Virus record (IMG/VR): IMGVR_UViG_3300044645_001220
Coordinates: 1 to 59,638 of that record
Strand: one strand, 5' to 3'
Source of the DNA: a virus
DNA: 59,638 nucleotides
Numbering within the stretch: the first letter of the stretch is position 1; every line of letters begins with the position of its first letter. This document shows, piece by piece, positions 1-59,638 of this stretch. The notes beneath the pieces are model-generated. The model made no database searches. It had not been told where the DNA came from and worked only from the letters and a program-made list of their open reading frames with translations. The translations under genes were made by a program, and so were the position numbers.

Positions 1-127
1 TTTTTTTTGCTCCCAGGCATCGCTCCCAGGCATCGCTCCCAGGCCGGGACCGTCGGCGATGCCGGTCCTCGTGGCATCGCTCCCAGGCCGGGACCGTCGG
101 CGATGCCGGTCCTCGTGGCATCGCTCC
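1..127. repeat. Terminal direct repeat, left copy
   Basis: These 127 bases are identical to 59512-59638. An exact end overlap of 127 is what a de Bruijn assembler with k=127 leaves on a circular path, so one copy should be removed. A genuine short terminal repeat is the alternative. Confidence 0.95.
18..43. repeat. 13-bp tandem subrepeats (2 copies)
   Basis: CATCGCTCCCAGG occurs twice (18-30, 31-43). It is the tail of the adjacent 44-bp unit and carries only the right half of that unit's inverted repeat. Confidence 0.9.
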
Positions 128-175
128 CAGGCCGGGACCGTCGGCGATGCCGGTCCTCGTGGCATCGCTCCCAGG
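44..175. repeat. 44-bp tandem repeats (3 copies), iteron-like
   Basis: Three head-to-tail identical units at 44-87, 88-131 and 132-175. Each holds a perfect 8-bp inverted repeat, GCGATGCC-N9-GGCATCGC, and a second one, GGACCG-N10-CGGTCC. Tandem units with internal dyads in a non-coding region suggest protein-binding iterons or an origin. Copy number may be under-counted because the assembly ends fall inside the array. Confidence 0.85.
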
Positions 176-570
176 CAATGCTAAGCTATCGCCCAAAATT
201 CAGCACCCCGCGCCCCTAGTTGGTGAACCCGCAGCAGGAGGAGGATGGGACAATCGGCACCCCCCGAACGTACTAGGGGGGGGAATTATCGCACCCCCCG
301 GATTGTACCCCCCCGCTCAGGTGCGGTAGGGGGGGTATGGTATTCCCCTACTATGTGCCGCCAGACAGTTCTTAGATTCGGCGCAGTGATGCGTGCGATC
401 TGTAATCCGCCCCTGCGCCGATTTTGACCTCTCGCACGCGCGTATTGCAAGTTGCTATTGCTAAGCATAGCTGTCGGGCGATTTTCAGCGTGTCGCATCC
501 CAAGGTAGGTGACAGGGCAGGGGGCTTTGGGCAGTGGCTTTTAGCAATAGCAGTAGCAAGTAGCTTTTAG
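176..570. other. Non-coding control region with GC-run hairpins
   Basis: No credible gene is seen. It contains a C6/G8 hairpin (260-265 with 276-283) and a 9-bp stem TACCCCCCC/GGGGGGGTA (306-314 with 329-337). A roughly 20-bp imperfect inverted repeat (447-466 versus 537-560) brackets the first copy of a 60-bp repeated element. Confidence 0.6.
461..520 (+). repeat. 60-bp repeated leader element, copy A
   Basis: First of three imperfect copies (others 571-630 and 3771-3830) sharing the core GATTTT(T)CAGCG, TCGCATCCC and GGTGA. Outer bases TGTC (471-474) can pair with GACA (511-514). This stem is rebuilt with different bases in the other copies, so an RNA structure is possible. Confidence 0.6.
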
Positions 571-630
571 CCATGCTTAGCTGTCCCCGATTTTTCAGCG
601 GGTCGCATCCCGGAATGGGTGAGGGGTGCG
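571..630 (+). repeat. 60-bp repeated leader element, copy B
   Basis: Copy immediately upstream of the first early gene. The outer pair is CCCC/GGGG instead of TGTC/GACA. GGTCGCA (602-608) and TGCGACC (627-633) could also form a longer hairpin. Confidence 0.65.
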
Positions 631-646
631 ACCGACCAACCAAGTT

Positions 647-662
647 ACTCATGGAGAAGAGT
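647..662 (+). promoter_or_regulatory. ANGGA leader hairpin over RBS
   Basis: ACTC and GAGT pair around a loop that begins ATGGA, which is also the Shine-Dalgarno of the gene starting at 666. This fits a CsrA-type site. Confidence 0.5.
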
Positions 663-665
663 ATC

Positions 666-1322
666 ATGCCAGCATTGTATGAGAAGTATCGCCCTTCTAC
701 GCTCGATGACGTAGTTGGGCAAGCAGAAGCCGTTAATCGTATTCGTTTCTTGCAGCAGAGAAACGGGCTTGTCGGTAAGGCGTTCTGGATTAAGGGGCCT
801 TCCGCCAGCGGCAAGACGACTCTGGCTAAGATCATGGCCAGTAGTGTCACCGATGATCTTGCTATCGAAGAGCTAGATGCCCAGGACTTGACGCTCGATA
901 AGGTCAGAGAGTTCTCCGATAAGTGCCGCAAGAGGCCGCTATTCGGGGATTGCTGGGCATTTGTCGCCAATGAGGCACACAATCTCCGCAGTCAGGTGGT
1001 TTCTATGCTCCAGACTGTACTGGAGGAGGAACACGTTCAGCGTCATGGACTCTGGATCTTCACTACTACTGACAAAGGGCACAAGAAGCTGTTCGACGAC
1101 AAGTTCGACAGTTCGCCGTTCCTCAGTAGGGCAATCACTATCGAGCTTACGCTGACGCCAGACAAGCGTATTGAGTACGCCCAGCGACTCATGGCAATCG
1201 CACAAGCCGAAGGACTCGATAACGGCAAGGGAATCGTCGATTTCGCCCACCTAATGGCCAGATGCGAGCTTAACTTCCGCAAAGCGTTTGGCGAGTTGGA
1301 AGTCGGCTGTATGTTTGCCTAG
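666..1322 (+). CDS. Clamp-loader-like AAA+ ATPase (RFC small subunit/gp44-like)
   Basis: 218 residues. Start chosen at the ATG after the GGAGAAG site; an upstream ATG at 573 lies inside the repeated leader. The N-terminus carries the YEKYRP and VVGQ signature of clamp loaders. Walker A is GPSASGKT (44-51). The Walker B region is WAFVANEAH (97-105), with Asn where Asp is usual but Glu103 kept, and an SR pair at 154-155 fits the arginine finger. Known family members load sliding clamps onto primed DNA. No phage clamp or polymerase is visible, so it may act on the host clamp or in another remodelling role. The ATPase core is clear; the clamp-loading function is inferred. It is the first gene of the early block. 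Confidence 0.8.
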   Translation: MPALYEKYRPSTLDDVVGQAEAVNRIRFLQQRNGLVGKAFWIKGPSASGKTTLAKIMASSVTDDLAIEELDAQDLTLDKVREFSDKCRKRPLFGDCWAFVANEAHNLRSQVVSMLQTVLEEEHVQRHGLWIFTTTDKGHKKLFDDKFDSSPFLSRAITIELTLTPDKRIEYAQRLMAIAQAEGLDNGKGIVDFAHLMARCELNFRKAFGELEVGCMFA

Positions 1323-1335
1323 ATTGCCTATCCTT

Positions 1336-1352
1336 ACTGACATTTTGTCAGT
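1336..1352. promoter_or_regulatory. 17-bp palindrome ACTGACA-TTT-TGTCAGT
   Basis: Perfect 7-bp inverted repeat with a 3-bp spacer, in the only intergenic location of this dispersed motif. Other copies lie at 27565, 45095 and 47774, with a one-mismatch copy at 10602. It may be an operator, a dispersed repressor or partition site, or a hairpin at the end of the preceding mRNA. Confidence 0.7.
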
Positions 1353-1394
1353 GCCGCAGAGTCGGTCACAGGGGGTTCGATTCCCTCAAGCGGC
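1353..1394 (+). other. tRNA-like minihelix
   Basis: GCCGC (353-357 of this kilobase) pairs with GCGGC (390-394) and encloses a T-arm-like hairpin, GGGGG-TTCGATT-CCCTC. There is no room for D and anticodon arms, so this is not a tRNA; it could be a tRNA remnant or mimic. Confidence 0.35.
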
Positions 1395-1411
1395 TTTCCA
1401 CACGGTTTGTA

Positions 1412-1438
1412 GCAATGCCACAGCGTTTGTGGCGTTGC
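1412..1438 (+). other. Strong 11-bp hairpin in intergenic region
   Basis: GCAATGCCACA pairs with TGTGGCGTTGC around a GCGTT loop, just upstream of the next leader. There is no T tract, so it is more likely an mRNA structure or processing signal than a terminator. Confidence 0.55.
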
Positions 1439-1448
1439 CGGTTTCTAG

Positions 1449-1461
1449 TCTCATGGAGAGA
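1449..1461 (+). promoter_or_regulatory. ANGGA leader hairpin over RBS
   Basis: TCTC/GAGA stem presents ATGGA in the loop, 5 nt before the ATG at 1467. Confidence 0.5.
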
Positions 1462-1466
1462 TAGCT

Positions 1467-1862
1467 ATGGTCCCGTTCTATGTCAAAGACCGATCCTACA
1501 GGGTGGAGCTTATCTGCGATCCACTGCCCGGACAGCCAGAGAGCCACACCAACAAGATTTTGGTGAAGGTTTACCACGAACCAGCGCTGAAGGAATATCG
1601 CATCATGGCGTTCCCGACGCAGGCAGAGCGTAAGGAGCTTGACGGCATTCCCTACGAAGTCACGAATGTCACCAAGTTTCGGGCTTGCATCGGCATTGTC
1701 GGCAAGACGCCTCGCTACAGCGACAAGCAGCTTCGGGACGTAGTTGCTCAGTCGATTCGCTCTGGTGCAGTTCTCGATTGCGTAGAGCAGGCTTGCAATC
1801 GTAACGGCCTAGTTCTATCTGCCGGGATGATCGAGAAGGTCGCCCCAAGCGTACTTGCCTAG
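1467..1862 (+). CDS. Hypothetical protein
   Basis: 131 residues, not recognised. The start follows a GGAGAG site in the shared leader. Composition is soluble alpha/beta with no membrane segment or obvious motif. The second gene of the early block, it sits between an intergenic region rich in hairpins and the next leader, so it is probably co-transcribed with its neighbours. Confidence 0.7.
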   Translation: MVPFYVKDRSYRVELICDPLPGQPESHTNKILVKVYHEPALKEYRIMAFPTQAERKELDGIPYEVTNVTKFRACIGIVGKTPRYSDKQLRDVVAQSIRSGAVLDCVEQACNRNGLVLSAGMIEKVAPSVLA

Positions 1863-1882
1863 TCCGTCGCCAGTTCCATTCA

Positions 1883-1897
1883 CGTTCATGGAGAATG
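1883..1897 (+). promoter_or_regulatory. ANGGA leader hairpin over RBS
   Basis: CGTTC/GAATG stem with loop ATGGA. The upstream bases TTCACGTTCA also recur at 4681-4690, 5846-5855 and 8270-8279. Confidence 0.55.
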
Positions 1898-1901
1898 CAG
1901 C

Positions 1902-2195
1902 ATGACACCGAAGACCGAAGAAGATTTGATCTACGAAAGCGTTGCCGACTTGGCCTACAAAATGGCCAGAGAGCTTAAAGATCAGGCCATGAGCCTGTAC
2001 GACAGCATGACCGAAGACGAGAGGAAGAAGGTTCTTCCAGAGGAGGCACACGGCAAGAGGTACGCCGCCGCCAGGGTGCTTCTACTCGCAGCAAATATGA
2101 TCGACGAAAAGTCGCCTCTGCATCGCGAGTTCGCAGCAGAGTCGATCCTGAAGAATATCAAGTCGGCGAAACGCATTGTGCGTCAGCGACGATAA
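1902..2195 (+). CDS. Hypothetical small helical protein
   Basis: 97 residues, charged and almost entirely helix-forming, with a basic C-terminus (KSAKRIVRQRR). Not recognised. The start follows GGAGAATGCAGC. The stop codon TAA lies at the 5' edge of the first twister-like element, so ribozyme cleavage would release this cistron with a defined 3' end. Confidence 0.7.
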   Translation: MTPKTEEDLIYESVADLAYKMARELKDQAMSLYDSMTEDERKKVLPEEAHGKRYAAARVLLLAANMIDEKSPLHREFAAESILKNIKSAKRIVRQRR

Positions 2196-2262
2196 ACGCA
2201 GAGTGGGGGCCGATGGCCCCTAATGCGGCCTTCCATCGTGGAAGCCAGTCACAAGCCTGGAT
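2193..2262 (+). ncRNA. Twister-like self-cleaving ribozyme, copy 1
   Basis: The elements of a twister fold appear in type-P5 permuted order: AUAA-like lead; P2 strand CGCA (2197-2200); conserved GAG, then GUG; P1 GGGGCC/GGCCCC (2206-2220) capped by GAU; UAA (2221-2223); P2 strand UGCG (2224-2227); GC; P3 CUUCCA/UGGAAG (2230-2244); P4 CCAG/CUGG with loop UCACAAGC (2245-2260). The T1 pseudoknot would be GUG (2203-2205) with CAC (2250-2252). The expected cut is at U2221-A2222. A closing P5 helix is not obvious, so catalytic activity is unproven. Confidence 0.7.
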
Positions 2263-2273
2263 TCATGGAGAGT
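2261..2273 (+). promoter_or_regulatory. ANGGA leader hairpin over RBS
   Basis: ATTC/GAGT around ATGGA, directly abutting the twister P4 helix. The two structures could compete for the ribosome binding site of the gene at 2280. Confidence 0.45.
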
Positions 2274-2279
2274 ATGGCA

Positions 2280-2903
2280 ATGAGTACAAGAGGAACCTAT
2301 GGCTTTCACTCAGAAGTTCGTCGGCAAAGGCATTTCGTTTACATCCACCACGACAACTACCCAGAAGGAGCGGCAACCTATTTCTACACGGCACTCATGA
2401 GCGACAATCAACATGGAAATTTTGCCACGGTATTTGTTCGTTCCGTCAGTCGCTCGGAACTGACGGAAAGCCATGAAATCCACGCAGATACCGAGTATCG
2501 CTACGACGTAACGGGACATGGCCCGGATGCGATTCTTCTAGCATACGAACGCCAGCACAGCCAGAAGCCTGAGTGGTTTCCGTTCTTCAACGGAAGACTT
2601 TACGAGTTTATTCACCAATACCCTGACAACATCAACGGATTCGAGCCGTTCAAGAAGGTGGCCCTGCGGTACGACCAGACCATTGTGCTTAACGACACAC
2701 TAGCAGGTGTTCGATTGCACGATGCTCTTCGCAAAATGAATTTATGGAAAGTTACATTTCGCAATTCCGCCAACTGGAATCGTGTAACTGAAGAAGCGAA
2801 AGCTCTTATTGCGGCCTTTCCAGAATTGCCAGAGCGAATGGATCAGAATTTGATTCCAATGCTCGCTTACCTGAACGAGCATGAAGAACAAAACGCAGAG
2901 TGA
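2280..2903 (+). CDS. Hypothetical protein
   Basis: 207 residues from the ATG nine bases after GGAG; in-frame ATGs at 2223, 2265 and 2274 are less well placed. Not recognised. The middle is rich in aromatic residues and His (HHDNYPEG, EFIHQY), suggesting a folded globular protein. Its last codons and stop overlap the 5' strand of the second twister-like element. Confidence 0.75.
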   Translation: MSTRGTYGFHSEVRRQRHFVYIHHDNYPEGAATYFYTALMSDNQHGNFATVFVRSVSRSELTESHEIHADTEYRYDVTGHGPDAILLAYERQHSQKPEWFPFFNGRLYEFIHQYPDNINGFEPFKKVALRYDQTIVLNDTLAGVRLHDALRKMNLWKVTFRNSANWNRVTEEAKALIAAFPELPERMDQNLIPMLAYLNEHEEQNAE

Positions 2904-2957
2904 GGGCTTCGGCCCGTAATGCGGCTCCCCACAGTGGGGAACGGTCACAAGCCCGGA
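2891..2957 (+). ncRNA. Twister-like self-cleaving ribozyme, copy 2
   Basis: Same architecture as 2193-2262 with compensatory changes. P2 CGCA (2894-2897)/UGCG (2920-2923) is kept. P1 is GGGC/GCCC with a UUCG loop (2904-2915). P3 is UCCCCA/UGGGGA (2926-2940). P4 is CGG/CCG with the same UCACAAGC loop (2942-2955). GUG (2900-2902) can pair with CAC (2946-2948). The SD of the next gene, GGAGGA, begins within the P4 3' strand, so folding may mask it. Confidence 0.7.
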
Positions 2958-2966
2958 GGAATCACC

Positions 2967-3353
2967 ATGAAGACGATTGAGATTTGCGGGTGCAGCGAAT
3001 GGTTTCGCTTGCACACTGAAGCAGTGCCGAACGGACTCGATAGCGACACAGAGAACGACGCTATCGCTTCCCTGGTGACTGACATCAGCCGAGCGCTCGA
3101 CCATTTGAGGTACGCCAACTACGTCGCAACTCACGGATACCACCAGTGGAACGGCTTGGACGGAGTTGCAGGAGGATACTCTCGCAGGCCGAGAATTGCA
3201 GGCGGCGTAGTTCGTGCAGTCGCTTGCAAACTGACGCCAGAGGAGGTCGATGAAGTAGAGAAAACCGTTTCTCAGTGCATGAGTGACTTCCGTGAAGGAC
3301 TCGATGCCGCCCTGGAAAGTTGCGGGTATTTCGCCGAGCCGGAAGACGAATAA
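2967..3353 (+). CDS. Hypothetical protein
   Basis: 128 residues. Start chosen at the ATG after GGAGGAATCACC; the earlier in-frame ATG at 2919 lies inside the ribozyme. Not recognised. It contains scattered Cys and an acidic C-terminus (AEPEDE). Last early gene before the divergent small gene. Confidence 0.7.
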   Translation: MKTIEICGCSEWFRLHTEAVPNGLDSDTENDAIASLVTDISRALDHLRYANYVATHGYHQWNGLDGVAGGYSRRPRIAGGVVRAVACKLTPEEVDEVEKTVSQCMSDFREGLDAALESCGYFAEPEDE

Positions 3354-3382
3354 AAAAGCCGCAGCAATTACGCCACGGCTTT
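3354..3382 (-). terminator. Rho-independent terminator (leftward)
   Basis: Read leftward, AAAGCCG pairs with CGGCTTT and is followed by a run of six T. It ends the small leftward gene at 3405-3515. Confidence 0.75.
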
Positions 3383-3404
3383 CATACGATCGGCGATGGG
3401 TTCG

Positions 3405-3515
3405 CTACTTGCACTTACAGGTGCCAGACCCACACTTGCGGCAACCGCCGCCCTTGCCGCCCTTGCCGCCACCTTTACCGCCCTTTGTCCCCTTCATAGG
3501 AGTGCCCTTTGCCAT
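3405..3515 (-). CDS. 36-residue Gly/Lys-rich CxxC/CxC micro-protein
   Basis: A short leftward frame encodes MAKGTPMKGTKGG, then repeated KGG/KGGG units, then CRKCGSGTCKCK and a stop. Cys25, Cys28, Cys33 and Cys35 form CxxC-x4-CxC, a plausible metal knuckle on a very basic tail that could bind nucleic acid. It has its own near-consensus promoter (3551-3579) and terminator (3354-3382), isolated inside a rightward operon. A clear SD is lacking, so a roughly 190-nt regulatory RNA next to csrA is the main alternative. Confidence 0.6.
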   Translation of the reverse strand: MAKGTPMKGTKGGKGGGKGGKGGGCRKCGSGTCKCK

Positions 3516-3550
3516 GAAGACTTACTGAAAACCGTAACGCCACAGGTCGA

Positions 3551-3579
3551 AGAGTATCACTGTTTTGTTGTCGTGTCAA
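3551..3579 (-). promoter_or_regulatory. Sigma70-type promoter, leftward
   Basis: On the minus strand TTGACA (3579-3574) and TACTCT (3556-3551) are separated by 17 bases. It faces the 36-codon gene and overlaps the region just upstream of csrA. Confidence 0.75.
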
Positions 3580-3580
3580 A

Positions 3581-3590
3581 TTCATGGAGG
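3581..3590 (+). promoter_or_regulatory. ANGGA leader of csrA-like gene
   Basis: TTCATGGAGG is both the SD and an A-N-G-G-A site ahead of the csrA-like start, as expected for autoregulation; the flanking stem is weak here. Confidence 0.4.
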
Positions 3591-3596
3591 TGCATC

Positions 3597-3770
3597 ATGC
3601 TACGAATCACGGTTCCCGTTGGGGCAAGTTTCATAGTGGGGAAAGCCACTGTTACCCTACTCAAGCGCCACGGAAACCATATCTCGGTGACGGTTGAAGC
3701 GCCGAAGGAAATCCCCATTCGGCGTATCCGCCAAGACGGTACTCCAGTAGAGAGAAAACCAGCCAAGTAG
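3597..3770 (+). CDS. csrA: CsrA/RsmA-like translational regulator
   Basis: 57 residues; bacterial CsrA is about 61. The sequence follows CsrA end to end: MLRITVPVGASFIVG matches the first strands (MLILTRRVGETLMIG), then TVTLLKRHGN, then VEAPKEIPIRR matching the conserved APKEV-V-HR strand, with Arg42/43 near the RNA-contacting Arg44 of E. coli. CsrA dimers bind ANGGA in hairpin loops, usually over an SD, and block translation. The surrounding early genes, including this one, carry such sites. An in-frame ATG at 3396 would only extend into the antisense of the neighbouring micro-gene. The family is confident; the regulon is inference. Confidence 0.82.
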   Translation: MLRITVPVGASFIVGKATVTLLKRHGNHISVTVEAPKEIPIRRIRQDGTPVERKPAK

Positions 3771-3830
3771 CAATGCTTGGCTGGTCCCGATTTTTCAGCG
3801 GCTCGCATCCCGAAGTGGGTGACGGGCAAG
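3771..3830 (+). repeat. 60-bp repeated leader element, copy C
   Basis: Third copy, ahead of the DUF6744/RavA/ViaA-like module. The outer pair is CCCG/CGGG, compensated relative to copies A and B. A 7-bp hairpin, AGCCAAG/CTTGGCT (3762-3783), overlaps its start and the csrA stop codon. Confidence 0.65.
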
Positions 3831-3840
3831 TTTCAAATTT

Positions 3841-3850
3841 TTCATGGAGC
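3841..3850 (+). promoter_or_regulatory. ANGGA leader over RBS
   Basis: TTCATGGAGC precedes the ATG at 3857. The ATGGA core is conserved; pairing of the flanks is poor. Confidence 0.4.
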
Positions 3851-3856
3851 AGAATT

Positions 3857-4681
3857 ATGTCGAACAATCTCGGAGAAGTTGTCGGTTGGTCAGTCGATAC
3901 CAAGGGCACTGTCGTTCACGATGTACGCCAAGCACTTGCCACCGCTGGTTTCGAGCCAGACGCCGCTAAGGATCTCAACGCCAAGCACGCCTGGGGCAGA
4001 GCGATCAAGTCGCTAAAGGAAAGCCGATCGATCGACAAGCTGGTTGACGAGGATGGCAGTATCAGCTTCCAGTTCACACGCAAGGCTGTTCTTGGTGGTC
4101 GATTCGAGTTCGATTACGAGTTCACAGTTCACCTTGACGCAACGACTGGCAACGTCACTTGTCCAGAGCGGCCAGATTTTGCGATCGAGGCACAGAACCT
4201 AGTCAATGCGGCCTACAACGACCGCAACGCCAGTGACATCAGCCGCATCGTCATGCGACTGTTCAAGAAACGTGCCGACCTGTTCCCAGTCATCCCCGAC
4301 AAGGGTGTGGTTTACTTCGTGCCGCATCAGCACAAGGAGTTCACCGACCGCATCGAAACTTTCCTGTCTGCTATGGGTGGCAAGTTGCATCGCTTTATTG
4401 TCCCCAAGGGTGACGAGAAGTCGAATCGCGAGGTCCGAGATTCCGTGATGGCTGGCATGGAGGAAATGATTCAGGAGCTTTCCGCTTCCGTCGATGGCTG
4501 GGACGATACGACCCGCACCGACACAATCAACCGCGCTCTTGACCGCTATCAGAAGATCCGCCTCAAGATGGACGCCTACGCTGAGTTCCTGTCCGACAAG
4601 TCAGGAGAGATCCGCACCCGCCTTGACGACGCCAGGAAGCAGTTCCTAGCCAAGGTCGAAGAGTTCTCTGCCGCCAAGTAG
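3857..4681 (+). CDS. DUF6744-like protein of a MoxR-VWA module
   Basis: 274 residues. Start at the ATG after TTCATGGAGC. It is a mixed alpha/beta protein ending in a long charged helical region (about residues 190-274), likely coiled coil. I link it to the DUF6744 family from memory of its pattern and of its position ahead of phage MoxR and VWA genes; that assignment needs a profile search. It probably acts as substrate adaptor or partner of the ATPase and VWA protein that follow with matching leaders. Confidence 0.6.
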   Translation: MSNNLGEVVGWSVDTKGTVVHDVRQALATAGFEPDAAKDLNAKHAWGRAIKSLKESRSIDKLVDEDGSISFQFTRKAVLGGRFEFDYEFTVHLDATTGNVTCPERPDFAIEAQNLVNAAYNDRNASDISRIVMRLFKKRADLFPVIPDKGVVYFVPHQHKEFTDRIETFLSAMGGKLHRFIVPKGDEKSNREVRDSVMAGMEEMIQELSASVDGWDDTTRTDTINRALDRYQKIRLKMDAYAEFLSDKSGEIRTRLDDARKQFLAKVEEFSAAK

Positions 4682-4716
4682 TTCACGTTCGATTTGTTTC
4701 AAGTGTTTTTCATCAA

Positions 4717-4732
4717 GGTTCATGGAGAATCC
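4717..4732 (+). promoter_or_regulatory. ANGGA leader hairpin over RBS
   Basis: GGTTC pairs with GAATCC around loop ATGGA, 4 nt before the start of the RavA-like gene: the best hairpin of the leader set. Confidence 0.55.
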
Positions 4733-4735
4733 ACT

Positions 4736-5830
4736 ATGTCAGTTCAAGCCAAGTTTGCCGCCTTCCGTACCGCCCTTCATGCTGGCATGGTCCAGCGAGA
4801 AGAGGAGTCCGATATGGTTCTCACGGCCCTTCTTTGCCGGGAACACGCCTTGGTTGTGTCGCCGCCAGGAGAAGGCAAGTCGATGTTGCTCGACGCCATC
4901 ATGGCATGGGCGAAGGCCCCCAAGTTTGATATTCTTCTCAACAAGTTCTCGACTCCAGAAGAAGTCCTCGGCCCCATCAGCGTGACTTCGATGAAGTCTG
5001 ACCAGTATCGTCGCATCACCGACGGTATGCTTCCGCAGGCATCGGTGGCGTTCCTCGACGAAATCTTCAAGGCATCGTCGGCGATCCTCAATACGACTCT
5101 CAAGATCCTCAACGAGCGTAAGTTCCGCAACGGTATCGAGACTCTTGACTGCCCCCTGCTATTGTGTGTCGCCGCCAGCAACGAGTGGCCTTCATCCAGC
5201 GACGGCCTGGGCGCCCTGTTCGATCGGTTCCTGTTCCGCAAGACGGTAGGTACGATCAACGACGAGCGTGGCATCAAGCGATTGCTCTGGGACGACTCGA
5301 TCGGCGTCAAGATTGCCGACACGATCAGCCTGCCGGAAATCAATCTGGCTTGCGATCAAGCAGCGGCAATGCCCTGGACGCCAGAGGCCCAAGACGCCAT
5401 GTACGATTGCGTGGTCGGCGTTCGCCGCGAAGGTGTTCACGTTGGCTCCCGACGTATTCGCAAGTCAGTGCGTGCAGCACAGGCTTTCGCTTTTCTTGAC
5501 GGTTCCGACGCTGTTCAGCCCGAACACTTGGAGATTCTTTCGCACGTTCTCTGGGAAGACCCCAGCGAGCAACCGAAGATCGTCGCCAAGACAATCATGC
5601 AGATTGCCAACCCAGGCAACGCTGTTGTGATGCAGCTTTTAACCGAATGCGAGCAGGCTGTTGACGGCCTCGACATCAAGGATGCAGCCGCCACCACTGT
5701 CTGCATCAAGAAGCTCTCCGAGATTCAGACGCAACTCAAGGGGACCAAGGGGACCAAGGCAACCGCCGCTCTCCAGTACGTCAGCGACAAGATCAAGAAG
5801 ATCAAGCTCGACTTGGTTGCAGCGTTCTAG
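4736..5830 (+). CDS. RavA/MoxR-family AAA+ ATPase
   Basis: 364 residues. The sequence tracks E. coli RavA closely: Walker A SPPGEGKS (42-49), KFSTPEEVLGP (70-80), Walker B VAFLDE (104-109), ILNTTLKILNERKFRNG, and sensor-1 AASNE. RavA forms hexamers that work with the VWA protein ViaA on envelope and respiratory targets; MoxR proteins generally act as chaperones for metal-cofactor or complex assembly. The C-terminal third lacks recognisable RavA LARA features and ends in a Lys-rich helix. It sits 45 bp before the VWA gene, so a functional ATPase-VWA pair is likely. Its role in a phage is unknown; virion maturation, host takeover and anti-defence are all possible. Confidence 0.88.
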   Translation: MSVQAKFAAFRTALHAGMVQREEESDMVLTALLCREHALVVSPPGEGKSMLLDAIMAWAKAPKFDILLNKFSTPEEVLGPISVTSMKSDQYRRITDGMLPQASVAFLDEIFKASSAILNTTLKILNERKFRNGIETLDCPLLLCVAASNEWPSSSDGLGALFDRFLFRKTVGTINDERGIKRLLWDDSIGVKIADTISLPEINLACDQAAAMPWTPEAQDAMYDCVVGVRREGVHVGSRRIRKSVRAAQAFAFLDGSDAVQPEHLEILSHVLWEDPSEQPKIVAKTIMQIANPGNAVVMQLLTECEQAVDGLDIKDAAATTVCIKKLSEIQTQLKGTKGTKATAALQYVSDKIKKIKLDLVAAF

Positions 5831-5875
5831 GTTTCTCTTGTTCTGTTCACGTTCACCAAACTCAGGAGAATCACT

Positions 5876-7246
5876 ATGGATCTTCGCGACTTACTTGCCG
5901 ACAAGTCAGGCATCGACGACGGTACTGTCGGGACCGCACCAGTGCAGGCGACTCCAACCAAGTTCAGCCTGCACCATGACGAATGGTCGCAGCGACGGGG
6001 TTCCGAATTGTTCCAGGGCAGCGAGGAATTGCAGGGTATCTTCTCCGCTGTTGACGGCGACATCGCAGAGACGGCGACGACCGACTTCCGTGGTGGTGCT
6101 TTCGAGTATCGCCCCAAGCAGTCGGACAACTGCACCAATCCGCGACTCGCCAAGTACATGCAAGCCCTCATGGATACCGAGGAGTTCCGCCAGCTTCGCA
6201 CTGTCACAGTCGGCGACGAGAATGCCAGCGAGATTGCGGCCCTTAAGTTTGCGTCAGGGTTCGCAAAAGTCATGGAGGAAGTCACCGAGGAGCAGGCCGC
6301 TACCGATAAGGGCGAGGTCGCTATCGACGTTCAGGCTGTTCGTGCCGCGATGGACGCCAGCCAAGCCATCGATCAGTACGAGGATGTTCGCGACTCCCTT
6401 CCCGGTATGGGTGGCGATCCCGCTGGGGCCAAGCCAATTACGCAGGAAGCAGTAGCCGGTTTGTTCGGCAAGATCCGCAAGAGTTCGATGCTCATGGGAA
6501 TCATGCGACTGGCAGGACGCTACCGCCGCATCGCCCAGTCTGCCCAGCGCCGCAAGGTTCCAGTCGGCATCGACGATGTTGTCGGCGTGCATCAGTCAGG
6601 CGACATCGGAAAGCTACTGCCGTCAGAGCTTGGCCGATTGTCCGACCCGATGTTCGAGGACGATACCATGCGACGTATCGTAGAGAACGCCGCCCAGTGT
6701 CGCGAGCATTGCGGTAACGAGTCAGTAGGCAAGGGTCCGATTGTCGTGATCGTTGACGAGACTGGCAGCATGACCAACAACGATAACATCTACCACGCAA
6801 AAGCGTTCGCCCTCAGTCTGTACTGGGTGGCGAGCAGCCAGAAGCGATGGTGCTGTCTGGTTGGCTACGCCGGGGAGGGTATGAATGTTCTTGTCATCCC
6901 TCCTGGTGCCAACAAGACCGACCAAGTTCTTGAGTGGCTGGAGCATTTCGAGAACGGTGCAACGAATCTTTGCATCCCAGTCGATAAGCTACCCGCCGCA
7001 TGGAGTTCGTTCGGCTGTCCGAAGGGGCAGACCGACATCGTTCAGATCACCGACGCCATCTGCCGCATCCCTGCGGAGACTGTCGCCAGATTCAACACCT
7101 GGAAAAAGCAGGAGCAGGTTCGGTTCCTCACGATCGTAATCGCCGAGGCAGCAGGAGAAGCCGCCAAGATTAGCGACGATTGCTGGGTGTATAATTCAAT
7201 GGCCGCAGGCAGTGACGCCATCAACGACATTCTCAGAAAGGTGTAA
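5876..7246 (+). CDS. ViaA/CoxE-like VWA-domain protein
   Basis: 456 residues. The N-terminal half is helical with acidic stretches. The VWA domain begins near residue 285 with VVIVDETGSM, where Asp294, Thr296 and Ser298 form the MIDAS DxTxS, and Thr363 (NGATNL) is the third metal ligand. Spacing and neighbour match ViaA, the partner of RavA. VWA-MoxR pairs use the MIDAS to grip a client that the ATPase remodels. The start ATG follows AGGAGAATCACT. The next gene starts two bases after the stop, so translation is coupled. Confidence 0.85.
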   Translation: MDLRDLLADKSGIDDGTVGTAPVQATPTKFSLHHDEWSQRRGSELFQGSEELQGIFSAVDGDIAETATTDFRGGAFEYRPKQSDNCTNPRLAKYMQALMDTEEFRQLRTVTVGDENASEIAALKFASGFAKVMEEVTEEQAATDKGEVAIDVQAVRAAMDASQAIDQYEDVRDSLPGMGGDPAGAKPITQEAVAGLFGKIRKSSMLMGIMRLAGRYRRIAQSAQRRKVPVGIDDVVGVHQSGDIGKLLPSELGRLSDPMFEDDTMRRIVENAAQCREHCGNESVGKGPIVVIVDETGSMTNNDNIYHAKAFALSLYWVASSQKRWCCLVGYAGEGMNVLVIPPGANKTDQVLEWLEHFENGATNLCIPVDKLPAAWSSFGCPKGQTDIVQITDAICRIPAETVARFNTWKKQEQVRFLTIVIAEAAGEAAKISDDCWVYNSMAAGSDAINDILRKV

Positions 7247-7248
7247 GC

Positions 7249-7605
7249 ATGGCAAAGTTCCAGCGATACAACTTCGATACCATGACGCCGCAGGAAAGTC
7301 GCAACGTAATCGGCAAGCGATTGCTAGCCTGCGGTGTCAAGTACGTCAACGTCAGGCATGACCCTTCCCTGCCCGACCGCACTACCGATGTTCTGGTTCA
7401 GGGCATCATGGCCGATATGAACCTCAGCACCGACGAGTTCAAGCCGTACTGGGAAAACTTCTGCGCAGCGTCCAACGCATTCCACGATGGCACTATCCAG
7501 AAGGCGATTGCCCAAGCAGTTACCATGACCGATGCAATTCAGTACGAGATTTCACCGTTCAGCAATGATAAGGTTGCGATCAAGCCAATCGGCTACATCA
7601 AATAG
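7249..7605 (+). CDS. Hypothetical protein
   Basis: 118 residues, not recognised. It starts two bases after the VWA stop, indicating translational coupling and a possible role with the MoxR-VWA module. Soluble, with no membrane segment. Confidence 0.7.
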   Translation: MAKFQRYNFDTMTPQESRNVIGKRLLACGVKYVNVRHDPSLPDRTTDVLVQGIMADMNLSTDEFKPYWENFCAASNAFHDGTIQKAIAQAVTMTDAIQYEISPFSNDKVAIKPIGYIK

Positions 7606-7614
7606 GAGGCAGCT

Positions 7615-7887
7615 ATGGGTTCAAGGATTTTTGTGAAGCATCGCCGAACGCATGAGATCGTCGAACTGATGAAGGGCCGTGGCCATCGCCATCCCAAGTG
7701 GGTTTACAAGCAGATGGGCCTGAAGTCGGAAGAGGATATTCAGTGCGTGATTCGGTTCGTTGACGAGCCAGTCGCAAAGAAAAGCAGGAAGGACATGGAT
7801 GTTCTTGAAGCCCTGCTCGAAGAGTCTGGCGGTGAGTATGACAGCATTGGTGTTCTTGTCATCAGAGAGGAGGTGCCAAGTGCCTGA
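7615..7887 (+). CDS. Hypothetical basic protein
   Basis: 90 residues after a good AGGAGG site. The N-terminal half is basic and His-rich (KHRRTHE, RGHRHPKW), which could bind nucleic acid, and the C-terminal half is acidic. Not recognised. Its stop overlaps the start of a tiny membrane protein. Confidence 0.7.
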   Translation: MGSRIFVKHRRTHEIVELMKGRGHRHPKWVYKQMGLKSEEDIQCVIRFVDEPVAKKSRKDMDVLEALLEESGGEYDSIGVLVIREEVPSA

Positions 7888-7969
7888 CCCCCAGCCGTGG
7901 TATATCAAACTCGGTTCGTGTCTTGTTGTTCTGTTCTGGATTGCTTTCTATCTCTGGTTCAGCCAGTAA
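7880..7969 (+). CDS. 29-residue single-pass membrane protein
   Basis: GTG start eight bases after GAGGAGG, overlapping the upstream stop. The product begins MPDPQPWYIKLG and then has a hydrophobic segment of about 17 residues (CLVVLFWIAFYLWF) ending FSQ. The length, SD and overlap support a real small membrane protein; it could be a holin-like or superinfection-exclusion peptide, but nothing in the sequence decides this. Confidence 0.55.
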   Translation: MPDPQPWYIKLGSCLVVLFWIAFYLWFSQ

Positions 7970-7978
7970 GGGGGAACG

Positions 7979-8257
7979 ATGGTTGTCGATGTTGCGTTTA
8001 GAGTTTGGAGAAGCGTCGAAGAAACTCCGAAGGGCGAGCAGTCCAGCGAGACGTTTGCAGACGTAGAGTCTGCGGCAGCGACCGCCTGCAAGTGGAATCG
8101 CAAGTCGAAGGCAACGCTTCATATAGTCATGCTTCGAGCAGACGGATCGATCGTGACTGACAGGGTTGCAATCACCACGACCAGAGCCACGAAGACGGCC
8201 TTGTCGATGGTGAAGAAGGCGGCTCTCGCTGGGGAGATTGACTTCGACGGCGAGTGA
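7979..8257 (+). CDS. Hypothetical protein
   Basis: 92 residues after GGGGGAACG. Pattern of short strands and helices; not recognised. Part of the tightly packed string of small early genes. Confidence 0.65.
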   Translation: MVVDVAFRVWRSVEETPKGEQSSETFADVESAAATACKWNRKSKATLHIVMLRADGSIVTDRVAITTTRATKTALSMVKKAALAGEIDFDGE

Positions 8258-8275
8258 GTTTTAGTTTCGTTCACG

Positions 8276-8286
8276 TTCACGGAGAA
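8276..8286 (+). promoter_or_regulatory. ANGGA leader over RBS
   Basis: TTC-ACGGA-GAA, with the TTCACGTTCA upstream box; the variable N of ANGGA is C here. Confidence 0.45.
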
Positions 8287-8291
8287 AGGCG

Positions 8292-8459
8292 ATGGACAAG
8301 TCAATCAAAGTCGGAACGCTGGTTAAGACGGAATGCAAGTGGGGAAACCCATCAAGGGTTGATAGAGTCGCAAGCATCACCGTCAACTCTCTCGGAACTA
8401 CGATCTATATCCTCAGAAACGGAGGATGTTTTTCTGCCAGGGAGCTTTCGATCGTCTGA
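8292..8459 (+). CDS. 55-residue beta-rich hypothetical protein
   Basis: Short frame beginning MDKSIKVGTLVKTE and ending ARELSIV. Alternating hydrophobic strands with a KVGTLVK opening resemble a small SH3/KOW barrel. The start is fixed by the shared leader ACGGAGAAAGGCG. Confidence 0.6.
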   Translation: MDKSIKVGTLVKTECKWGNPSRVDRVASITVNSLGTTIYILRNGGCFSARELSIV

Positions 8460-8496
8460 CTTTTTCAATGGCTCATTCATTTAGAGAAAGGGAATC

Positions 8497-8883
8497 ATGG
8501 GCAAGAAAGCATTGGTATTTGACGACAATCGAGGGCTTGTTTACGGGGTCATGGCCAACTGGGCAGAGGCAAGTTGCCCTGTGCTACAACTTGCAGGCGA
8601 ACCGACTTCGCCCGACGAATGGGAGTGGGTGTCAACTCCGTTTCAGGTAGCCGACTTCCGCCACGATCCGCATGATGCACTTCGATGGGCGATGGACGAC
8701 TCTTCATCCCCTTGGGACAGCACCGGAGACGATGAAGCAGACAGCGACTCGCTTGAGAAAGCGGTAGCGGCAGCGAAGTGGTATAACGAAGACGGAACTC
8801 CAGACGAAGATGATTCCATCAGCAAGGAGGCAGACTGGGTTGCGGAAGGAATCATCACGAAGATCCTGAGCGAAGACAAGTAA
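8497..8883 (+). CDS. Hypothetical acidic protein
   Basis: 128 residues, strongly acidic in the second half (GDDEADSD, DGTPDEDD). Not recognised. Acidic phage early proteins are sometimes DNA mimics, but no specific resemblance is seen. Confidence 0.7.
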   Translation: MGKKALVFDDNRGLVYGVMANWAEASCPVLQLAGEPTSPDEWEWVSTPFQVADFRHDPHDALRWAMDDSSSPWDSTGDDEADSDSLEKAVAAAKWYNEDGTPDEDDSISKEADWVAEGIITKILSEDK

Positions 8884-8888
8884 CCACA

Positions 8889-8909
8889 AGGGCCGGGGCC
8901 TCCAGCGTT
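8889..8909 (+). other. Half copy of the 9175 terminator
   Basis: GCCGGGGCCTCCAGCGTTTT repeats the 5' arm and loop of the downstream terminator (9172-9191), but the 3' arm is missing. It is probably a duplication relic. Confidence 0.5.
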
Positions 8910-8936
8910 TTTTTGAAACCACTTTTGGAGAATAGG

Positions 8937-9146
8937 ATGAAGTTTGAAAACAAGCTAGAACTAGAAATTCAAAAACTAAAGATTGGGCAGTCGTATTCGT
9001 GGAGCCTAGACTGGACAACGAAGGTTACGCGGGCCGCAACGCATCTGTACTGCGTGAGTGTAAAAGCACCACAATTTGAAAAAGCAGCAGAGTTTACGGG
9101 TTCGCTGAGTTTCTCCTGCGATAAACTGCGAGCGTGGATTCGATGA
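8937..9146 (+). CDS. Hypothetical protein
   Basis: 69 residues, starting at the ATG after TGGAGAATAGG. Charged N-terminal helix followed by a beta-rich part. Last gene of the early block, followed by a strong terminator. Not recognised. Confidence 0.6.
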   Translation: MKFENKLELEIQKLKIGQSYSWSLDWTTKVTRAATHLYCVSVKAPQFEKAAEFTGSLSFSCDKLRAWIR

Positions 9147-9174
9147 TAAGCCACGAAGGAAACAAAAATAGCCG

Positions 9175-9207
9175 GGGCCTCCAGTGTTTTGCTGGAGGCC
9201 CTTTTTT
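9175..9207. terminator. Bidirectional rho-independent terminator
   Basis: GGGCCTCCAG pairs perfectly with CTGGAGGCCC around TGTTTTG, followed by six T rightward; leftward it is followed by a T-rich stretch. It separates the early block from the convergent recombinase gene. Confidence 0.92.
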
Positions 9208-9210
9208 ATT

Positions 9211-10170
9211 TCACGGCGAGATCATCTGAAACTCTTTCGGCTTGAACTGCTTTCTCGCTCGACGCTGACCGATCGCGAGTGCCTCATGGAGGTTGTGAGA
9301 GGCAAGCATCGCCGCCGCAATATCGGGACGGCTTGACGCCAGACATTCGCTGACCTTCTGGTAGTTCGCATACACTTCTGGATTGCGTAGCTGGTTGGGG
9401 TCAGTCACCTTCAGGATTCGGTAGCACAGTTCAGGTGCAATCATCCTCCTGAAGCCGTTGCCGTGGGCAAACCCCTCGGTTTCTCTATTGCGATTGGCAG
9501 GCATCAGGTTGATATGCTTGCTGCATTCTGCATCAATCTCGTGGCACGTTCGGTATTCGAGCAGCCACCATTCAGCGAGCTTCTTTGCAGCCTGCCTTGC
9601 TGGTTCGTCCCAGTACAAAACGCGACCGCTCTTTTTTCCCTCAACCCTTATGCCGAATGGGCAGTTCTTCCCACGAAACGCACTTGCATATACGCCCATG
9701 CGGATTCTTTGCTGGAGTCCCTGCCTCGTGCGCGAAGAGATCATCGACGCCTCAAGCTGCGCGAGAGCAGCCATCATCGACAGCATGAAGTCGCCCATCG
9801 GAGTACCGACTGACACGCTACAGCCACGCATATCGACGATATGCACGCTGATTTGATTGCTCTTGAACCACGACATCAGGCGAACAAAGTCTTCCATCGA
9901 TCGCCACATTCGGTCCAGCTTGTCGATAATCAGGTGATCCCCAGGCTTCATGACTGCAATGAGAGCCTTCCCGGCAGGGCGCTCAGCGAATCGAAACTTC
10001 GACGCCGAGCATTGCTTGCCGTCCTGGTGAATCCCTCCCCACGCTACGCCACTGGCCTTCAACATCATGCCGTAGTAGCCCTCGATCCGGTGGGCTTGGG
10101 CAGAAATCGATTCCCCCTCCTGGAATCCCTCCAAGTGGCTAATCCTTGCGTACCCGTATGCCGTCGCCAT
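9211..10170 (-). CDS. Serine recombinase (resolvase/invertase family)
   Basis: 319 residues. The N-terminal catalytic domain shows YARIS (nucleophile Ser11), RPAGKALI, DHLIIDKLDRMWRS (Arg87, Arg90) and SVGTPMGDFMLSMMAALAQLE, the E-helix region. The C-terminal part of about 170 residues has no Cys-rich zinc ribbon, so it is not a typical large serine integrase and may carry a divergent DNA-binding domain. It could integrate the phage, invert DNA or resolve multimers. It is co-transcribed behind a small HTH gene whose end overlaps its start by 32 bp, resembling a recombinase with its control factor. The catalytic assignment is firm. Confidence 0.9.
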   Translation of the reverse strand: MATAYGYARISHLEGFQEGESISAQAHRIEGYYGMMLKASGVAWGGIHQDGKQCSASKFRFAERPAGKALIAVMKPGDHLIIDKLDRMWRSMEDFVRLMSWFKSNQISVHIVDMRGCSVSVGTPMGDFMLSMMAALAQLEASMISSRTRQGLQQRIRMGVYASAFRGKNCPFGIRVEGKKSGRVLYWDEPARQAAKKLAEWWLLEYRTCHEIDAECSKHINLMPANRNRETEGFAHGNGFRRMIAPELCYRILKVTDPNQLRNPEVYANYQKVSECLASSRPDIAAAMLASHNLHEALAIGQRRARKQFKPKEFQMISP

Positions 10171-10414
10171 TCCTCACCCCTTTCTCTTTGGTGATGTTTT
10201 CCACAAAACTCTCGTACATCTTCAGGCTTGACGCCATTCCGCCAGGAAGGGTCACTGTTTCCAGTTTCACATAAACGTCTGCACCCCTGATCTTCGTCCC
10301 CTTTATCGCCCATCGTCGGACGGAAGCATAAGAGTGGGGGTACGGAAGTATCTTTGCTAGATCGCGGAGAAGCAACAATCGATCCTGCTCAGTGCCGCCA
10401 GTCGATTCCGCCAT
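10139..10414 (-). CDS. Small wHTH protein, DUF1580/excisionase-like
   Basis: 91 residues. The pattern LLRDLAKILP, then SVRRWAIKGTKIRG, then VKLETVTLPGG, then a final helix, matches MerR/excisionase-type winged helices and in particular DUF1580, a family I associate with planctomycetes. Its position ahead of and overlapping the recombinase suggests a recombination directionality or control factor. The family link is by eye. Confidence 0.6.
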   Translation of the reverse strand: MAESTGGTEQDRLLLLRDLAKILPYPHSYASVRRWAIKGTKIRGADVYVKLETVTLPGGMASSLKMYESFVENITKEKGVRNGDGIRVRKD

Positions 10415-10455
10415 TGCGACTCTCCGTCTTGCGAAAACTTGAATTTGCTTCCATA

Positions 10456-10484
10456 TTCTTAAATCAAATGGCGTTTAGTGTCAA
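10456..10484 (-). promoter_or_regulatory. Sigma70-type promoter for the recombinase operon
   Basis: Minus-strand TTGACA (10484-10479), 17-bp spacer, TAAGAA (10461-10456), about 40 bp before the HTH gene start. Confidence 0.75.
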
Positions 10485-10556
10485 GCGATTTCTTTCTCTG
10501 GCAAATTGTGGCTAGGCTTTCGGCATTGGTGACAACAAAACCACTGGAGAAACCGA

Positions 10557-11678
10557 ATGTCTGGCGAAGAAGAACTCGACGGCGAAGTAGGATCTGCATT
10601 CACTGACGCAATGTCAGTCGCTCAAGGCGAACAGCCGCAGGCCACCCCCGATGTTCCGCCAGAGGCACCTCCAGAGGCACCGCAGCAGCCCGACTATTCC
10701 GATCTTGTAGGGCTGGCTCAGCAAGTCGGCATGAGGGTTGACGGAAATGTTGACCCAGCACAGATGGCAAGGGAAGCACTGGCGGAACTGCAACGTCAGC
10801 GACCATACGTCGATTACGCAAGGCAGATTGCCCCGCACGCGCAGGAGTTCAATGCCTACCTTCAGCAGAGAACCCAGGCCCAGCAGCCACAACCCACCCA
10901 GCAACCACAGCAGAATGAATTTGACCCAGACGAATATCTCAACCAGCAATGGGGCGCTCCAGGGTGGTCCCCAAACTGGGACGAAGCGGTTCGCCGTGGG
11001 GTAGTGCAGCAAGACCCAGACAGCGGCCTCTATGTTGCGGCCCAGGGATACGAGGTAGCGACGGCCAGCCTTGTCGCGGAAATGAATCAAGCACGAGCAG
11101 CCCAGCTTGCCCAGTGGCAGCAGCTTGGAAAGCAGAATCCATACCAGTCGTTCTACAAGGCGGTTCAAGAACCACTTCGCCGACAGTGGCAGAACGATGT
11201 CAAGTCAGAGATCGAGAAGTATTTCTCGCAACAAAGAACCCAGACTGCGATCGAGCAGTTTGAATCCCAGAACGCAGGGTGGCTTTACAGTCAGGATGCG
11301 TTCGGGAATGTCTCCGCTTCCCAGGATGGGCAGCGTTTATTTGATGAACTGCGAACCCTTCAGGACGCCGGGGTGCAAGATCCTCAGACGAGGCTCAACA
11401 TTGCACTCCGATCGACAGGACTCGCAGCCAAGGTATCGGGGTTGCAATCGCCGCAACAGGTTCCCGCACAAGCGGCACCTCAAGCGGCACCAGTGGCAAA
11501 CCAAGCCGCTACTCCGGGGCAGCAACCCTTTTTGAGATCCGCCCTGGAACGAGCCAGCCATGCTCCCCAGATGCAGCCGGGTGTTGGTCAAACCCCGCCT
11601 GCTGAATCTGTGCTGATAACTGAAGGCGAACTGAAAAACATGTTCGCGAATGAGTTCCGCAGAACAAGAGGTGCATGA
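10557..11678 (+). CDS. Scaffolding-like protein
   Basis: 373 residues, Gln/Pro/Ala-rich with an acidic N-terminus, a helical central region (about 140-270) and a low-complexity C-terminal linker ending in a short charged helix (ELKNMFANEFRRTRG). Low complexity, high Gln and a position overlapping the capsid gene start are typical of capsid scaffolds. Assembly scaffolds guide procapsid formation and then leave. Function is inferred from context. A one-mismatch copy of the ACTGACA palindrome lies in codons 16-21. Confidence 0.7.
   Translation: MSGEEELDGEVGSAFTDAMSVAQGEQPQATPDVPPEAPPEAPQQPDYSDLVGLAQQVGMRVDGNVDPAQMAREALAELQRQRPYVDYARQIAPHAQEFNAYLQQRTQAQQPQPTQQPQQNEFDPDEYLNQQWGAPGWSPNWDEAVRRGVVQQDPDSGLYVAAQGYEVATASLVAEMNQARAAQLAQWQQLGKQNPYQSFYKAVQEPLRRQWQNDVKSEIEKYFSQQRTQTAIEQFESQNAGWLYSQDAFGNVSASQDGQRLFDELRTLQDAGVQDPQTRLNIALRSTGLAAKVSGLQSPQQVPAQAAPQAAPVANQAATPGQQPFLRSALERASHAPQMQPGVGQTPPAESVLITEGELKNMFANEFRRTRGA
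10602..10618. promoter_or_regulatory. Near-palindrome ACTGACG-CAA-TGTCAGT
   Basis: One mismatch to the dispersed 17-bp palindrome, 45 bp inside the first virion gene: a place where a bound repressor could block transcription. Confidence 0.5.
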
Positions 11679-12787
11679 TGGCTGACGAATGGATTGGAAT
11701 AGTAAAGACGACTCAACCCAAGTACATGAAAGGTGCTTCGGATTTGACGATCCGCAAGCGACTTTTCCTGGCGATGCTTCAGAAGCGGGGCCGCATCGAG
11801 ACGAATCATTCCGGTACGGAACTGCGATGGCAGGCTGAATACTCTCAGCCTCCCGTACAGACGCACGCTGACGGTGGTGTCGTGGATTTCTCCAACCACG
11901 ATGCCTTTAAGCAGCTTGCGATTGACTGGCGTGGGTACTACGCGACCGACACCATGTCCCGCAAGCAGCAGGAAATGAACAAGGGCAATGAAGCCCTCAT
12001 CAACCTGTTCCAAACCAAGTCCAACCGACTTCAGAAAGCGATCACCGATACGTTCTCGGCAGAGCTTTACAAGGACGGGGAAGCAGCAGGCCGCGAGTCT
12101 GCAATCCACGGCCTCGAAACTTTTCTGGCCGGTTCGGCCACCGCCGCCGATAAGGTCGCCCGACCGAACGATAGCTACGGCTTGACCGCACTATCCACGG
12201 TTCCCGGTGCGGCTGGTGGTGCGTGGTCGAGCGGCCTTGCGACTCCCAACAATGCCGCCATCGGGACCGACTGGCCCGATGGGCAGGGAGATTCCGAGTA
12301 CGATTACCTCTCACCAAAGTTGGTGAACTGGAGTAGCACCAACTGGGGAACAAGCTCGACCGCATGGGAAGACAACGCTTGGCGCGTGGTTTCTCAGACG
12401 ATCACTTGGCTCACCACGACTGGCGGCGAAGACGGAATGCCTCAGTATTTCGGCTTGGCCTCCAATCTTTTCCAGGGGTACAAGAACGCTCAGGAAGTCA
12501 AGACTCGCATCATGGTTCCTCACAAGGAAGCAAGCGATCTCGGCTTCGGTCAGGCTCTCAACCAGGACGGGTGTGCCCTGTACTCGGACTTCGATTGTCC
12601 AGTCAATACTGGCTACGCCCTGAACCTTGCACACATTACTGTGTGCAGCCTGTTCCCCCAACTCCTGTGGATGGAAGGTCCAGACAAAGATCCTCGATCT
12701 CTGTGGTCCTACCTCTGGGGCGTCGGGTTCTACGGCAACGTCAAGTACCAGCCAAAGCACGTTGCCAAGCTGTTCAACTACGCCTGA
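11675..12787 (+). CDS. Major capsid protein
   Basis: 370 residues. It follows the scaffold gene with an ATGA overlap (11675-11678). Composition and layout fit an HK97-fold capsid protein: a helical N-arm with KRLFLAMLQKRGR, a long spine helix (about 95-140, KQQEMNKGNEALINLFQ), glycine-rich loops, and a late conserved-looking VNTGYALNLAHITVCSLFP strand. About 415 copies would form a T=7 shell, but no triangulation number can be read here. No N-terminal protease domain or adjacent protease gene was recognised. Confidence 0.8.
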   Translation: MMADEWIGIVKTTQPKYMKGASDLTIRKRLFLAMLQKRGRIETNHSGTELRWQAEYSQPPVQTHADGGVVDFSNHDAFKQLAIDWRGYYATDTMSRKQQEMNKGNEALINLFQTKSNRLQKAITDTFSAELYKDGEAAGRESAIHGLETFLAGSATAADKVARPNDSYGLTALSTVPGAAGGAWSSGLATPNNAAIGTDWPDGQGDSEYDYLSPKLVNWSSTNWGTSSTAWEDNAWRVVSQTITWLTTTGGEDGMPQYFGLASNLFQGYKNAQEVKTRIMVPHKEASDLGFGQALNQDGCALYSDFDCPVNTGYALNLAHITVCSLFPQLLWMEGPDKDPRSLWSYLWGVGFYGNVKYQPKHVAKLFNYA

Positions 12788-12845
12788 TCGATAGCGATCC
12801 GGCGAGTTTGGTTACGATTCACAAGAGTTTTCTGGAGACAAGACT

Positions 12846-13481
12846 ATGAGTACGGTAACTGTGCTGCCCAAGCAGGGGCAGACCTTCTTCGGGGGAGAAG
12901 TCCCCTCGGCAACGGCCTTCGGGCAGACCGTTGCACTGGAAGGTACGGTCAAGGAATGGCCCGACAACATCACCGTGGCAGGGCAGGGGGCCGATGGCCG
13001 TCGATCCGGTCGCACTCGGCACTCGCTTCTGGTTCGCAACACGGCGACCGTCAAGCTCCTGCCAAAGCGGGTGGTCAAGTGGCAGAGCGGGTTTCGCGGA
13101 CGGCGCGTAAACGGCTACTGCAACGTGTCTGACGAAGGGGTTGCCGGTGTGGTTGACGATGCAGTCGCCAGCGATGGCGTTGCAATCGGCGACCTTTTCT
13201 GGCTGTACCGCAGGGGTCCGACGATTGTGCGTACCGCATTGGATACGACCAACTCGCCAGTGGCCCTCGATGATATGCTGCTGGCAATTACCGCCGCAGC
13301 GAGTACGTCGACCACGGCTGGTCGCGTCTATCCCTGGACGGGATTGACTTCCACTGTCACCCAAACCACGGACGGAACCCAGTCTCGGCGCACGATCAAC
13401 AGGATCGGGCGAGCTATGTCGGCGACCACCAGCGGCAATACCGACAGCGACATCCTTGTCGATCTGATGCTTGACGACTGA
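12846..13481 (+). CDS. Capsid decoration/stabilisation-like protein
   Basis: 211 residues, rich in Thr, Ser, Val and Gly, strand-forming, following the capsid gene after TCTGGAGACAAG. That position and composition fit a head decoration protein. Not matched to a named family. A terminator follows directly. Confidence 0.55.
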   Translation: MSTVTVLPKQGQTFFGGEVPSATAFGQTVALEGTVKEWPDNITVAGQGADGRRSGRTRHSLLVRNTATVKLLPKRVVKWQSGFRGRRVNGYCNVSDEGVAGVVDDAVASDGVAIGDLFWLYRRGPTIVRTALDTTNSPVALDDMLLAITAAASTSTTAGRVYPWTGLTSTVTQTTDGTQSRRTINRIGRAMSATTSGNTDSDILVDLMLDD

Positions 13482-13504
13482 TCTCGACTGTGCGGATAAT
13501 CGTG

Positions 13505-13534
13505 AACCCTCCTCGGAAACGGGGAGGGTTTTTT
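13505..13534 (+). terminator. Rho-independent terminator
   Basis: AACCCTCC pairs with GGAGGGTT around a 10-nt loop, continuing into TTTT. It would make scaffold-capsid-decoration a separately ended, highly expressed transcript. Confidence 0.85.
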
Positions 13535-13547
13535 ATGAGAGGAATCT

Positions 13548-13775
13548 ATGGCAATCGACGACAACAAACTCGATCATTGGTTCGGGCGAGTGGACCTTTC
13601 CGCTCTCACGGAAGATCAAAACAAAAAGATCGAACGCATCCGAGCGTCCTGCAAACTTGCAGCCGAATCAATCCTGAGAAACACTGAAGGCTGTGCCGAC
13701 CAGTCTTCGGCAATCCGCGAAGTGCGGAACGCCATGAGTACGGCAGTCAATCTAGTTATCCGGGGAAAGCAGTGA
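13548..13775 (+). CDS. Acb2/Tad1-type domain protein (anti-CBASS/anti-Thoeris candidate)
   Basis: 75 residues. The pattern IERIRASCKLAAESILRN, then CADQSSAIREVRNAMSTA, then NLVI, fits the short two-helix Acb2/Tad1 domain found in many phages (IR-A-LA-I, then AIR-VREA-AN-AI). Known members oligomerise and sequester cyclic nucleotide or gcADPR signals made by CBASS or Thoeris. Start ATG follows GAGGAATCT. It overlaps the next gene by 4 bp. Similarity is by eye over a small domain, and ligand-binding residues cannot be judged without a structure-based alignment. Confidence 0.6.
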   Translation: MAIDDNKLDHWFGRVDLSALTEDQNKKIERIRASCKLAAESILRNTEGCADQSSAIREVRNAMSTAVNLVIRGKQ

Positions 13776-15301
13776 AGAACCAAACAGTTGATGTTCTGAT
13801 TGCAGTTCTGACATACGGCGGAAACGGGGGCGTGGCAACATGCCTACCCTCTCACGCGACTTGGATTGCGAAGAACTACGCCGCGATGAAAGCCGACATC
13901 CGAATCGGCAGGGTCAGGGTCAGGCAGTTCGGGGATATTCCCCTGTCGATGGAGAGAAACCGCATCGTCAAGATGGCCAAGCAGGATGGCTTTGACGTAA
14001 TCCTGATGCTCGATTCTGACAACGTGCCCGATATGTACTTCGGTCACGATCCAAACGCCAAGCCATTTTGGTCAACGTCGTTCGATCTCCTGTACGAGCG
14101 CCTTACCAAAGGACTTCCGACTGTGGTGTGTGCCCCCTACTGCGGCCCACCTCCCGACCCAGTTCGTGGGGGAGAGGAGAACGTCTACGTTTTCTATTTC
14201 TCCAACCCGGAAACCGGAAGCGTCACCCCGCGACTGGCACCGTACACAAGAGAACACGCTTGCCTGATGAAAGGCATTCAGCCCATCGGCGCTGGCCCGA
14301 CTGGTGTGATTCTTTACTCGACCAGTGCATTTGATCTTATGCCAGTTCGCCAGAAGACTTCACGCCAAATCCTAGAGGACTACCGCAACGGAAGCGTTTC
14401 CCTGGAAAGGGCAGAGGAGCTTCTGAATCTGGAGTCGTGGTTCTTCTACGAGTACACCGACGCAGAGCAGACCCAGAAGGCGAGTACCGAGGATGTCACC
14501 AACACCCGCGAGATCCAGTTGGCAGGGATCATCAAGCATGGCCAGCCAGTTGTGTTCTGCAACTGGGACGCATGGGCTGGGCACTACAAGCCAAAGCTGG
14601 TTGGCCGTCCGTCGATCATCCCCATCGAGGCGATCAGCACCGTGTTTCGTGATGCTGTACGCAACAACATATCGGCTCACGACGAAGTGCAGATGCTCGA
14701 CCTGTACGATCCAGAGATTGACGGCAGGGTTGACCAGGACATGGGCGAGGATATTTCAGATCAGGTTGCGTATCTACCCGAAGATCAGCCTGCATTTTCT
14801 GAAACCTACGAACTTCTGGACGAAGTTATCCTGCAATACAAAAGGAAGTATTGCCCAGAGGATGACCCCTCCAAGCTCAGGATGCTTGAAATCGCCTGCG
14901 ATGACGGGATGCTGGTGAGTACGCTTGCCAAAAACCATGACGACATTGCGGTATTCTCACTTCGCAACGGCACCACTCCTGCCAAACTGATCGGCTCGGA
15001 GGTCAAGTGCATCGTTGTCAAGCAGGAGGATTTTGGAGCGTATGTCGCAAGCCTTCCTGACAAGGAGGTAGACATTCTCTTGCTCCACTCCCTGAAGGCA
15101 CCACGAGATGTAACGTGCCACGCACTTTCGCTAATGCTCACGAAGGTTCGGCCCGGAGGGTGCATGATCGTTGACACTTCCATGTCCTCAGCGTTCGACG
15201 ACTTAGCCGATCGAATCGATAGCGAGGAAGAAGTTGACACCTTTGAGGCGACAATCAATGCCGAAGGTAAAGCTGGGTTCCTTTGTATCGTCAAGCCATA
15301 A
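13772..15301 (+). CDS. GT-A glycosyltransferase fused to a methyltransferase-like domain
   Basis: 509 residues, GTG start overlapping the upstream stop. The N-terminal third is a GT-A glycosyltransferase: VDVLIAVLTY opening strand and VILMLDSDN (DSD at 81-83), the metal/nucleotide-sugar motif. From about residue 365 there is a class I methyltransferase-like Rossmann fold (MLEIACDDG at 371-379, VDILLLHS, VRPGGCMIVDTS). It probably glycosylates virion or host-surface targets, or modifies small carbohydrates; whether the C-terminal domain is catalytic is uncertain because the SAM glycine motif is degenerate. Confidence 0.75.
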   Translation: MKNQTVDVLIAVLTYGGNGGVATCLPSHATWIAKNYAAMKADIRIGRVRVRQFGDIPLSMERNRIVKMAKQDGFDVILMLDSDNVPDMYFGHDPNAKPFWSTSFDLLYERLTKGLPTVVCAPYCGPPPDPVRGGEENVYVFYFSNPETGSVTPRLAPYTREHACLMKGIQPIGAGPTGVILYSTSAFDLMPVRQKTSRQILEDYRNGSVSLERAEELLNLESWFFYEYTDAEQTQKASTEDVTNTREIQLAGIIKHGQPVVFCNWDAWAGHYKPKLVGRPSIIPIEAISTVFRDAVRNNISAHDEVQMLDLYDPEIDGRVDQDMGEDISDQVAYLPEDQPAFSETYELLDEVILQYKRKYCPEDDPSKLRMLEIACDDGMLVSTLAKNHDDIAVFSLRNGTTPAKLIGSEVKCIVVKQEDFGAYVASLPDKEVDILLLHSLKAPRDVTCHALSLMLTKVRPGGCMIVDTSMSSAFDDLADRIDSEEEVDTFEATINAEGKAGFLCIVKP

Positions 15302-15968
15302 AGAACGGTGGTGCGCTGCCTGTTGCAAACTGAAGCCCATCGGGGAGTTCGACGACTCCCTGGATGGGCCTTGGGTTCAGTGTGTCGCGTGCAAGGAGAC
15401 TGCCGCCAAGATGGAAGACGAAGCCAACGCCATCCGTCAAGAGAAGAAAGAGGCCGTCAATCTTTTGATGGATCTCGCCAACGCGAAAACCGCTCCCTCT
15501 CTGAATGAAACTCTTGGTGCAATCTGGGATAAGTTTGGCGGGGCCGAAGGGTTCGCCGACAAAATGAATCGGGTGATCGAGGACCAGCTTTCGAGGGACC
15601 GCATCCCGTACCAGACGGCGATGATTATGACGAACCTTCTGCGACTTCAGCTTCACGCAGAGCAGCACAAGGAAGCAGTTCGCGTCAACGATATGACGCA
15701 AGAGCAGATCGAAGCAGAGATCCAGCGAGAGAAACTGAAGTTCATGATCGAAGCCATGTCCGACCCAGACAAGGCAAAGATCATCCAGGGTATGCTCAAA
15801 GACAAGGGGCTGGAAGTATCTATCTCCAACACCTCTGTACCATCGGGAACCGTGATCGTTCACGAAGAAGAGGATATTCCCATCGAGGCCAGGGCATTGC
15901 TCTTGAACAAGATTCGCAGGGAGATTGAAGATGGCCAACCGCCTAAACGAACTGACGCTGGCTCTTGA
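15258..15968 (+). CDS. Putative terminase small subunit (zinc-ribbon type)
   Basis: 236 residues from ATG 15258, overlapping the upstream gene by 44 bp and the terminase large subunit by 38 bp. The N-terminus holds CxxCC and CxxC pairs (WCAACC, QCVACK), a likely zinc ribbon, followed by helices (about 60-180) and an acidic C-terminus. Its place directly before the large subunit suggests DNA recognition in packaging. No small-terminase HTH is evident, so this is positional inference. Confidence 0.55.
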   Translation: MPKVKLGSFVSSSHKERWCAACCKLKPIGEFDDSLDGPWVQCVACKETAAKMEDEANAIRQEKKEAVNLLMDLANAKTAPSLNETLGAIWDKFGGAEGFADKMNRVIEDQLSRDRIPYQTAMIMTNLLRLQLHAEQHKEAVRVNDMTQEQIEAEIQREKLKFMIEAMSDPDKAKIIQGMLKDKGLEVSISNTSVPSGTVIVHEEEDIPIEARALLLNKIRREIEDGQPPKRTDAGS

Positions 15969-17697
15969 GCAGAGGAAGCGGGAGTTCCTTTCAGTCTATC
16001 GGCCAAGTCCTCAGCAAGAAGAAGTTCATCGATCTCCATGCACTGAGCTTATCATCCGTGGTGGTAAGCGTTCAGGAAAGTCAGTCGCGGCGGCAGCGGT
16101 ATTCGGATCTCGCGTTACCGGAACACCGATCATCGGCATTGACGGCAAGCCAATCGATTCACGCTGGCCGGTCGCATCGCACAAGCACCCTCGGATTTAC
16201 TGGATCATCGGATGGGAGACTGACCATATCGGGCAAACCATTCACCGGCTTCTCTTCGAGCCAGGAATGGGGGGCCAGTTCCGTTGCATACGGGACGAAG
16301 TGACGGGGCAGTGGCGAACATACAATCGAGCAGACCCGAAGGACCAGGACCGATACAAGGAATCCCAGCTTACAGATCCAGTCATCCCGGAACGAATGAT
16401 CGTCAAAGATTCCTGGGCCTGGGAGGACAAGAGGCAGAACATCTTCTCTCAGGTGGAGCTTACCAACGGGGCGAGAATCTGTGCGTATCCTTCGAGCGCT
16501 CTGCATCCAAAGCAGGGGGATGCAATCAGCGGGATATGGATCGACGAAGACATCAGATACCCCAAGCACCTGAAGGAATGGCAAGACCGACTCACTGACG
16601 AAGAGGGTTGGTTCATTTGGTCAGTGTGGCCGCACAACCAGAACGATGCACTGGTGAAGTTGCTCGATCGTGCCGACGCTGCTGTCGAAGAGGACGAGCC
16701 TCAAATCAGATCCTTCCGTTTGGCCATGACCGAGAACCCGTTCATCACGGAGAAAGGGAAGCGGGAATCCCTTGGCCGAATGGATAGCGCCGACGAAATC
16801 GCAAGGCGAAACTACGGCGACCTAATGACCGACACCTATGCGATGTACTCGATCCATGTGGACTCGCATTTCATCCAGTCGAAAGACACGAAGACCGACA
16901 AGTTCACGCCGACATTCGCGAAGGTTTACGACCTATGGAAGACATCGGGCAAGTTTCCCAGAACGTGGACCAGATACCTTGCGATCGACCCATCGAATAC
17001 CAGGACGGCGGTTTTAAGTTTCGTGATCCCTCCCCAAGAAGACGCTCGCGTCTACTACGGTTCGATGGCCATTGTCGAATGGGAACTGGTGGTCAAGAAG
17101 TTCTCTGCCCGAATGCTTGCAGAGGAGCTTGCAAGAAAGTGTTCTGGTGAAACATACGAGGCGTTCATCATGGACCAGATGGCGGGAAGAATGACAACAA
17201 TCGGACGAGATGATACGACTTTTCAAGCGTATGAAAAAGAATTTAAGAAGGTGAAATTATATGCACGATCGTCGGGGCATGGATTTATCCCCGGTTGCAA
17301 TGTTCCATCGCAACGCTACCGCATCGTTCGTGATATGCTTTCAATTCAACCGGACTCGCAATGCCCCATGCTGATTCTTGTCGAGAGTCAGTGCCCGGAA
17401 ACTCGGAAAGAATTTACGACGTACCGGAAGAAAGTCATGGAGCAGGCAGACGGAGAGGTTATCCTAGATCAGCCGAGCAATCCCAGGACACACGACTGCA
17501 TGGCCGCACTAGAATACGGCTGTGCTTACCTGTATCCCCTGATGATGCAAGGCGCAGCGTACATAGATCCGTCACTGAACCGCGCAAACGGAAGCGGTAT
17601 TTACCAGAAGGCGATGGGACTCCTGAAGAAACTATCGGCAGGAGACTCAGAGTTTGTTCACCTTGGACCCGGAGCATTCGACGATGCCACTCGATGA
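15931..17697 (+). CDS. Terminase large subunit
   Basis: 588 residues. ATP-driven DNA packaging motor with headful or site-specific nuclease. Walker A is GGKRSGKS (44-51); Walker B is IWIDED (Asp205, Glu206). The RNase H-like nuclease domain follows, with acidic residues at Asp353 (AIDPS), Asp415 (IMDQ) and Asp522 (HDCMAAL). The ATG at 15931 follows GGGAGATTGAAG and is preferred over a TTG at 15925. It overlaps the next gene by 14 bp. Confidence 0.92.
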   Translation: MANRLNELTLALEQRKREFLSVYRPSPQQEEVHRSPCTELIIRGGKRSGKSVAAAAVFGSRVTGTPIIGIDGKPIDSRWPVASHKHPRIYWIIGWETDHIGQTIHRLLFEPGMGGQFRCIRDEVTGQWRTYNRADPKDQDRYKESQLTDPVIPERMIVKDSWAWEDKRQNIFSQVELTNGARICAYPSSALHPKQGDAISGIWIDEDIRYPKHLKEWQDRLTDEEGWFIWSVWPHNQNDALVKLLDRADAAVEEDEPQIRSFRLAMTENPFITEKGKRESLGRMDSADEIARRNYGDLMTDTYAMYSIHVDSHFIQSKDTKTDKFTPTFAKVYDLWKTSGKFPRTWTRYLAIDPSNTRTAVLSFVIPPQEDARVYYGSMAIVEWELVVKKFSARMLAEELARKCSGETYEAFIMDQMAGRMTTIGRDDTTFQAYEKEFKKVKLYARSSGHGFIPGCNVPSQRYRIVRDMLSIQPDSQCPMLILVESQCPETRKEFTTYRKKVMEQADGEVILDQPSNPRTHDCMAALEYGCAYLYPLMMQGAAYIDPSLNRANGSGIYQKAMGLLKKLSAGDSEFVHLGPGAFDDATR

Positions 17698-18124
17698 AAG
17701 TCATCTGCAACCCTACCGACTTCAGCTTGAAGGGTACAAGGAGACGGCAAAGAATCCTCTCCCAACCCCTCCAGTCGGATCTTCCGTCGCTTGGTACAGC
17801 AACGGGAAGAAGGATGATCCCGAACGAGAACATGCGGCAATCGTCACGAAGATTCAAGACTCAGGTAAGATTTCGCTGATCGTCTTCCGTCCAAATGCAA
17901 TGCCGATTCACAAGACCGGCGTGTACTTTCACGAACATCAGTCTCACGCAAAGCCAAGCAATGCCGAGACAATGACCAACGGATGCTGGGATTACCCGAA
18001 GTTCTCGAAGGTTCCCAAAGAGCATTACGACTACCACCTCAAACAGTTGAGTGCCCGCATGGAGGCTGTCCAGCAACAGATCCAGACGCTCAGTCAAACA
18101 CTGAAAGAGCCAGCAAAAGCATAG
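17684..18124 (+). CDS. Hypothetical protein with C-terminal coiled coil
   Basis: 146 residues from an ATG inside the terminase stop region. The middle is beta-rich with several His (GVYFHEHQSH); the end is a heptad-patterned helix (HLKQLSARMEAVQQQIQT). Located between terminase and portal; possibly a packaging accessory. Not recognised. Confidence 0.65.
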   Translation: MPLDESHLQPYRLQLEGYKETAKNPLPTPPVGSSVAWYSNGKKDDPEREHAAIVTKIQDSGKISLIVFRPNAMPIHKTGVYFHEHQSHAKPSNAETMTNGCWDYPKFSKVPKEHYDYHLKQLSARMEAVQQQIQTLSQTLKEPAKA

Positions 18125-18134
18125 GTAAAGCACG

Positions 18135-20288
18135 ATGGATTACTCGGTTATCGAGTCCGAGTTCTTCCGGCCTATGCACACCGCTTGGCTGGCAAAGCTA
18201 GACTGCGCAGAAGCAGCACGCAAAGACTGGAAAGAAGTCTCCGAAGAATGCCTGATGTTCTACGGGAAGTCTGCCGCTGCCATGTGGAGCGACGACTACT
18301 CGAAGAAATTCTGGAAAGGTGTCAAGGCTCCCAAGTTTCGCATCACAGTCAACAAGGCGTTTGAACTTGTTGCCATCTTCGGACCCTCTCTGTTGTGGGA
18401 GAACCCTTTCCGAAATGTGGTGCCGAGAAAGAAGCAGCGATTCGATCTGGACGATCTTGTCTCTGACCCGAACATGCTTCAGTTCTACCAGCAGCTTCAA
18501 GAGCAGCAGGATTCTTTTGAGTCCACTGATCGAGTCACTGCACAACTGATGCAGACTTGGCTGAACTACACCGTTCGGGAGATTCCCGGAGGCGGGTTGG
18601 TTCGGCAGTGCGAAAAAGCTACTACCAACGCTCTAATCAAAGGGCGTGGAATCATAGTGGCAAGGCCGTACATCACCCCAGGAAGCAACAAAGTTATCAC
18701 CGGTGGGTTTAATCTCGACCCAGAAGATTTGCTGATCGACCCAGACGCAAAGAGCCTGGACGACGCGAAGTGGATTGCGATCCGCCATGTCGATCCGTAC
18801 TGGGAAGTCGAGCGACGATTCCAGTTGCCGAAGGATACTCTCAAGGAAAAGGCTACCCTCGAAAGTCTATGGCGATACTCTGAGGCGTTTGCCGTCAGTG
18901 GCAGAGGGACCGCCGACCGCAAGGCTGGAAAGGGACGCGACCTAGTTGTCTGGTACGAGATCCTTTCCAAGATGGGTGCGGGTTGCCGAAACTGCGGAAT
19001 GGTTGACGGAATCCAGCAGCAGCTTGAGGAAACCGTAGGCCAGTACGCCTACATTGCAATCTGCGATAGCGTTCCCTGGCCCCTGAACTGCCCGTCCGAT
19101 CGACTCCGGGACGGCATGACGAACGAAGAAGTTCAGCAAGCGTTCTCTTGGCCAATCCAGTCATGGAAGGATAGTCGCTGGCCGATGGAAGTTTTGGACT
19201 TCTACCCAGACCCAACCTCGCCTTGGCCAATGCCTCCACTCCAGCCTGCAATGGGGGAACTGAAGCTCCTGAACTTCCTGATCCCCTGGCTGTGCAATCG
19301 GGTGTGGAGTTCTTCGAGAGACTTCTGGGCAGTTCCAAGGCAGTACCTAGACGACTACCGGGAAACGATCCTGAAGGGTGAGGACCAGTCGCTACTTGCC
19401 GTCCCTCCTGGAGTGGACGATGTTCGCAAGTCCCTTCAGATTCTTCAGCAGCCTGAGACTCGCGGCGACCTACTGAGAATCATTGAGTTCGTGTCGATGC
19501 AGTTCGACAAGCGAACCGGCTTGATGGCCACGGCCTACGGTGGCAACGAAGGCGGCACGCAGAACAGGACGGCAGAGGAAACCATCGCCAAGCAGAGAGC
19601 GATCGGCATTCGACCTGAGTACATGCAGAAACAAGTGGTGAAGTGGCAGTCAGACTTTGCATCCCTTGAAGCATTCATCACCAAGACATTCGTAACCAGT
19701 ACCGACGTTGACGAATTGCTTGGACCTCTTGGTGCGAGACTTTGGCAAGACTTCATCGAAGGACAGAGCGACGAGAAGATCACTCGCCAGTACGAGTACA
19801 CCATCGAAGCCAACTCGATACGCAGGCCGAACCGCGACAGGGATGTCATAAACTTCCAGCAGGCGATGAATATCTGGATGCCGGTTATGCAGCAGTACGG
19901 TGCAAGCTCTGGCGACTACGAGCCAATGAATGCACTGATGCGGAAGTGGGCCGAGTATCACGATGCCGACCTGGACGATGCCATGATTCCAGAGAAACCA
20001 GAGCCGGAACCAGAAGAACAACAGATGCAGCAGCAGCAACAGATGCTCGCCATGCAGAAGGACGAAGCCACGATAGCAAAGCTCCAAGGCGAGGCCCAAC
20101 GAGCCGCCGCGATGGCACAGATGCAAGGTCAGGCCGACCCGACAGCAGACCAGCAAATGCGACTGATGATGGCACAGCAGGAAGCACAACTCAAACTCGG
20201 ACAGAAACAACAGGAGTTTGAGCAGAAGACCGCACAAGACGTTGAGCGGTTCAACATCGACATGATAAAGAAGGCGCTCTCAACATGA
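18135..20288 (+). CDS. Portal protein
   Basis: 717 residues. Forms the dodecameric DNA gate at the capsid vertex. The evidence is length, position after the terminase, the helical N-terminal wing region, a stem/clip-like stretch containing ERRFQLPKD, and a long Gln/Met/Glu-rich C-terminal helix (about 640-705) typical of extended portal barrels. It contains QFDKRTGLMATAYGG followed by an ATAEETIAKQ-like helix, common in large portals. It overlaps the next gene by 4 bp. Confidence 0.85.
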   Translation: MDYSVIESEFFRPMHTAWLAKLDCAEAARKDWKEVSEECLMFYGKSAAAMWSDDYSKKFWKGVKAPKFRITVNKAFELVAIFGPSLLWENPFRNVVPRKKQRFDLDDLVSDPNMLQFYQQLQEQQDSFESTDRVTAQLMQTWLNYTVREIPGGGLVRQCEKATTNALIKGRGIIVARPYITPGSNKVITGGFNLDPEDLLIDPDAKSLDDAKWIAIRHVDPYWEVERRFQLPKDTLKEKATLESLWRYSEAFAVSGRGTADRKAGKGRDLVVWYEILSKMGAGCRNCGMVDGIQQQLEETVGQYAYIAICDSVPWPLNCPSDRLRDGMTNEEVQQAFSWPIQSWKDSRWPMEVLDFYPDPTSPWPMPPLQPAMGELKLLNFLIPWLCNRVWSSSRDFWAVPRQYLDDYRETILKGEDQSLLAVPPGVDDVRKSLQILQQPETRGDLLRIIEFVSMQFDKRTGLMATAYGGNEGGTQNRTAEETIAKQRAIGIRPEYMQKQVVKWQSDFASLEAFITKTFVTSTDVDELLGPLGARLWQDFIEGQSDEKITRQYEYTIEANSIRRPNRDRDVINFQQAMNIWMPVMQQYGASSGDYEPMNALMRKWAEYHDADLDDAMIPEKPEPEPEEQQMQQQQQMLAMQKDEATIAKLQGEAQRAAAMAQMQGQADPTADQQMRLMMAQQEAQLKLGQKQQEFEQKTAQDVERFNIDMIKKALST

Positions 20289-21001
20289 CAGCAGCTTGGA
20301 TTCAGGACGAAGAAGACGAATGCGTTCACGAAGCCATTGTCGCTAAGTACCCGGACTGGGCTGGTTACATCGATCTTCTCATCATCCCTCCCGATTGGAG
20401 CGAGGTGGTCGAGGAGTTTCCAGAGTGCGGCCGTAGTTCGCTGAAGTCTTACGAACATCGGGTCACAAGCTACGGCATCCCATGCTTGGCTCTCTATGTC
20501 AAGATGCGACGAGAAGGCACTGCCCACAAGTTCGCTGAAATGGTGGCGACCCAGGCGGGTCCGGTTCTATCAACCGACGACACGTTCTTTGCAGGGTTTG
20601 GTACAGTCTACGATCAGTTCCAGAGCCAGAAGCACCTGAAGCGGTACGTTGACGCTGCGAAGAAGCAGGGATTCACCCCAGGCGTCAACGACGTTTACAT
20701 GCCTGGACTCGCACAGAGGCCGGGAGATCCCGCCGCTTGGGTAAGCCGAGCGCAGGGGAGAGGGTACATTCGCAGGCTGCTCGAATCACGAGGGTATGAG
20801 TGCAACGGAAAGCTATCCGAGATCGTTGCTCGACCACCCGAAGATGATCCTCTCGCTCCCAAGAACTGCAAGCCACTTGGCGAGGATATTATCCGAAGGA
20901 ATATCGCGAAGTACCAATCGGCAGATCCGTCCCTGCGGAACAAAAGCCGCAGGGAATTGCGGGAAATGGTTATCGAAAAGCACAGTCACAAAATTCACTA
21001 G
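20285..21001 (+). CDS. Hypothetical virion-module protein
   Basis: 238 residues, ATGA-coupled to the portal. Soluble, with an acidic N-terminus and a basic C-terminal helix (SRRELREMVIEKHSHK). Not recognised; a head-completion or internal role is possible from position only. Confidence 0.65.
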   Translation: MTAAWIQDEEDECVHEAIVAKYPDWAGYIDLLIIPPDWSEVVEEFPECGRSSLKSYEHRVTSYGIPCLALYVKMRREGTAHKFAEMVATQAGPVLSTDDTFFAGFGTVYDQFQSQKHLKRYVDAAKKQGFTPGVNDVYMPGLAQRPGDPAAWVSRAQGRGYIRRLLESRGYECNGKLSEIVARPPEDDPLAPKNCKPLGEDIIRRNIAKYQSADPSLRNKSRRELREMVIEKHSHKIH

Positions 21002-21009
21002 GAGGCATC

Positions 21010-21303
21010 ATGCCAATCAGCAAACGAACACGACGCATCTTTGCCACTGGACTTGCAAACAGAGCGGCGGCTAACAAGATTTGCGACATCGCTGACGCAG
21101 GAACCACAGGGACCACCGTTCCAGCGGGAACCCGAAGGGCCTTGACCATTGCAATCGGAAATGCCAAGGAGGCTGACACGATTGCCGACTGCTGCGAAAC
21201 AGGCGCAGCGATTCCAGCGAATTGTCGAACTGCCCTTGCGGTAGTAATGGGCAATCGAGGTGCGGCAAACGAACTTGTCACTGCAATCAACGCGATTGCG
21301 TGA
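21010..21303 (+). CDS. Small protein with three 33-residue repeats
   Basis: 97 residues made almost wholly of three repeats: TRRIFATGLANRAAANKI, TRRALTIAIGNAKEADTI and CRTALAVVMGNRGAANEL, each ending in a short helix and Gly/Ala linker. Similar A-N/G-N-R-A-A-N-E units occur in phage structural proteins and fibre tips. A small virion component is the best guess. SD is AGGAGGCATC. Confidence 0.6.
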   Translation: MPISKRTRRIFATGLANRAAANKICDIADAGTTGTTVPAGTRRALTIAIGNAKEADTIADCCETGAAIPANCRTALAVVMGNRGAANELVTAINAIA

Positions 21304-21314
21304 GGATTCACGAA

Positions 21315-21602
21315 ATGGCTACAGAAGGGACTATCATGAAGCCTGAGAATCTACCAGTACCACCAAGCGACAGTTCTGGATTGATGAACTGGGTTCTTGG
21401 AATCCTTGCCAGTGCCCTTGCCGCAATGTGGAAGATACGCGAAGGCGAAAACAGCAAGAAAATCAAAAGCCTTGAGGATGCAGTTGCCTCATGTGCTGAA
21501 GAACACAAGAAGTCCACCAGGGAAATCATCGAACTCACTTCGGAAGTGGGCTACATGAAGGGCAGGCTTGAGGAAATCGAGCAGAAGATAGCCAAGTCGT
21601 GA
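21315..21602 (+). CDS. Holin/XhlA-like single-span membrane protein
   Basis: 95 residues. Start at the ATG after GAGGATTCACGAA; a further in-frame ATG at 21336 is possible. A transmembrane segment at about 22-40 (LMNWVLGILASALAAMW) is followed by a charged coiled coil of about 50 residues. That layout fits small holin or XhlA-type lysis proteins; a virion anchor is the alternative. Confidence 0.55.
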   Translation: MATEGTIMKPENLPVPPSDSSGLMNWVLGILASALAAMWKIREGENSKKIKSLEDAVASCAEEHKKSTREIIELTSEVGYMKGRLEEIEQKIAKS

Positions 21603-21609
21603 GGGTGTG

Positions 21610-22059
21610 ATGGCAGACGTTATCAACCGGCTGAGTCGGGAGTACAGGCGATCAGTCAATACGCCAGACTACCCTCTGTCGGATTGGATTATCAATCCCG
21701 ATCTTTCAAAAGTCACAGGCGTTCCCTGGAGATACTGGAAGATTGTCGGTGACTCAGTGTTGCCAATGACCCAGGAAGAGCGAGATATTGTTGACGCTCC
21801 ACAGCCAAGAACTGAGCTATACCCGTTTGAGTTACTGAGCCTACTTACTCCATCGCAAGTGGTTGCGGTTCAAACTAGCCTTGACCCGCTGGTGATTCTT
21901 CTTCGGTCAAAGCTACAGACAATCGTTACTCCGATTCCGTTTGTCGATGGGTCTGAAGTCTATGAAGCCATTGAATACTTAGGCGTGTCGATACCGCAAT
22001 ACTTTTCATATTCTGAGGTGCAGAGAATCCTAAGAGGCGAGGTTCCGAGTGGCCAATAA
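21610..22059 (+). CDS. Putative tail/neck structural protein
   Basis: 149 residues. The N-terminal motif PDYPLSDWIINPDLS, then GVPWRYWKIVGD and MTQEERDIVDA, is a pattern I recognise from short phage tail-associated proteins that often sit beside fibre genes. It overlaps the next gene by 11 bp. Exact role unknown. Confidence 0.6.
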   Translation: MADVINRLSREYRRSVNTPDYPLSDWIINPDLSKVTGVPWRYWKIVGDSVLPMTQEERDIVDAPQPRTELYPFELLSLLTPSQVVAVQTSLDPLVILLRSKLQTIVTPIPFVDGSEVYEAIEYLGVSIPQYFSYSEVQRILRGEVPSGQ

Positions 22060-22549
22060 CTTCGAAATCAATCTACCCGCCCAGTCGTTCATGATTCCTT
22101 CTACGGCAGGATGTGCAAGACGAGTGTTGCAAGATCGTCCATTTCTTGCTTACGACGACACTACAGTCGAAGCAGCAATCAGTTTGCCGTTTGAAATGCC
22201 AGCTTCATACACCGGATCTGGGTCGCTAAAAGCTGACATTTTCTACATGATGGCGTCTGCGACAAGCGGAAAGGTTGATTTCGATGTGCTTGTCGAAGCG
22301 ATAACGACAGCAGATGCTCTCGACTTGGACTCTGCCTCTTCCTTCGATTCCGCAAACAGCGGAGATCAGGCAGTCCCGTCGGTAGCAGGATACTTGGGCC
22401 AAGTCACAATAACACTTACAAATAAAGACTCTGTTGCAGCAGGAGATTATGTTCGCATCAGGCTTGAAAGAGACGCCGACGATGCAACCAATGACACTGC
22501 AACTGGAGACGCAAGAGTCTTGCTGGTAGTGATTCGAGAGGAAGTGTAG
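22049..22549 (+). CDS. Putative virion beta-sandwich protein
   Basis: 166 residues, GTG start. Thr/Ser/Ala-rich, strand-forming, with an ending ARVLLVVIREEV typical of small receptor-binding or fibre-associated jelly rolls. It ends where the LamG-like gene begins. Not assigned to a family. Confidence 0.6.
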   Translation: MANNFEINLPAQSFMIPSTAGCARRVLQDRPFLAYDDTTVEAAISLPFEMPASYTGSGSLKADIFYMMASATSGKVDFDVLVEAITTADALDLDSASSFDSANSGDQAVPSVAGYLGQVTITLTNKDSVAAGDYVRIRLERDADDATNDTATGDARVLLVVIREEV

Positions 22550-23328
22550 TGGCAAGAGACTTCAACGGAACAACCGATAGATTGCTCCAGGGGTCTGCAT
22601 TCAGCGGAGGATCTCTTGGGATCGGTACGTTTTCTTGCTGGATAAAAACTTCGTCAACGACAATTCGCTGCGCTTGGGGCGTCATCGAAACTGGAAACAC
22701 TGGAATCGCTGCTTTATACATCAATACCCAAAACGGATCTACGACAACAAACGGCTCTGTCACTTGGCAGATTCGAGATGGTTCAGGATTCCAAGACTTG
22801 GGGTATGTGGCATCAACTGGAATAAATGACGGCGCTTGGCATCATGTTGTAGTAGTTCGGAATGCAGGAACCACACGTCTCTACATTGACGGGACAGAAA
22901 GAACACTGACGTTCAGCAATAACACGTTGGGTTCATCGTCAATCACATTTGCCAGACCAGTTGCAATAGGAGCAAGAAACATCCGAGGAGTATACGATCA
23001 ATACTTTCTTGGAGAAGTTGCACATTGGGCTGAGTGGGACGTAGAACTTTCACTGTCGGATGTTGAATCGCTCAACGATGGAGCAGTACCAGAGATGGTC
23101 AGGCCATCATCTTTGGTCAACTACTATCCGCTTGCTGGTGGAGATCCAGAGTTAGATATTATTGGCCTCAATAATCTAGGCATTACAGGAACATCGGTTA
23201 CTGATGATCCAGGAAAGATTTACTATCCGGCAATGCCGAGGGTAATATCAAAAAAATTTGATGCCACAACATTTCGATCCGCATGGGTAGCAAGACGGCC
23301 AGCCATGATCGGTGGAGGACTTCGGTAA
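22549..23328 (+). CDS. LamG/concanavalin-like virion adhesin
   Basis: 259 residues, GTG start. A laminin-G-type lectin fold is indicated by FNGTTDRL, FSCWIKT, DGAWHHVVVVRN and TRLYIDGTE, the usual LamG strand signatures, over residues 3-190. Such domains bind glycans and are common on phage tail tips and head fibres. It is likely a host-surface attachment protein. It overlaps the next gene by one base. Confidence 0.82.
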   Translation: MARDFNGTTDRLLQGSAFSGGSLGIGTFSCWIKTSSTTIRCAWGVIETGNTGIAALYINTQNGSTTTNGSVTWQIRDGSGFQDLGYVASTGINDGAWHHVVVVRNAGTTRLYIDGTERTLTFSNNTLGSSSITFARPVAIGARNIRGVYDQYFLGEVAHWAEWDVELSLSDVESLNDGAVPEMVRPSSLVNYYPLAGGDPELDIIGLNNLGITGTSVTDDPGKIYYPAMPRVISKKFDATTFRSAWVARRPAMIGGGLR

Positions 23329-25877
23329 TGTATGCACGAAACAACGCAACACCGCGACCGATCTTGCTTGGTAGGGTTGTAAAGATCAGCGACGGAACGC
23401 TAGAGACATCCAGCGTGTCTATTGAAGTCTCAAAGGACGGTGGATACTGGTCCGCTGGTGCAGGAACCACGGCAGTAAATCGTGGTGAGTGGTCCTATGT
23501 TCCGACTCAGGGAGAGACGGATTGCGAGACGCTGCGAGTCGTCGCATACAAGACTGACTACTATTCCGCATCTGCCCAGGTAGTATTTAGCGCCTCCGCC
23601 ACCTTCGGCTACGCTGGAACCGATCAGAGCAAGATCGCCAATCCAACCGCAATCGTAAGCCTCGAAAATACATCAATCAAATCCGTGACTGATGCAGGAA
23701 CTCTAACAGCAGCATACGACGCAGCAAAAACAGCAGCGTCACAGACCAGCGTAGACGGCAAGCCGACGCTGGTTCAAATCGAAGGATCTACGATTCTTGC
23801 CAAGGAAGCGACATCTTCGTCCATCCTCACGGCAATCCAGAATCTCAACAACCTATCAGCAAAGATCAACATCTTTGGCTCTCCGCTTTTGGAGATTCCA
23901 GATTCGTCCTCGAACGTCTATGCCTTCACGGTTTTGGTGAAAGACGACGAAGACAAGCTCGTGAATCTTGACGCAAGCCCGACTATCGCAGCGGCCAATG
24001 CCGCAGGAACAAGCCGCTCTGCGAACCTGTCGGCAGTCTCCAATCCATCTACCGGGCGCTACACATTCACATACACCGTGGCTAGCACACATGCGGCTGA
24101 GAGTCTAAGGATCACCGTCTCAGGAACAGTCTCAACAGAAGGCCGATACATCGAATGGATCGGTGCAGTCGTAGACTACGACACGCTGACTACACTACTC
24201 CAGGTGAAAGCAAAGACGGACTTGATACCTTCTGACATTGGAAGCGTAATCGTTTCGGATAACAGCAACCGCGAAGTCAAGGTTACTGGATCAAAGCACA
24301 TCGCCTGCGATCTCCACGAAATACAGCCAGCAGTCATTGAGTCTACACACTTTGCTGCGACGTTCGTTCAGGACATGGGGATTGCCTTACAGTCAACCGC
24401 GACTTCGATTCTCACCGGAGTCAACCAGCTTACGTCAAGGATCACGGCAAACCTGTTCTCTGGCATCACCTACTTGAGCCGATGGCTTGGAGCAATCGCT
24501 GGCAAGACGGCAGACTCGGCGACCAGAGCAGAGATCAACGCGACCACAGCAGGGGCGGCGTACAACGAAACGACCGATTCGCTCCAGGCAATCCGCGATC
24601 GTGGCGACGAGGCTTGGGTTACTGGATCGGGTGGCGGTGGAGGTGGAGGTGCGAGCGGTGCGGGAACATACCCATCCCTCCAAGTTCCTCCGTATCCTCT
24701 GGCGATCTACATGACGAGCGATCTATTCACCTATGCCGATATTGTTCAGCGACTCAGGGACAAGAGGGGCTTGGCTGGAAGCACTCGCGAAATGCACATG
24801 CTGAAGATTGCAGTGCAGGACGCACTCACGGAACTCGCAGGACGATCGACATGGAGGCACTACAACAGGCGAGCATCGGTAACGACCAAGGCAGTCTCCT
24901 ACCACACCGCCTCCTACGACGCTTCGACGATGGTTATGTCCATCGCCACAGGAACATGGCCTACCGACGCGCAGTACGGCGAGGTGGTCTACGACAACCA
25001 GCGTTACAAAGTTGCGTCAAGGCTCACAGATACTACGCTGCTCATTCATTCAGCCACGGCACCAGCGGCGAACTTCACCAGCAAAGCCGTCACCTGGATG
25101 CAGGCGAGCTATGCCTTGCCGTTTATGATTCGGCAAATCAGGTCGGTGATTGACGAGGACGCATATAGGCCACTTGTCTACATGAGTCCAGCCGATGCGG
25201 TTCGCCATCGCAAGCTGGCAAGAACCACAGGGCAGACTCTCAGATACACCCTGCGATCGAGCGAGAACTACATGGGCCTCAAGGAGATCGAGTTCAGCCC
25301 AGTCCCAGCCCAGGCGACTCGCTTTGAGATTGCGATGATCGTCAGGCCCAGGCCGTTCAAGACTTACGAACTGACCGGGACCGACGGAGCATACACCACC
25401 AGCACCAAGACATTCACCTCTGCCACGGCAGCGTTCGAGGCAAATCATGTCGGGTGCATCCTTAGAATCTCCGCAAGCGCCACTCTGCCCAGGGGAAGGA
25501 CAATCTTCGACGAGGCGAGAGTTGACTTCGCCATCCAGACGTTCATCACGGAAGTCGTCTCTGCTACCGAAGTCAAGGTTTCGTCATCGTTCACGGCAAC
25601 CGCAAGCGGAAAGGGATACACTGTCAGCGACCCAGCAGACATCGATCCAACCACAATGCTTGCCGCTCTGGAAGCCTTGTCGTGGGAGAAATACTGCATC
25701 AATCACGAGCAGGCCGTCGAGCTTCTTCCCGCCGCCAGGGCGCTTGCCACCCAGGAATTTGACCGGGGAATCGCCGCCGATTCCGCAGATTCCAACCAGA
25801 GCGAAAGTGCGATCTGCTACGATGTTGATACCTTCGAGGACTTTGAACCGAACGTGGATGTGATGGGAGGCCAGTAA
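23328..25877 (+). CDS. Fibre-like N-terminus fused to neck/adaptor-like C-terminus
   Basis: 849 residues. The TAATG overlap fixes the start. Residues 1 to about 430 are Ala/Thr/Ser-rich strand and short-helix repeats resembling tail-fibre or Ig-like spacer regions (about 190-290). A Gly-rich hinge (GSGGGGGGGA) near 445 separates a second half (FTYADIVQRLRDKRG, AVQDALTELAGRSTWRHY, then MIRQIRSVI) that resembles head-tail adaptor proteins. A fusion of two virion roles is likely; order in the virion is not deducible. Confidence 0.6.
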   Translation: MYARNNATPRPILLGRVVKISDGTLETSSVSIEVSKDGGYWSAGAGTTAVNRGEWSYVPTQGETDCETLRVVAYKTDYYSASAQVVFSASATFGYAGTDQSKIANPTAIVSLENTSIKSVTDAGTLTAAYDAAKTAASQTSVDGKPTLVQIEGSTILAKEATSSSILTAIQNLNNLSAKINIFGSPLLEIPDSSSNVYAFTVLVKDDEDKLVNLDASPTIAAANAAGTSRSANLSAVSNPSTGRYTFTYTVASTHAAESLRITVSGTVSTEGRYIEWIGAVVDYDTLTTLLQVKAKTDLIPSDIGSVIVSDNSNREVKVTGSKHIACDLHEIQPAVIESTHFAATFVQDMGIALQSTATSILTGVNQLTSRITANLFSGITYLSRWLGAIAGKTADSATRAEINATTAGAAYNETTDSLQAIRDRGDEAWVTGSGGGGGGGASGAGTYPSLQVPPYPLAIYMTSDLFTYADIVQRLRDKRGLAGSTREMHMLKIAVQDALTELAGRSTWRHYNRRASVTTKAVSYHTASYDASTMVMSIATGTWPTDAQYGEVVYDNQRYKVASRLTDTTLLIHSATAPAANFTSKAVTWMQASYALPFMIRQIRSVIDEDAYRPLVYMSPADAVRHRKLARTTGQTLRYTLRSSENYMGLKEIEFSPVPAQATRFEIAMIVRPRPFKTYELTGTDGAYTTSTKTFTSATAAFEANHVGCILRISASATLPRGRTIFDEARVDFAIQTFITEVVSATEVKVSSSFTATASGKGYTVSDPADIDPTTMLAALEALSWEKYCINHEQAVELLPAARALATQEFDRGIAADSADSNQSESAICYDVDTFEDFEPNVDVMGGQ

Positions 25878-26323
25878 TGGGGTCCACCGACCGGCACCTA
25901 GCACACGCCAACCGTATCGTCGAAATCCTCAAGACGATCACTTGGCCAGACGGAATCAAAGCCGACGAGGTTCGCCGATCCGAGGACGTATTCAACGCAT
26001 CCTCTCCGGGCAGAGGGATTCATGTCATCGTCAACGAGGAAGACTTCGGCATCGGAGTTTCCAACAAGACAGACGTTCGATACAAATGCACAGTTGTACG
26101 GGTGATTCCCGTATCAACCCACCAAAGAGACAGCCTGAACTATCGCTCTCAGTTCCGCATACTGGTGAGACAGTACCTAAATGACTTGCGGATAATGACG
26201 GATGGTTCTTGCGAAATCATCACGAAAGTTAAGCCGAGCCAAATGCGGTTTCCCAGAGAATGGAGAAAGTCGCTGGACGTTTCGGCAATGGAAGTCACCA
26301 CCCTGATACGGGAAGTTTTGTAG
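25877..26323 (+). CDS. Putative tail terminator/minor tail protein
   Basis: 148 residues, start overlapping the upstream stop. Alpha/beta pattern (ANRIVEILKTITWP, YKCTVVRVIPVS, FRILVRQYLNDLR) and a position just before the tail tube fit tail-terminator or tail-completion proteins. By context only. Confidence 0.55.
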   Translation: MGSTDRHLAHANRIVEILKTITWPDGIKADEVRRSEDVFNASSPGRGIHVIVNEEDFGIGVSNKTDVRYKCTVVRVIPVSTHQRDSLNYRSQFRILVRQYLNDLRIMTDGSCEIITKVKPSQMRFPREWRKSLDVSAMEVTTLIREVL

Positions 26324-26333
26324 GAGAGACGCA

Positions 26334-27278
26334 ATGACTGGATGTGCAGCAGTCGGAAGCCTTGCGGTCATGCTGGTCATGCCGCGAACCAACACCACAG
26401 ATGCAGACCCGACGTTCAACGCTTCGTCGGAAATCTATCCGTTTCTGTACGAGGATGTGAAGGCAGTTCGCAAGCGGGTGTCAAGCAACCTGATTACCGG
26501 ATCAGGCTCCCAGTATTCTTCGAGATCCACCAAGGCAAGCTACGTCCCGCAGGGACCGATCGGCTTGCAGCTTGGACCGGCAGAACTTGACAAGTGGCTA
26601 CCGAGGATTCTCGGAGCAGACGAATCAAGCAACGTCTTTGCCATCTCGGAATCGATCAAGCTGTTTGACATGATGATCTATCGGGACAACGGCGTGTTCT
26701 ACTACCGCAACTGCGTAGTAGCCGCTGCTCTATTCCAGTCGAAGTCGGCGGACGGAGGGGACGAAGAAGAAATCCTCAACACCCAGCTTCGCATCATCGC
26801 ACGCGAAGAGGATCTTACGAAGTCGTGGCCGGGAACAATTCCGACGCACTTTGACGGGGAGGACTACGCTCCATACACCCACGGCCAGCATCGATTCTCA
26901 ATCAATGGGACTGCCTACAACTCGATGGAGACTTCTATCCTCATTGACAACGGAATCCAGGCACGCACGCGAAACAGCCTGACTCCCAACTGCGTGTTCA
27001 AGACTCGCCGCAGGATTCGGGCAATGATTACGGCACCGTTCACAACCGGGGCATGGTCAGCCGCACAGAGCCTCTACGACGCCGCCGACGACGTTCGGCT
27101 GCGATGGGAGACTGGGACAGGCGTTTCGGACGAAGCCCTTCAGTTCGACTTCCCTCTCATGCTCAACACCCAGGAGCCTCCGACGGCCAAGGGCCACGGA
27201 GAAATGCCGCTCCAATTCATGCTCGAAGCACAGGCCAGCGCGTCAGGAAATGAACTCAGCGTAACCAACATTAGCTAG
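26334..27278 (+). CDS. Tail tube protein
   Basis: 314 residues, beta-rich, between tail-completion-like and tail-assembly genes. The sequence shows the strand-turn pattern of long-tailed phage tube proteins (IGLQLGPAELDKWLPRILG, FSINGTAYNSMETSILIDNG, MPLQFMLEAQ). A tube gene argues for a siphovirus-like tail. No sheath gene was recognised. Confidence 0.7.
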   Translation: MTGCAAVGSLAVMLVMPRTNTTDADPTFNASSEIYPFLYEDVKAVRKRVSSNLITGSGSQYSSRSTKASYVPQGPIGLQLGPAELDKWLPRILGADESSNVFAISESIKLFDMMIYRDNGVFYYRNCVVAAALFQSKSADGGDEEEILNTQLRIIAREEDLTKSWPGTIPTHFDGEDYAPYTHGQHRFSINGTAYNSMETSILIDNGIQARTRNSLTPNCVFKTRRRIRAMITAPFTTGAWSAAQSLYDAADDVRLRWETGTGVSDEALQFDFPLMLNTQEPPTAKGHGEMPLQFMLEAQASASGNELSVTNIS

Positions 27279-27282
27279 GATT

Positions 27283-28155
27283 ATGGCAACACCTAAGCGG
27301 AAGATGACACCGGCCCAGGTGAAGAAGGCCGCGAACGAAGCGCTCAAGATTCTATCCAATGACGCCAAGTTCGCGATCGGCCAGAAGCTCACCTCGACCG
27401 AAGCTACGATCCCCAAGATTCCAAAGGCGAAGGTAACGACGCCCGACACAATGGAATCGGATCTTTCGTTTTCTGCCTTCGCCTCTCAGGTCGATCTTTC
27501 CGCAGACAAAGAGCAGTCCAAAAGACTTTCGGAAGCCGTCACCGAAATCACGACCGACCAAGCTACTGACAATTTGTCAGTTAAAATGGGCAAGGAACCA
27601 CAGGCGTCAGGCATGGAGGCCGACGCCACAAGGGACACGACTCCGACGATCTTTTCAAAGCCTCTTGAAGTTCTGAAGCCGTCGGAACTGGAAGGGCAGT
27701 CGCCGCTCCCTGAGACGCCTATCGCGGCGGTCACTGAGGCGGTAGCGACGGCGATGCCACTGGACCTGGAGGAAGATCAGGGCGCCCAGGCCGCGCCGCA
27801 GGACGAGCCGTTTATCATTGGGGAGGAGGAGCCGGTAGACGAGGGGCCGCAAGAACCTTCTGGGCCTCCTCAGCCTGGGGCACCGATTGACATCGGGCCA
27901 ACTCCGTTCTCCATGCTGAACCAGCAAATGGCTGGCGTCAAAGGATCGGCGATCGAGCAGGCGACAGGGGCCGACTTCAACCAGTGGCAGCAGCTTTCTC
28001 AAGAGGGCATGGAGTCTGAAGACCAGAGCGATTCGCTTGAGCAGTTCAACGAGCATTCAGTTGCAATCATCGAGCGACTTGCCGGTCAGGTGGCGAATCT
28101 CACCATGCGACTCCGCCTAGTCGAAGATTTGCTAGACCGTATTGGAGCAGACTGA
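27283..28155 (+). CDS. Hypothetical Pro/Ala/Glu-rich protein, tail-assembly position
   Basis: 290 residues with a basic N-terminus, a long acidic disordered centre (about 95-210) and a C-terminal helix (SVAIIERLAGQVANLTMRL). It sits where tail-assembly chaperones lie. No ribosomal slippage site was identified. Codons 95-100 contain a perfect ACTGACA palindrome. Confidence 0.6.
   Translation: MATPKRKMTPAQVKKAANEALKILSNDAKFAIGQKLTSTEATIPKIPKAKVTTPDTMESDLSFSAFASQVDLSADKEQSKRLSEAVTEITTDQATDNLSVKMGKEPQASGMEADATRDTTPTIFSKPLEVLKPSELEGQSPLPETPIAAVTEAVATAMPLDLEEDQGAQAAPQDEPFIIGEEEPVDEGPQEPSGPPQPGAPIDIGPTPFSMLNQQMAGVKGSAIEQATGADFNQWQQLSQEGMESEDQSDSLEQFNEHSVAIIERLAGQVANLTMRLRLVEDLLDRIGAD
27565..27581. 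promoter_or_regulatory. 17-bp palindrome ACTGACA-ATT-TGTCAGT
   Basis: Perfect copy inside a coding region. All coding copies of this motif are read in the same frame (Thr-Asp-x-x-Ser-Val). Confidence 0.6.
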
Positions 28156-28901
28156 TGTACTTCAAGGTCGGCGCCTATCAGCACGAAGACAACACGGTGA
28201 CGGTCGCAAGTTTCAACTATCGGCCAGTCCGGTCCCCTCGCGGAAGGAGGATGACGACCAGAGTTGAGGTTCATGTTCGCGGAGAACTTCTGGCCAACCC
28301 GACGCTGACCACCAACCTCCAGAAGCAAGACGATCTCAATACGAAAATGCTGGCACTGGAGGCGGCATATTCAACTGACTATCAGGACATCGGATTCTAC
28401 CGAGACGACGGCGACGTTACTTCGATGTTCCTTCAGTCGGCACATTCGACAAGTCTCACAGGAAACGTTCTGACCTACTTGAACTGGGCACCTGGGGACG
28501 ACACTGAGTTCTGCTCGAAGAAGACGTTTCAAGCAGGATTTTACAACGAGTTTGTGTCGTCGTACTCGAACGTGGTTGACTACCAGGACACGATCCAGAG
28601 GATCGGAACAGCGGGGCCGATCAAGCGGTGGAGGGTTTACCCAACACAGTATCCTCAGCCTCGCCTTCTATCGTACTACAGTGTTCAGAAGATCGTTCAC
28701 AGCGGATATGCCGTATCTCTTCTCGGATACCCAACTCCTCCAGCACCTCTTGCGTCTGGATGGAATTACCTAGAAGATTTGACAACCGTAGCCTACACTT
28801 CTCCGAAAAAGTGGGGGCAGGGATATGCTCTCTACCGAACAGCGTGGAAGTATATCTATCAATTCCCGTACAATAACAACCTAGCCCCAGTGATTCTCTG
28901 A
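28155..28901 (+). CDS. Putative tail protein
   Basis: 248 residues, start overlapping the upstream stop by one base. Beta-rich N-terminus (TTRVEVHVRGELLANP) resembling distal-tail-like proteins; Tyr-rich C-terminus. Position between tube and baseplate-hub-like genes supports a tail-tip role. Not assigned to a family. Confidence 0.6.
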   Translation: MYFKVGAYQHEDNTVTVASFNYRPVRSPRGRRMTTRVEVHVRGELLANPTLTTNLQKQDDLNTKMLALEAAYSTDYQDIGFYRDDGDVTSMFLQSAHSTSLTGNVLTYLNWAPGDDTEFCSKKTFQAGFYNEFVSSYSNVVDYQDTIQRIGTAGPIKRWRVYPTQYPQPRLLSYYSVQKIVHSGYAVSLLGYPTPPAPLASGWNYLEDLTTVAYTSPKKWGQGYALYRTAWKYIYQFPYNNNLAPVIL

Positions 28902-30184
28902 TGCCGACGCAATTCAGTATCAATGGGTATCCATGTACCTCGCCGGATCTACTGCACGCCCCTCGCAGCGAATCGATCTACGCACTGAACTGGTGGAACA
29001 AGGTCAACAGCATCGAGCATTTTCGTGGACGAAGGGCGGCGACAGCACACCTCCTGGTAGACAAACAGTACGTCGAACAGCTTCCAGCCGCACCAACGAC
29101 AGTGACAATCTCGGTCGCCCAAGACGGGGCACCGACGTTCTCAAGTGCAGGGTGGACGATCACCAAAATTGAAGCGATCGAAGAGGCACAAGCGAATCCT
29201 GACCCAGCACGCACCTACTACGTTCAGTGCAAAGACCCAAGGCATGTTGGCGAGAATGCGTTCGTCGATAACTCTTGGCTCTTGAACGATAAGATGTTTG
29301 CCTATGACGTTAGCGCAGGACTTACTTGGCAGCAACTACTCAACGCACTATGGTTGCTCCTCCCAGCGACAGCGAAAGCAAACTCAACGACATGCCCTAC
29401 GCTCGCAAGGACTCCGGTAAGCGTTCCCGAAAATCTGAACTTCGACGGAGTGAGCGTCTGGCAATCGATCTGCCAAGCCCTTGAAGCCTGCGGTCATTTC
29501 CCAGTCTACGATCTTGCAACGGGGCTGTACCGATTCGCTTCGCACAACGGCACGCAGACTGGACTGAGCGCACTACTCTCAAGCTACGAGCCTCTTATCA
29601 AGTGGACGGCAGACGTTCCGTACAACGGACGCAACGCACCAGAAAAGGTGAGCGTCGTATTCCCTCCGGTTCTGCACACGAAGATTACTTGGGCCTCCTA
29701 CGCACAGCCAGAGGCGATAGAGTTCAGCAGCGGGGCATCGGGAGCCATTCCCGGCACGAAGGTCAGCATTGTCGATACGACGTACACGGTCCTCCTTGAC
29801 GGCCAAGTCTACAACACCACGCAAATCAACAACCGAGCCACCGATCTTTCGTACTCGATCTACGGCAAGGCGACCGCCAATTCCCTTCCTGGACTATCAG
29901 CCTACTCCCAACTTCTGTTTGATCTTGTTCCTGGAGAACAGTTGTCACGAGTCTACTACCACGACTCAAAGAAGAAGGGCGACTACACAGTCATCGAACT
30001 GTTTGAACCATTCGAGTTCGATCTACCCAAGCCGATCCAAAGAGCGTATTCGGTGATGGAAGTTGTCCTGGTGACATCAAGCGCACCAGGACCAGATGGA
30101 CTCTACGACGGAATCGTCCAGCGATTCGAGAACGGATCTTGGCGTGACCTATACGTCTGCAAGGTCAAGGACTTATCGACATGA
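28901..30184 (+). CDS. Putative tail hub/baseplate protein
   Basis: 427 residues. Mixed alpha/beta with segments such as YYVQCKDPRHVGE, VSVWQSICQALEACGHFPVYD and FEPFEFDLPKPIQRAYSVMEVV, reminiscent of gp27-like hub folds. It is one-base coupled upstream and overlaps the Ser-rich gene by 4 bp. The hub assignment is inference from order. Confidence 0.55.
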   Translation: MPTQFSINGYPCTSPDLLHAPRSESIYALNWWNKVNSIEHFRGRRAATAHLLVDKQYVEQLPAAPTTVTISVAQDGAPTFSSAGWTITKIEAIEEAQANPDPARTYYVQCKDPRHVGENAFVDNSWLLNDKMFAYDVSAGLTWQQLLNALWLLLPATAKANSTTCPTLARTPVSVPENLNFDGVSVWQSICQALEACGHFPVYDLATGLYRFASHNGTQTGLSALLSSYEPLIKWTADVPYNGRNAPEKVSVVFPPVLHTKITWASYAQPEAIEFSSGASGAIPGTKVSIVDTTYTVLLDGQVYNTTQINNRATDLSYSIYGKATANSLPGLSAYSQLLFDLVPGEQLSRVYYHDSKKKGDYTVIELFEPFEFDLPKPIQRAYSVMEVVLVTSSAPGPDGLYDGIVQRFENGSWRDLYVCKVKDLST

Positions 30185-30867
30185 GTTCTGACAGCAGTTC
30201 ATCTTCATCTGGGATATGCTCAATCACTCGCAGGCGGTACAAGGCTGTTCACCTTGGCAACACCGTTTTCGGTACTCGCTGCGGCGATAAGAAGGCGTCG
30301 AGGCGTGTGATGGTTTACGCAGGTCCATCGTCGGACGGATCGCCCCTGTTCATCGTCAACGAATGCGAGACGTTTACTCCGGGACTGAGATACCCAGGCA
30401 CTTACCTTGGGGCCACAGCATCGTTCGTCCCAGTCTTTGAAGTCACTTGCTGCACTTGCAAGACACCTCCTCCACCACCATCAGAGTCGAGTTCGTCAAG
30501 CTCCAGTTCCTCAATCCCGTCAAGCTCCAGTTCTTCTAGCTCCTCCAGTTCTAGCCCAAGCTCCAGTTCTTCAAGCCCGTCAAGCTCTAGCAGCCCACCA
30601 CCGTCCGAGTCGTCTAGCTCCCTGCCGCCTCCTGGAAAGTCATCATCTAGTTCCTCAAGTTCCTCATCGTCCAGCAGTAGCGGCGGAGGCGGCGAGCCTC
30701 CTGTTTGCGGGACATGCACCTTGACATGGAACGGATCTGGATGGACAAACACTAGCGACGATTGCACAGCACCATTCCCAGGTGGGCCTAAATGTGCTTG
30801 CAATGCCCCTCAGTTCAACGGTGATTTCCCTGGTCAAACTGTCGTTACGAATTGCGGTGCAATATGA
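30181..30867 (+). CDS. Ser/Pro-linker protein with Cys-rich C-terminal module
   Basis: 228 residues in three parts: an N-terminal beta domain (about 1-95) with paired Cys (TCCTCK); a Ser/Pro low-complexity linker of about 75 residues; and a C-terminal module with CGTCTLTWNGSGW, then CTAPFPGGPKCAC, then TNC. Linkers of this kind and the C-x2-C-x-W-x-W motif are familiar from planctomycete surface proteins, which points to the host lineage. It is likely exposed on the tail tip. Linker length may vary between isolates or be an assembly weak point. Confidence 0.65.
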   Translation: MSSDSSSSSSGICSITRRRYKAVHLGNTVFGTRCGDKKASRRVMVYAGPSSDGSPLFIVNECETFTPGLRYPGTYLGATASFVPVFEVTCCTCKTPPPPPSESSSSSSSSSIPSSSSSSSSSSSSPSSSSSSPSSSSSPPPSESSSSLPPPGKSSSSSSSSSSSSSSGGGGEPPVCGTCTLTWNGSGWTNTSDDCTAPFPGGPKCACNAPQFNGDFPGQTVVTNCGAI

Positions 30868-31376
30868 ACTGCGCTTTTCGTGAAGTTGAAAGAGACGGCT
30901 CTTATTCGTGCCGAGTGGCAAGCTCTCTGGCGAGGATTGCAGACGGAGAGAAGAGGGCGGCAGTCACCAGCGACGCTTGTGTGTTTTGCCACGCCCAGGC
31001 CGAGGCAATGGCACCGAACCATGTCACCTACTCCATTGCGATCTATCACCTCAAGAACGAAGGCAAGCTCGACATCAACGGCCAGCACGCCTACCTTCGC
31101 GATGGGGCAGTCGGAAAAGTTCCGAAGTCCGGGCCGGGAACATCCCTGTCGAAGTTCTTTTCGTGGCTCGATACCGAAGGCTGCGACTGCAAGGCCCATC
31201 AGCAGATGATGGATCTTTGGGGTCCGGCATTGTGCCGGGAACGCATTGACGAAATCTTGTCGTGGCTGCGAACGGAAGCGGCTCGAAAAGGAATCCCGTT
31301 CATCGAAACTGCGGCTCGCGGACTGGTAATGACCGCGATCATGCTGCACGAAAGGAGAGGCAGTGAAACCGTTTGA
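30864..31376 (+). CDS. Cys-rich hypothetical protein
   Basis: 170 residues, ATG overlapping the upstream stop. The N-terminal part has Cys/His at metal-site spacing (MNCAFREV, YSCRV, DACVFCHAQ); a later GCDCKAHQQMM is another candidate. Not recognised. It leads into three glycosyltransferase genes and overlaps the first, so it may be a partner in glycan modification. Confidence 0.6.
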   Translation: MNCAFREVERDGSYSCRVASSLARIADGEKRAAVTSDACVFCHAQAEAMAPNHVTYSIAIYHLKNEGKLDINGQHAYLRDGAVGKVPKSGPGTSLSKFFSWLDTEGCDCKAHQQMMDLWGPALCRERIDEILSWLRTEAARKGIPFIETAARGLVMTAIMLHERRGSETV

Positions 31377-32379
31377 CGCAACATTCGTCATCAATCTTCA
31401 ATTCAAAAACGATCGACTTGAAAAGTTCCGTGAGGCTTACCCGGAATCATTTCTTGGAGAACTTCAAGTCTGGAGAGCGGTGCATGGCGACACTGTTCAG
31501 CACCCCTCCTGGTGGACTGCCGGTCGCGGCGCGTGGGGTTGTTATCGGTCCCACATGCAGATTCTTGAACACGCATGGAACATGGGATACGACTCCTATC
31601 TAGTATTCGAGGACGACGCAATCTTTGCGGAAGACTTCTCAGAATCCTTGGCGACCATGATGCAGACTCTCCCTGAAGACTGGGAGCAGCTTTATCTCGG
31701 AGGCCAGCTTCTCTACGAGGCAGAGCATCCCCCGAATCGCGTCAGCCAACACTGGCTCATGCCTTACAACGTCAATCGAACTCACTGCTTTGCCGTCCAC
31801 CGAAGAGGCTACCCCAAACTGTACGAGCATCTGTTTGCGGTCCCGTTCCACGAAGGGGAGCATATCGATCATCACCTTGGGAGGCTGCACGAACGCCACG
31901 GAATCAACGTGTACGTTCCGAATCGCTGGCTAGTAGGTCAGGATGCAGGCAGATCGAACATCAGCGGAAAGGAGAATCCTGCGAACTGGTGGCATGACCC
32001 AGAGAAGTTCAGTCGGGATCATAGGTTGTTCAGCAGGCCGGAGGGGATTTTCCTTCGGGCACCTCTCGAAGTTGCGGCAGACCTTCAGAAACTTGGATGG
32101 CACCAAGGGAACTGGAAGACAGAAGAAGGGCTTGATCGTGGAGTTTGCCAAGCAATAGGATCGTCCAAGCCAGTTGAGAACATCAAGCGCTGGTACGAGT
32201 GGGTTCAGCGTGAAGTCGTTCGGGACGGAATGATCTTGCCATGTCTGTACCACCCATCCATCACCGACGAGTTGCTTGAGCAGTTCACCTTCGCACGTTG
32301 GCACAAGGTAACAGCGTCCACATCAGAAGATGCCATCCGTCAACTGGAAGGAGTAAGGGCCAATGTACTTCAGCCATAG
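31363..32379 (+). CDS. Glycosyltransferase family 25-like
   Basis: 338 residues, GTG start after GAAAGGAGAGGCA. The N-terminal 200 residues match the LPS/GT25 layout: FVINLQFKNDRLEKF, GCYRSHMQILEHA, then YLVFEDDA with the DxD-type metal site, and an acceptor-side HRRGYPKLYEHL. A C-terminal extension of about 130 residues is unassigned. It probably transfers a sugar to a protein or surface glycan. Confidence 0.82.
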   Translation: MKPFDATFVINLQFKNDRLEKFREAYPESFLGELQVWRAVHGDTVQHPSWWTAGRGAWGCYRSHMQILEHAWNMGYDSYLVFEDDAIFAEDFSESLATMMQTLPEDWEQLYLGGQLLYEAEHPPNRVSQHWLMPYNVNRTHCFAVHRRGYPKLYEHLFAVPFHEGEHIDHHLGRLHERHGINVYVPNRWLVGQDAGRSNISGKENPANWWHDPEKFSRDHRLFSRPEGIFLRAPLEVAADLQKLGWHQGNWKTEEGLDRGVCQAIGSSKPVENIKRWYEWVQREVVRDGMILPCLYHPSITDELLEQFTFARWHKVTASTSEDAIRQLEGVRANVLQP

Positions 32380-33064
32380 CGGCGACTTGGGCGACATCAT
32401 CTATGCCCTGCCAACAATTCGGGCTTGCGGCGGCGGGGAGCTATGGTTGTTCAACTACCCAGGAAGAACGACACATCAAATGACCAAGGAGCGAGCGGAA
32501 AGGCTTCGCAGACTAATTGAACACCAGGACTACATCACCACCTTTGGGTTCACCGAGCAGCCGACCGACACAAGCATCAACGGATTTCGGGACCATAAGA
32601 GGCAGGGGAACACAAGCGACAAGCATCTATCCACGATGGGCCTGGACTGGCGACACAGAACGACCGCTTGGCTGAATGTTCCAGAAGCCATCAAGACTCA
32701 CAGAGTAGTCATCAACAGGACACCTAGATACCAGAGCCAGTGGTTTGACTGGGGTGCGGTTTGCGACAAGTATCAGGGAAACATTGGGTTTATCGGACTG
32801 TACGACGAGTGGATCGACTTCTGTAATACGTTCAAGAAAAGCATCCCAAGGATTCCTGCAAACGATCTTATGGAAGTCGCCCAGGCCATAGCTGGATGCG
32901 ACATCTACCTTGGCAATGCAACATGCTCGACAGCGATTGCCGAAGGACTCAAGCATCCCAAGATGATCGTCGAAGTCACAGAGCAGACAGACAGCGACGT
33001 TCGATTCAATCGATACGGAGTATCCTACGTCCAAGATGGAAAGATCGAGCTACCCGAACTATGA
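32363..33064 (+). CDS. GT-B glycosyltransferase, heptosyltransferase-like
   Basis: 233 residues. The start shows SGDLGDIIYALPTIRACG, the GD-I-ALP loop of GT9/ADP-heptose transferases. The second half has CDIYLGNATCSTAIAEGL, the nucleotide-sugar-binding segment. Shorter than typical GT9 enzymes (about 330), so perhaps minimal. It overlaps both neighbours, forming a three-gene glycosylation cassette. Confidence 0.75.
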   Translation: MYFSHSGDLGDIIYALPTIRACGGGELWLFNYPGRTTHQMTKERAERLRRLIEHQDYITTFGFTEQPTDTSINGFRDHKRQGNTSDKHLSTMGLDWRHRTTAWLNVPEAIKTHRVVINRTPRYQSQWFDWGAVCDKYQGNIGFIGLYDEWIDFCNTFKKSIPRIPANDLMEVAQAIAGCDIYLGNATCSTAIAEGLKHPKMIVEVTEQTDSDVRFNRYGVSYVQDGKIELPEL

Positions 33065-33636
33065 GAACAGTCGTCATCCAAAATGCCACCGGCATCTACA
33101 AGTCTATGCTGTATCTCACGGCAGGGCATCACTACGAACTATGCCGTCGTTATGACTACTCTTATCAGGTTTCGCACACGATCAGGACGGACAGGCACCC
33201 AGTATGGGAGAGGGTGTATCTGATTCGCGATGCACTTCGCCAGGGATATGAAAGAATCGTCTGGATTGACGCAGACGCCCTTTGGCTTCACGGCACGCTG
33301 GACACTCAGCAACAAGCCGCATTCGGTATGGTGTGGCATCACAACCCCATCTACGACCACTACAATGCAGGAGTCATGCACATCCTCAATAGGGATGGAC
33401 TGGCATCATTCGTTGACGACTGGGAAAACTCCAGGGACGATGGGCACCAGTGGAAAGAACAGCACTGCCTCAATCTCATGCTCAAGGACAGGCCGTTCAT
33501 GGCCGAGAGGCTTGGCTACGAATGGAACAGCCTTGACCATGACCCGGAACACCGATCTGATTCACCACGAATTGTCGCGTGGCATGGCAGGCCAGAGCTA
33601 GCCTGCGAAGGAATAATCAAGTGGCTTGCTAGATAG
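33061..33636 (+). CDS. GT-A glycosyltransferase (DADA motif)
   Basis: 191 residues from the ATGA overlap. YERIVWIDADALWL contains the DxD site, followed by NAGVMHILNRDG and DHDPEHR, similar to GMA12/GT34-like or GT8-like transferases. Last gene of the glycosylation cassette. Confidence 0.78.
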   Translation: MRTVVIQNATGIYKSMLYLTAGHHYELCRRYDYSYQVSHTIRTDRHPVWERVYLIRDALRQGYERIVWIDADALWLHGTLDTQQQAAFGMVWHHNPIYDHYNAGVMHILNRDGLASFVDDWENSRDDGHQWKEQHCLNLMLKDRPFMAERLGYEWNSLDHDPEHRSDSPRIVAWHGRPELACEGIIKWLAR

Positions 33637-33756
33637 CCACCCATTTATACTACTTTTTGCCTCTTTGCGATTTTCATGCACCACCACAGAAAAATCCGAT
33701 ATGATTCACCATTGATCGGGTTCTGGCAGTTGGCGAAGCTGATGGGGTAAATCATC

Positions 33757-34125
33757 ATGGCGAATGAAGTGACGATCGACTTCGGGCTACGTTTCGAGCG
33801 GTCGGGCATCGCCATCCAGATTCCCAACAAGCAATTCCTGATCGACAGCGGATCGACGCTGTATGCTGGAGGATCTCAGAACATCGGGACCACAGCAGAG
33901 GCAGTCGTTCTTTCCGCCCTAACCAACGGCGGGGCAACCTACCTTTTCAATCCAGATACGACGAACAGCGTTCAGATCGGTGTAGACGTTTCCGGGACTT
34001 TCTACCCGCTATTCACTCTGCCACCAGGGGAGATAGCGTTCCTGCCAAGGCTACAGACCCTCGACGTTTACGCGAAGGCCAGTGCCTCGACCGTCAACCT
34101 CACGTTCCTCGTATTCCAACAGTAG
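33757..34125 (+). CDS. Small virion beta protein
   Basis: 122 residues, strand-rich and Gly/Thr-rich, after about 120 bp with no gene. SD is weak (GGGGTAAATCATC). It resembles small decoration or fibre-base beta barrels in composition; not assigned to a family. Confidence 0.6.
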   Translation: MANEVTIDFGLRFERSGIAIQIPNKQFLIDSGSTLYAGGSQNIGTTAEAVVLSALTNGGATYLFNPDTTNSVQIGVDVSGTFYPLFTLPPGEIAFLPRLQTLDVYAKASASTVNLTFLVFQQ

Positions 34126-34132
34126 GTGCATC

Positions 34133-36631
34133 ATGCCAGTGGACGGAACCCCATACGCCACCCAAAACGCAAATCAGCAGGGACAGCAGAAGCGACGGGC
34201 AGCGGCCAACGTGCCAGCACCTCCAGCGCCGGTCCAGCCAGCACCGTACCAGACTCCGACTTACGGCGACGTTCTCAAGGATGCAAGGGCCGGGGTCCAG
34301 GATCCAGGATCGCAGTACGGATTGGACCGCATGACAGGCCAGCCGTTCTCCGTTGGAAGGATGCAGCAACAGGGAATCCAAGACGCCAATCAGATCGTCG
34401 ATCGATCTATCTATCGACGGGCAATGACCGATCCTCGATCGCTGTACCCAGACAATCGCACCGGGATTGCACCGATCAACCTGATGGCAGAAAACGATCG
34501 AAGACTGGATCTTGATGCAGCGCGTCAAGCAATGGCCGAATCTGGAGCAGCAAGGCGGGAGCGTCTAACTGCCGACGCAATACGGCAGGGAGAAGAAATC
34601 GGAAACTACAACCAGATCCTTCGCGGCAACATGGCGCTTGACAGAGCGTACTACATGAACAAGTACGGAACTCCAAGATCGCCAGGACAGATGAACGCAT
34701 GGGCAGAACGGGCAGACGCTCGACAGAGAATGCTAGATCGCAAGGCCGCTTTCGAGCGAGCTAAGTATGGCAGGATCGCCCTTGACCGTTACGGAATCCT
34801 CCCGGACATGGCGACGGCAAACCTCTACGCCATGACGAACCAGCCCGTCGAAACCATGACGGCAATGGGGGCACTGAACGCAGCCGAAGCAGCTTCAGAA
34901 CAGGCCAAGGCCCAGATGGAATACCAGAAGGGACTCTTTGAACAGCAGGCCAGGCAGGCCGATATGGAGTCTTTGAAGACGATCATCACCACCCCAGGTA
35001 TTGATCAAGGGACACGGAGGAGAGCAGAAAAAAGGCTGTTTGAACTTTCGTCAGGATTGACGGGGCAGGGAGCTACGCAAGCTGGACCCCCAGGACAAGC
35101 AGGCCCATCGGAAGCGGTCAAGGCCCTGACTCCGATGCAAGCAGCCAACATGAATCCACAGGAACGTCAGGACGTAATCGATACTGCCAGATACGACGAA
35201 GGACTCAAGCAATACTTTCCCGACATGAAAGACCCTCAATCCATTGCCTGGACAATGGGAGAGAAACTTAGGTACGGGGTCGTTCCGCCTGAAGATGTTC
35301 TTCAGAAGCTATCCAATTACGTTTCTGCGATGGGTGCAGTGGACACGACGTTTAGGGCTGGAAGCCAGCGAAAACTTCTTACGCTTTTTGGATTGACTGG
35401 AGGCGACTGGAGGGTTTACGACGACATCATCAACGCACCTCCTGGAAAGAAGCGAGAAGCAGCAATACGAACTCTGAGAGACGTTTACGGATCTGGTTCC
35501 GTTGCATTGCTACCACAGGAAGACCAGCAAATTCTTGCGGGAATCCAGGCACCACCAGCGGCACCGCCTCAAGCGTCACCGGCAACCCCTGCGCCTGCCG
35601 CTCCACCACGGCCTGCATCGCCACAGGCACCAACGGCACCACAAGCAACCGCACCACCGGCGGCACCACAGCGACCGATGACGCCAGACGAAGACGCTGA
35701 AGCACGAATGGCCGATCAGCAGCAACAGGGCGAAGTCGATGATATTGAGCCTGGAGTTCGGACTGCACCAAAGACTCCGCTTCAGCAAGCAAGGGAAGCA
35801 ACTCAAGCCAGTCTCCCGCAGCGACCGGCAGAACCACAGCGACAGCCCCAGCCAAACGTCGCAGTTCCATTTTTCGCTGGACCTTCTATGATGCCACCGC
35901 AAGGGCCTGCCCCTCCGTCAGTTGTTCAGCAAGTGCGTGAGGCTATCGGATTGTCTGGGCCTCCGGCAAATGTTCCAGTCAGAGCGCCGGACAGATATGC
36001 GACAAACTCGCCGGAGCTTTCGCCGATGAACATCACTTCTCCGCAGGTGAACGCTCCTGAAGCTGGGCTTCCTCCTGCCCCTCAGAGGACAGTATCGCCT
36101 GACTTTGGCGTTCCACCTGGGCCAGTCCGAACCGTCGGATCGGTAGCGGCACCAAGCGAAGGCGCTCCACCAAATCCCGCCATTCCCGTCGCATCTCCGC
36201 AGGCTGGTATTGCCCCCGTTCCTCAATCGGCAACCCCGCAAGCATTCGCAAATCTTTCACCAGAAAACATGCTGATGCTACAACAGGCCGTCGAACGACA
36301 GCTTGCAGCACAGCGGCAACTAGAGGCAATGAGGCTTCGGGAAATGCTGAAGTCTATGACGCCGGAGCAGGCCGCAAGGCAGATGGAATACATGCCAAGA
36401 GGCATGGCAATGCCAGGACAGGTTCCAATGGCACCAGAACAGTTCAACGCACCGATTACCCCGACTCCATCGCCGACGATGCTTCAGAATCTTCTGAGAG
36501 CAGAACAACCGTGGATCAGCACCGAGCCTATGACCAGAACGATTCCACGAGCAATGGGACGAGCATACGGAAATCTGCAACAAGGCATGAGAAGCCTGGA
36601 CGAGAGAATCAACAGATTCCTTATGCCTTGA
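34133..36631 (+). CDS. Large Pro/Gln/Ala-rich virion protein
   Basis: 832 residues from ATG 34133. Residues about 60-330 are helical and charged; 470-790 is a Pro/Ala/Gln low-complexity region. It likely is an internal virion or ejection protein paired with the larger gene that follows. Tape-measure function is an alternative, but no membrane segment is evident. Confidence 0.6.
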   Translation: MPVDGTPYATQNANQQGQQKRRAAANVPAPPAPVQPAPYQTPTYGDVLKDARAGVQDPGSQYGLDRMTGQPFSVGRMQQQGIQDANQIVDRSIYRRAMTDPRSLYPDNRTGIAPINLMAENDRRLDLDAARQAMAESGAARRERLTADAIRQGEEIGNYNQILRGNMALDRAYYMNKYGTPRSPGQMNAWAERADARQRMLDRKAAFERAKYGRIALDRYGILPDMATANLYAMTNQPVETMTAMGALNAAEAASEQAKAQMEYQKGLFEQQARQADMESLKTIITTPGIDQGTRRRAEKRLFELSSGLTGQGATQAGPPGQAGPSEAVKALTPMQAANMNPQERQDVIDTARYDEGLKQYFPDMKDPQSIAWTMGEKLRYGVVPPEDVLQKLSNYVSAMGAVDTTFRAGSQRKLLTLFGLTGGDWRVYDDIINAPPGKKREAAIRTLRDVYGSGSVALLPQEDQQILAGIQAPPAAPPQASPATPAPAAPPRPASPQAPTAPQATAPPAAPQRPMTPDEDAEARMADQQQQGEVDDIEPGVRTAPKTPLQQAREATQASLPQRPAEPQRQPQPNVAVPFFAGPSMMPPQGPAPPSVVQQVREAIGLSGPPANVPVRAPDRYATNSPELSPMNITSPQVNAPEAGLPPAPQRTVSPDFGVPPGPVRTVGSVAAPSEGAPPNPAIPVASPQAGIAPVPQSATPQAFANLSPENMLMLQQAVERQLAAQRQLEAMRLREMLKSMTPEQAARQMEYMPRGMAMPGQVPMAPEQFNAPITPTPSPTMLQNLLRAEQPWISTEPMTRTIPRAMGRAYGNLQQGMRSLDERINRFLMP

Positions 36632-36675
36632 TATTCCATCATCTGATGCGATCAAAACTCAACGGAGTTTCGTAA

Positions 36676-39600
36676 ATGTCCACCGGACTCCCTATGTTTG
36701 GCAATCAGATTCGCCAGCCTCGATCGCCATTTGCACCGGCGCAACCGATTCAGTCGCCGTTCCAAATTCCCGCATTTCAGAACCCAGCACCAGGAATCCC
36801 TCGGCCACAAGAGCCTCAGCTTCCTGAGTACGAGTTCACGGAGCAGCCGAAGGAAGAACAGCAGAGCATCATCCGAAGCATCGCCGACACTGGGATCAGT
36901 GGACTCCAGAAGGGGGCCAATCTTCTCAGCACGCCGGGGGACGTAATTCGGAACCTGATTGCCGGGAAGCCTCTCGGAGAATCGTTCGCCCCGCTTCTCA
37001 GCCCAACCTCCTCAGAGAACAGAACGACAGGACGGGACATTCTCAGGCAGCAGGGACTCATTGGCGACGAAGACACATGGGGCAACTTTCTTGCGGGTGT
37101 CGCCACCGAGATCGTCACCGATCCCCTGACTCTCCTGACAGGCGGTCTATCGAAGGGCGGTCAGCTTGCGGCCAGGGCCAAGGCTCTCGATACGGCGAAG
37201 TTCGCCGCCGCGAAGAAGCTGAACAAGGAAGTCGGTCGCGTCGGGCCACGACAAGCAAGAGCGATTACCACTCTCCGGGAGTTGATTGACGAAGCACCCA
37301 AAGAGCAGGCCGATACATTGCGAGCCATGCTTTCTAGGTACTCGCAAAAGCGGCAGGAAAAGATCCTCAATCAGACGCTTGGGGGGCCGCTTGCGTTCGC
37401 ACTTCCGGGAATGATGCCGATCGTTCCTGGACTCGGAAAGGCTGGAGAAGCATACACCGAGGGCGTGGACTCCCTGATGCGAGGGATTCAGTTTGGCAAG
37501 CCTCTGAAAGCTCTCGGAATCGACATCGCACCAGTCAACGATTTCCTCAATTTGTTCAGCAAGCGATCCAACGAAACTCGCTCCCCAACCGCCAGGGCCT
37601 ACGCACGCCAAGCATTCGAGGACCAGCAGGCCGGTCGATACGGCGCGAAGATGGAAGCCTATGACGTTATGGACGAACTCAAGGGAACTGAGTTTGTGAC
37701 AGAGGCAGGGCAGGAGAAACTTCGGGAATTGCTGACGGCAAAGACTGAGATCGGACTAACACCTCTCGACTTCCAGAATGCCGCAGCACCTCTAATGCGA
37801 GCAGGGTTTGTCAGGAATCAAGCAACTGACATCCAAAAGCTATTCACTGATCCAAAATTCCTTGCGACTCAAGACCAAGAAGTCGTAGATGCAGTGAACA
37901 ATCTGATTACGAACTTCGGCGTAAATAGCCCTAGTCAAGTGAATAGGCTCCAGGGACTCATGGAACTGAAGAGTCCTCTTGAGAGACAGCCGCAAAAAAT
38001 CCAGGAAGCCCTTGGCGTCCTGAAGGGGGCAGGGCAACGAATGCTCGATACTGCTCGGCACTACGGCATCCCAATGACTTACCTGAACGATATGTACGCC
38101 GACTACTTCGCTCGGCAAAAGGCCGGAGGGAAGGTCAAGGGAGCCACCCAGACGACAGCATTCGCAGCCAATGACTTTGGACAGAAGGCTCGACTTGACT
38201 TCTTCCGAGACATTCCGGGAGCAGAAAAGACACTCAACGAAGTTCTTTCGGACGAAGACATCTGGCAGCTTATCGACTCAAGTGCCGATTCGGACACGAT
38301 TGCCGAAGCGCTAAGGGCAAAGTTCGGGAACATTGTCCCAGATAGATACACGACCCTTGAGGAACGAAGGCGAATCGAGGCGATCAATAAAGAGATTGAC
38401 ATCAAGAATGCGAAAATCTCCAAGCAGAATCAGGAGCGAGTAGCGAAAGGCCAGGAGCCAAAGCCGCTGATACCCCGCAAAACACCAAAAACGAAAGACA
38501 GATTCAAGGCTCTTGGAAAGTTCATGGAGAACCAAGCGAGCGAAGACCTTGCTAATGGGATCTTCACCAACAGTCCGTTTGCAGACTTCATCGTTCGACG
38601 ATCGGTCGCGTCCGACTACGAGAAGCAACTTGAGAATGCCGTGAAACTTCTCGCAGAACCGGGGGTCATCCAGAACACATACGTTCGCGGGCAGAACCAG
38701 CCATTACTGAAGATGATTGCCAAGCTACGCCTGAAGCCAGGGCAGCTAGTGACGGATGAAGCTGGCGATCTCCTGCCGCTTGAGGACATGGATGGATTCC
38801 TTCCGAGAATCGCTGAGGAGCTTGAAAGACGAGGCATTGCACAGGCATCCGATATTGACCCAAAGGGAATGTTTGTCCGCAACGACATCGCTGAAGACAT
38901 CCTGCGATTCATCAAGCCGTTTACCGCCCCAGAGTCTACGACTCGCTGGTACGAGCTATACGATTCAGCAATGAACTTTCACAAGGCAATGCTCACCGGC
39001 GTTCGTCCAGCGTTCCACGTTCGCAACCTGATGAGTGCTACACTCAAGAATGCCCTGCGAAACATGATCGACGTTCAGTCGCTCAAAGACACATGGGATC
39101 TCATGCGAGGCAAGACGGTTCGGAATGCTAGCAAGATTCCCAAGGTGCGTGAATACTGGACTGAGATGGGCAACAGCCTTGACCAGCTTGACGACCAGAA
39201 AGCGACCGAAGTTCTCGGACGAATGCTGGCGGCATCTGGCCAGGGACCAAGGCTCGGAGGCGAACTGGCCAACAAGATCGGTGCAACCGTTGACCCAGAT
39301 CCGGGAAGCATTTCGGAAATACTTGGGGGCGTAACAGGCAGAGGAAACAAAGTCCTATCTTTCCGTGAGTTCGCTCGCAAAGTCGCCGGTATGTCTGACG
39401 ACAGTTCATGGAAGGTGAGGGACTGGATCAATGTTGACAAGCTAGCACCGATCACTTCCGGGAAATACTTGGGAGGTGCGATCGAGGCGTTCGCTAGAAC
39501 CAGCCCGATGATCTACCTGATGCGACAGGGCTACGATCCAGTTGTCGCGGCCAGGAGAGTCGCGGAGGCTCAGGTTGACTACGGTTCCAGGAACTACACG

Positions 39601-40479
39601 AAGCTCGAACTTCAGCGAATGACGAGGCTCTTTCCGTTCTACAAGTTCACCAGAGGGACCATTCCTGAAGAACTGCGGTATCTCGCCCAGAACCCCGGAG
39701 GGCTTGAATCTCAACTCATTCGGCAGTCTGGGAGAACTTCCGAGAACGATGAACTGACGCCCGATTACGTCGCCGAATCGGTGAGTATCCCAACGACCGG
39801 GACGCCACTGGATTACGGCAAGCCAGCGGGAACAGACAGGTACGTCACTGGGTTTGGGTTTGCGTTTGAAGATCCCTTCGCGTTCCTCAGCGGCGGCGGT
39901 CGCGGTGCGATCGGAGAGACTATCAGCCGAATGAACCCGCTTGTGAAGGGTGCAATCGAGTGGGGGTCGGGAGAGTCGTTCTTCCAGAGGACGCCTACCG
40001 GGGGCCGGGAGCTTGCAGACCAAGACCCAAACATCGGGCGACTGATGGCCAACCTGACAGGACTGGAAAAGCCAGTGCGATTCGCCTACCAAGAACCGAT
40101 CGAGTTCCTTGCGGCAAACAGCCCTATCAGCCCATTCCTAACGATTGCACGCCAACTGACCGATACCAGAAAGAACAGCCTTGCCAAAGCAGCAAACCTC
40201 CTGACGGGTATCAAAGTCACCGACGTAAGCCCAGCCGTCAAGGATCAACTGCTACGAGGATTCGTCGAACAGCAGATGGTCAAGAGAGGGGCCAAGCAGT
40301 TCCTTCGGACGTACTATCCAAAGGAAGAACTGGCGACACTTTCACCTGACGAACAGATGGAAATATTGCAACTTCAGAGCATTGCGAATATGCTTGCCGA
40401 GGAAACAAAGAAGCGCAAGGCGCTCAAGGAACAGGAAAAGCAACGTGCCAACCTGATGAAGTCTCAATCTATGGAGTGA
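36676..40479 (+). CDS. Very large virion protein with LPD38-like region
   Basis: 1267 residues, the longest gene. The N-terminus is Pro-rich, then mostly helical. Around residues 960-1010 it reads YGSRNYTKLELQRMTRLF and PFYKFTRGTIP, which I associate with the LPD38 domain of large phage internal or polyvalent proteins. The C-terminus is a charged helix (ETKKRKALKEQEKQ). It is probably an ejected internal protein or tape-measure equivalent. Domain naming is from memory. Confidence 0.65.
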   Translation: MSTGLPMFGNQIRQPRSPFAPAQPIQSPFQIPAFQNPAPGIPRPQEPQLPEYEFTEQPKEEQQSIIRSIADTGISGLQKGANLLSTPGDVIRNLIAGKPLGESFAPLLSPTSSENRTTGRDILRQQGLIGDEDTWGNFLAGVATEIVTDPLTLLTGGLSKGGQLAARAKALDTAKFAAAKKLNKEVGRVGPRQARAITTLRELIDEAPKEQADTLRAMLSRYSQKRQEKILNQTLGGPLAFALPGMMPIVPGLGKAGEAYTEGVDSLMRGIQFGKPLKALGIDIAPVNDFLNLFSKRSNETRSPTARAYARQAFEDQQAGRYGAKMEAYDVMDELKGTEFVTEAGQEKLRELLTAKTEIGLTPLDFQNAAAPLMRAGFVRNQATDIQKLFTDPKFLATQDQEVVDAVNNLITNFGVNSPSQVNRLQGLMELKSPLERQPQKIQEALGVLKGAGQRMLDTARHYGIPMTYLNDMYADYFARQKAGGKVKGATQTTAFAANDFGQKARLDFFRDIPGAEKTLNEVLSDEDIWQLIDSSADSDTIAEALRAKFGNIVPDRYTTLEERRRIEAINKEIDIKNAKISKQNQERVAKGQEPKPLIPRKTPKTKDRFKALGKFMENQASEDLANGIFTNSPFADFIVRRSVASDYEKQLENAVKLLAEPGVIQNTYVRGQNQPLLKMIAKLRLKPGQLVTDEAGDLLPLEDMDGFLPRIAEELERRGIAQASDIDPKGMFVRNDIAEDILRFIKPFTAPESTTRWYELYDSAMNFHKAMLTGVRPAFHVRNLMSATLKNALRNMIDVQSLKDTWDLMRGKTVRNASKIPKVREYWTEMGNSLDQLDDQKATEVLGRMLAASGQGPRLGGELANKIGATVDPDPGSISEILGGVTGRGNKVLSFREFARKVAGMSDDSSWKVRDWINVDKLAPITSGKYLGGAIEAFARTSPMIYLMRQGYDPVVAARRVAEAQVDYGSRNYTKLELQRMTRLFPFYKFTRGTIPEELRYLAQNPGGLESQLIRQSGRTSENDELTPDYVAESVSIPTTGTPLDYGKPAGTDRYVTGFGFAFEDPFAFLSGGGRGAIGETISRMNPLVKGAIEWGSGESFFQRTPTGGRELADQDPNIGRLMANLTGLEKPVRFAYQEPIEFLAANSPISPFLTIARQLTDTRKNSLAKAANLLTGIKVTDVSPAVKDQLLRGFVEQQMVKRGAKQFLRTYYPKEELATLSPDEQMEILQLQSIANMLAEETKKRKALKEQEKQRANLMKSQSME

Positions 40480-40483
40480 CGAA

Positions 40484-40792
40484 ATGTCGGACTCGAACAA
40501 CGAAGAACTGATGGGATCGAAGACACTGGAGCGACGGCAGAGGATGTTTGGCAATAGGCCAATGCTGCGGCACTTCATTCGCGGCCAAATCCGAAACAAC
40601 CCCAAGCTGACGCCAGAGCAGAAGAATCAGCTACAGCAGGCCCTTCGGGATGGCGATGTCATTGATTCTGCCCTCCTAGAAATTGCCGCAAGGCCCCAGG
40701 CCCCGGCAGACGGAATCAGGTTTCTCGATTGGCTGCTTGACAACGCCGACGAGATTATCGCTATCATCATCAAGATCATCTCTCTCCTGTAA
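40484..40792 (+). CDS. Hypothetical protein with hydrophobic C-terminal tail
   Basis: 102 residues. Basic helical body and a terminal ADEIIAIIIKIISLL segment that could insert into a membrane or bind amphipathically. Located just before a secreted protein and a peptidase, so a lysis role is possible. Not recognised. Confidence 0.6.
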   Translation: MSDSNNEELMGSKTLERRQRMFGNRPMLRHFIRGQIRNNPKLTPEQKNQLQQALRDGDVIDSALLEIAARPQAPADGIRFLDWLLDNADEIIAIIIKIISLL

Positions 40793-40809
40793 GGATTCAC
40801 GAAACTACG

Positions 40810-41607
40810 ATGAACGCCATCGCCCTTTTGACTACTGCGGTTTTCGCGATCGTCTTTCAAGACCCTGCCCAACTTTCTATCGTGGCTAGGCCGACGAAGG
40901 TGGTTGAGATCAAGTCAGAGTCTCAGCCTGAGATTTACGGGAAGACCGTCGTGGCCGAAGGGCTTACGGGTGCATCAGTTGTGTCGGCGGCGAAAGTCGT
41001 CGTCGAACACAACATGAAGTTCGTGGACGTTACAGCGAGAAAGTCGATCCAAGAGTCCGGGACTCTTGACCAAATCTCTCTGGCCCCTGGCGTGGTGGTT
41101 TACATTCTCACCGGAACCCCAGGGGATTACTTGATTGAGGCGGTCGCGTTTGACCCAGAACTGGGGATCAAGCGGCAGCAGATCGTCGTAAAGATCGAGG
41201 GCACTCAGCCCGTTCCGCCCGGACCTGGACCGGGGCCTGGACCAGAGCCGACGCCCGACCCAGCGCCCAACGTGCTGAACGACTACAACGTCGGCTTGGT
41301 CGCTTTTCAAAACGCTCCCAAAGACCCCGCTTTGGCCTTGAAGATTGCCGGATTCTACAAGGATGGTGCCGACAGGCTTTTCGGCCAGAGCGGGATTTCT
41401 GATATTCAGACGGTTATTCGTGACATCGACCGAAAGTTCCAGGACAAGCAATGCACTGACCAAGAATCGTGCAGGCAATGGAATATCTGGAAGAACGAAG
41501 TCACCAAGGCTCTTGCTCTTGAGCAGCAAAGGCGGAAGTTCTTTACGCGAGACAACTGGTTCTTCGCACTCAACGAGATTGCATCGGCACTGGAGCAAGT
41601 CAAATGA
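40810..41607 (+). CDS. Secreted protein with Pro-Gly linker
   Basis: 265 residues. Signal-peptide-like start (MNAIALLTTAVFAIVFQ), a beta domain (about 20-135), a PG-repeat linker (about 136-155) and a helical C-terminal domain with one Cys pair (CTDQESC). Two-domain exported architecture. It overlaps the papain-like peptidase gene by 4 bp, suggesting they act together at the cell envelope. The leader GGATTCACGAAACT resembles that at 21302. Confidence 0.65.
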   Translation: MNAIALLTTAVFAIVFQDPAQLSIVARPTKVVEIKSESQPEIYGKTVVAEGLTGASVVSAAKVVVEHNMKFVDVTARKSIQESGTLDQISLAPGVVVYILTGTPGDYLIEAVAFDPELGIKRQQIVVKIEGTQPVPPGPGPGPGPEPTPDPAPNVLNDYNVGLVAFQNAPKDPALALKIAGFYKDGADRLFGQSGISDIQTVIRDIDRKFQDKQCTDQESCRQWNIWKNEVTKALALEQQRRKFFTRDNWFFALNEIASALEQVK

Positions 41608-42374
41608 CGCTGGAACGAGGAACACTCGGATACGCCTGGGAGTTTGAACGCAAGGCCATGCTCGACAATCGGGGGGAGGAACCCCTGGAGCTTATGGCAA
41701 AGTTCAAGGATGTGCTTCCTAAGTTGGCAATCGACTCCGATCCGACTGGCGTGTACGACGTTCGCGACCAAGGAAGGCAAGGCTCCTGCCAGGGTCAAGC
41801 TCTTGCAGGGATCTTCGGCGCCTGCTTCTGGCTGCACACTGGACGCAAGATCAAGTTCAGTGCGGCGGCAGGGTACTACCTGTCGCAGAAGCGAGACGGG
41901 ATCGTTGGGGACCGAGGCTCCACCCTGAGCGGGGGCCAATGGGTTGCTACTCAGCATGGGATGTGCATCGAGGACGATTGGCCGTACCCGCAACAGTACA
42001 ACAACCGGGAGCCTCAGAACGCCAACTACGCATACAAGCTGGCCGTCACGAAGCCGTTTTCCAGAACCCAGGATTTGCTAGCCTGGATCGACCTGGGCTT
42101 GCCGGTTCAGATCGGGGTCATGTGGGGAGACTCATGTGATCGGGAAATCGTCAATAACTGGCAACCAGCAGGCGGTGGTCACTCGACGTTCTTCTGGTTC
42201 CGAAGCAAGAGCGGCAACGTCAGGAACATCAATTCCTGGGGCAAGCGATGGAACGGCGATGGCGTCCACGAATGGACCGAGGCGTCGATCGATCGAGCCA
42301 TCAAACACCGATACTCGACCTTCATCGGGTATGGTCCCGCCGAAATGATTCACCCAACTCCCGAACCAATCTGA
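41604..42374 (+). CDS. Papain-like cysteine peptidase (C1 fold)
   Basis: 256 residues. Catalytic elements are visible in order: oxyanion Gln56 in VRDQGRQGSCQ, nucleophile Cys62, His193 in GGGHSTFFW, and Asn210 in INSWGKRW. No signal peptide or propeptide is obvious. It could cleave virion proteins or act in lysis with the secreted neighbour; cell-wall cleavage is less expected for this fold. Confidence 0.85.
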   Translation: MTLERGTLGYAWEFERKAMLDNRGEEPLELMAKFKDVLPKLAIDSDPTGVYDVRDQGRQGSCQGQALAGIFGACFWLHTGRKIKFSAAAGYYLSQKRDGIVGDRGSTLSGGQWVATQHGMCIEDDWPYPQQYNNREPQNANYAYKLAVTKPFSRTQDLLAWIDLGLPVQIGVMWGDSCDREIVNNWQPAGGGHSTFFWFRSKSGNVRNINSWGKRWNGDGVHEWTEASIDRAIKHRYSTFIGYGPAEMIHPTPEPI

Positions 42375-42381
42375 GGACAGC

Positions 42382-42678
42382 ATGAGCAAGACGCTTGACG
42401 CCAAGAAGAAAATGCGGTGCGGTGAAGTCAGGAAGTCCACGCGCCCAGGCAAGAAGGTGATGAAGAAGGTTTGTCAGGGCGGTGCCGAGCGATTGATTCA
42501 CGCAGGCGATACGCAGTACGGTCACAACATCAGCCCCGGTGCCAGGAAGAATTTTCGAGCCAGACACAACTGCGCAACAGCTAGCTCCAATACGCCAAGA
42601 GGACTGGCCTGCGAAGCACTCTGGACGGCTGGAGGCTCCAAGAAAACCACTGCCGCCAAGGGGCGAGCGGCAAAATAA
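42382..42678 (+). CDS. Basic conserved phage protein (FRARH motif)
   Basis: 98 residues, about one quarter Lys/Arg. The segment HAGDTQYGHNISPGARK followed by NFRARHNC, and a later Cys, matches a family of short basic phage proteins that I recognise by KxFRARHxC but whose function is unknown. It may bind DNA in the head. Confidence 0.65.
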   Translation: MSKTLDAKKKMRCGEVRKSTRPGKKVMKKVCQGGAERLIHAGDTQYGHNISPGARKNFRARHNCATASSNTPRGLACEALWTAGGSKKTTAAKGRAAK

Positions 42679-42690
42679 TCCGCCTGACCA

Positions 42691-42719
42691 TTGACACAAG
42701 AACGCCCTCCGTGTAATCT
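42691..42719 (+). promoter_or_regulatory. Sigma70-type promoter for the replication module
   Basis: TTGACA (42691-42696), 17-bp spacer, TAATCT (42714-42719), about 38 bp before the ATG at 42757. Confidence 0.8.
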
Positions 42720-42756
42720 ATTGTCATTCGCTGGCAATTCATCACGGAGAAGGGCA

Positions 42757-43866
42757 ATGTTCAAGAAGCAAGAGACGAATCAGGCGTATCTCAAGGCAGG
42801 GATTCTCGGACTCCAGGGTTCCGGGAAGACGTTCACGGCAAAGGAACTCGCGATTGGGTTCCATGATCTTCTGCTGAAAAAGCAACTCCCAGGCGGTATC
42901 GGGACCGTGTTCATGGTCGATACGGAGACTGGATCTGGGTGGCTTGTCGAATCTTTCAGAAAGGCCGGAATCGCTCTCGAAGTCGATCACACTCGGTCGT
43001 TCGCTACCCTCTTGGATGATATGGACCACGTTGCAAGGGTCAACGGAATCCTGATTATCGACTCGATCACGCACTTCTGGCAGGACTTGGTTTTGTCGTA
43101 CAAGTCGAAGCAGCCAGAGTTTAAGCAGAAGCGGGTTACGTTCGAGGACTGGGGTGCGATTAAGAATCTCTGGAAGCCGTTCACTGACCGCTATCTGACC
43201 CAGCCGAACCATGTCATTATGCTTGGCCGCCAGGGATATGAGTACGCCCATATCGAGGATGAGGACGGCAAGAAGCAGATCAGCAAGGTCGGCGTCAAGA
43301 TGAAGGGCGAGACTGAAACCGGCTACGAACCTAGCCTCTTGGTGCTGATGCAGCGAGAGCAGGCGATGGACGATAACGGGAAACTGGCAAAGACGATCAG
43401 GACTGCGACGATCCTCAAGGATCGGTCAAATACGATGGACGGGATCGTCATCGAGAATCCCACGTTCGCCGACTTCATGCCGCATATCGCCAGCCTGAAC
43501 CTTGGAGGCGAGGTGATGGCGTTCGATCCAAAGGCCGACAGTGCCCACCTGTTTGTCTCTGAGTCTGAGAGAAATCAGCTTTACAACCAACGGAAGATCG
43601 TCCTTGAAGAAGTCAAGCAGGCGATTCAAAAGCGGTATCCTAGCCAGTCCGCCGAAGACAAGCAGGGTCGATTCAATTTGATGGAGGAGATTTTCAAAAC
43701 CAGGGCATGGACCCTGATTGAGAAACTTCACGTTGATGAACTGAAGACCGGATACGAAAGCATCTGTGCTAAGTTTGGATGGGAGCCTCTGCCTACTGTG
43801 GCGGCGAATAAGCGAATGGACTCCCATGCCAGCCAAACTATCTCGGCTGAAGAAACACCGTTCTGA
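42757..43866 (+). CDS. RecA-like P-loop ATPase (Sak4/AAA_24-like)
   Basis: 369 residues; the start is downstream of the promoter and CGGAGAAGGGCA (a TTG at 42691 is inside the promoter). Walker A GLQGSGKT (18-25), Walker B-like GILIIDSITHFW, and a conserved KVGVKMKGETETGYEP segment fit phage RecA-core ATPases of the Sak4 type, which promote single-strand annealing or recombination. The C-terminal third is helical and may bind partners. Confidence 0.8.
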   Translation: MFKKQETNQAYLKAGILGLQGSGKTFTAKELAIGFHDLLLKKQLPGGIGTVFMVDTETGSGWLVESFRKAGIALEVDHTRSFATLLDDMDHVARVNGILIIDSITHFWQDLVLSYKSKQPEFKQKRVTFEDWGAIKNLWKPFTDRYLTQPNHVIMLGRQGYEYAHIEDEDGKKQISKVGVKMKGETETGYEPSLLVLMQREQAMDDNGKLAKTIRTATILKDRSNTMDGIVIENPTFADFMPHIASLNLGGEVMAFDPKADSAHLFVSESERNQLYNQRKIVLEEVKQAIQKRYPSQSAEDKQGRFNLMEEIFKTRAWTLIEKLHVDELKTGYESICAKFGWEPLPTVAANKRMDSHASQTISAEETPF

Positions 43867-43906
43867 CCAAACTCTGGTCGCTTCTACCCTTTTTCTGGAG
43901 TGAGTT

Positions 43907-45238
43907 ATGAAAGTGCTGGAACTCGTTGCGCACAACGTCATGGGTGTTAAGGACGTTCGATTCGATCTTGAGGGACACAACCTGTTTCTCATCGGAGGAA
44001 AGAACGGGCAGGGAAAGACCTCTGCAATCAAGGCCCTGTTGATGGCCCTGTGCGGTCGATCGGGAATGAGCGACTATCCCGAAGTCGCATTACGCGAAGG
44101 CGAAGACTCTGGTTTTGTTACTGTCAAGTTGTCAGGAAGCCAGGAACTCCACGACGACAAGGGGTTCACCGTAAGGCTTCACATGAAACGGAAGGTCGGT
44201 GGCGGCGTGTCCGAGGAGTTTGAAGTCCTCGATTCGACCGGCGACCCAGCAGCCAGCCCAAGGGATCTTCTCAAGAGCCTCTACAGCCTCAAGGCATTCG
44301 ACCCGATGGCGTTCGAGAGAATGTCACCCAAGGAGCAACTGGCCTTGGTGGTCAAGCTGGTTGGCCTGGACCTGTCTGAACTCGATTCGGAATACAAGGA
44401 GAAGTATGCCGAGCGAACCCAAGTGAACAACGCAGGCAAGAAGCTGAAGGCAGTCGTTGACGCCATGAAGTCTCACGACGACGCGCCGAAAGCAATGGTC
44501 AGCATGGGCGATCTGGCCGACAAGATGAATGCGGCTGTCCAGCACAATAGCACGCTTGAGAAGATGCGAAGAAACATCGAATCTGGCATGAAGAACCTAC
44601 GGTCCACCGAAGAGCAGATCGAAGAGATCAATCAGAAGATCGAGCAGCTTGCAAAGAAAGCGGCTGACCTTGCTGCTCTATCGGCTTCGATGGAAGCCAG
44701 AATCAAGGCAGAGGAAGAAGAACTCTCCAACATGCCCCCGGAAATCGACGTTACCGAAATCAAGTCGCAGATGTCGGTACTCGAATCCCAGAACCAGAAG
44801 TTTCTGGAGAACAAGAATCGATCGGAAAAGCTCGCCGAACTGGAAGACATGCGAAGCCAGTCGGAGGCTCTGACCAATCGCCTCAAGCAGATCCTTGAGG
44901 AGAAGGCCAGCAAGATCAAGAATGCAAACTGGCCGGTTCCGGGGCTGTCTCTCACCGACGATTGCGTTCTCTACGAAGAACTTCCATTCCAGCAGGCCAA
45001 CAAAGCGAAGCGAGTGGAGATCTCTACCAAGATCGGGATGGCCCTCAATCCATCCCTTCGCCTCCTGGTGTGCGAGGACGGCTCAAGCCTGGACACTGAC
45101 ACTTTGTCAGTGCTGGACGAAATGCTGAAAGAAGGTGACTTCCAGATGATTATGGAAGTCGTTACCCGAACTCAGCAGGACAACGATCTATGCTCTGTTG
45201 TGATAAGGAACGGCCATGTCGATGCTGCTGCAAGTTGA
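43907..45238 (+). CDS. SMC/SbcC/RecF-like ATPase
   Basis: 443 residues. N-terminal FLIGGKNGQGKTSAIKALL contains Walker A (31-38). A central coiled coil (about 175-340) has a short turn in place of a zinc hook (NMPPEIDV), and the C-terminal lobe reads NPSLRLLVCEDGS. It is a compact SMC-like protein about half the usual length, likely in DNA end processing or tethering. A perfect ACTGACA palindrome lies in codons for the C-terminal lobe. Confidence 0.8.
   Translation: MKVLELVAHNVMGVKDVRFDLEGHNLFLIGGKNGQGKTSAIKALLMALCGRSGMSDYPEVALREGEDSGFVTVKLSGSQELHDDKGFTVRLHMKRKVGGGVSEEFEVLDSTGDPAASPRDLLKSLYSLKAFDPMAFERMSPKEQLALVVKLVGLDLSELDSEYKEKYAERTQVNNAGKKLKAVVDAMKSHDDAPKAMVSMGDLADKMNAAVQHNSTLEKMRRNIESGMKNLRSTEEQIEEINQKIEQLAKKAADLAALSASMEARIKAEEEELSNMPPEIDVTEIKSQMSVLESQNQKFLENKNRSEKLAELEDMRSQSEALTNRLKQILEEKASKIKNANWPVPGLSLTDDCVLYEELPFQQANKAKRVEISTKIGMALNPSLRLLVCEDGSSLDTDTLSVLDEMLKEGDFQMIMEVVTRTQQDNDLCSVVIRNGHVDAAAS
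45095..45111. promoter_or_regulatory. 17-bp palindrome ACTGACA-CTT-TGTCAGT
   Basis: Perfect copy, 105 bp upstream of the ParB-like start, a natural position for a ParB-type or autoregulatory site. Confidence 0.65.
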
Positions 45239-45998
45239 CCCCGAGTTTGAGTCATTCCTGGTCGATTGCCACGAAGAGGACGATGCTGCCCTAGAGGCAA
45301 GTCTTGTCGAATGTGGAGGGGCAAGAGATCCGATTGTGGTGTGGAAGGGCCACGGCGTTATTGTCGATGGCCACCGCCGATACAAAATCTGCCAGAGACT
45401 AGGATTCCCGTATCGCGTCGAGGAGATACACTTCGACGATCGAACGGCAATCCTGAAGTGGATGGCGAATTGGCAGTTCATGCGGCGGAACATGACTCCC
45501 GCACAACGGGCAGTCCTGGTCCACCGAATCGTCAATCAGCGAACGATCGAGTCGCCGTCGGCCCCGGTGACGGCAGTGGTTCGAGAAGTCGCCGAGCAGA
45601 CACAGCGAAGCGAACGACAGGTGTATCGCGATGCTGCGGCTGGAAGGGTGCTGGATACGGCCCCGGAGGAGATTCGTGAAGTTGCACTAGAAATGCCGCT
45701 CTCCGAAGTCTCTCAGATTGGGGCGATTCCAGAATCCGCCAAGGACGAGATTGTGTCGATCCACGACAAGGGCGAGCGGAAGAAGCGAATCAAGTCGGAG
45801 ATCGCCAAGACGAAATCCAAGGGCAAGCCCACCGGCCCATGCTCTCGGACATTGCAGGATGCGACAGAACTTCTTGCGCTACTGCAAAAGAAGTGCAGCG
45901 ATATTTCGCGGCAAGTGGATGACGCTCATGGATTCAAGACTCTTCGATTCCACTTCAAGGGAATCGACGACATGCTTGACACATGGAGGAGGAAGTAG
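45216..45998 (+). CDS. ParB/Spo0J-like DNA-binding protein
   Basis: 260 residues, overlapping the SMC-like gene by 23 bp. The ParB N-domain is seen in DPIVVWKGHGVIVDGHRRYK (about 44-63, with DGHRR), followed by an HTH-like helical segment, AVVREVAEQTQRSERQVYRD (about 128-147), and a basic C-terminus. ParB proteins bind palindromic sites and hydrolyse CTP; some phage versions act as transcription factors. It is the best in-genome candidate for binding the ACTGACA palindromes. Confidence 0.82.
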   Translation: MSMLLQVDPEFESFLVDCHEEDDAALEASLVECGGARDPIVVWKGHGVIVDGHRRYKICQRLGFPYRVEEIHFDDRTAILKWMANWQFMRRNMTPAQRAVLVHRIVNQRTIESPSAPVTAVVREVAEQTQRSERQVYRDAAAGRVLDTAPEEIREVALEMPLSEVSQIGAIPESAKDEIVSIHDKGERKKRIKSEIAKTKSKGKPTGPCSRTLQDATELLALLQKKCSDISRQVDDAHGFKTLRFHFKGIDDMLDTWRRK

Positions 45999-45999
45999 A

Positions 46000-47574
46000 A
46001 TGTTTCAGCTTGGCCCCGATCTGTGGACGCCTCAAGCGGACGGTATCAGCAGGGCGATTCCTCTCTTGGAGGAGAAGAGAGTAGTTATCCTGCAAGGTCC
46101 AACCGGCTGCGGAAAGACAAGGATGTCGATCGAACTATTTCGATGGGCAATGCACAAGCAGATCGGGGCCAACTTTTATGTCAATCGAAAACTTCTGATT
46201 GGTCAGACTGCGGCTAGGTTCGACTCCCTCGGATTGAAGTACGGCATTCGAGCAGCAGACTACCCCGATTACTTTGACGGGTTTGCACCAATTCAGATTA
46301 CGTCTGCCGACACTGAGGCATCCAGGGTTTTTGATAAGAAGATATGGGACTTGGCAGATGCAGGACTCATAGTCGTTGACGAAGCCCACCTTCAAAAAAC
46401 TCAGGTGATGCGGAAGATCCTCGACGAGTACAAGCGAAGAGGGGCAATGATCTGCCTGCTATCGGCAACTCCAGTTGACATGAAAGACTGGGCCGACGAG
46501 TTGGTAATCTCCGGGACAATGAAGCAGTATCGAGACTGCGGCGCACTGGTCCCGGCGCTAGTCAAGACGATCAGCGTTCCCGACTTGTCGAAGATCAAAC
46601 GCAACGCGACTGGCGAGTACATGATGGACGGCAAGGTCCGAAAGCAGTACACCCAGCATATCGTCGGCGATGTCGTCGATATGTGGAAGAAGTTCAACCC
46701 GGACGCTAGGCCGACAATGATGTATGCTCCAGGTAAGCCAGAAAGCATTTGGCTCACCCAGCAATTCGAGAAGATCGGCGTTCGGTGGTGCCATATCGAC
46801 GCAACAGATGCGTACCTTGACGGAGTTTCGTACAAGCTCACGAGAAAAGCATGGGAGGAGATCAGCGAGCAGTACGTCAAAGGAGAAATCAAAGGGCTTT
46901 CCTGTAGGTTCAAACTCAGGGAGGGGATCGATTTTCCATGCACCTACCACCTAATCCTCGCTACCCCGATCGGCTCTCTCGCCTCGGCCATCCAAACGGT
47001 CGGAAGAGGGATGCGAGCAGATCCAAAAAACCCAGCAAAGGACCATTGCCTAATAACCGACCACGGCGGATACCGCCACAATCACGGAAGCCCGAACCAC
47101 GACCAACCCTGGGAACAACTGTGGAAGATGAATGAGAGGGCAGCGGCCAATCTCCACAAGGACCGCCGAAAGGAAGGAGAAGAGAAGGAGGGCATCGTCT
47201 GCCCCAACTGCTTCACCGAGCGGAACAAGGGACCAAAGTGCCCGTCTTGCGGGTTCGAGCATCCAAAGAGCGTTCGCAGGGTGATGATGGAGGACGGGAA
47301 ATTCATCACGAAGGAAGGTGATTTGGTTCGACCAACACCGAGAATCAAGAGGCATGACACGGAAAAGGTCTGGAGGAAGATGTTCTTCTCATGGAAGAAA
47401 TACCATCCAGACAAGTCTTTCCTACAGCTTGAGGGGTGGTTCTATCGGAAGCATGGCTACAAGCCACCTCGGAACCTACCTCTCATGCCAATCAGAAACA
47501 TCGACTGGCGGCTCAAGATCAGTGACTTGAAGATGGAGGAATTACATGGCTGGAAGCAAGGAGCCAATGGCTAG
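46000..47574 (+). CDS. SF2 DEAH-type helicase with zinc ribbon
   Basis: 524 residues; start after ACATGGAGGAGGAAGTAGA. Motif I is GPTGCGKT (33-40), motif II DEAH (127-130), motif III SAT (155-157) and motif VI QTVGRGMR (332-339). A CPNC/CPSC zinc ribbon sits at 401-417. It resembles phage SSL2/UvsW-like helicases used in branch migration and origin activation. It overlaps the next gene by 29 bp. Confidence 0.9.
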   Translation: MFQLGPDLWTPQADGISRAIPLLEEKRVVILQGPTGCGKTRMSIELFRWAMHKQIGANFYVNRKLLIGQTAARFDSLGLKYGIRAADYPDYFDGFAPIQITSADTEASRVFDKKIWDLADAGLIVVDEAHLQKTQVMRKILDEYKRRGAMICLLSATPVDMKDWADELVISGTMKQYRDCGALVPALVKTISVPDLSKIKRNATGEYMMDGKVRKQYTQHIVGDVVDMWKKFNPDARPTMMYAPGKPESIWLTQQFEKIGVRWCHIDATDAYLDGVSYKLTRKAWEEISEQYVKGEIKGLSCRFKLREGIDFPCTYHLILATPIGSLASAIQTVGRGMRADPKNPAKDHCLITDHGGYRHNHGSPNHDQPWEQLWKMNERAAANLHKDRRKEGEEKEGIVCPNCFTERNKGPKCPSCGFEHPKSVRRVMMEDGKFITKEGDLVRPTPRIKRHDTEKVWRKMFFSWKKYHPDKSFLQLEGWFYRKHGYKPPRNLPLMPIRNIDWRLKISDLKMEELHGWKQGANG

Positions 47575-47938
47575 CCACATGGAGAGAGACTTGAACGTCT
47601 TTCTTCTCGGCGTGCTTTGTGCAAATTCAGAACGATCCAAGACGGTGCTGAACACCATGCCCGAAGGATCGTTTACCGGAGAGATCGAGGAGATCGTTCG
47701 GGGGTTTCGGATAGGCAACTACTCGAAGCTCCACGCATGGCTGTGCGAGCGGCGAGCGATTGTCGAGAAGGGTACTGACAGCGTGTCAGTAGCTTGCCAA
47801 GCACTGCTGGCAAACAACCGAATCCTGAAGGTCAGGCAGATTTGCCAAGAACTCAACTATGCGAGCAGCGTAGAAAACGCTACCCTGTTGATCGAACGAC
47901 TTGAAAAAGCATTGACGGAACTAAAGAGCATCAAATGA
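47546..47938 (+). CDS. DnaB N-terminal-domain-like protein
   Basis: 130 residues, all helical. The stretch MERDLNVFLLGVLCANSE, then HAWLCERRA, then ATLLIERLEKAL, recalls the N-terminal collar domain of DnaB-type helicases without any ATPase domain. It may recruit host helicase or primase. The similarity is suggestive only. It carries a perfect palindrome at 47774. Confidence 0.5.
   Translation: MAGSKEPMASHMERDLNVFLLGVLCANSERSKTVLNTMPEGSFTGEIEEIVRGFRIGNYSKLHAWLCERRAIVEKGTDSVSVACQALLANNRILKVRQICQELNYASSVENATLLIERLEKALTELKSIK
47774..47790. promoter_or_regulatory. 17-bp palindrome ACTGACA-GCG-TGTCAGT
   Basis: Perfect copy inside the DnaB-N-like gene; spacer differs from all other copies while both arms are unchanged. 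Confidence 0.6.
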
Positions 47939-48327
47939 CAACCAAGCCGATCCAGATTCGACTTACTCTTTCGTTCCCAGATCCGTATCTGTTTCCAAAC
48001 AAAACGGCACACTGGGCAAAGAAAGCAAGGCTGGCGGCGAGGCAGAAAGACGAGGCGGCTCTGGTAGCTCTGAATTTCTTCAACAGGAGCGGTCTGGAGC
48101 CTCCAAGGTGGAAAGAGGCGACTATCGACATACGAGCGTTCAAACGAAGCGGGAGGGCCATAGATCGTGACAATTTCCTGAATGCGATGAAGAGGGCTTG
48201 GGACGGACTGGAAAAGGCTGGTGTCGTTGAGAATGATTCTGGATTCTGGCACATGCCGCCCATATTCGAGGTGGACGCAAAGAATCCAAGAGTTGAGTTA
48301 ATCATCACGGAAAGGACTGAGAAATGA
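47935..48327 (+). CDS. rusA: RusA-family Holliday junction resolvase
   Basis: 130 residues (E. coli RusA is 120). The acidic active site is visible: RAIDRDNFLNAMKRAWDGL (Asp77, Asp79), then GVVENDS (Asp101). Cleaves four-way junctions late in replication. ATGA-coupled on both sides. Confidence 0.92.
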   Translation: MTTKPIQIRLTLSFPDPYLFPNKTAHWAKKARLAARQKDEAALVALNFFNRSGLEPPRWKEATIDIRAFKRSGRAIDRDNFLNAMKRAWDGLEKAGVVENDSGFWHMPPIFEVDAKNPRVELIITERTEK

Positions 48328-48620
48328 GCGGCTGGGACAATACGAATCGTGGGTCACTTTTTTCTAATGATCGGAAGGAAAAGGACTCGCACCCGGACTA
48401 CAAGGGTTCAATCAACATCGATGGCGTCGAATACTGGATCAGCGGGTGGAAGAAGAAGATCCAGAGAGGCGACAAGGCAGGCCAAGTGTTCGTGTCCCTC
48501 AGCGTGCAGGAGAAGGATGGATCGGCGTCGAAGCCACCTTCCAGCAATTCGTTTGGCAGCGGGGACTCGACCAACGGCAATCCTTCGATGGTAGGAGGAG
48601 AAGACGACCTCCCTTTCTGA
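48324..48620 (+). CDS. Small DNA-metabolism protein with SSB-like tip
   Basis: 98 residues. N-terminal beta domain (GSINIDGVEYWISGWKKK) like DUF736-type or minimal OB proteins, a disordered Ser/Gly linker, and the C-terminal tip GGEDDLPF. The acidic DDLPF end is nearly identical to the DDIPF tip of bacterial SSB that recruits repair proteins. Without a full OB fold it could be a minimal SSB or a mimic that draws host SSB partners. Confidence 0.72.
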   Translation: MSGWDNTNRGSLFSNDRKEKDSHPDYKGSINIDGVEYWISGWKKKIQRGDKAGQVFVSLSVQEKDGSASKPPSSNSFGSGDSTNGNPSMVGGEDDLPF

Positions 48621-48874
48621 GTACGAAGCAGCAGGATGGCAACTGTTGCTTCCATCGGGAAAACTGGATCGATACTCCCAGTGGCGAAGGGACGGCTAAG
48701 ACGCACTGTAAAAAATGCGGCAAGTTCATTGGCTACAAGAGGACCGATACAAGGCCACCAGGACATGAGAAAAATCAGCATCAAACGCAAGGAGATCGTT
48801 CGTCAGGCGGCGGCGTTTCGCAAGACTTTGACGAAGACGGTGGGGAAATGCGAGATTTGTTCGGCGAGTCCTGA
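48617..48874 (+). CDS. Possible small zinc-ribbon protein (start uncertain)
   Basis: A frame between the SSB-tail and HNH-like genes encodes WIDTPSGEGTAKTHCKKCG and FIGYKR, a motif common in short phage zinc proteins (CxxCGxFIGY). No ATG lies in frame close by; a CTG at 48617 overlapping the upstream stop is one option, so the start is a placeholder. The C-terminal part overlaps the next gene by 110 bp. Confidence 0.4.
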   Translation: MSTKQQDGNCCFHRENWIDTPSGEGTAKTHCKKCGKFIGYKRTDTRPPGHEKNQHQTQGDRSSGGGVSQDFDEDGGEMRDLFGES

Positions 48875-49169
48875 GAAACCTCACCGGAACTTACATCCCG
48901 CGATGAGCGCTCTATGCGTGCATGAGATTGCAAACGGCCCCGATCGAATGAAAGCACTCGACAAGCCGTTCGCAGTTCTATGCCTGTGCTGGAAGTGCAA
49001 CTCGATGTCCGTAATGAACAAGAAGGATTGGCCGCAGTCTCGACAACTTGCCGTCCTTCTAAAGAGCAGGCCGAACGACTTCGACCTGACTGCTTTCAAC
49101 AGTTTGGTGAACCCTAACGCACCAAACAGAATTACCATTGACGAAGTGAAGGAATATCTGGAGGATTGA
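48765..49169 (+). CDS. Zinc-binding HNH-like protein
   Basis: 134 residues; start at ATG after CCAGGAC (an ATG at 48636 would overlap the zinc-ribbon frame). GKCEICSASPEKPHR, then ALCVHEIANG, then LCLCWKCNS give two Cys pairs and His residues spaced like HNH endonucleases or NinG-like proteins, though the second His of a true HNH is not certain. A nuclease or DNA-binding role beside RusA fits. Confidence 0.6.
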   Translation: MRKISIKRKEIVRQAAAFRKTLTKTVGKCEICSASPEKPHRNLHPAMSALCVHEIANGPDRMKALDKPFAVLCLCWKCNSMSVMNKKDWPQSRQLAVLLKSRPNDFDLTAFNSLVNPNAPNRITIDEVKEYLED

Positions 49170-49170
49170 A

Positions 49171-49395
49171 ATGACCGAATCAACGAACACCGAAGAACGA
49201 AAGGTCGCATTGGGAAACGTGATGACCATTCAAGCCGTTGCCAAGTATCTCAGCGTCCACGACAACACAGTCCGAAACTGGATACGGTCTGGATCTCTGA
49301 AGTGCATCCGGCTTCCAGGAGGAGGTGTGTCCCGATGCACGATCAGGATTCCAGAAGAGAACCTGAAAGAGTTTCTGAGCAGCCGCACTAAGTAA
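49171..49395 (+). CDS. Excisionase-type HTH protein
   Basis: 74 residues. MTIQAVAKYLSVHDNT, then VRNWIRSGSLKCIRLPGGG, then TIRIPEENLKEFL is the HTH_17/MerR-like excisionase fold. It could be a directionality factor for the distant serine recombinase or a transcriptional switch. Last gene of the replication module. Confidence 0.85.
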   Translation: MTESTNTEERKVALGNVMTIQAVAKYLSVHDNTVRNWIRSGSLKCIRLPGGGVSRCTIRIPEENLKEFLSSRTK

Positions 49396-49402
49396 AAGAA
49401 AA

Positions 49403-49434
49403 GCCCCCCTCGGTCTGGCGGAACCAAGGGGGGC
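49403..49434 (-). terminator. GC-rich hairpin, terminator in the leftward sense
   Basis: GCCCCCCT pairs with AGGGGGGC with an inner GGT/ACC pair. Poly-T follows only when read leftward (rightward lacks T), so it would stop leftward transcription from the region to its right. Confidence 0.6.
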
Positions 49435-49790
49435 CGTCGCTGGTGACGCGAGAGAAAGGATTCGCGTCACCAGTAATAGTAGTCCGCCGAACCATCTTGT
49501 CAATACGTTCGGCGTCCGGCCAAGCCAAGCATCCAAGGCGAAAGCACAGATCGATTGGCCGGGAAACTATTTCCGAAAGGACACCGTAGCGTCCGGTGCA
49601 AACGACGCTCCTGCGTTCCCGTTGTCATGCTGACGACTCCAGGCAACGGTAAAGAGCAGGCGCGAGAGAGTGAGGATTTTCCTGGGCTATCGCGTTACCA
49701 ATCGCCCCAAAGCTGACGACGGGCCGGGACGGAACCGAAGGCAGCGACTACCCATGCAGGGAGTCGCTGTCTCTCAACCGAACAAAACCG
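49435..49790. ncRNA. Structured non-coding region, candidate RNA
   Basis: About 350 bases with no gene but several perfect stems in series: 12 bp CTGGTGACGCGA/TCGCGTCACCAG (49440-49473); 8 bp CGCCGAAC/GTTCGGCG (49485-49514); 6 bp AGCGTC/GACGCT (49588-49609); 6 bp CCGTTG/CAACGG (49619-49649); 8+3 bp CAGCGACT plus CCC with GGG plus AGTCGCTG (49742-49769). The strand is undecided; the leftward terminator at its left edge favours leftward transcription. It matches no RNA class that I recognise. Confidence 0.5.
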
Positions 49791-49799
49791 AAGGCATGT

Positions 49800-49827
49800 C
49801 TTGACTCGTGTTTACCTGATGATAAAC
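49800..49827 (+). promoter_or_regulatory. Sigma70-like promoter
   Basis: TTGACT, 16-bp spacer, TAAACT, about 40 bp before the MazG-like gene. Confidence 0.55.
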
Positions 49828-49867
49828 TTGTCTACGTTGTAAATGTTTTCTCAAGCAAAGGACGGAC

Positions 49868-50401
49868 ATGAACGACATAATCAACCTGATTGCACTGATG
49901 AACAAGGCGTTCAAGCAGCCAGTCGCTACCGATCTACAGAACCTTGGGCCAGAGCGAATCGCCAAGTTCGAGGCCGCTCTTGCCGAAGAAGTCAAAGAGC
50001 TTTCTCTTTGCCTCAAGGTCGAGGACGGAGAGGCCGTCGCCATCGACTTCGTTCAGTTTGCCGACACACTTTCCGACATCCTGGTCTATGTCCTGAGTGA
50101 ATCGGTCAAGTGGGGAATACCTATCCTGTCCGTGACGAGGGCCGTCATTGCCAGCCAGGAAACGAAACTGGTTGACGGCGAACCTGTCATGTCTCCATGC
50201 GGAAACAAGTGGGGAAAGGGACCGAAATTTACGCCTCCCGACGACGACATCGAGACGCTGCTTGTAGCCAGCCTGTCCGATCAAGACATCGACCTGTATC
50301 GGAGGATCGGCAACTTCGTTCGCAACTATCCTGTCGATAGGAATCTAGTTATTCCAGAAGCAGAGAGTTTGATTTCCAATAAGAATGAAGTAGTAGAATG
50401 A
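49868..50401 (+). CDS. MazG-like NTP pyrophosphatase
   Basis: 177 residues. The all-alpha NTP-PPase signature appears as EEVKELSLCL, then AIDFVQFADTLSDILVYVL (E-x3-E and D-x-D metal ligands), then GKGPKFTPPD. Phage MazG-like enzymes hydrolyse (d)NTPs or alarmones to adjust host nucleotide pools. Transcribed from the promoter just upstream. Confidence 0.75.
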   Translation: MNDIINLIALMNKAFKQPVATDLQNLGPERIAKFEAALAEEVKELSLCLKVEDGEAVAIDFVQFADTLSDILVYVLSESVKWGIPILSVTRAVIASQETKLVDGEPVMSPCGNKWGKGPKFTPPDDDIETLLVASLSDQDIDLYRRIGNFVRNYPVDRNLVIPEAESLISNKNEVVE

Positions 50402-50508
50402 GTTCATCTATTCCCGCACGTTCGAGACATGGCGTGTCGGGTAGGACTCCGGGACGATCGTGCCAGCCGGACAATAAATATGGGACGATTTCGGGATTCT
50501 CCTTTTGG

Positions 50509-50574
50509 TTGCCCGTCGTCTAGCGAGGATACTGAAGCGATTCAGAGACGCAGGAATCGACGCCTGCCGGGTGC
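50509..50574 (+). other. Degenerate tRNA-like structure
   Basis: The D-arm bases TCGTCTAGCGAGGAT are typical of tRNA-Glu. Acceptor (TTGCCCG/CGGGTGC) and T-stem (GCAGG/CCTGC) are formed with mismatches. The anticodon arm is CTGAA/TTCAG closed by a GCGA tetraloop, so there is no anticodon. It is a tRNA pseudogene or tRNA-like decoy. Confidence 0.35.
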
Positions 50575-50613
50575 TTGGTGTTGGTAACGTGGTTTTACTT
50601 TGGAGATTGAAAC

Positions 50614-50796
50614 ATGAGCGGCGTCGAGGCATGGCTGATTTTCTGGATGATCTTCGGCATCGAGGGCGCATTCCGTCCTGTCGAAAGGGTTGGTGAGTGG
50701 GTGACTGGCCAGGATCTTTTGGTTCCTGGAATCGCGGCGATTGACGATCCGCTTTGGGGTCGCAATGGCGATGTCAAGCCGCCGACGGTGGAGTAG
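50614..50796 (+). CDS. Small protein with hydrophobic N-terminus
   Basis: 60 residues after TTTGGAGATTGAAAC. The segment AWLIFWMIFGIEGAF could be one membrane pass; the rest is soluble. Not recognised. It lies between tRNA-like remnants. Confidence 0.5.
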   Translation: MSGVEAWLIFWMIFGIEGAFRPVERVGEWVTGQDLLVPGIAAIDDPLWGRNGDVKPPTVE

Positions 50797-50803
50797 GTGT
50801 GGC

Positions 50804-50899
50804 GGGTCGGTGGAGTAGACGAGCGGCATTGCCGGAAGCGGGAGTTGGTACCTGCGGCTGCGTCGGCCCTCTTCGCGGGTTCGAATCCCGCCCGACCTG
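50804..50899 (+). pseudogene. tRNA-like pseudogene with intact T-arm
   Basis: GGGTCGG (50804-50810) pairs with CCGACCT (50892-50898), and the T-arm GCGGG-TTCGAAT-CCCGC is perfect. A D-arm-like CGGG-AGTTGGTA-CCTG is at 50839-50854. The spacing is wrong and no proper anticodon loop with U33 can be drawn in 96 nt, so it is not a working tRNA. Confidence 0.5.
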
Positions 50900-50902
50900 A
50901 TG
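50874..50902 (+). repeat. tRNA 3'-end repeat, copy 1
   Basis: T-arm plus acceptor 3' strand. The 29 bases from CGCGGGTTCG to ACCTGATG recur exactly at 52190-52218, and the TCCCGCCCGACCTGAT part also at 51289 and 52842. Confidence 0.85.
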
Positions 50903-50909
50903 AGAAGTG

Positions 50910-51018
50910 TATAACGTCAGCAATCAGCGGGCCGCAACAATTTCAGTTTGAATAAGGATAGTTTCATGGAATCAGAGAATCAGGTTGATGCGGCTCCGTC
51001 TGCATTGCGTTGTTCTAC
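50910..51018 (+). repeat. attC-like site 1
   Basis: Starts TATAACGTCAGCAAT and ends GCATTGCGTTGTTCTAC, the two halves being imperfectly complementary through CAGCGGGCCGC and GCGGCTCCGTCTG with single-base bulges, as in integron attC sites. The start of the next gene lies within it. Confidence 0.55.
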
Positions 51019-51271
51019 TACCAAGCTATGCGATTTTGTGCATGAGCTTGAATCCGCGTTGAGCTTCGTTACAGATGAATGTCGCCTCACAAGTCAAGTC
51101 GAAGTTTTCTACGAGATGCGAGATGGTGAAGGGTTCATGCGAGTTACGTGCAAGGAAGATCGTGAAGACGCAGAAGCATATCGACGGTTGAAGCGAGGTT
51201 TAGCCGAATCGCACAAAGCCAGCCTTGGCAAGGATTGTGGAGTTTGGGATTCGCGGAATGTAGGTCAGTAG
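50966..51271 (+). CDS. Cassette-borne hypothetical protein
   Basis: 101 residues from an ATG after AAGGATAGTTTC, inside the attC-like site, so its first 17 or so residues are encoded by that site. A TTG at 50948 is an alternative. Helical, charged; not recognised. Single gene between tRNA-end repeats. Confidence 0.55.
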   Translation: MESENQVDAAPSALRCSTTKLCDFVHELESALSFVTDECRLTSQVEVFYEMRDGEGFMRVTCKEDREDAEAYRRLKRGLAESHKASLGKDCGVWDSRNVGQ

Positions 51272-51284
51272 AACAAGCTTTATA

Positions 51285-51355
51285 CAGTTCCCGCCCGACC
51301 TGATTTGGATTGCGTGAACTGATCGAATTTTTCGAAGCGTTGAAAGGAGATTGCG
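51285..51355 (+). repeat. Cassette leader repeat with tRNA end, copy 2
   Basis: About 71 bp running from CAGTTCCCGCCCGACC through TCGAATTTTT to TTGAAAGGAG, ending at the next start codon. About four fifths identical to 52838-52908. Confidence 0.8.
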
Positions 51356-52162
51356 ATGAGCGAACCAAACGACGTTATCGGCAACGCCGATTCATCACAT
51401 TGTTCTGCGGTCTTGAACTATGGAGGCGGCAGACAGACAGCAGCAATTATCGTGTTGATTTTGCGTGGTGTAATTGAGCGTCCAGGCAAGATCATCATGG
51501 CAAACACAGGGCGAGAGAATCAGTCGACATGGGATTATCTGGCGAAGCATGTTCAACCGGCCTTGGACGGCATTGGAATGCAGGTCGAAGTAATCGACCC
51601 ACCAAAGATTCCGTTGCTGACATACGGCGCAGACGATAAGCCAATCATTCCGGTTTACACGGCAGATGGAAAGATGAGCCCGTTTTGCAGTGGTAACTGG
51701 AAGCGGGACCGAATGAACAGTTACCTAGCGTCGATAAAATGGCCAGGGCGTGAGCGATGGATAGGATTTTCCGCAAACGAAAAAAAGCGAATTAATCGAA
51801 TGGTTTCATCCGAGAGACCAGACAAATACACGTTTCGTTTTCCGTTGGCGGAAATGTTCATCACTACTGACGACTGCTTAGCAATCGTCGAAAAATGGGG
51901 CTGGCCACAGCCGAGCGTCAGCTCGTGCTGGATGTGCCCGCACAAGAAAAACGAAGAATGGGCAAGGGTTCGCGACAGCGAGCCCGAACACTGGGAAGAG
52001 GCTTGCCGCATAGATGAGGAATTGCGGGAGGAAGATTTGGAGCGCGGCGGAACAGGCGTGTGGCTGCACCATTCGCGGGTTCCGTTGCGTCAAGCAGATT
52101 TGAGCGTTGCCGAGCCGTTGCGGGTGGAGCGTCAATGCAGCCTCGGCATGTGTTTTGTTTAG
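51356..52162 (+). CDS. PAPS-reductase/PP-loop family protein
   Basis: 268 residues. The PP-loop is NYGGGRQTAAI (normally SGGKDS, here altered), followed by ANTGRE, a Cys cluster CWMCPHKKNEEW, and WIGFSANEKKRI, as in phage PAPS reductase-like and DndC-like proteins. Members reduce or transfer sulfur, or modify nucleic acids; activity here is unknown. The last 25 or so residues run through a TGCCGAG/CTCGGCA inverted repeat and look like a cassette-end read-through. Confidence 0.78.
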   Translation: MSEPNDVIGNADSSHCSAVLNYGGGRQTAAIIVLILRGVIERPGKIIMANTGRENQSTWDYLAKHVQPALDGIGMQVEVIDPPKIPLLTYGADDKPIIPVYTADGKMSPFCSGNWKRDRMNSYLASIKWPGRERWIGFSANEKKRINRMVSSERPDKYTFRFPLAEMFITTDDCLAIVEKWGWPQPSVSSCWMCPHKKNEEWARVRDSEPEHWEEACRIDEELREEDLERGGTGVWLHHSRVPLRQADLSVAEPLRVERQCSLGMCFV

Positions 52163-52189
52163 ATCCGCATAACAATCGTTAGACTGAAA

Positions 52190-52218
52190 CGCGGGTTCGA
52201 ATCCCGCCCGACCTGATG
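52190..52218 (+). repeat. tRNA 3'-end repeat, copy 3
   Basis: Exact copy of 50874-50902, followed by TGAATTGCATAACGCTCGG, similar to the start of attC-like site 1. Just upstream is GCATAAC-AATC-GTTAGAC, which resembles integron core sites. Confidence 0.8.
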
Positions 52219-52270
52219 TGAATTGCATAACGCTCGGATTCACCGAGCCGAAAGGAAACAGGTAACAAGA

Positions 52271-52483
52271 ATGAGCAAGTTCAGACGGATTTCAGAGTTA
52301 GAAGCAGCGGAGATTGCGAACGACAGCGAGCAAGGTCGGATGCTGGTGATGGAGCGTGATTTCCTCCGTGATCTTGTCGCGGCAAAGGACGAATACATTG
52401 CGTGCTACAAGACAGGCAAGCGACCAAGCGAGAAGTTGTTTGCAAAGTTGGAGCGCCTCACTGCGTTGGTGATTGCGGACTAG
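52271..52483 (+). CDS. Cassette-borne small helical protein
   Basis: 70 residues, highly charged alpha-helical; not recognised. Weak SD (CAGGTAACAAG). It lies directly upstream of the best attC-like site. Confidence 0.55.
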   Translation: MSKFRRISELEAAEIANDSEQGRMLVMERDFLRDLVAAKDEYIACYKTGKRPSEKLFAKLERLTALVIAD

Positions 52484-52487
52484 GTAA

Positions 52488-52577
52488 GACGAACGCTGGC
52501 AATCACGGGGCCGCGACCGTGACAGCCAGCCATGAGAAAAGACGTTGTCGCGGCTCCCGTGCATTGCTTTGTTCATC
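52488..52577 (+). repeat. attC-like site 2 (best)
   Basis: Ends GACGAAC and GTTCATC are complementary at 6 of 7 bases. Inner arms CACGGGGCCGCGAC (52504-52517) and GTCGCGGCTCCCGTG (52547-52561) pair with one extrahelical base, and GCAAT/ATTGC adds another pair with a second bulge. Two bulges on one strand, a 90-bp length and a terminal GTT are the folded-attC layout. No integron integrase gene is present. Confidence 0.65.
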
Positions 52578-52600
52578 GTTCTTTGGAGATTTGATTGATT

Positions 52601-52816
52601 ATGACGAGTCGAAGAGTTGGTGAGTTGGTCGAAACCATCAATGCGGCTTTGTTTGAGTTGCGAGAAATCAAGAAGCGAAAGCCGCAATTTCGCGTTGAAG
52701 TTCGAGACGAACCCGGCAGCATTTTGAATGGATACAGAGAGGGCGACATCACTTTTGATGAAGCAAAGGAACGGCTGGAACGTGTGTTTCTCAGTCAGTA
52801 TGGAAGCAACGCCTAG
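52601..52816 (+). CDS. Cassette-borne small protein
   Basis: 71 residues starting 23 bp after attC-like site 2, after TTGGAGATTTGA. Helix-strand-helix; not recognised. A TTG at 52595 is an alternative start. Confidence 0.55.
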   Translation: MTSRRVGELVETINAALFELREIKKRKPQFRVEVRDEPGSILNGYREGDITFDEAKERLERVFLSQYGSNA

Positions 52817-52837
52817 ATTCGATGAACAATCGTTATG

Positions 52838-52908
52838 CAGATCCCGCCCGACCTGATTTTGATTGCGGGAACGGTTCGAATTTTTAGAAGGGTTGAAAGG
52901 AGGTAGCG
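52838..52908 (+). repeat. Cassette leader repeat with tRNA end, copy 4
   Basis: Partner of 51285-51355; preceded by GATGAAC-AATC-GTTATGC, again like paired integron core sites. Ends in AAAGGAGG and the next start. Confidence 0.8.
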
Positions 52909-53118
52909 ATGGCTGACGGATTTCGAGGCATCCCCGGCGTGCCGGAGGGGTGGGAGTTGGTGGAGTTCCGCACTGTGCGCAAGGGTGACTGGATCTTGTC
53001 TGACCAAGGCTGGCCGACGCTATGGCAAAGCGATGGAACTGGCGATCGTGGTGGAATATTTGCGATCATCCGCGAGACCGAAAATCGTGAGGGCGTTGAG
53101 GTGACAGATGGCGAGTGA
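52909..53118 (+). CDS. Hypothetical phage protein
   Basis: 69 residues after a strong AAAGGAGG. GIPGVPEGWELVEFRTVRKGDWIL resembles short SH3-like phage proteins seen often in environmental phages. It overlaps the next gene by 11 bp, so from here on the genes are packed as an operon. Confidence 0.6.
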   Translation: MADGFRGIPGVPEGWELVEFRTVRKGDWILSDQGWPTLWQSDGTGDRGGIFAIIRETENREGVEVTDGE

Positions 53119-53533
53119 CGTTGACGCTCTGGTGGCGACGCTTGATGAGCGGTACGGAGCCTACGGCTGGAGCATGTGGCGTGCTGCGATCGGTGGCTGG
53201 GTGGTCAAGATCGAGAGCGACAAGAGCACGCACAGCAAGCCAACCATCGGCCAAGCGTTGCAAGCAGCAATTGACCACAAGCCTCTGCCGGTGGTGCCGA
53301 GGAGGCCGAGCATTTTTTCGGCTAGCGGTGCAATTGTCTACAAGGTCAGGGGAGGCGGCTGGGGCGTGGAGTATAAGGGGCGAGATTGTTACGTCTGGTT
53401 GCCAACAAAGAAGATGGCCGAGCAGTGGGCTAAGCAGAACGAAGAGCGGGTTGATAAAGCCTATGACGCCTGGATGACCAATCACGGCTGGACTATCAAA
53501 AAGAAGGAAGGAGTGGATTTTAGGTATGAGTAG
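53108..53533 (+). CDS. Hypothetical protein
   Basis: 141 residues. Two similar alpha/beta halves with Trp-rich strands (YGWSMWRAAIGGWVVKIES and VYKVRGGGWGVEYKG), suggesting a duplicated small fold. Not recognised. Overlaps both neighbours. Confidence 0.65.
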   Translation: MASDVDALVATLDERYGAYGWSMWRAAIGGWVVKIESDKSTHSKPTIGQALQAAIDHKPLPVVPRRPSIFSASGAIVYKVRGGGWGVEYKGRDCYVWLPTKKMAEQWAKQNEERVDKAYDAWMTNHGWTIKKKEGVDFRYE

Positions 53534-53768
53534 TACAACAGAGACACTTGCAAAGGCGGCAAGAAAACTTGCCGAGCAGTGCGACGGACTCACAGGCGAT
53601 GGCGTTGTTGGTGCGGCGCTGCATGAGATTGCAGAGCGATTGCTGGCGCAACATCGCCTGCTGGAACGCATCGCAACGACTGCATCGCATTTGACTCACG
53701 ACCGCCACTATTGCATGAGGATTGACGCTGAAGTTATCGATGAGATAAGGAGGCGTGTAAATGGCTGA
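53526..53768 (+). CDS. Hypothetical helical protein
   Basis: 80 residues, helical, with HDRHYCMRID near the end. Overlaps both neighbours by 8 bp. Not recognised. Confidence 0.6.
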   Translation: MSSTTETLAKAARKLAEQCDGLTGDGVVGAALHEIAERLLAQHRLLERIATTASHLTHDRHYCMRIDAEVIDEIRRRVNG

Positions 53769-54132
53769 CAATAAGCGAACCGATGCGGAGTTGATGGCGG
53801 CAGCGAGGCACATCACCAAAATCGAAGAAGTGACCCTTCTTTGCGAGCGTCTGGAGGAGTATCGCAACGAGGTTATGAGAGTGCTGTCCATGCTTTCTGT
53901 ATTATCTAGCCAGTTGAGAGATCAATACTCCGTGGATTCCAGCAATTGCATCGATATATGCCGGAATCGTCTTGGTGATCTATTGAACGGAAATCCAATC
54001 GTTTGCTGTTCTTGCGGATGCAAGGATGGGCTGGAGTATGGGCCAGATCCATTTTCATCAGAGATTGGTGGTGATTATACTCCAGTCTGGGAGTGCGGAC
54101 CATGCCGACTTGAAAGCGTGAGAGAGATATAA
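53761..54132 (+). CDS. Helical protein with C-terminal Cys cluster
   Basis: 123 residues: a helical first part and a Cys-rich end (VCCSCGCKDG, then WECGPC), a likely zinc-binding module. Not recognised. Confidence 0.6.
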   Translation: MADNKRTDAELMAAARHITKIEEVTLLCERLEEYRNEVMRVLSMLSVLSSQLRDQYSVDSSNCIDICRNRLGDLLNGNPIVCCSCGCKDGLEYGPDPFSSEIGGDYTPVWECGPCRLESVREI

Positions 54133-54174
54133 ATGATTGTCGAAGGTTTTCAAATCTCAACGGAGGATGGTGGT

Positions 54175-54315
54175 ATGCCACTGAAAAAAGGTTCGAGTAA
54201 CAAGGTAATCCAGGCCAACATCAAGAAGGAGATCGCCGCAGGCAAGCCGCAGAAGCAAGCCGTCGCGATTGCCCTGAATGCTGCTGGCAAGTCCAAGCCA
54301 AAGAAAGGCAAGTGA
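54175..54315 (+). CDS. Conserved small basic phage protein (PLKKGSS family)
   Basis: 46 residues from ATG 54175 after CGGAGGATGGTGGT. MPLKKGSSNKVIQANIKK, then GKPQKQAVAIAL, then AGKSK is a widespread short phage family (I believe DUF6496). Very basic; function unknown. Confidence 0.75.
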   Translation: MPLKKGSSNKVIQANIKKEIAAGKPQKQAVAIALNAAGKSKPKKGK

Positions 54316-54319
54316 GACG

Positions 54320-54607
54320 GTGAGTCTTAAAACGTACAAGTCGAGCGCTCGGAAGTACCGAAGCACCAAGAAACTGCTTGGTGAGTATCAGCGACAAATC
54401 AACTCTGACTTCGTTAGGCTTCTTGAAAGTCTGCTGGAGAGTCATTCCCTGAGCGATGTTGCAAAGAGGACTGGATACGGAGTCACCTACTTGTGTCTGT
54501 TGCGTTACGGCAAGAGGATGGCGACAATCGATGTTTTCGAGTCGCTTATCGCTCTAGCCGAGGGACGCAAGAATGAACGCAAGAGGAAGATTCCTTCCAA
54601 GCCGTAG
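54320..54607 (+). CDS. HTH DNA-binding protein
   Basis: 95 residues from a GTG; an upstream in-frame ATG at 54278 lies inside the previous gene. LSDVAKRTGYGVTYLCLLRYGKR is a helix-turn-helix of XRE/Cro type, with basic flanks. A phage transcription regulator is likely. It overlaps the nuclease gene by 35 bp. Confidence 0.65.
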   Translation: MSLKTYKSSARKYRSTKKLLGEYQRQINSDFVRLLESLLESHSLSDVAKRTGYGVTYLCLLRYGKRMATIDVFESLIALAEGRKNERKRKIPSKP

Positions 54608-55052
54608 TGCTTCAATGGTTTTGACGATCGCTTTCCTGGCGGCAGTTGCGGCCCCGGCTTCAACTGCCGTTTCTTATTTGGCCGATCGAGTAGAACCGTC
54701 GTTCGTCTACGCTGCAAAGGTGGTCGATGTCGTTGATGGAGACACGATCGATGTCCTCATTGACCTTGGGTTCAAGACTTTCTCCGAGCAGCGAATCAGG
54801 GTTCTCGGAATCGACTGCCCGGAGGTGAAGGGCAAGACAAAGAAGGCCGGTGACGCTGCGACTGAGGCTACTCGAATCTGGGTGAAGTCTCACGGAAGTA
54901 TCGTCGTCCGAACTGTGAAGGCCAAGAAAGGCCAGATCGATTCGTTCGGTCGGTATCTCGCAGAAGTCCTTGGGGACGATCAGGCAGGAACCCAATCGTC
55001 CCTCGGAGAGTTTCTTCTGTCAGAGGGGCACGCTAAGGCGTATCGGGAGTGA
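54573..55052 (+). CDS. Secreted or membrane-anchored thermonuclease (SNase)
   Basis: 159 residues. Hydrophobic N-terminus (MVLTIAFLAAVAAPAS, about 15-30), then the SNase fold: VVDVVDGDTIDV, RIRVLGIDCPE, SFGRYLAEV, and the catalytic Arg/Glu region. It may degrade incoming or host DNA at the envelope. Its 3' end overlaps the convergent gene by 20 bp. Confidence 0.88.
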   Translation: MNARGRFLPSRSASMVLTIAFLAAVAAPASTAVSYLADRVEPSFVYAAKVVDVVDGDTIDVLIDLGFKTFSEQRIRVLGIDCPEVKGKTKKAGDAATEATRIWVKSHGSIVVRTVKAKKGQIDSFGRYLAEVLGDDQAGTQSSLGEFLLSEGHAKAYRE

Positions 55053-55689
55053 TCTTGATGCGTGCGTACTTCCACGTCAGCGCATGCCTTCCGTTGCAGC
55101 GGTCGCGACAAACAAATCTTTGATACAAGTTTTGGTCGCTGATTACTGCAAGAAGCTCTCTGGTTTCAAAACCCATTTCCTGGCAGTCGCTCACCTCAAC
55201 CATCTCCCCAACGTCTGCCTGCGTCGGATCTCGGTACTGCTCAGAGGGTGGGGTGGTGGGGACAATGACGGGGCAAGCGTGACCGCACCAATTTACATCA
55301 GCCACCCTCGATTCGTTCAATAGGCAAAAATACCTTTGACCAATTCTGGGCCTCTCGTACACCAACGCATTGCCCTCGCCAATCTCAGACGCCATCGCAT
55401 CCGGCACCGCGATATCGACAACGCTGTAGCCTTCCGGAACCCAAGATTGCATCGGCTCAACCGGATCGCCAACATTCAGCGTCTTTGGCTCAACCGGCTC
55501 AAGCCAGTCCGGATGGAAATGGTAATCTCCAGCGCCCACCAGCTTAAAGTAGCCACTATACGCAACCAACTCCCTAATTCGATGCAACGATCCATCAAAA
55601 AGATCCATTTCCGGGGACCACGCTGGGCCGTGCATCACATTCGCAGGCTTCCGCACTCGCACCCGATCTCCAACCTGAAACTTACTCAC
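55033..55689 (-). CDS. Hypothetical protein with KOW/SH3-like N-terminus
   Basis: 218 residues. FQVGDRVRVRKPANV opens an SH3/KOW-like barrel, with a second NVGDPVEP repeat near residue 70. Ends with Cys/His residues (CRDRCNGRHALTW). Last gene of the leftward operon. Confidence 0.65.
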   Translation of the reverse strand: MSKFQVGDRVRVRKPANVMHGPAWSPEMDLFDGSLHRIRELVAYSGYFKLVGAGDYHFHPDWLEPVEPKTLNVGDPVEPMQSWVPEGYSVVDIAVPDAMASEIGEGNALVYERPRIGQRYFCLLNESRVADVNWCGHACPVIVPTTPPSEQYRDPTQADVGEMVEVSDCQEMGFETRELLAVISDQNLYQRFVCRDRCNGRHALTWKYARIKITPDTP

Positions 55690-55721
55690 GATCTACCTTC
55701 CTCTCTCTTCCAGCAACAAAA

Positions 55722-56270
55722 TCACACAAGCAGCAACGCCGCTGCATACACAACAGTCACAGTCAAGATGAACGCACCCACAACCAAAGCCAACTCAAAC
55801 AGCCAGCCAGTAGGCTCCCAGTCTCCGTCGTCCTTGGAATCTGCGTCAGGGTCCACGGAATTGCCCTGCCTACGCCACGCCAGAGCTTCGGGCGACTGAC
55901 CATAGGCAAACGGATCGGATGCGTCATACTGGCCAGAAACGGGCTTTCTCCAGCCCTCTTCCGGGAGGTACAGGTACTCGACATCCTTCGCCTTCCAAGG
56001 ATACCCACTAGAAATGTCGATCGTAGCCGTCTGCGCCCAGACACCCCTGGGAAGCGGATCGCTTTCAACCCACAGGTTTCGCTCAGAGACAAGCATTTTC
56101 GCGTAGTCGGCTGACTCCTCAGAAGAGCAGACCTGATGTTTGTCGATCTCCCCCGGTATCCGGCCACTGGAATTCTTACTGGGATTCTCAGACCAAATCT
56201 CGAAAACCCACCAGTCACCCAGCTTGCGAAGTTTCCCGATACGCAATGAATCTTTTCCGCCAGTCATCAC
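55722..56270 (-). CDS. Tail-anchored hypothetical membrane protein
   Basis: 182 residues; soluble N-terminal part and one C-terminal membrane helix (WLFELALVVGAFILTVTVVY). Overlaps the upstream gene by 4 bp. A membrane-anchored exclusion or envelope protein is possible. Confidence 0.65.
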   Translation of the reverse strand: MMTGGKDSLRIGKLRKLGDWWVFEIWSENPSKNSSGRIPGEIDKHQVCSSEESADYAKMLVSERNLWVESDPLPRGVWAQTATIDISSGYPWKAKDVEYLYLPEEGWRKPVSGQYDASDPFAYGQSPEALAWRRQGNSVDPDADSKDDGDWEPTGWLFELALVVGAFILTVTVVYAAALLLV

Positions 56271-56665
56271 TCGCTCTCCTCTCCAGGTACAAATTCACCG
56301 TGACTCCAACTCACAACCTCGCTCTGGATAGCTTTCAAGCTACCCTCGTCGCACTTGTGTAAATGATCGCGCAAGTCACCATACGTCTTGCGGAATAGAA
56401 TCTGCCAAGCCAGCATCCGTCTCGTCCGGTCGTCCAGGATCACCCCAAGCTCTCTCTGAACACCGTCGTCCCGGACACGCACGTTCGCCCCGTTACTCAG
56501 AATCAGGACGCCATTGTGGACGTTCATCACCTTGGCAAGTTGCAACCTGGGAAGCTCTCCGTAGTCGGCGCCGTACTTCCTCCAGACATGAAGAACCTCG
56601 TCACCAGGACGAAGCTCCGATAGGTCGCCGTCAAACGTCACTCGCCCAATGTCAACTCGCTGCAT
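56267..56665 (-). CDS. Hypothetical protein
   Basis: 132 residues; beta-rich N-terminus with ELRPGDEVLHVWRK and AKVMNVHNGVLILSNG, an SH3-like pattern, then helices. Not recognised. Confidence 0.65.
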   Translation of the reverse strand: MQRVDIGRVTFDGDLSELRPGDEVLHVWRKYGADYGELPRLQLAKVMNVHNGVLILSNGANVRVRDDGVQRELGVILDDRTRRMLAWQILFRKTYGDLRDHLHKCDEGSLKAIQSEVVSWSHGEFVPGEESE

Positions 56666-56667
56666 GG

Positions 56668-57036
56668 CTAATCCCTCCCTTTGGACTTGCGGCCCATCTC
56701 CCGCTGATGGACTTGCATCACTACAGCATACACCTGCTCAAGCTCCTCGTTCGTGAAATCAAGCCAGTCCGAGAAGTAGGCAAGCCGATGAATCATCTCC
56801 TGCCTCCTCGCCTTCTCCAGCAACTCAGGCGTAGGAATCATGGCTTTGTCCGCTGAAGTGGAGTACGGCTGACGGCCACGAACCGTCAGGTCCGGGTTCA
56901 GCGTCCTGCCCCCCTTCATCACAATCCTGCCGCTAGGAGTCACCTTCTCCACCGTGTCAGTCACATACCGACTGTGATCCTTGAAAACCAGCTTGTCCCC
57001 AGGCTTCACAACAGGATTCTCTTTTGATCCAGGCAT
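56668..57036 (-). CDS. Hypothetical protein with SH3-like start
   Basis: 122 residues. The ATG at 57036 is preferred over a GTG at 57048 because the same leader precedes the next gene's ATG. VVKPGDKLVFKDHSRYV is a small-barrel motif; the C-terminal half is helical. Confidence 0.65.
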   Translation of the reverse strand: MPGSKENPVVKPGDKLVFKDHSRYVTDTVEKVTPSGRIVMKGGRTLNPDLTVRGRQPYSTSADKAMIPTPELLEKARRQEMIHRLAYFSDWLDFTNEELEQVYAVVMQVHQREMGRKSKGRD

Positions 57037-57062
57037 AACCTCACCCACCTAAAGCCTCTCGG
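57034..57062 (-). repeat. 29-bp duplicated leader, copy 1
   Basis: Leftward CGAGAGGCTTTAGG followed by GGGTGAGGTTATG, repeated at 57487-57515 with one difference. It supplies the RBS and start of both genes. Confidence 0.8.
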
Positions 57063-57075
57063 ATACCAGTGTACG

Positions 57076-57489
57076 TCACTTCATAGACTCCAGGATGAAT
57101 GCTAGCTCGCGGCACTGCCTAATGTGTTCTTTGTGCTTCGCAAGCTCATCGGCCTTCCTCTGTATCATTAGGTCGCTAGCAAAAAACCCCGGATCTTTGC
57201 GCTTCAGTGCAAGTATGCCGTGCAAGCTGACCAGAGCCGATATTCTGCTGTCTGCCGGAACAACATACAGTTCTTCTCGATAGACCACTGCAACCTCGTC
57301 ACGCGCACCATCAGGACACTTGTCCCACACGGTTATCATAATATCCGGCGTGTCATTGCCTCGTAGATATTGCCTTGCGTCGGAAATCGCGTCCCTCGCC
57401 GTCTTCGAGAAAAAGCAGTCGATTCTCTGGTTGTCGTCCTCGACATAGCACCTAAACCTCCATTCATCCATCCAGTCTCGATCTGACAT
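57076..57489 (-). CDS. Hypothetical protein
   Basis: 137 residues, alpha/beta, with a Met/Lys-rich C-terminal helix. Not recognised. Its leader overlaps the end of the preceding gene. Confidence 0.65.
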   Translation of the reverse strand: MSDRDWMDEWRFRCYVEDDNQRIDCFFSKTARDAISDARQYLRGNDTPDIMITVWDKCPDGARDEVAVVYREELYVVPADSRISALVSLHGILALKRKDPGFFASDLMIQRKADELAKHKEHIRQCRELAFILESMK

Positions 57490-57515
57490 AACCTCACCCC
57501 CCTAAAGCCTCTCGG
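57487..57515 (-). repeat. 29-bp duplicated leader, copy 2
   Basis: See 57034-57062. This copy also encodes the last residues (REALGG) of the gene at 57494-57733, so copy 1 may be the relic of a duplicated gene end. Confidence 0.8.
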
Positions 57516-57733
57516 CCACCAGCAGCAACAGATCGCATACGCTCAAAAACCTCACTCAACCGCTCCTGCACCCACACATCTTCTCCGTCAATCCTCACCA
57601 ATGTCCCGTTCACATCCACATACCCAGTGTCGGCCACAATCCGCTGCTTCTTCGCTCGAAGCATCGTCACCGCCGTCAAACGAACCTGGATCAGATACCC
57701 GTTCACATCCGTCAGCTTCATAAACCCCGGCAT
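57494..57733 (-). CDS. Hypothetical protein
   Basis: 79 residues. Start at the ATG seven bases after GGGAGGGGG; later ATG 57721 is possible. Beta-rich first part, helical end. First gene of the leftward operon; not recognised. Confidence 0.6.
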   Translation of the reverse strand: MPGFMKLTDVNGYLIQVRLTAVTMLRAKKQRIVADTGYVDVNGTLVRIDGEDVWVQERLSEVFERMRSVAAGGREALGG

Positions 57734-57818
57734 CCAACACCCCCTCCCGGCCCACTCCCAGGCCATTCACCAGCCATCCAACCAAAAAACAACCAAACAA
57801 CCACACAAAGAACAACAA

Positions 57819-57847
57819 ACAGTATCAAGAAGTGATAGGAAAATCAA
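57819..57847 (-). promoter_or_regulatory. Sigma70-like promoter of the leftward operon
   Basis: Leftward TTGATT (57847-57842), 17-bp spacer, TACTGT (57824-57819), within an AT-rich stretch. Confidence 0.6.
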
Positions 57848-58375
57848 GCCGAATCGTACAGTTTTTTGTAAATCAAAAATCGAAATTACCAAGCAAATCA
57901 TTCAAGTCGCTGTATATGGGGGATCAATGATTTCTCACGAAAATTCTGGAGGGGGAATCTGAGGTTCACTGTGCCGCCAGCGGGGCCCCCCCCTCCCTCC
58001 GGTCCTCTGGACCCCCTCTGGACCCCCTTTTCCCAGCCTTTTCCAGCCTTTTCCAGCCTTTTCCATCCGGTTTCCATTCGTCACCATCGACCGTTTCCGA
58101 AGACGGACCCCATCGGATGCCATGCAATGCCATGAATTAACTCCCAATGCCACCCCCGCCCCCTCCTCCAACCCTGCCAATGCCCCCTATGTTGCAAAAA
58201 CCAAGTGTCCAACCAACCCTACCAATCCCGCTTCCACCCTTATTTTTATTGGCAATTCGACGATTCCCAAAAATTCCACCTTTACCCCGCCGTAAAATAA
58301 GAGCAGAGCCGACCCCAGCAGCACCCCGCAGCACTGGACGATCGGCACCCAACCCTCTTCAAGGAGCAGAAGACG
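57848..58375. other. Strand-switch non-coding region
   Basis: An AT-rich part (57841-57920) is followed by a GC-rich part with C-runs, a GGTCC-TCT-GGACC hairpin near 58000 and tandem repeats. No convincing gene and no clear rightward promoter. AT-rich DNA beside repeats makes it a second origin candidate. Confidence 0.5.
58033..58062. repeat. 10-bp tandem repeat CCAGCCTTTT (3 copies)
   Basis: Three exact units, then a degenerate CCATCCGGTT. Confidence 0.9.
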
Positions 58376-58945
58376 ATGGACCCTGTTAAAGCATACTTGA
58401 GACGACGAACCGCTATTGCGGACCACATCCACCGAAAAACCCGTATCGGCCTGAAGACAGCCTACTTCATAGCCGATGAACATCTAGCCAAGTGTGAGCG
58501 ACGACAGGAGGACCGCCTGAAAGACGCCCCCGCCCATTGGAGCGCCCCGACGAACGCGCCTGACTGGTATGCCGAGCAGTGGCATGACGTTTACGCAGGC
58601 TACCTTGCCGATGGATTCGAGCCTGAAGAGATCCGCCTTTGGATGATAGAGGATTCGATTCTCAAGCGGCGCAACACCCTACGCCATCGGCAGAAGCTAC
58701 GACTTGCCGTACTTGCCGCCCTTTGGCGATCCCGACAAAACGACGAACCGGAAGACGACCGCGCCCCTATCGTTGATCGTGTCATTCTCTACGAGGAAGC
58801 AGTATCGCAAGGCGTGAGACTGGACGAGGTGAACGAGGCACTTCGGCTAGTGGCGATCGATCGAAAGACTCGGAAAGAGCAGAACCGCTTGGCGTATATC
58901 GTTCGACGTATGCGGGGAAGGAGGAGCGCGAACGCCGGTTGCTAG
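58376..58945 (+). CDS. Hypothetical basic helical protein
   Basis: 189 residues after AAGGAGCAGAAGACG. Arg-rich, helical throughout, with a strongly basic C-terminus (YIVRRMRGRRSAN). Not recognised; a DNA-binding or replication-initiation role next to the repeats is speculative. Followed by an 11-bp tandem repeat, GTGGTTGAAGT (58945-58966). Confidence 0.65.
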   Translation: MDPVKAYLRRRTAIADHIHRKTRIGLKTAYFIADEHLAKCERRQEDRLKDAPAHWSAPTNAPDWYAEQWHDVYAGYLADGFEPEEIRLWMIEDSILKRRNTLRHRQKLRLAVLAALWRSRQNDEPEDDRAPIVDRVILYEEAVSQGVRLDEVNEALRLVAIDRKTRKEQNRLAYIVRRMRGRRSANAGC

Positions 58946-59003
58946 TGGTTGAAGTGTGGTTGAAGTGTGGTTTGATTCTCAATTTTTCAAGGAACTGAAA
59001 ACC

Positions 59004-59459
59004 ATGGCTAAGAAGAGCGAAAACGTAGCAATCGATTGGGCTTTCGGTGGCATTGTGGCTGATATGCCCACGAAGAAAGCCACGAAGGCTAACCAAAAAG
59101 TCTTCGGGGGGTGGATTGTCGAAACGTACCGATCGAAGGACGGTAAGGAGGGGGTTTCCATCTTCCCGGCCAATTTCACTGGCTTTTATGGCAAATTGAC
59201 GATCGCATCGGCAACGAAACTGGCGCAGTCATACCTATCGGCGGGCGCGGGAGGTGGAACGCGCGAGAAGTGTACGGAGAAAGCAGAAGCAGCAGCGCGA
59301 CAATTCGTCGCGAATCCGTTTAGTGATCCCAATATGCGCCAGCATGTTCAAGGATTGATTGACGATTTGCCCGGTTTTCAGCTTGCATACGCATTCGCCC
59401 AGAAAGCAGGCGCAGGTCCCGACGACCTAGCCGCAGCGCGAGCCGCATTGAAAGACTAG
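59004..59459 (+). CDS. Hypothetical protein
   Basis: 151 residues from ATG 59004 after CAAGGAACTG; in-frame upstream start 58956 lacks an SD. Alpha/beta with AFGGIVADMPTKK and a helical C-terminal half. Not recognised. Last gene before the genome-end terminator. Confidence 0.65.
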   Translation: MAKKSENVAIDWAFGGIVADMPTKKATKANQKVFGGWIVETYRSKDGKEGVSIFPANFTGFYGKLTIASATKLAQSYLSAGAGGGTREKCTEKAEAAARQFVANPFSDPNMRQHVQGLIDDLPGFQLAYAFAQKAGAGPDDLAAARAALKD

Positions 59460-59489
59460 GCGAGATTGGCGGATGATTGATTGACCGCA

Positions 59490-59519
59490 GGGGGGGACTT
59501 GTTCCCCCCCTTTTTTTTT
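59490..59519 (+). terminator. Strong rho-independent terminator
   Basis: Seven G pair with seven C around ACTTGTT, followed by nine T. It ends rightward transcription just before the tandem repeats. Confidence 0.93.
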
Positions 59520-59638
59520 GCTCCCAGGCATCGCTCCCAGGCATCGCTCCCAGGCCGGGACCGTCGGCGATGCCGGTCCTCGTGGCATCGCTCCCAGGCC
59601 GGGACCGTCGGCGATGCCGGTCCTCGTGGCATCGCTCC
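59512..59638. repeat. Terminal direct repeat, right copy
   Basis: Identical to 1-127; includes the T run of the terminator, the 13-bp subrepeats and almost two 44-bp units. Confidence 0.95.

Follow-up and report, generated by a model that had tools for sequence, protein, structure and literature searches.

Two gaps between small phage genes carry type-P5 twister ribozymes

Why do two short and similar elements lie in gaps between small genes of an uncultured phage, and what might they do to the transcript that carries them? We addressed this question in the window, by which we mean the whole 59,638-nucleotide (59.6-kb) stretch of viral DNA analyzed here. The initial annotation had described the elements as two twister-like ribozymes, and this description was borne out by matches above the cut-off of Rfam family RF02684 (Twister-P5), by covariation in hundreds of relatives, and by a general intercistronic placement. 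Both copies match the RF02684 model over its full length (1-58; Rfam 15), with scores above the gathering score of 37.6 bits and E values computed over the whole window (Table 1). None of the computationally testable outcomes that had been named in advance as counting against the assignment, such as the absence of a covariance-model match, occurred. At the gathering threshold, no other Rfam family was found in the window, and a relaxed threshold yielded one weak chance match and no credible further ribozyme in its other gene gaps.

The circular permutation P5, in which P1 is closed by a loop and the ends are open at P5, is present in both copies, with P1 hairpins at 2206-2220 and 2904-2915. 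Each copy runs in the order P2 (CGCA), GA, T1 (GUG), the P1 hairpin, UAA, P2 (UGCG), T2 (GC), P3, and P4, and the P4 loop, UCACAAGC in both, supplies the partners of T1 and T2. The U-A cleavage step and the catalytic guanine are present in the sequence of each copy (UAA at 2221-2223 and 2917-2919; GAG at 2201-2203 and 2898-2900), and cleavage of solved twisters takes place at a U-A site (PMC6154101). The helix order, the UAA, GAG, and UCACAAGC elements, and both pseudoknots are those of RF02684, and the P3 hairpin, which is optional in that family, occurs in both window copies. Nothing separates the copies from the family; for T1, the Rfam consensus is GGG:CCC and the window has GUG:CAC, a common viral type (see below). 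As had been noted, UAA, GAG, GC, and the P4 loop are common to the two copies while P1, P3, and P4 are paired in both with different bases on both strands; the copies share a 47-nt direct repeat that is 74% identical. The extents originally given (2193-2262 and 2891-2957) contain the elements and reach beyond the ribozymes proper. The nearest-neighbor minimum-energy fold of copy 2 is not the ribozyme fold (-27.1 versus -25.4 kcal/mol with the ribozyme helices enforced, pseudoknots uncounted). At the level of sequence, we consider both elements confirmed as type-P5 twister ribozymes, for which self-cleavage is predicted.

The permutation had been anticipated correctly as type P5, and RF02684 is the appropriate family; RF03160, the model that had been suggested for the check, describes the P1 form and gave only register-shifted matches to the window copies (37.7 and 25.7 bits versus a cut-off of 67.2). 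RF03160 was also rejected as a better class among the relatives, since it exceeded its cut-off in 0 of 58 records. In six of these (G001, G006, G038, G048, G063, and G064), it scored a sub-threshold 40 to 57 bits, and these elements may be P1-like. Such matches include G001:C1:427-492, G006:C1:9411-9463, G038:C1:34331-34383, and G048:C1:5749-5800, on contigs that also have type-P5 patterns, so that mixed twister permutations within one phage are possible.

Table 1. Positions of the two ribozymes, their pairing elements, and the neighboring genes in the window
Feature	Position	Strand	Remarks
Upstream ORF	1902-2195	+	97 aa, no family; ends with TAA at 2193-2195, one nt short of copy 1
Twister-P5 copy 1	2197-2260	+	RF02684, 48.7 bits, E = 4e-7
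Copy 1 P2	2197-2200/2224-2227	+	
Copy 1 T1	2203-2205 with 2250-2252	+	GUG with CAC
Copy 1 P1	2206-2211/2215-2220	+	
Copy 1 predicted cut	U2221^A2222	+	Placed by analogy to solved twisters, which cleave at U-A (PMC6154101)
Copy 1 T2	2228-2229 with 2255-2256	+	GC with GC
Copy 1 P3	2230-2234/2240-2244	+	
Copy 1 P4	2245-2248/2257-2260	+	
TTCATGGAG motif	2262-2270	+	Contains SD of gene after copy 1
ORF between ribozymes	2280-2903	+	207 aa, no family; stop UGA 2901-2903 inside copy 2
Twister-P5 copy 2	2894-2956	+	RF02684, 46.6 bits, E = 1.5e-6
Copy 2 P2	2894-2897/2920-2923	+	
Copy 2 T1	2900-2902 with 2946-2948	+	GUG with CAC
Copy 2 P1	2904-2907/2912-2915	+	UUCG loop
Copy 2 predicted cut	U2917^A2918	+	
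Copy 2 T2	2924-2925 with 2951-2952	+	GC with GC
Copy 2 P3	2926-2931/2935-2940	+	
Copy 2 P4	2942-2944/2953-2955	+	Outer A2941-G2956 is a mismatch
SD of gene after copy 2	2955-2959	+	GGAGG; two nt shared with P4
ORF after copy 2	2967-3353	+	128 aa, no family

The pseudoknots covary across viral relatives

Relatives were gathered by type-P5 pattern scans over viral contigs, and the counts given here are among the matches listed. We chose 221 distinct sequences by the presence of at least four P1 pairs and at least two of the three P4 pairs, with T1 not used in the selection. T1 was fully paired in 217 of these. In a reduced test, we left out the GUG:CAC type along with UGA:UCA, the latter because the retrieval pattern fixed both of its T1 sides. 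T1 was still paired in 58 of the 62 remaining relatives, compared with a mean of 13.7 and a maximum of 25 in 5,000 shuffles that retained the relatedness among sequences. Further T1 pairs included GCA:UGC, GGA:UCC, GGG:CCC, GCG:CGC, GUA:UAC, UGG:CCA, GAG:CUC, UAG:CUA, and GUC:GAC, and T2 was represented by GC:GC, GG:CC, GA:UC, and AC:GU. At least ten distinct complementary T1 types are hard to explain in another way, despite the relatedness of the sequences. P1 had a median of 7 pairs and was closed by a tetraloop in 138 of 217 sequences. The GUG:CAC pairing that had been singled out as a departure from GGG:CCC exists in both window copies and is the commonest T1 type among the listed viral sequences (150 of 217); the window T1 is therefore ordinary for viruses.

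Placement from a stop codon to the following SD

Each window copy is on the same strand as the genes and, as the initial annotation had it, fills the stretch that runs from one gene's stop codon to the SD of the gene that follows. The further statement in that annotation that each copy starts at a stop codon is accurate for copy 1, to within one nucleotide; at copy 2, the upstream ORF reads on into the ribozyme, and its stop codon overlaps T1. The overlap of the second SD with P4 was seen as described. SD spacing favors ATG 2280 over 2274 as the likeliest start of the gene behind copy 1.

We next asked how general this arrangement is in 198 viral-contig ribozymes among the matches listed, using ORFs of at least 50 codons. 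The stop was taken as a same-strand stop codon ending between -20 and +12 of the first ribozyme nucleotide, and the start as an ATG with an SD 4 to 50 nt past the last. Both features were found for 127 of the 198, compared with 1.64% of random same-strand positions at the same loci. On the antisense strand, both were found for 0 of 198, and an antisense function was rejected on this ground. The stop codon ended at position -1 or 0 of the ribozyme start in 72 of 169 cases, and a second peak corresponded to the UGA inside GAGUGA (20 of 169). The 36% of viral ribozymes that lack one or both features do so partly through crude ORF calling, and because the placement rules are crude, the true share in this slot is probably higher than the measured one. 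Bacterial genome contigs (Clostridia, Desulfosporosinus, a Planctomycetota bin, and others) were scored separately: 19 of 39 ribozymes there had both features, compared with 0.9% of random positions, and all 39 had at least one. Hundreds of relatives in a stop-to-SD slot suggest the cutting of a message into single-gene pieces without a protein enzyme.

Hammerhead ribozymes occupy the same slot in some contigs

Among the 58 twister-bearing viral records, 4 also contain a Hammerhead_II match over the cut-off, as does L348 (JAHWKS010000297.1), a small contig in a Planctomycetota bin. Type II hammerheads lie in the slot in G012, where the first two hammerhead nucleotides are shared with the stop codon TAG and an AAAGGAG SD and the next ATG follow, and in L348, where the hammerhead sits between two small genes with twisters on either side. 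The hammerheads of G026 and G006 are at a stop codon. Two sisters of the window phage, G019 and G021, have candidate type I hammerheads at the end of a 75-aa ORF (28.5 bits versus a cut-off of 34), followed in G019 by a CTGGAG SD and an ATG. These candidates are on the minus strand at G019:C1:16794-16842 (L366) and G021:C1:132-180 (L367), and the UGA of the CUGAUGA core is a possible stop codon of the ORF. No hammerhead was found in the window. Since hammerheads appear in the twister slot, it is the position that recurs and not the ribozyme class or the gene, and the sharing of a slot by unrelated self-cleaving folds speaks for cutting as the property under selection.

Arrays of ribozymes follow the slot rather than a gene

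A single record can carry several ribozymes, at most seven: whole records contain seven in G019, five in G021, and four in G008, and six, six, and five were found at L119, L147, and L326, respectively. The arrays of G019, G021, L119, L147, and L326 are built of gene-ribozyme-gene units, the last three having a ribozyme for every one or two small genes. Flanking proteins have a median length of approximately 92 aa, and no recurring family was found among 61 downstream and 50 upstream proteins, so that a tie between the ribozyme and one gene family was rejected. Given multiple copies between small genes and no recurring protein family, the element follows the slot and not the gene. In the window, two gene gaps of many carry a ribozyme, so processing there cannot be global.

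A comparison of G019 with G021 bears on a different explanation, in which the ribozymes are chiefly recombination joints or parts of gene cassettes, short conserved repeats that allow homologous gain and loss of small accessory genes, with cleavage secondary. Gene gains and losses between these two phages end at ribozyme edges, G019 has extra gene-plus-ribozyme units relative to G021, and an identical 65-nt ribozyme lies behind unrelated upstream genes, the ribozyme blocks being 98.75 to 100% identical. A role in recombination, alone or in addition to another, is therefore possible, and it would fit flanking genes without a common family. As the chief role we think it improbable: P1, P3, and P4 vary between neighboring copies and the conserved blocks are short, compensatory changes keep pseudoknots that recombination alone does not need, and an unrelated ribozyme class occupies the twister slot. 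Gene insertions and deletions also end between genes in any case, which is where the ribozymes are.

Proposed role as intercistronic processing joints

We think it probable that the two type-P5 twisters serve as joints at which a polycistronic phage transcript is processed between its cistrons. We observe membership in the family, covariation, the recurring placement, several copies per record, and hammerheads in the twister slot, and from these we infer cleavage in the infected cell and its effect. The RNA would be cut between cistrons at its two U-A steps (U2221^A2222 and U2917^A2918). By the chemistry of this ribozyme type, the ends would be a 5'-OH and a cyclic phosphate: the upstream mRNA would keep the closed P1 hairpin at its end, which would bear a 2',3'-cyclic phosphate, and the downstream mRNA would begin with a 5'-OH leader of the form AAUGCGGC-P3-P4-SD. 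With P1 kept upstream and P4 (with P3 if present) kept downstream, there would thus be a hairpin on both new ends. Each cistron or small block of cistrons could in this way become a separate hairpin-ended mRNA without host RNase III, and the hairpins might shield the new ends from decay, with consequences for mRNA stability or translation. A ribosome terminating at a stop codon that adjoins or lies within the ribozyme may delay ribozyme folding and cleavage.

This last step touches on a second alternative, that cleavage is an off or on switch of one neighboring gene, glmS-like or gated by translation, and does not generally separate cistrons. A stop codon in or touching the catalytic core, as at UGA 2901-2903 in copy 2 and in 20 of 169 relatives, could couple translation to cleavage, as could the SD of copy 2 that overlaps P4. 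Yet a switch of this kind is unlikely, considering that no gene family is common to the upstream or downstream neighbors, several copies per genome lie between unrelated genes, and no extra conserved ligand-binding domain is found beside the core. Like such gene-specific regulation, neutral relics are a less likely reading: inactive copies or copies with neutral activity, of which the degenerate third copy in L348 (UAACGCGGC) might be an example, are very improbable in view of the intact core and pairing positions in both window copies, the T1 and T2 covariation across relatives, and ribozymes that are nearly identical in the sister phages G019 and G021 while neighboring genes differ.

Beyond processing joints in the window, we raise tentatively, and with more doubt than conviction, a broader scheme in which twister-P5 and hammerheads II and I are interchangeable joints between small phage genes, forming a stop-ribozyme-SD module where the stop codon lies in or against the catalytic core, translation termination gates cleavage, and the joint doubles as a breakpoint for gene shuffling. 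If so, the module would turn every inserted gene into a separate mRNA with hairpin ends, across a wide range of uncultured phages. For dividing polycistronic messages, the relatives would also be a source of hundreds of natural parts, and their T1 pseudoknot has at least ten pairing types in nature.

Relation to known systems

Processing of phage mRNA by ribozymes is less notable than the initial annotation had suggested. Perreault et al. (2011) described prophage hammerheads in clusters around single genes or short gene blocks, with no gene common to all; they proposed a role for them in the processing of long transcripts of the phage and observed cleavage of tandem copies in vitro and in E. 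coli (PMC3088659). Multiplicity around genes, the lack of a constant gene, and the processing idea are the same here; the ribozyme class is different, and we measured an exact stop-to-SD slot and found both classes in the same contigs. Twisters and hammerheads are also described as enriched close to Mu-like phage genes and to one another, and why bacterial twisters are associated with phages is given there as unknown (cited in PMC10085705). Phage association and co-occurring ribozymes are likewise features of our set; as a difference, the clade of the window has a clamp loader and a portal protein found in other uncultured contigs. The exact stop-to-SD slot, arrays with a ribozyme for every one or two genes, and hammerheads in that slot provide a testable answer to the phage-twister association, namely that phage operons would be cut into single-gene messages without protein.

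In T7 early mRNA, intercistronic RNase III cuts produce single mRNAs with terminal hairpins. The intercistronic cuts and terminal hairpins proposed for the window ribozymes are the same, whereas in T7 a host enzyme cuts and the window RNA would cut itself, leaving 5'-OH and 2',3'-cyclic phosphate ends. The ribozyme class, its phage association, and the processing idea are thus already known. We add figures for how often twisters fill the stop-to-SD slot, together with the interchange of classes; our search covered the open literature, and an earlier description of the placement may exist.

Relatives of the phage and other features of the window

Both copies recur in a near-identical record (L040), where neither their spacing nor their scores differ. 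The window portal protein is 52% identical to those of G019 and G021 and 32 to 33% identical to those of G030 and G040 (L120), and Twister-P5 is present in all four. A clamp-loader homologue is common to the window, G030, G040, and L348. In L348, which has two twisters over the cut-off, a degenerate third, and one hammerhead, the array at approximately 3780-4880 on the minus strand reads twister, hammerhead II, twister, degenerate twister. It sits between small genes, downstream of the clamp-loader homologue, and its T1 is GGG:CCC. On the basis of this one binned contig, a planctomycete host for the clade of the window is possible. Neither a DNA search of the region at distant sensitivity nor a search with the window portal protein matched a named phage, and so no named relative was found among the phages searched.

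The csrA gene that had been noted nearby corresponds to a CsrA-like ORF at 3597-3770 (+), whose PF02599 score of 25.6 bits is just below the Pfam cut-off of 27. TTCATGGAG, found at 1885, 2262, 3581, 3841, and 4719 (+), holds the SD in front of several genes over the first 5 kb; it occurs 6 times in the window versus 0.73 expected and includes ANGGA, which forms the core of CsrA binding sites. A 59-nt element has three copies (458-516, 568-626, and 3768-3826, +) that are 69 to 86% identical to the middle one and lie in the gaps that precede the clamp loader and the gene at 3857. It has no Rfam family, was found outside the window only in the near-identical contig L040, and was rejected as a second structured RNA, as it folds no better than shuffles. 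At 4736-7246 (+), a MoxR-type AAA ATPase (PF20030, 167.8 bits) adjoins a weak VWA match, with a DUF6744 protein upstream. The contig end carries a GC-rich repeat (29-176) of three exact copies 44 nt apart, followed by C/G tracts.

What the first reader, a model, noticed from the sequence alone, without database searches (positions are those of the whole stretch)
50804..52911. Integron-like cassette array built on tRNA 3' ends inside a phage
Four copies of a tRNA T-arm/acceptor end (TCCCGCCCGACCTGAT) separate single promoterless genes. Two sites (50910-51018, 52488-52577) fold like attC: complementary halves, two single-base bulges, ends GAAC/GTTC. Motifs GCATAAC-AATC-GTTAGAC and GATGAAC-AATC-GTTATGC resemble integron core sites. 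Genes start or end inside the sites, as in gene cassettes. There is no IntI, so this would be a CALIN (attC cluster lacking an integrase) in a phage, or a new recombination system using tRNA ends.
Basis: partly seen in the sequence, partly recalled or inferred. Interest (0 to 1): 0.87.

Follow-up and report, generated by a model that had tools for sequence, protein, structure and literature searches.

The report
Reversed integron gene cassettes in phages
A virus that probably infects planctomycete bacteria carries genuine integron gene cassettes (swappable small gene units) whose genes point backwards relative to their recombination sites, as do several largely unrelated phages, which suggests that phages have adapted this bacterial gene-shuffling system to their own operons.

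Summary
The two folded sites are real integron attC sites. A covariance model built from 22 attCs found in genome assemblies, mostly planctomycete, matches them at E=4e-15 and 7e-15, on the minus strand. Both intact cassettes obey the circular-cassette rule: the R'' box is the exact complement of the cassette's other end (7/7, twice). There is no IntI, so this is a CALIN; the enzyme is inferred to be a host IntI acting in trans. The short motifs (GCATAAC-AATC-GTTAGAC and similar) are attI-like cores or cassette junctions. The four tRNA ends are real, but the junctions lie at G|TT, 13-29 bases away from them. Relatives keep the flanking genes and swap nearly all cassette genes. Phage CALINs are already published (PMC9892861). 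What looks new is orientation: phage cassette genes run antisense to their attC (19 of 21 by codon score, against 17 of 72 in bacterial arrays), and many start inside the attC loop, so that the attC would supply the ribosome-binding site and first codons. Phages sharing few genes show this layout, including one with its own IntI. The tRNA-end repeats remain only partly explained.

The parts
50909..51018 (-). attC 1, planctomycete type; R'' GTAGAAC, R' GTTATAC
   Evidence: covariance model 61.9 bits, E 4.3e-15; fold z -3.3 on this strand
52488..52577 (-). attC 2, planctomycete type; R'' GATGAAC, R' GTTCGTC
   Evidence: covariance model 61.0 bits, E 7.5e-15; fold z -3.3
50915..51273 (-). cassette C (359 bp): starts G|TTCTAC, ends with attC 1; its gene is antisense to the attC
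   Evidence: R''/start complementarity 7/7
50966..51271 (+). cassette C gene, 101 aa, unknown function; start codon and AAGGA motif in the attC 1 loop
   Evidence: no Pfam or PHROG match
51274..52172 (-). unit holding a PAPS-reductase-family gene, a leader and a tRNA end; bounded by short core sites
   Evidence: sequence; R''/start match 5/7 only, boundary inferred
51356..52162 (+). PAPS-reductase-family protein, 268 aa
   Evidence: phrog_424 E 7.7e-33
52173..52230 (-). 58-bp unit made of a tRNA T-arm/acceptor end between two core sites
   Evidence: sequence; 5/7 match, boundary inferred
52231..52493 (-). cassette B with an attC reduced to its 3' arm (GCATAACGCTCGGATTCACCGAGCCG)
   Evidence: sequence; no model match, so inferred
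52271..52483 (+). cassette B gene, 70 aa, unknown function
52494..52826 (-). cassette A (333 bp): starts G|TTCATC, ends with attC 2; its gene is antisense to the attC
   Evidence: R''/start complementarity 7/7
52601..52816 (+). cassette A gene, about 71 aa, unknown function, preceded by a 20-codon ORF (52532-52594) that starts in the attC 2 loop
52167..52184 (.). short attI-like core GCATAAC-AATC-GTTAGAC
52821..52838 (.). junction of attI-like half site with cassette A (GATGAAC-AATC-GTTATGC)
51268..51285 (.). junction of attI-like half site with cassette C (GTAGAAC-AAGC-TTTATAC)
50804..50901 (+). degenerate full-length tRNA-like element, first copy of the repeat
   Evidence: sequence; not recognised by ARAGORN or Rfam here, but the first copies in G002 and G003 are (39.0 and 41.7 bits)
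51289..51304 (+). tRNA 3'-end repeat, copy 2
   Evidence: exact match
52202..52217 (+). tRNA 3'-end repeat, copy 3
   Evidence: exact match
52842..52857 (+). tRNA 3'-end repeat, copy 4
   Evidence: exact match

Best explanation
This is a cluster of integron gene cassettes without an integrase (a CALIN) in a phage that most likely infects Planctomycetota. SHOWN: two intact planctomycete-type attCs on the minus strand; two cassettes with exact circular-cassette complementarity; G|TT junctions against short attI-like cores; no IntI; cassette replacement between relatives with conserved flanks; cassette genes antisense to the attC and co-directional with neighbouring phage genes; one gene and one short ORF that start inside attC loops. 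INFERRED: during infection or lysogeny an IntI supplied by the host (or another element) recombines the folded minus-strand attC of a circular cassette with the phage's attI-like core, so the array is a variable site for small phage genes; read-through transcription from the phage expresses them, and the attC doubles as a 5' leader that supplies the ribosome-binding site and first codons. The tRNA 3' ends are probably passengers, copied when units bounded by short core sites moved or recombined (guess).
For: attC model built from genome-assembly attCs: 61.9 and 61.0 bits on the minus strand, 13.6 bits for the best plus-strand match. Complementarity 7/7 in window cassettes A and C and in relative G001; bacterial arrays obey the same rule, 65 of 72 at 6-7/7. 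27 phage attCs: 19 of 25 pairs show changes on both sides, covariation score 0.457 against 0.141 shuffled. Flanking genes conserved while cassette genes differ. Full IntI in 7 of 10 planctomycete genomes tested; portal homologue in a Planctomycetota genome, E 2.4e-143. attI-like cores at other array starts and in a bacterial attI. Phage attCs recombine with IntI1 in published assays (PMC9892861).
Against: Recombination is not demonstrated. No phage cassette gene was found in a bacterial array. Cassette B's attC is truncated, and the PAPS and tRNA-arm units have only 5/7 matches, so not every unit fits cleanly. The phage attI-like cores differ by one base in spacing from the bacterial attIs read here. 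The source and timing of IntI are unknown.
Confidence: 0.86

Rival explanations
1. A tRNA-targeted site-specific recombination system: each unit inserts at a tRNA 3' end and leaves a copy of it, giving a tandem array of miniature integrative elements, and the attC resemblance is secondary.
For: The first copy is a full-length tRNA-like element and later copies are 3' ends only, as tandem integration at a tRNA would give; full first copies in G002 and G003 score as tRNA.
Against: No tyrosine recombinase in the window or eight relatives; junctions lie at G|TT, 13-29 bases from the tRNA end; other phages have the same cassettes without these tRNA ends. The window does have a serine recombinase, which was not tied to the repeats.
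Confidence: 0.06
2. A relic: integron pieces taken up by chance (illegitimate or homologous recombination) that no longer recombine and are passed on by phage mosaicism.
For: No IntI in the record; a truncated attC (cassette B); Qi et al. raise illegitimate uptake for other phages.
Against: Two attCs are intact with exact R''/start complementarity; cassette content differs completely among the relatives compared except for one shared protein; arrays of up to eight attCs exist in other phages.
Confidence: 0.07
3. Ordinary RNA hairpins: terminators or translation-control structures in a phage operon that only resemble attC.
For: The hairpins overlap ribosome-binding sites and start codons, and terminator-like patterns fall inside both sites.
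Against: Model scores near E 1e-14 on one strand; the same extrahelical bases as bacterial attCs; exact complementarity to a distant cassette end, which a local hairpin does not explain.
Confidence: 0.01

Closest known systems
CALINs in virulent and temperate phages (Qi et al. 2023, PMC9892861)
   Same: attC clusters without IntI in phage genomes; phage attCs can be used by a bacterial IntI; small cargo genes including DNA methyltransferases
   Different: Those described with typical structure run in the same direction as their attC (one phage had attCs in divergent directions); here the genes are consistently antisense, start in attC loops, and the array is interleaved with tRNA 3' ends
Chromosomal integrons of Planctomycetota (Pirellulaceae and others)
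   Same: Same attC sequence and extrahelical-base pattern, same R''/start rule
   Different: Bacterial genes run with the attC and an intI is present in most genomes tested; the phage array is antisense and has no intI
tRNA-targeted integrative elements (tyrosine-recombinase islands)
   Same: A repeated tRNA 3' end at each unit after one fuller copy
   Different: No tyrosine integrase found, units as small as 58 bp, junctions outside the tRNA end

Membership tests
CALIN (integron cassette cluster without integrase) | At least two attC sites close together | tested here: met
   Two attCs 1.5 kb apart. Own covariance model; IntegronFinder itself was not available
CALIN (integron cassette cluster without integrase) | attC secondary structure with R and L boxes and extrahelical bases on one arm | tested here: met
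   covariation in 27 phage attCs
CALIN (integron cassette cluster without integrase) | G|TT junction and R'' complementary to the start of the same cassette | tested here: met
   7/7 in both intact cassettes
CALIN (integron cassette cluster without integrase) | No integron integrase | tested here: met
   TIGR02249 absent; the record may be a fragment
CALIN (integron cassette cluster without integrase) | Sites recombined by an IntI | not testable with these tools
   Needs an assay
Typical integron gene cassette | Gene in the same direction as its attC (usual, not defining) | tested here: not met
   Antisense in the window and in most phage cassettes scored
Complete integron | intI gene and attI in the same element | tested here: not met
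   No intI; attI-like cores only by resemblance
tRNA-targeted integrative element array | Tyrosine integrase | tested here: not met
   No PF00589 match in nine records
tRNA-targeted integrative element array | Crossover inside the tRNA 3' end | tested here: inconclusive
   Cassette junctions lie elsewhere, but how the tRNA ends were copied is not known

The most novel reading that the evidence does not exclude
Phages have evolved an inverted integron platform. Cassette genes sit antisense to their attC so that they are co-directional with the phage operon, and the attC doubles as a translation-start module (ribosome-binding site and start codon in the loop, N-terminal peptide encoded by the stem). 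The layout recurs in phages that share few genes, some with their own IntI, and serves to shuffle small accessory genes such as methyltransferases, nucleases and PAPS-reductase-family genes.
Probability: 0.55. Interest if true: 0.87.

Novelty: new variant of a known kind. Interest (0 to 1): 0.73.

Why it matters
Integrons are known as bacterial gene-capture platforms, and their presence in phages has been described only recently. A consistent reversal of gene against attC in phages that share few other genes points to selection rather than accident. It makes a direct prediction (the attC acts as leader and start site) and gives phages a route to swap small accessory genes and to exchange cassettes with host integrons.

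Tried and rejected
ARAGORN and Rfam on the window recognised no tRNA, so the first copy is degenerate. The region and the portal protein have no match in the annotated phage collection. The cassette C protein gave one marginal hit in 343 Planctomycetota genomes, and phage cassette proteins gave essentially no match in the bacterial arrays held. A scan for further attI-like sites AACAAGCGTTATACANAG in viral contigs returned only L001 and L002 plus three chance matches without attC. L072, L077 and L079 matched the attC DNA pattern by chance. A hand-written generic attC finder was too strict and found nothing. Longest-ORF length alone is a poor guide to gene strand in these cassettes, so codon scores and Pfam hits were added. 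The prophage-like region of G397 ends at a contig end before the array locus. Tandem duplication as the sole origin of the repeats was rejected because the units hold unrelated genes. Literature searches gave no description of antisense cassettes in phages, but only open-licence papers were searched.

Full report
WHAT WAS CHECKED. The window is an IMG/VR virus record of 59,638 bases. TCCCGCCCGACCTGAT is present exactly four times, at 50886, 51289, 52202 and 52842, inside longer direct repeats of 88 and 64 nt that are 83-86% identical. Both hairpins fold better than dinucleotide shuffles.

THE SITES ARE attC. A scan of 84,980 bacterial and archaeal genomes for the bulged arm AACAAN{2,4}ATGCANNCGGAGCCGC returned 32 loci, mostly Planctomycetota. 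From these, 22 clear attCs were aligned and made into a covariance model. No window sequence went in; one training row (L023) later proved to lie on a phage-like contig. The model matches the window sites at 61.9 bits (E=4.3e-15) and 61.0 bits (E=7.5e-15), both on the minus strand; the plus strand of site 2 reaches only 13.6 bits. So the sites are attCs of the planctomycete type and their direction is known. An alignment of 27 phage attCs keeps 89.5% of cells paired, with changes on both sides in 19 of 25 pairs; that alignment was fitted to the model, so it leans towards the structure.

THE CASSETTES ARE REAL CASSETTES. In an integron the R'' box of an attC is complementary to the first bases of its own cassette, because both come from one circle (established knowledge). 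In 72 consecutive cassettes of the genome-assembly arrays, 65 match at 6 or 7 of 7 bases (mean 6.43; shuffled mean 4.75, largest of 2000 shuffles 5.10). In the window, cassette A (52494-52826) starts G|TTCATC and its R'' is GATGAAC; cassette C (50915-51273) starts G|TTCTAC and its R'' is GTAGAAC: 7/7 each. In relative G001 the pair is G|TTCCAC and GTGGAAC, 7/7. Cassette B (52231-52493) keeps only the 3' arm of its attC. The PAPS-reductase unit (51274-52172) and a 58-bp tRNA-arm unit (52173-52230) are bounded by short core sites only, with 5/7 matches. In relative G002 a unit bounded by GTTCTGT and ACAGAAC (7/7) holds a tRNA gene (48.2 bits).

THE SHORT MOTIFS. Joining the flanks of the G001 cassette gives GTATAACGCTTG|TTATAC, an inverted repeat of two core boxes. 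Array starts in other phages have a similar layout (G370 GCATAACGACCAAG|TT, G365 TGATAATTCAAAG|TT), as does a planctomycete attI beside intI (L058 GATAATAACAAG|TTATGC). The spacing in the window differs by one base from the bacterial examples, so this identification rests on resemblance.

TURNOVER. Pattern and protein scans gave eight related viral contigs. Flanking genes are conserved (downstream gene 79% identical in G001, 82% in G006, 65% in G002; upstream gene 49% in G001), but the cassette genes tested are not shared, except one membrane protein between G002 and G006. This is gain and loss of cassettes at one place.

ENZYME AND HOST. No IntI was found in the window and no tyrosine recombinase in the window or the eight relatives. 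The window has a serine recombinase at 9211-10170. A portal homologue (37% identical over about 680 aa, E=2.4e-143) lies in a Planctomycetota genome, and seven of ten planctomycete genomes tested have an IntI over the curated cut-off. An IntI supplied by the host is the simplest reading; it is inferred.

THE UNEXPECTED PART: REVERSED CASSETTES. In the bacterial arrays genes mostly run with the attC (64 to 6 by longest ORF; 55 to 17 by a noisier codon score). In the window they run against it. A viral scan found further phages with arrays of 2 to 8 such attCs: G363/G365, G364, G366, G368 and G370. Apart from the near-identical pair G363/G365 these share few ORFs with the window (at most eight) or with each other. 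By codon score 19 phage cassettes are antisense and 2 sense (Fisher P=4e-8). One of the two 'sense' calls carries an MT-A70 methyltransferase domain on the antisense strand (E=2.4e-22), so the score was wrong there. Six antisense cassette proteins have domains above the Pfam cut-off: PAPS reductase, ASCH, MT-A70, DUF4326, MUG113/T5orf172 (GIY-YIG type) and HNH; sense-strand ORFs were not scanned in the same way. Neighbouring cassettes are not independent, so the P value is optimistic; recurrence in phages that share few genes is the stronger point. In 10 of 27 phage attCs (without the near-duplicate G363) a ribosome-binding-site-like motif and a start codon lie inside the attC with the ORF running out through the stem, against 6 of 106 bacterial attCs. 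The stem then encodes the first residues, for example MESENQVDAAPSALRC (window), MRSENGRSSAPSASRC (G002) and MTTENGQSSAPSASRC (G365, G366).

PHAGE-BORNE INTEGRASE. L023 (G361:C12, 44 kb, binned with a Solirubrobacterales MAG) has terminase and portal genes, an IntI of 378 bits (cut-off 265), a G|TT junction with 7/7 complementarity, and one attC with an antisense gene starting in its loop. Among 80 viral contigs with related integrase genes, L131 and L113 carry several attCs of a different type on the strand opposite intI; L131 has a PAPS-reductase gene antisense to them and a lambda-type integrase beside intI. This hints that the inverted layout is not limited to planctomycete phages, but it was not pursued.

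tRNA ENDS. First copies in relatives G002 and G003 are tRNA-like (39.0 and 41.7 bits); later copies are 3' ends only. Cassette junctions lie at G|TT, 13-29 bases away, so the tRNA ends are not the crossover site of the cassettes. How they were copied is not explained; movement or recombination of units bounded by short core sites is a guess.

KNOWN OR NEW. Phage CALINs and their activity with IntI1 are published (PMC9892861), as is a planctomycete attC class (PMC8352920). Searches of the open literature held here found no description of an antisense-gene rule or of attC-loop starts in phages; most subscription papers and all preprints were not covered. I file it as a new variant of a known kind.

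Noticed in passing
window 2197-2260 and 2894-2956 (+): Two Twister-P5 ribozymes above the Rfam gathering score (48.7 and 46.6 bits), about 700 bases apart.
   Followed up: no
window 9211-10170 (-): Serine recombinase (Resolvase domain, 2.7e-26), possibly the phage integrase; G370 and G363/G365 also carry Resolvase-domain proteins.
   Followed up: partly
L047 (G002) 12783-12885 (-): A tRNA gene (48.2 bits) that sits alone between two short core sites with GTTCTGT/ACAGAAC complementarity, as if it were a cassette.
   Followed up: partly
L001 7113-7217 and 9757-9830; window 50505-50570: Several tRNA-like elements with a good acceptor and T-arm but aberrant middles; ARAGORN rejects nearly all. Possibly a family of degenerate tRNA-like structures in these phages.
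   Followed up: partly
L131 355-5591; L113 2501-6396: Viral contigs with IntI and arrays of non-planctomycete attCs on the strand opposite intI; in L131 a PAPS-reductase gene is antisense to the attCs.
   Followed up: partly
window 51356-52162; L097 11385-12185; L131 3718-4479: PAPS-reductase-family genes recur as array genes in three different phages, which suggests a selected function.
   Followed up: partly
L054 (G006) 6378-6431 (+): Hammerhead type I ribozyme candidate just under the gathering score (33.5 of 34 bits).
   Followed up: no
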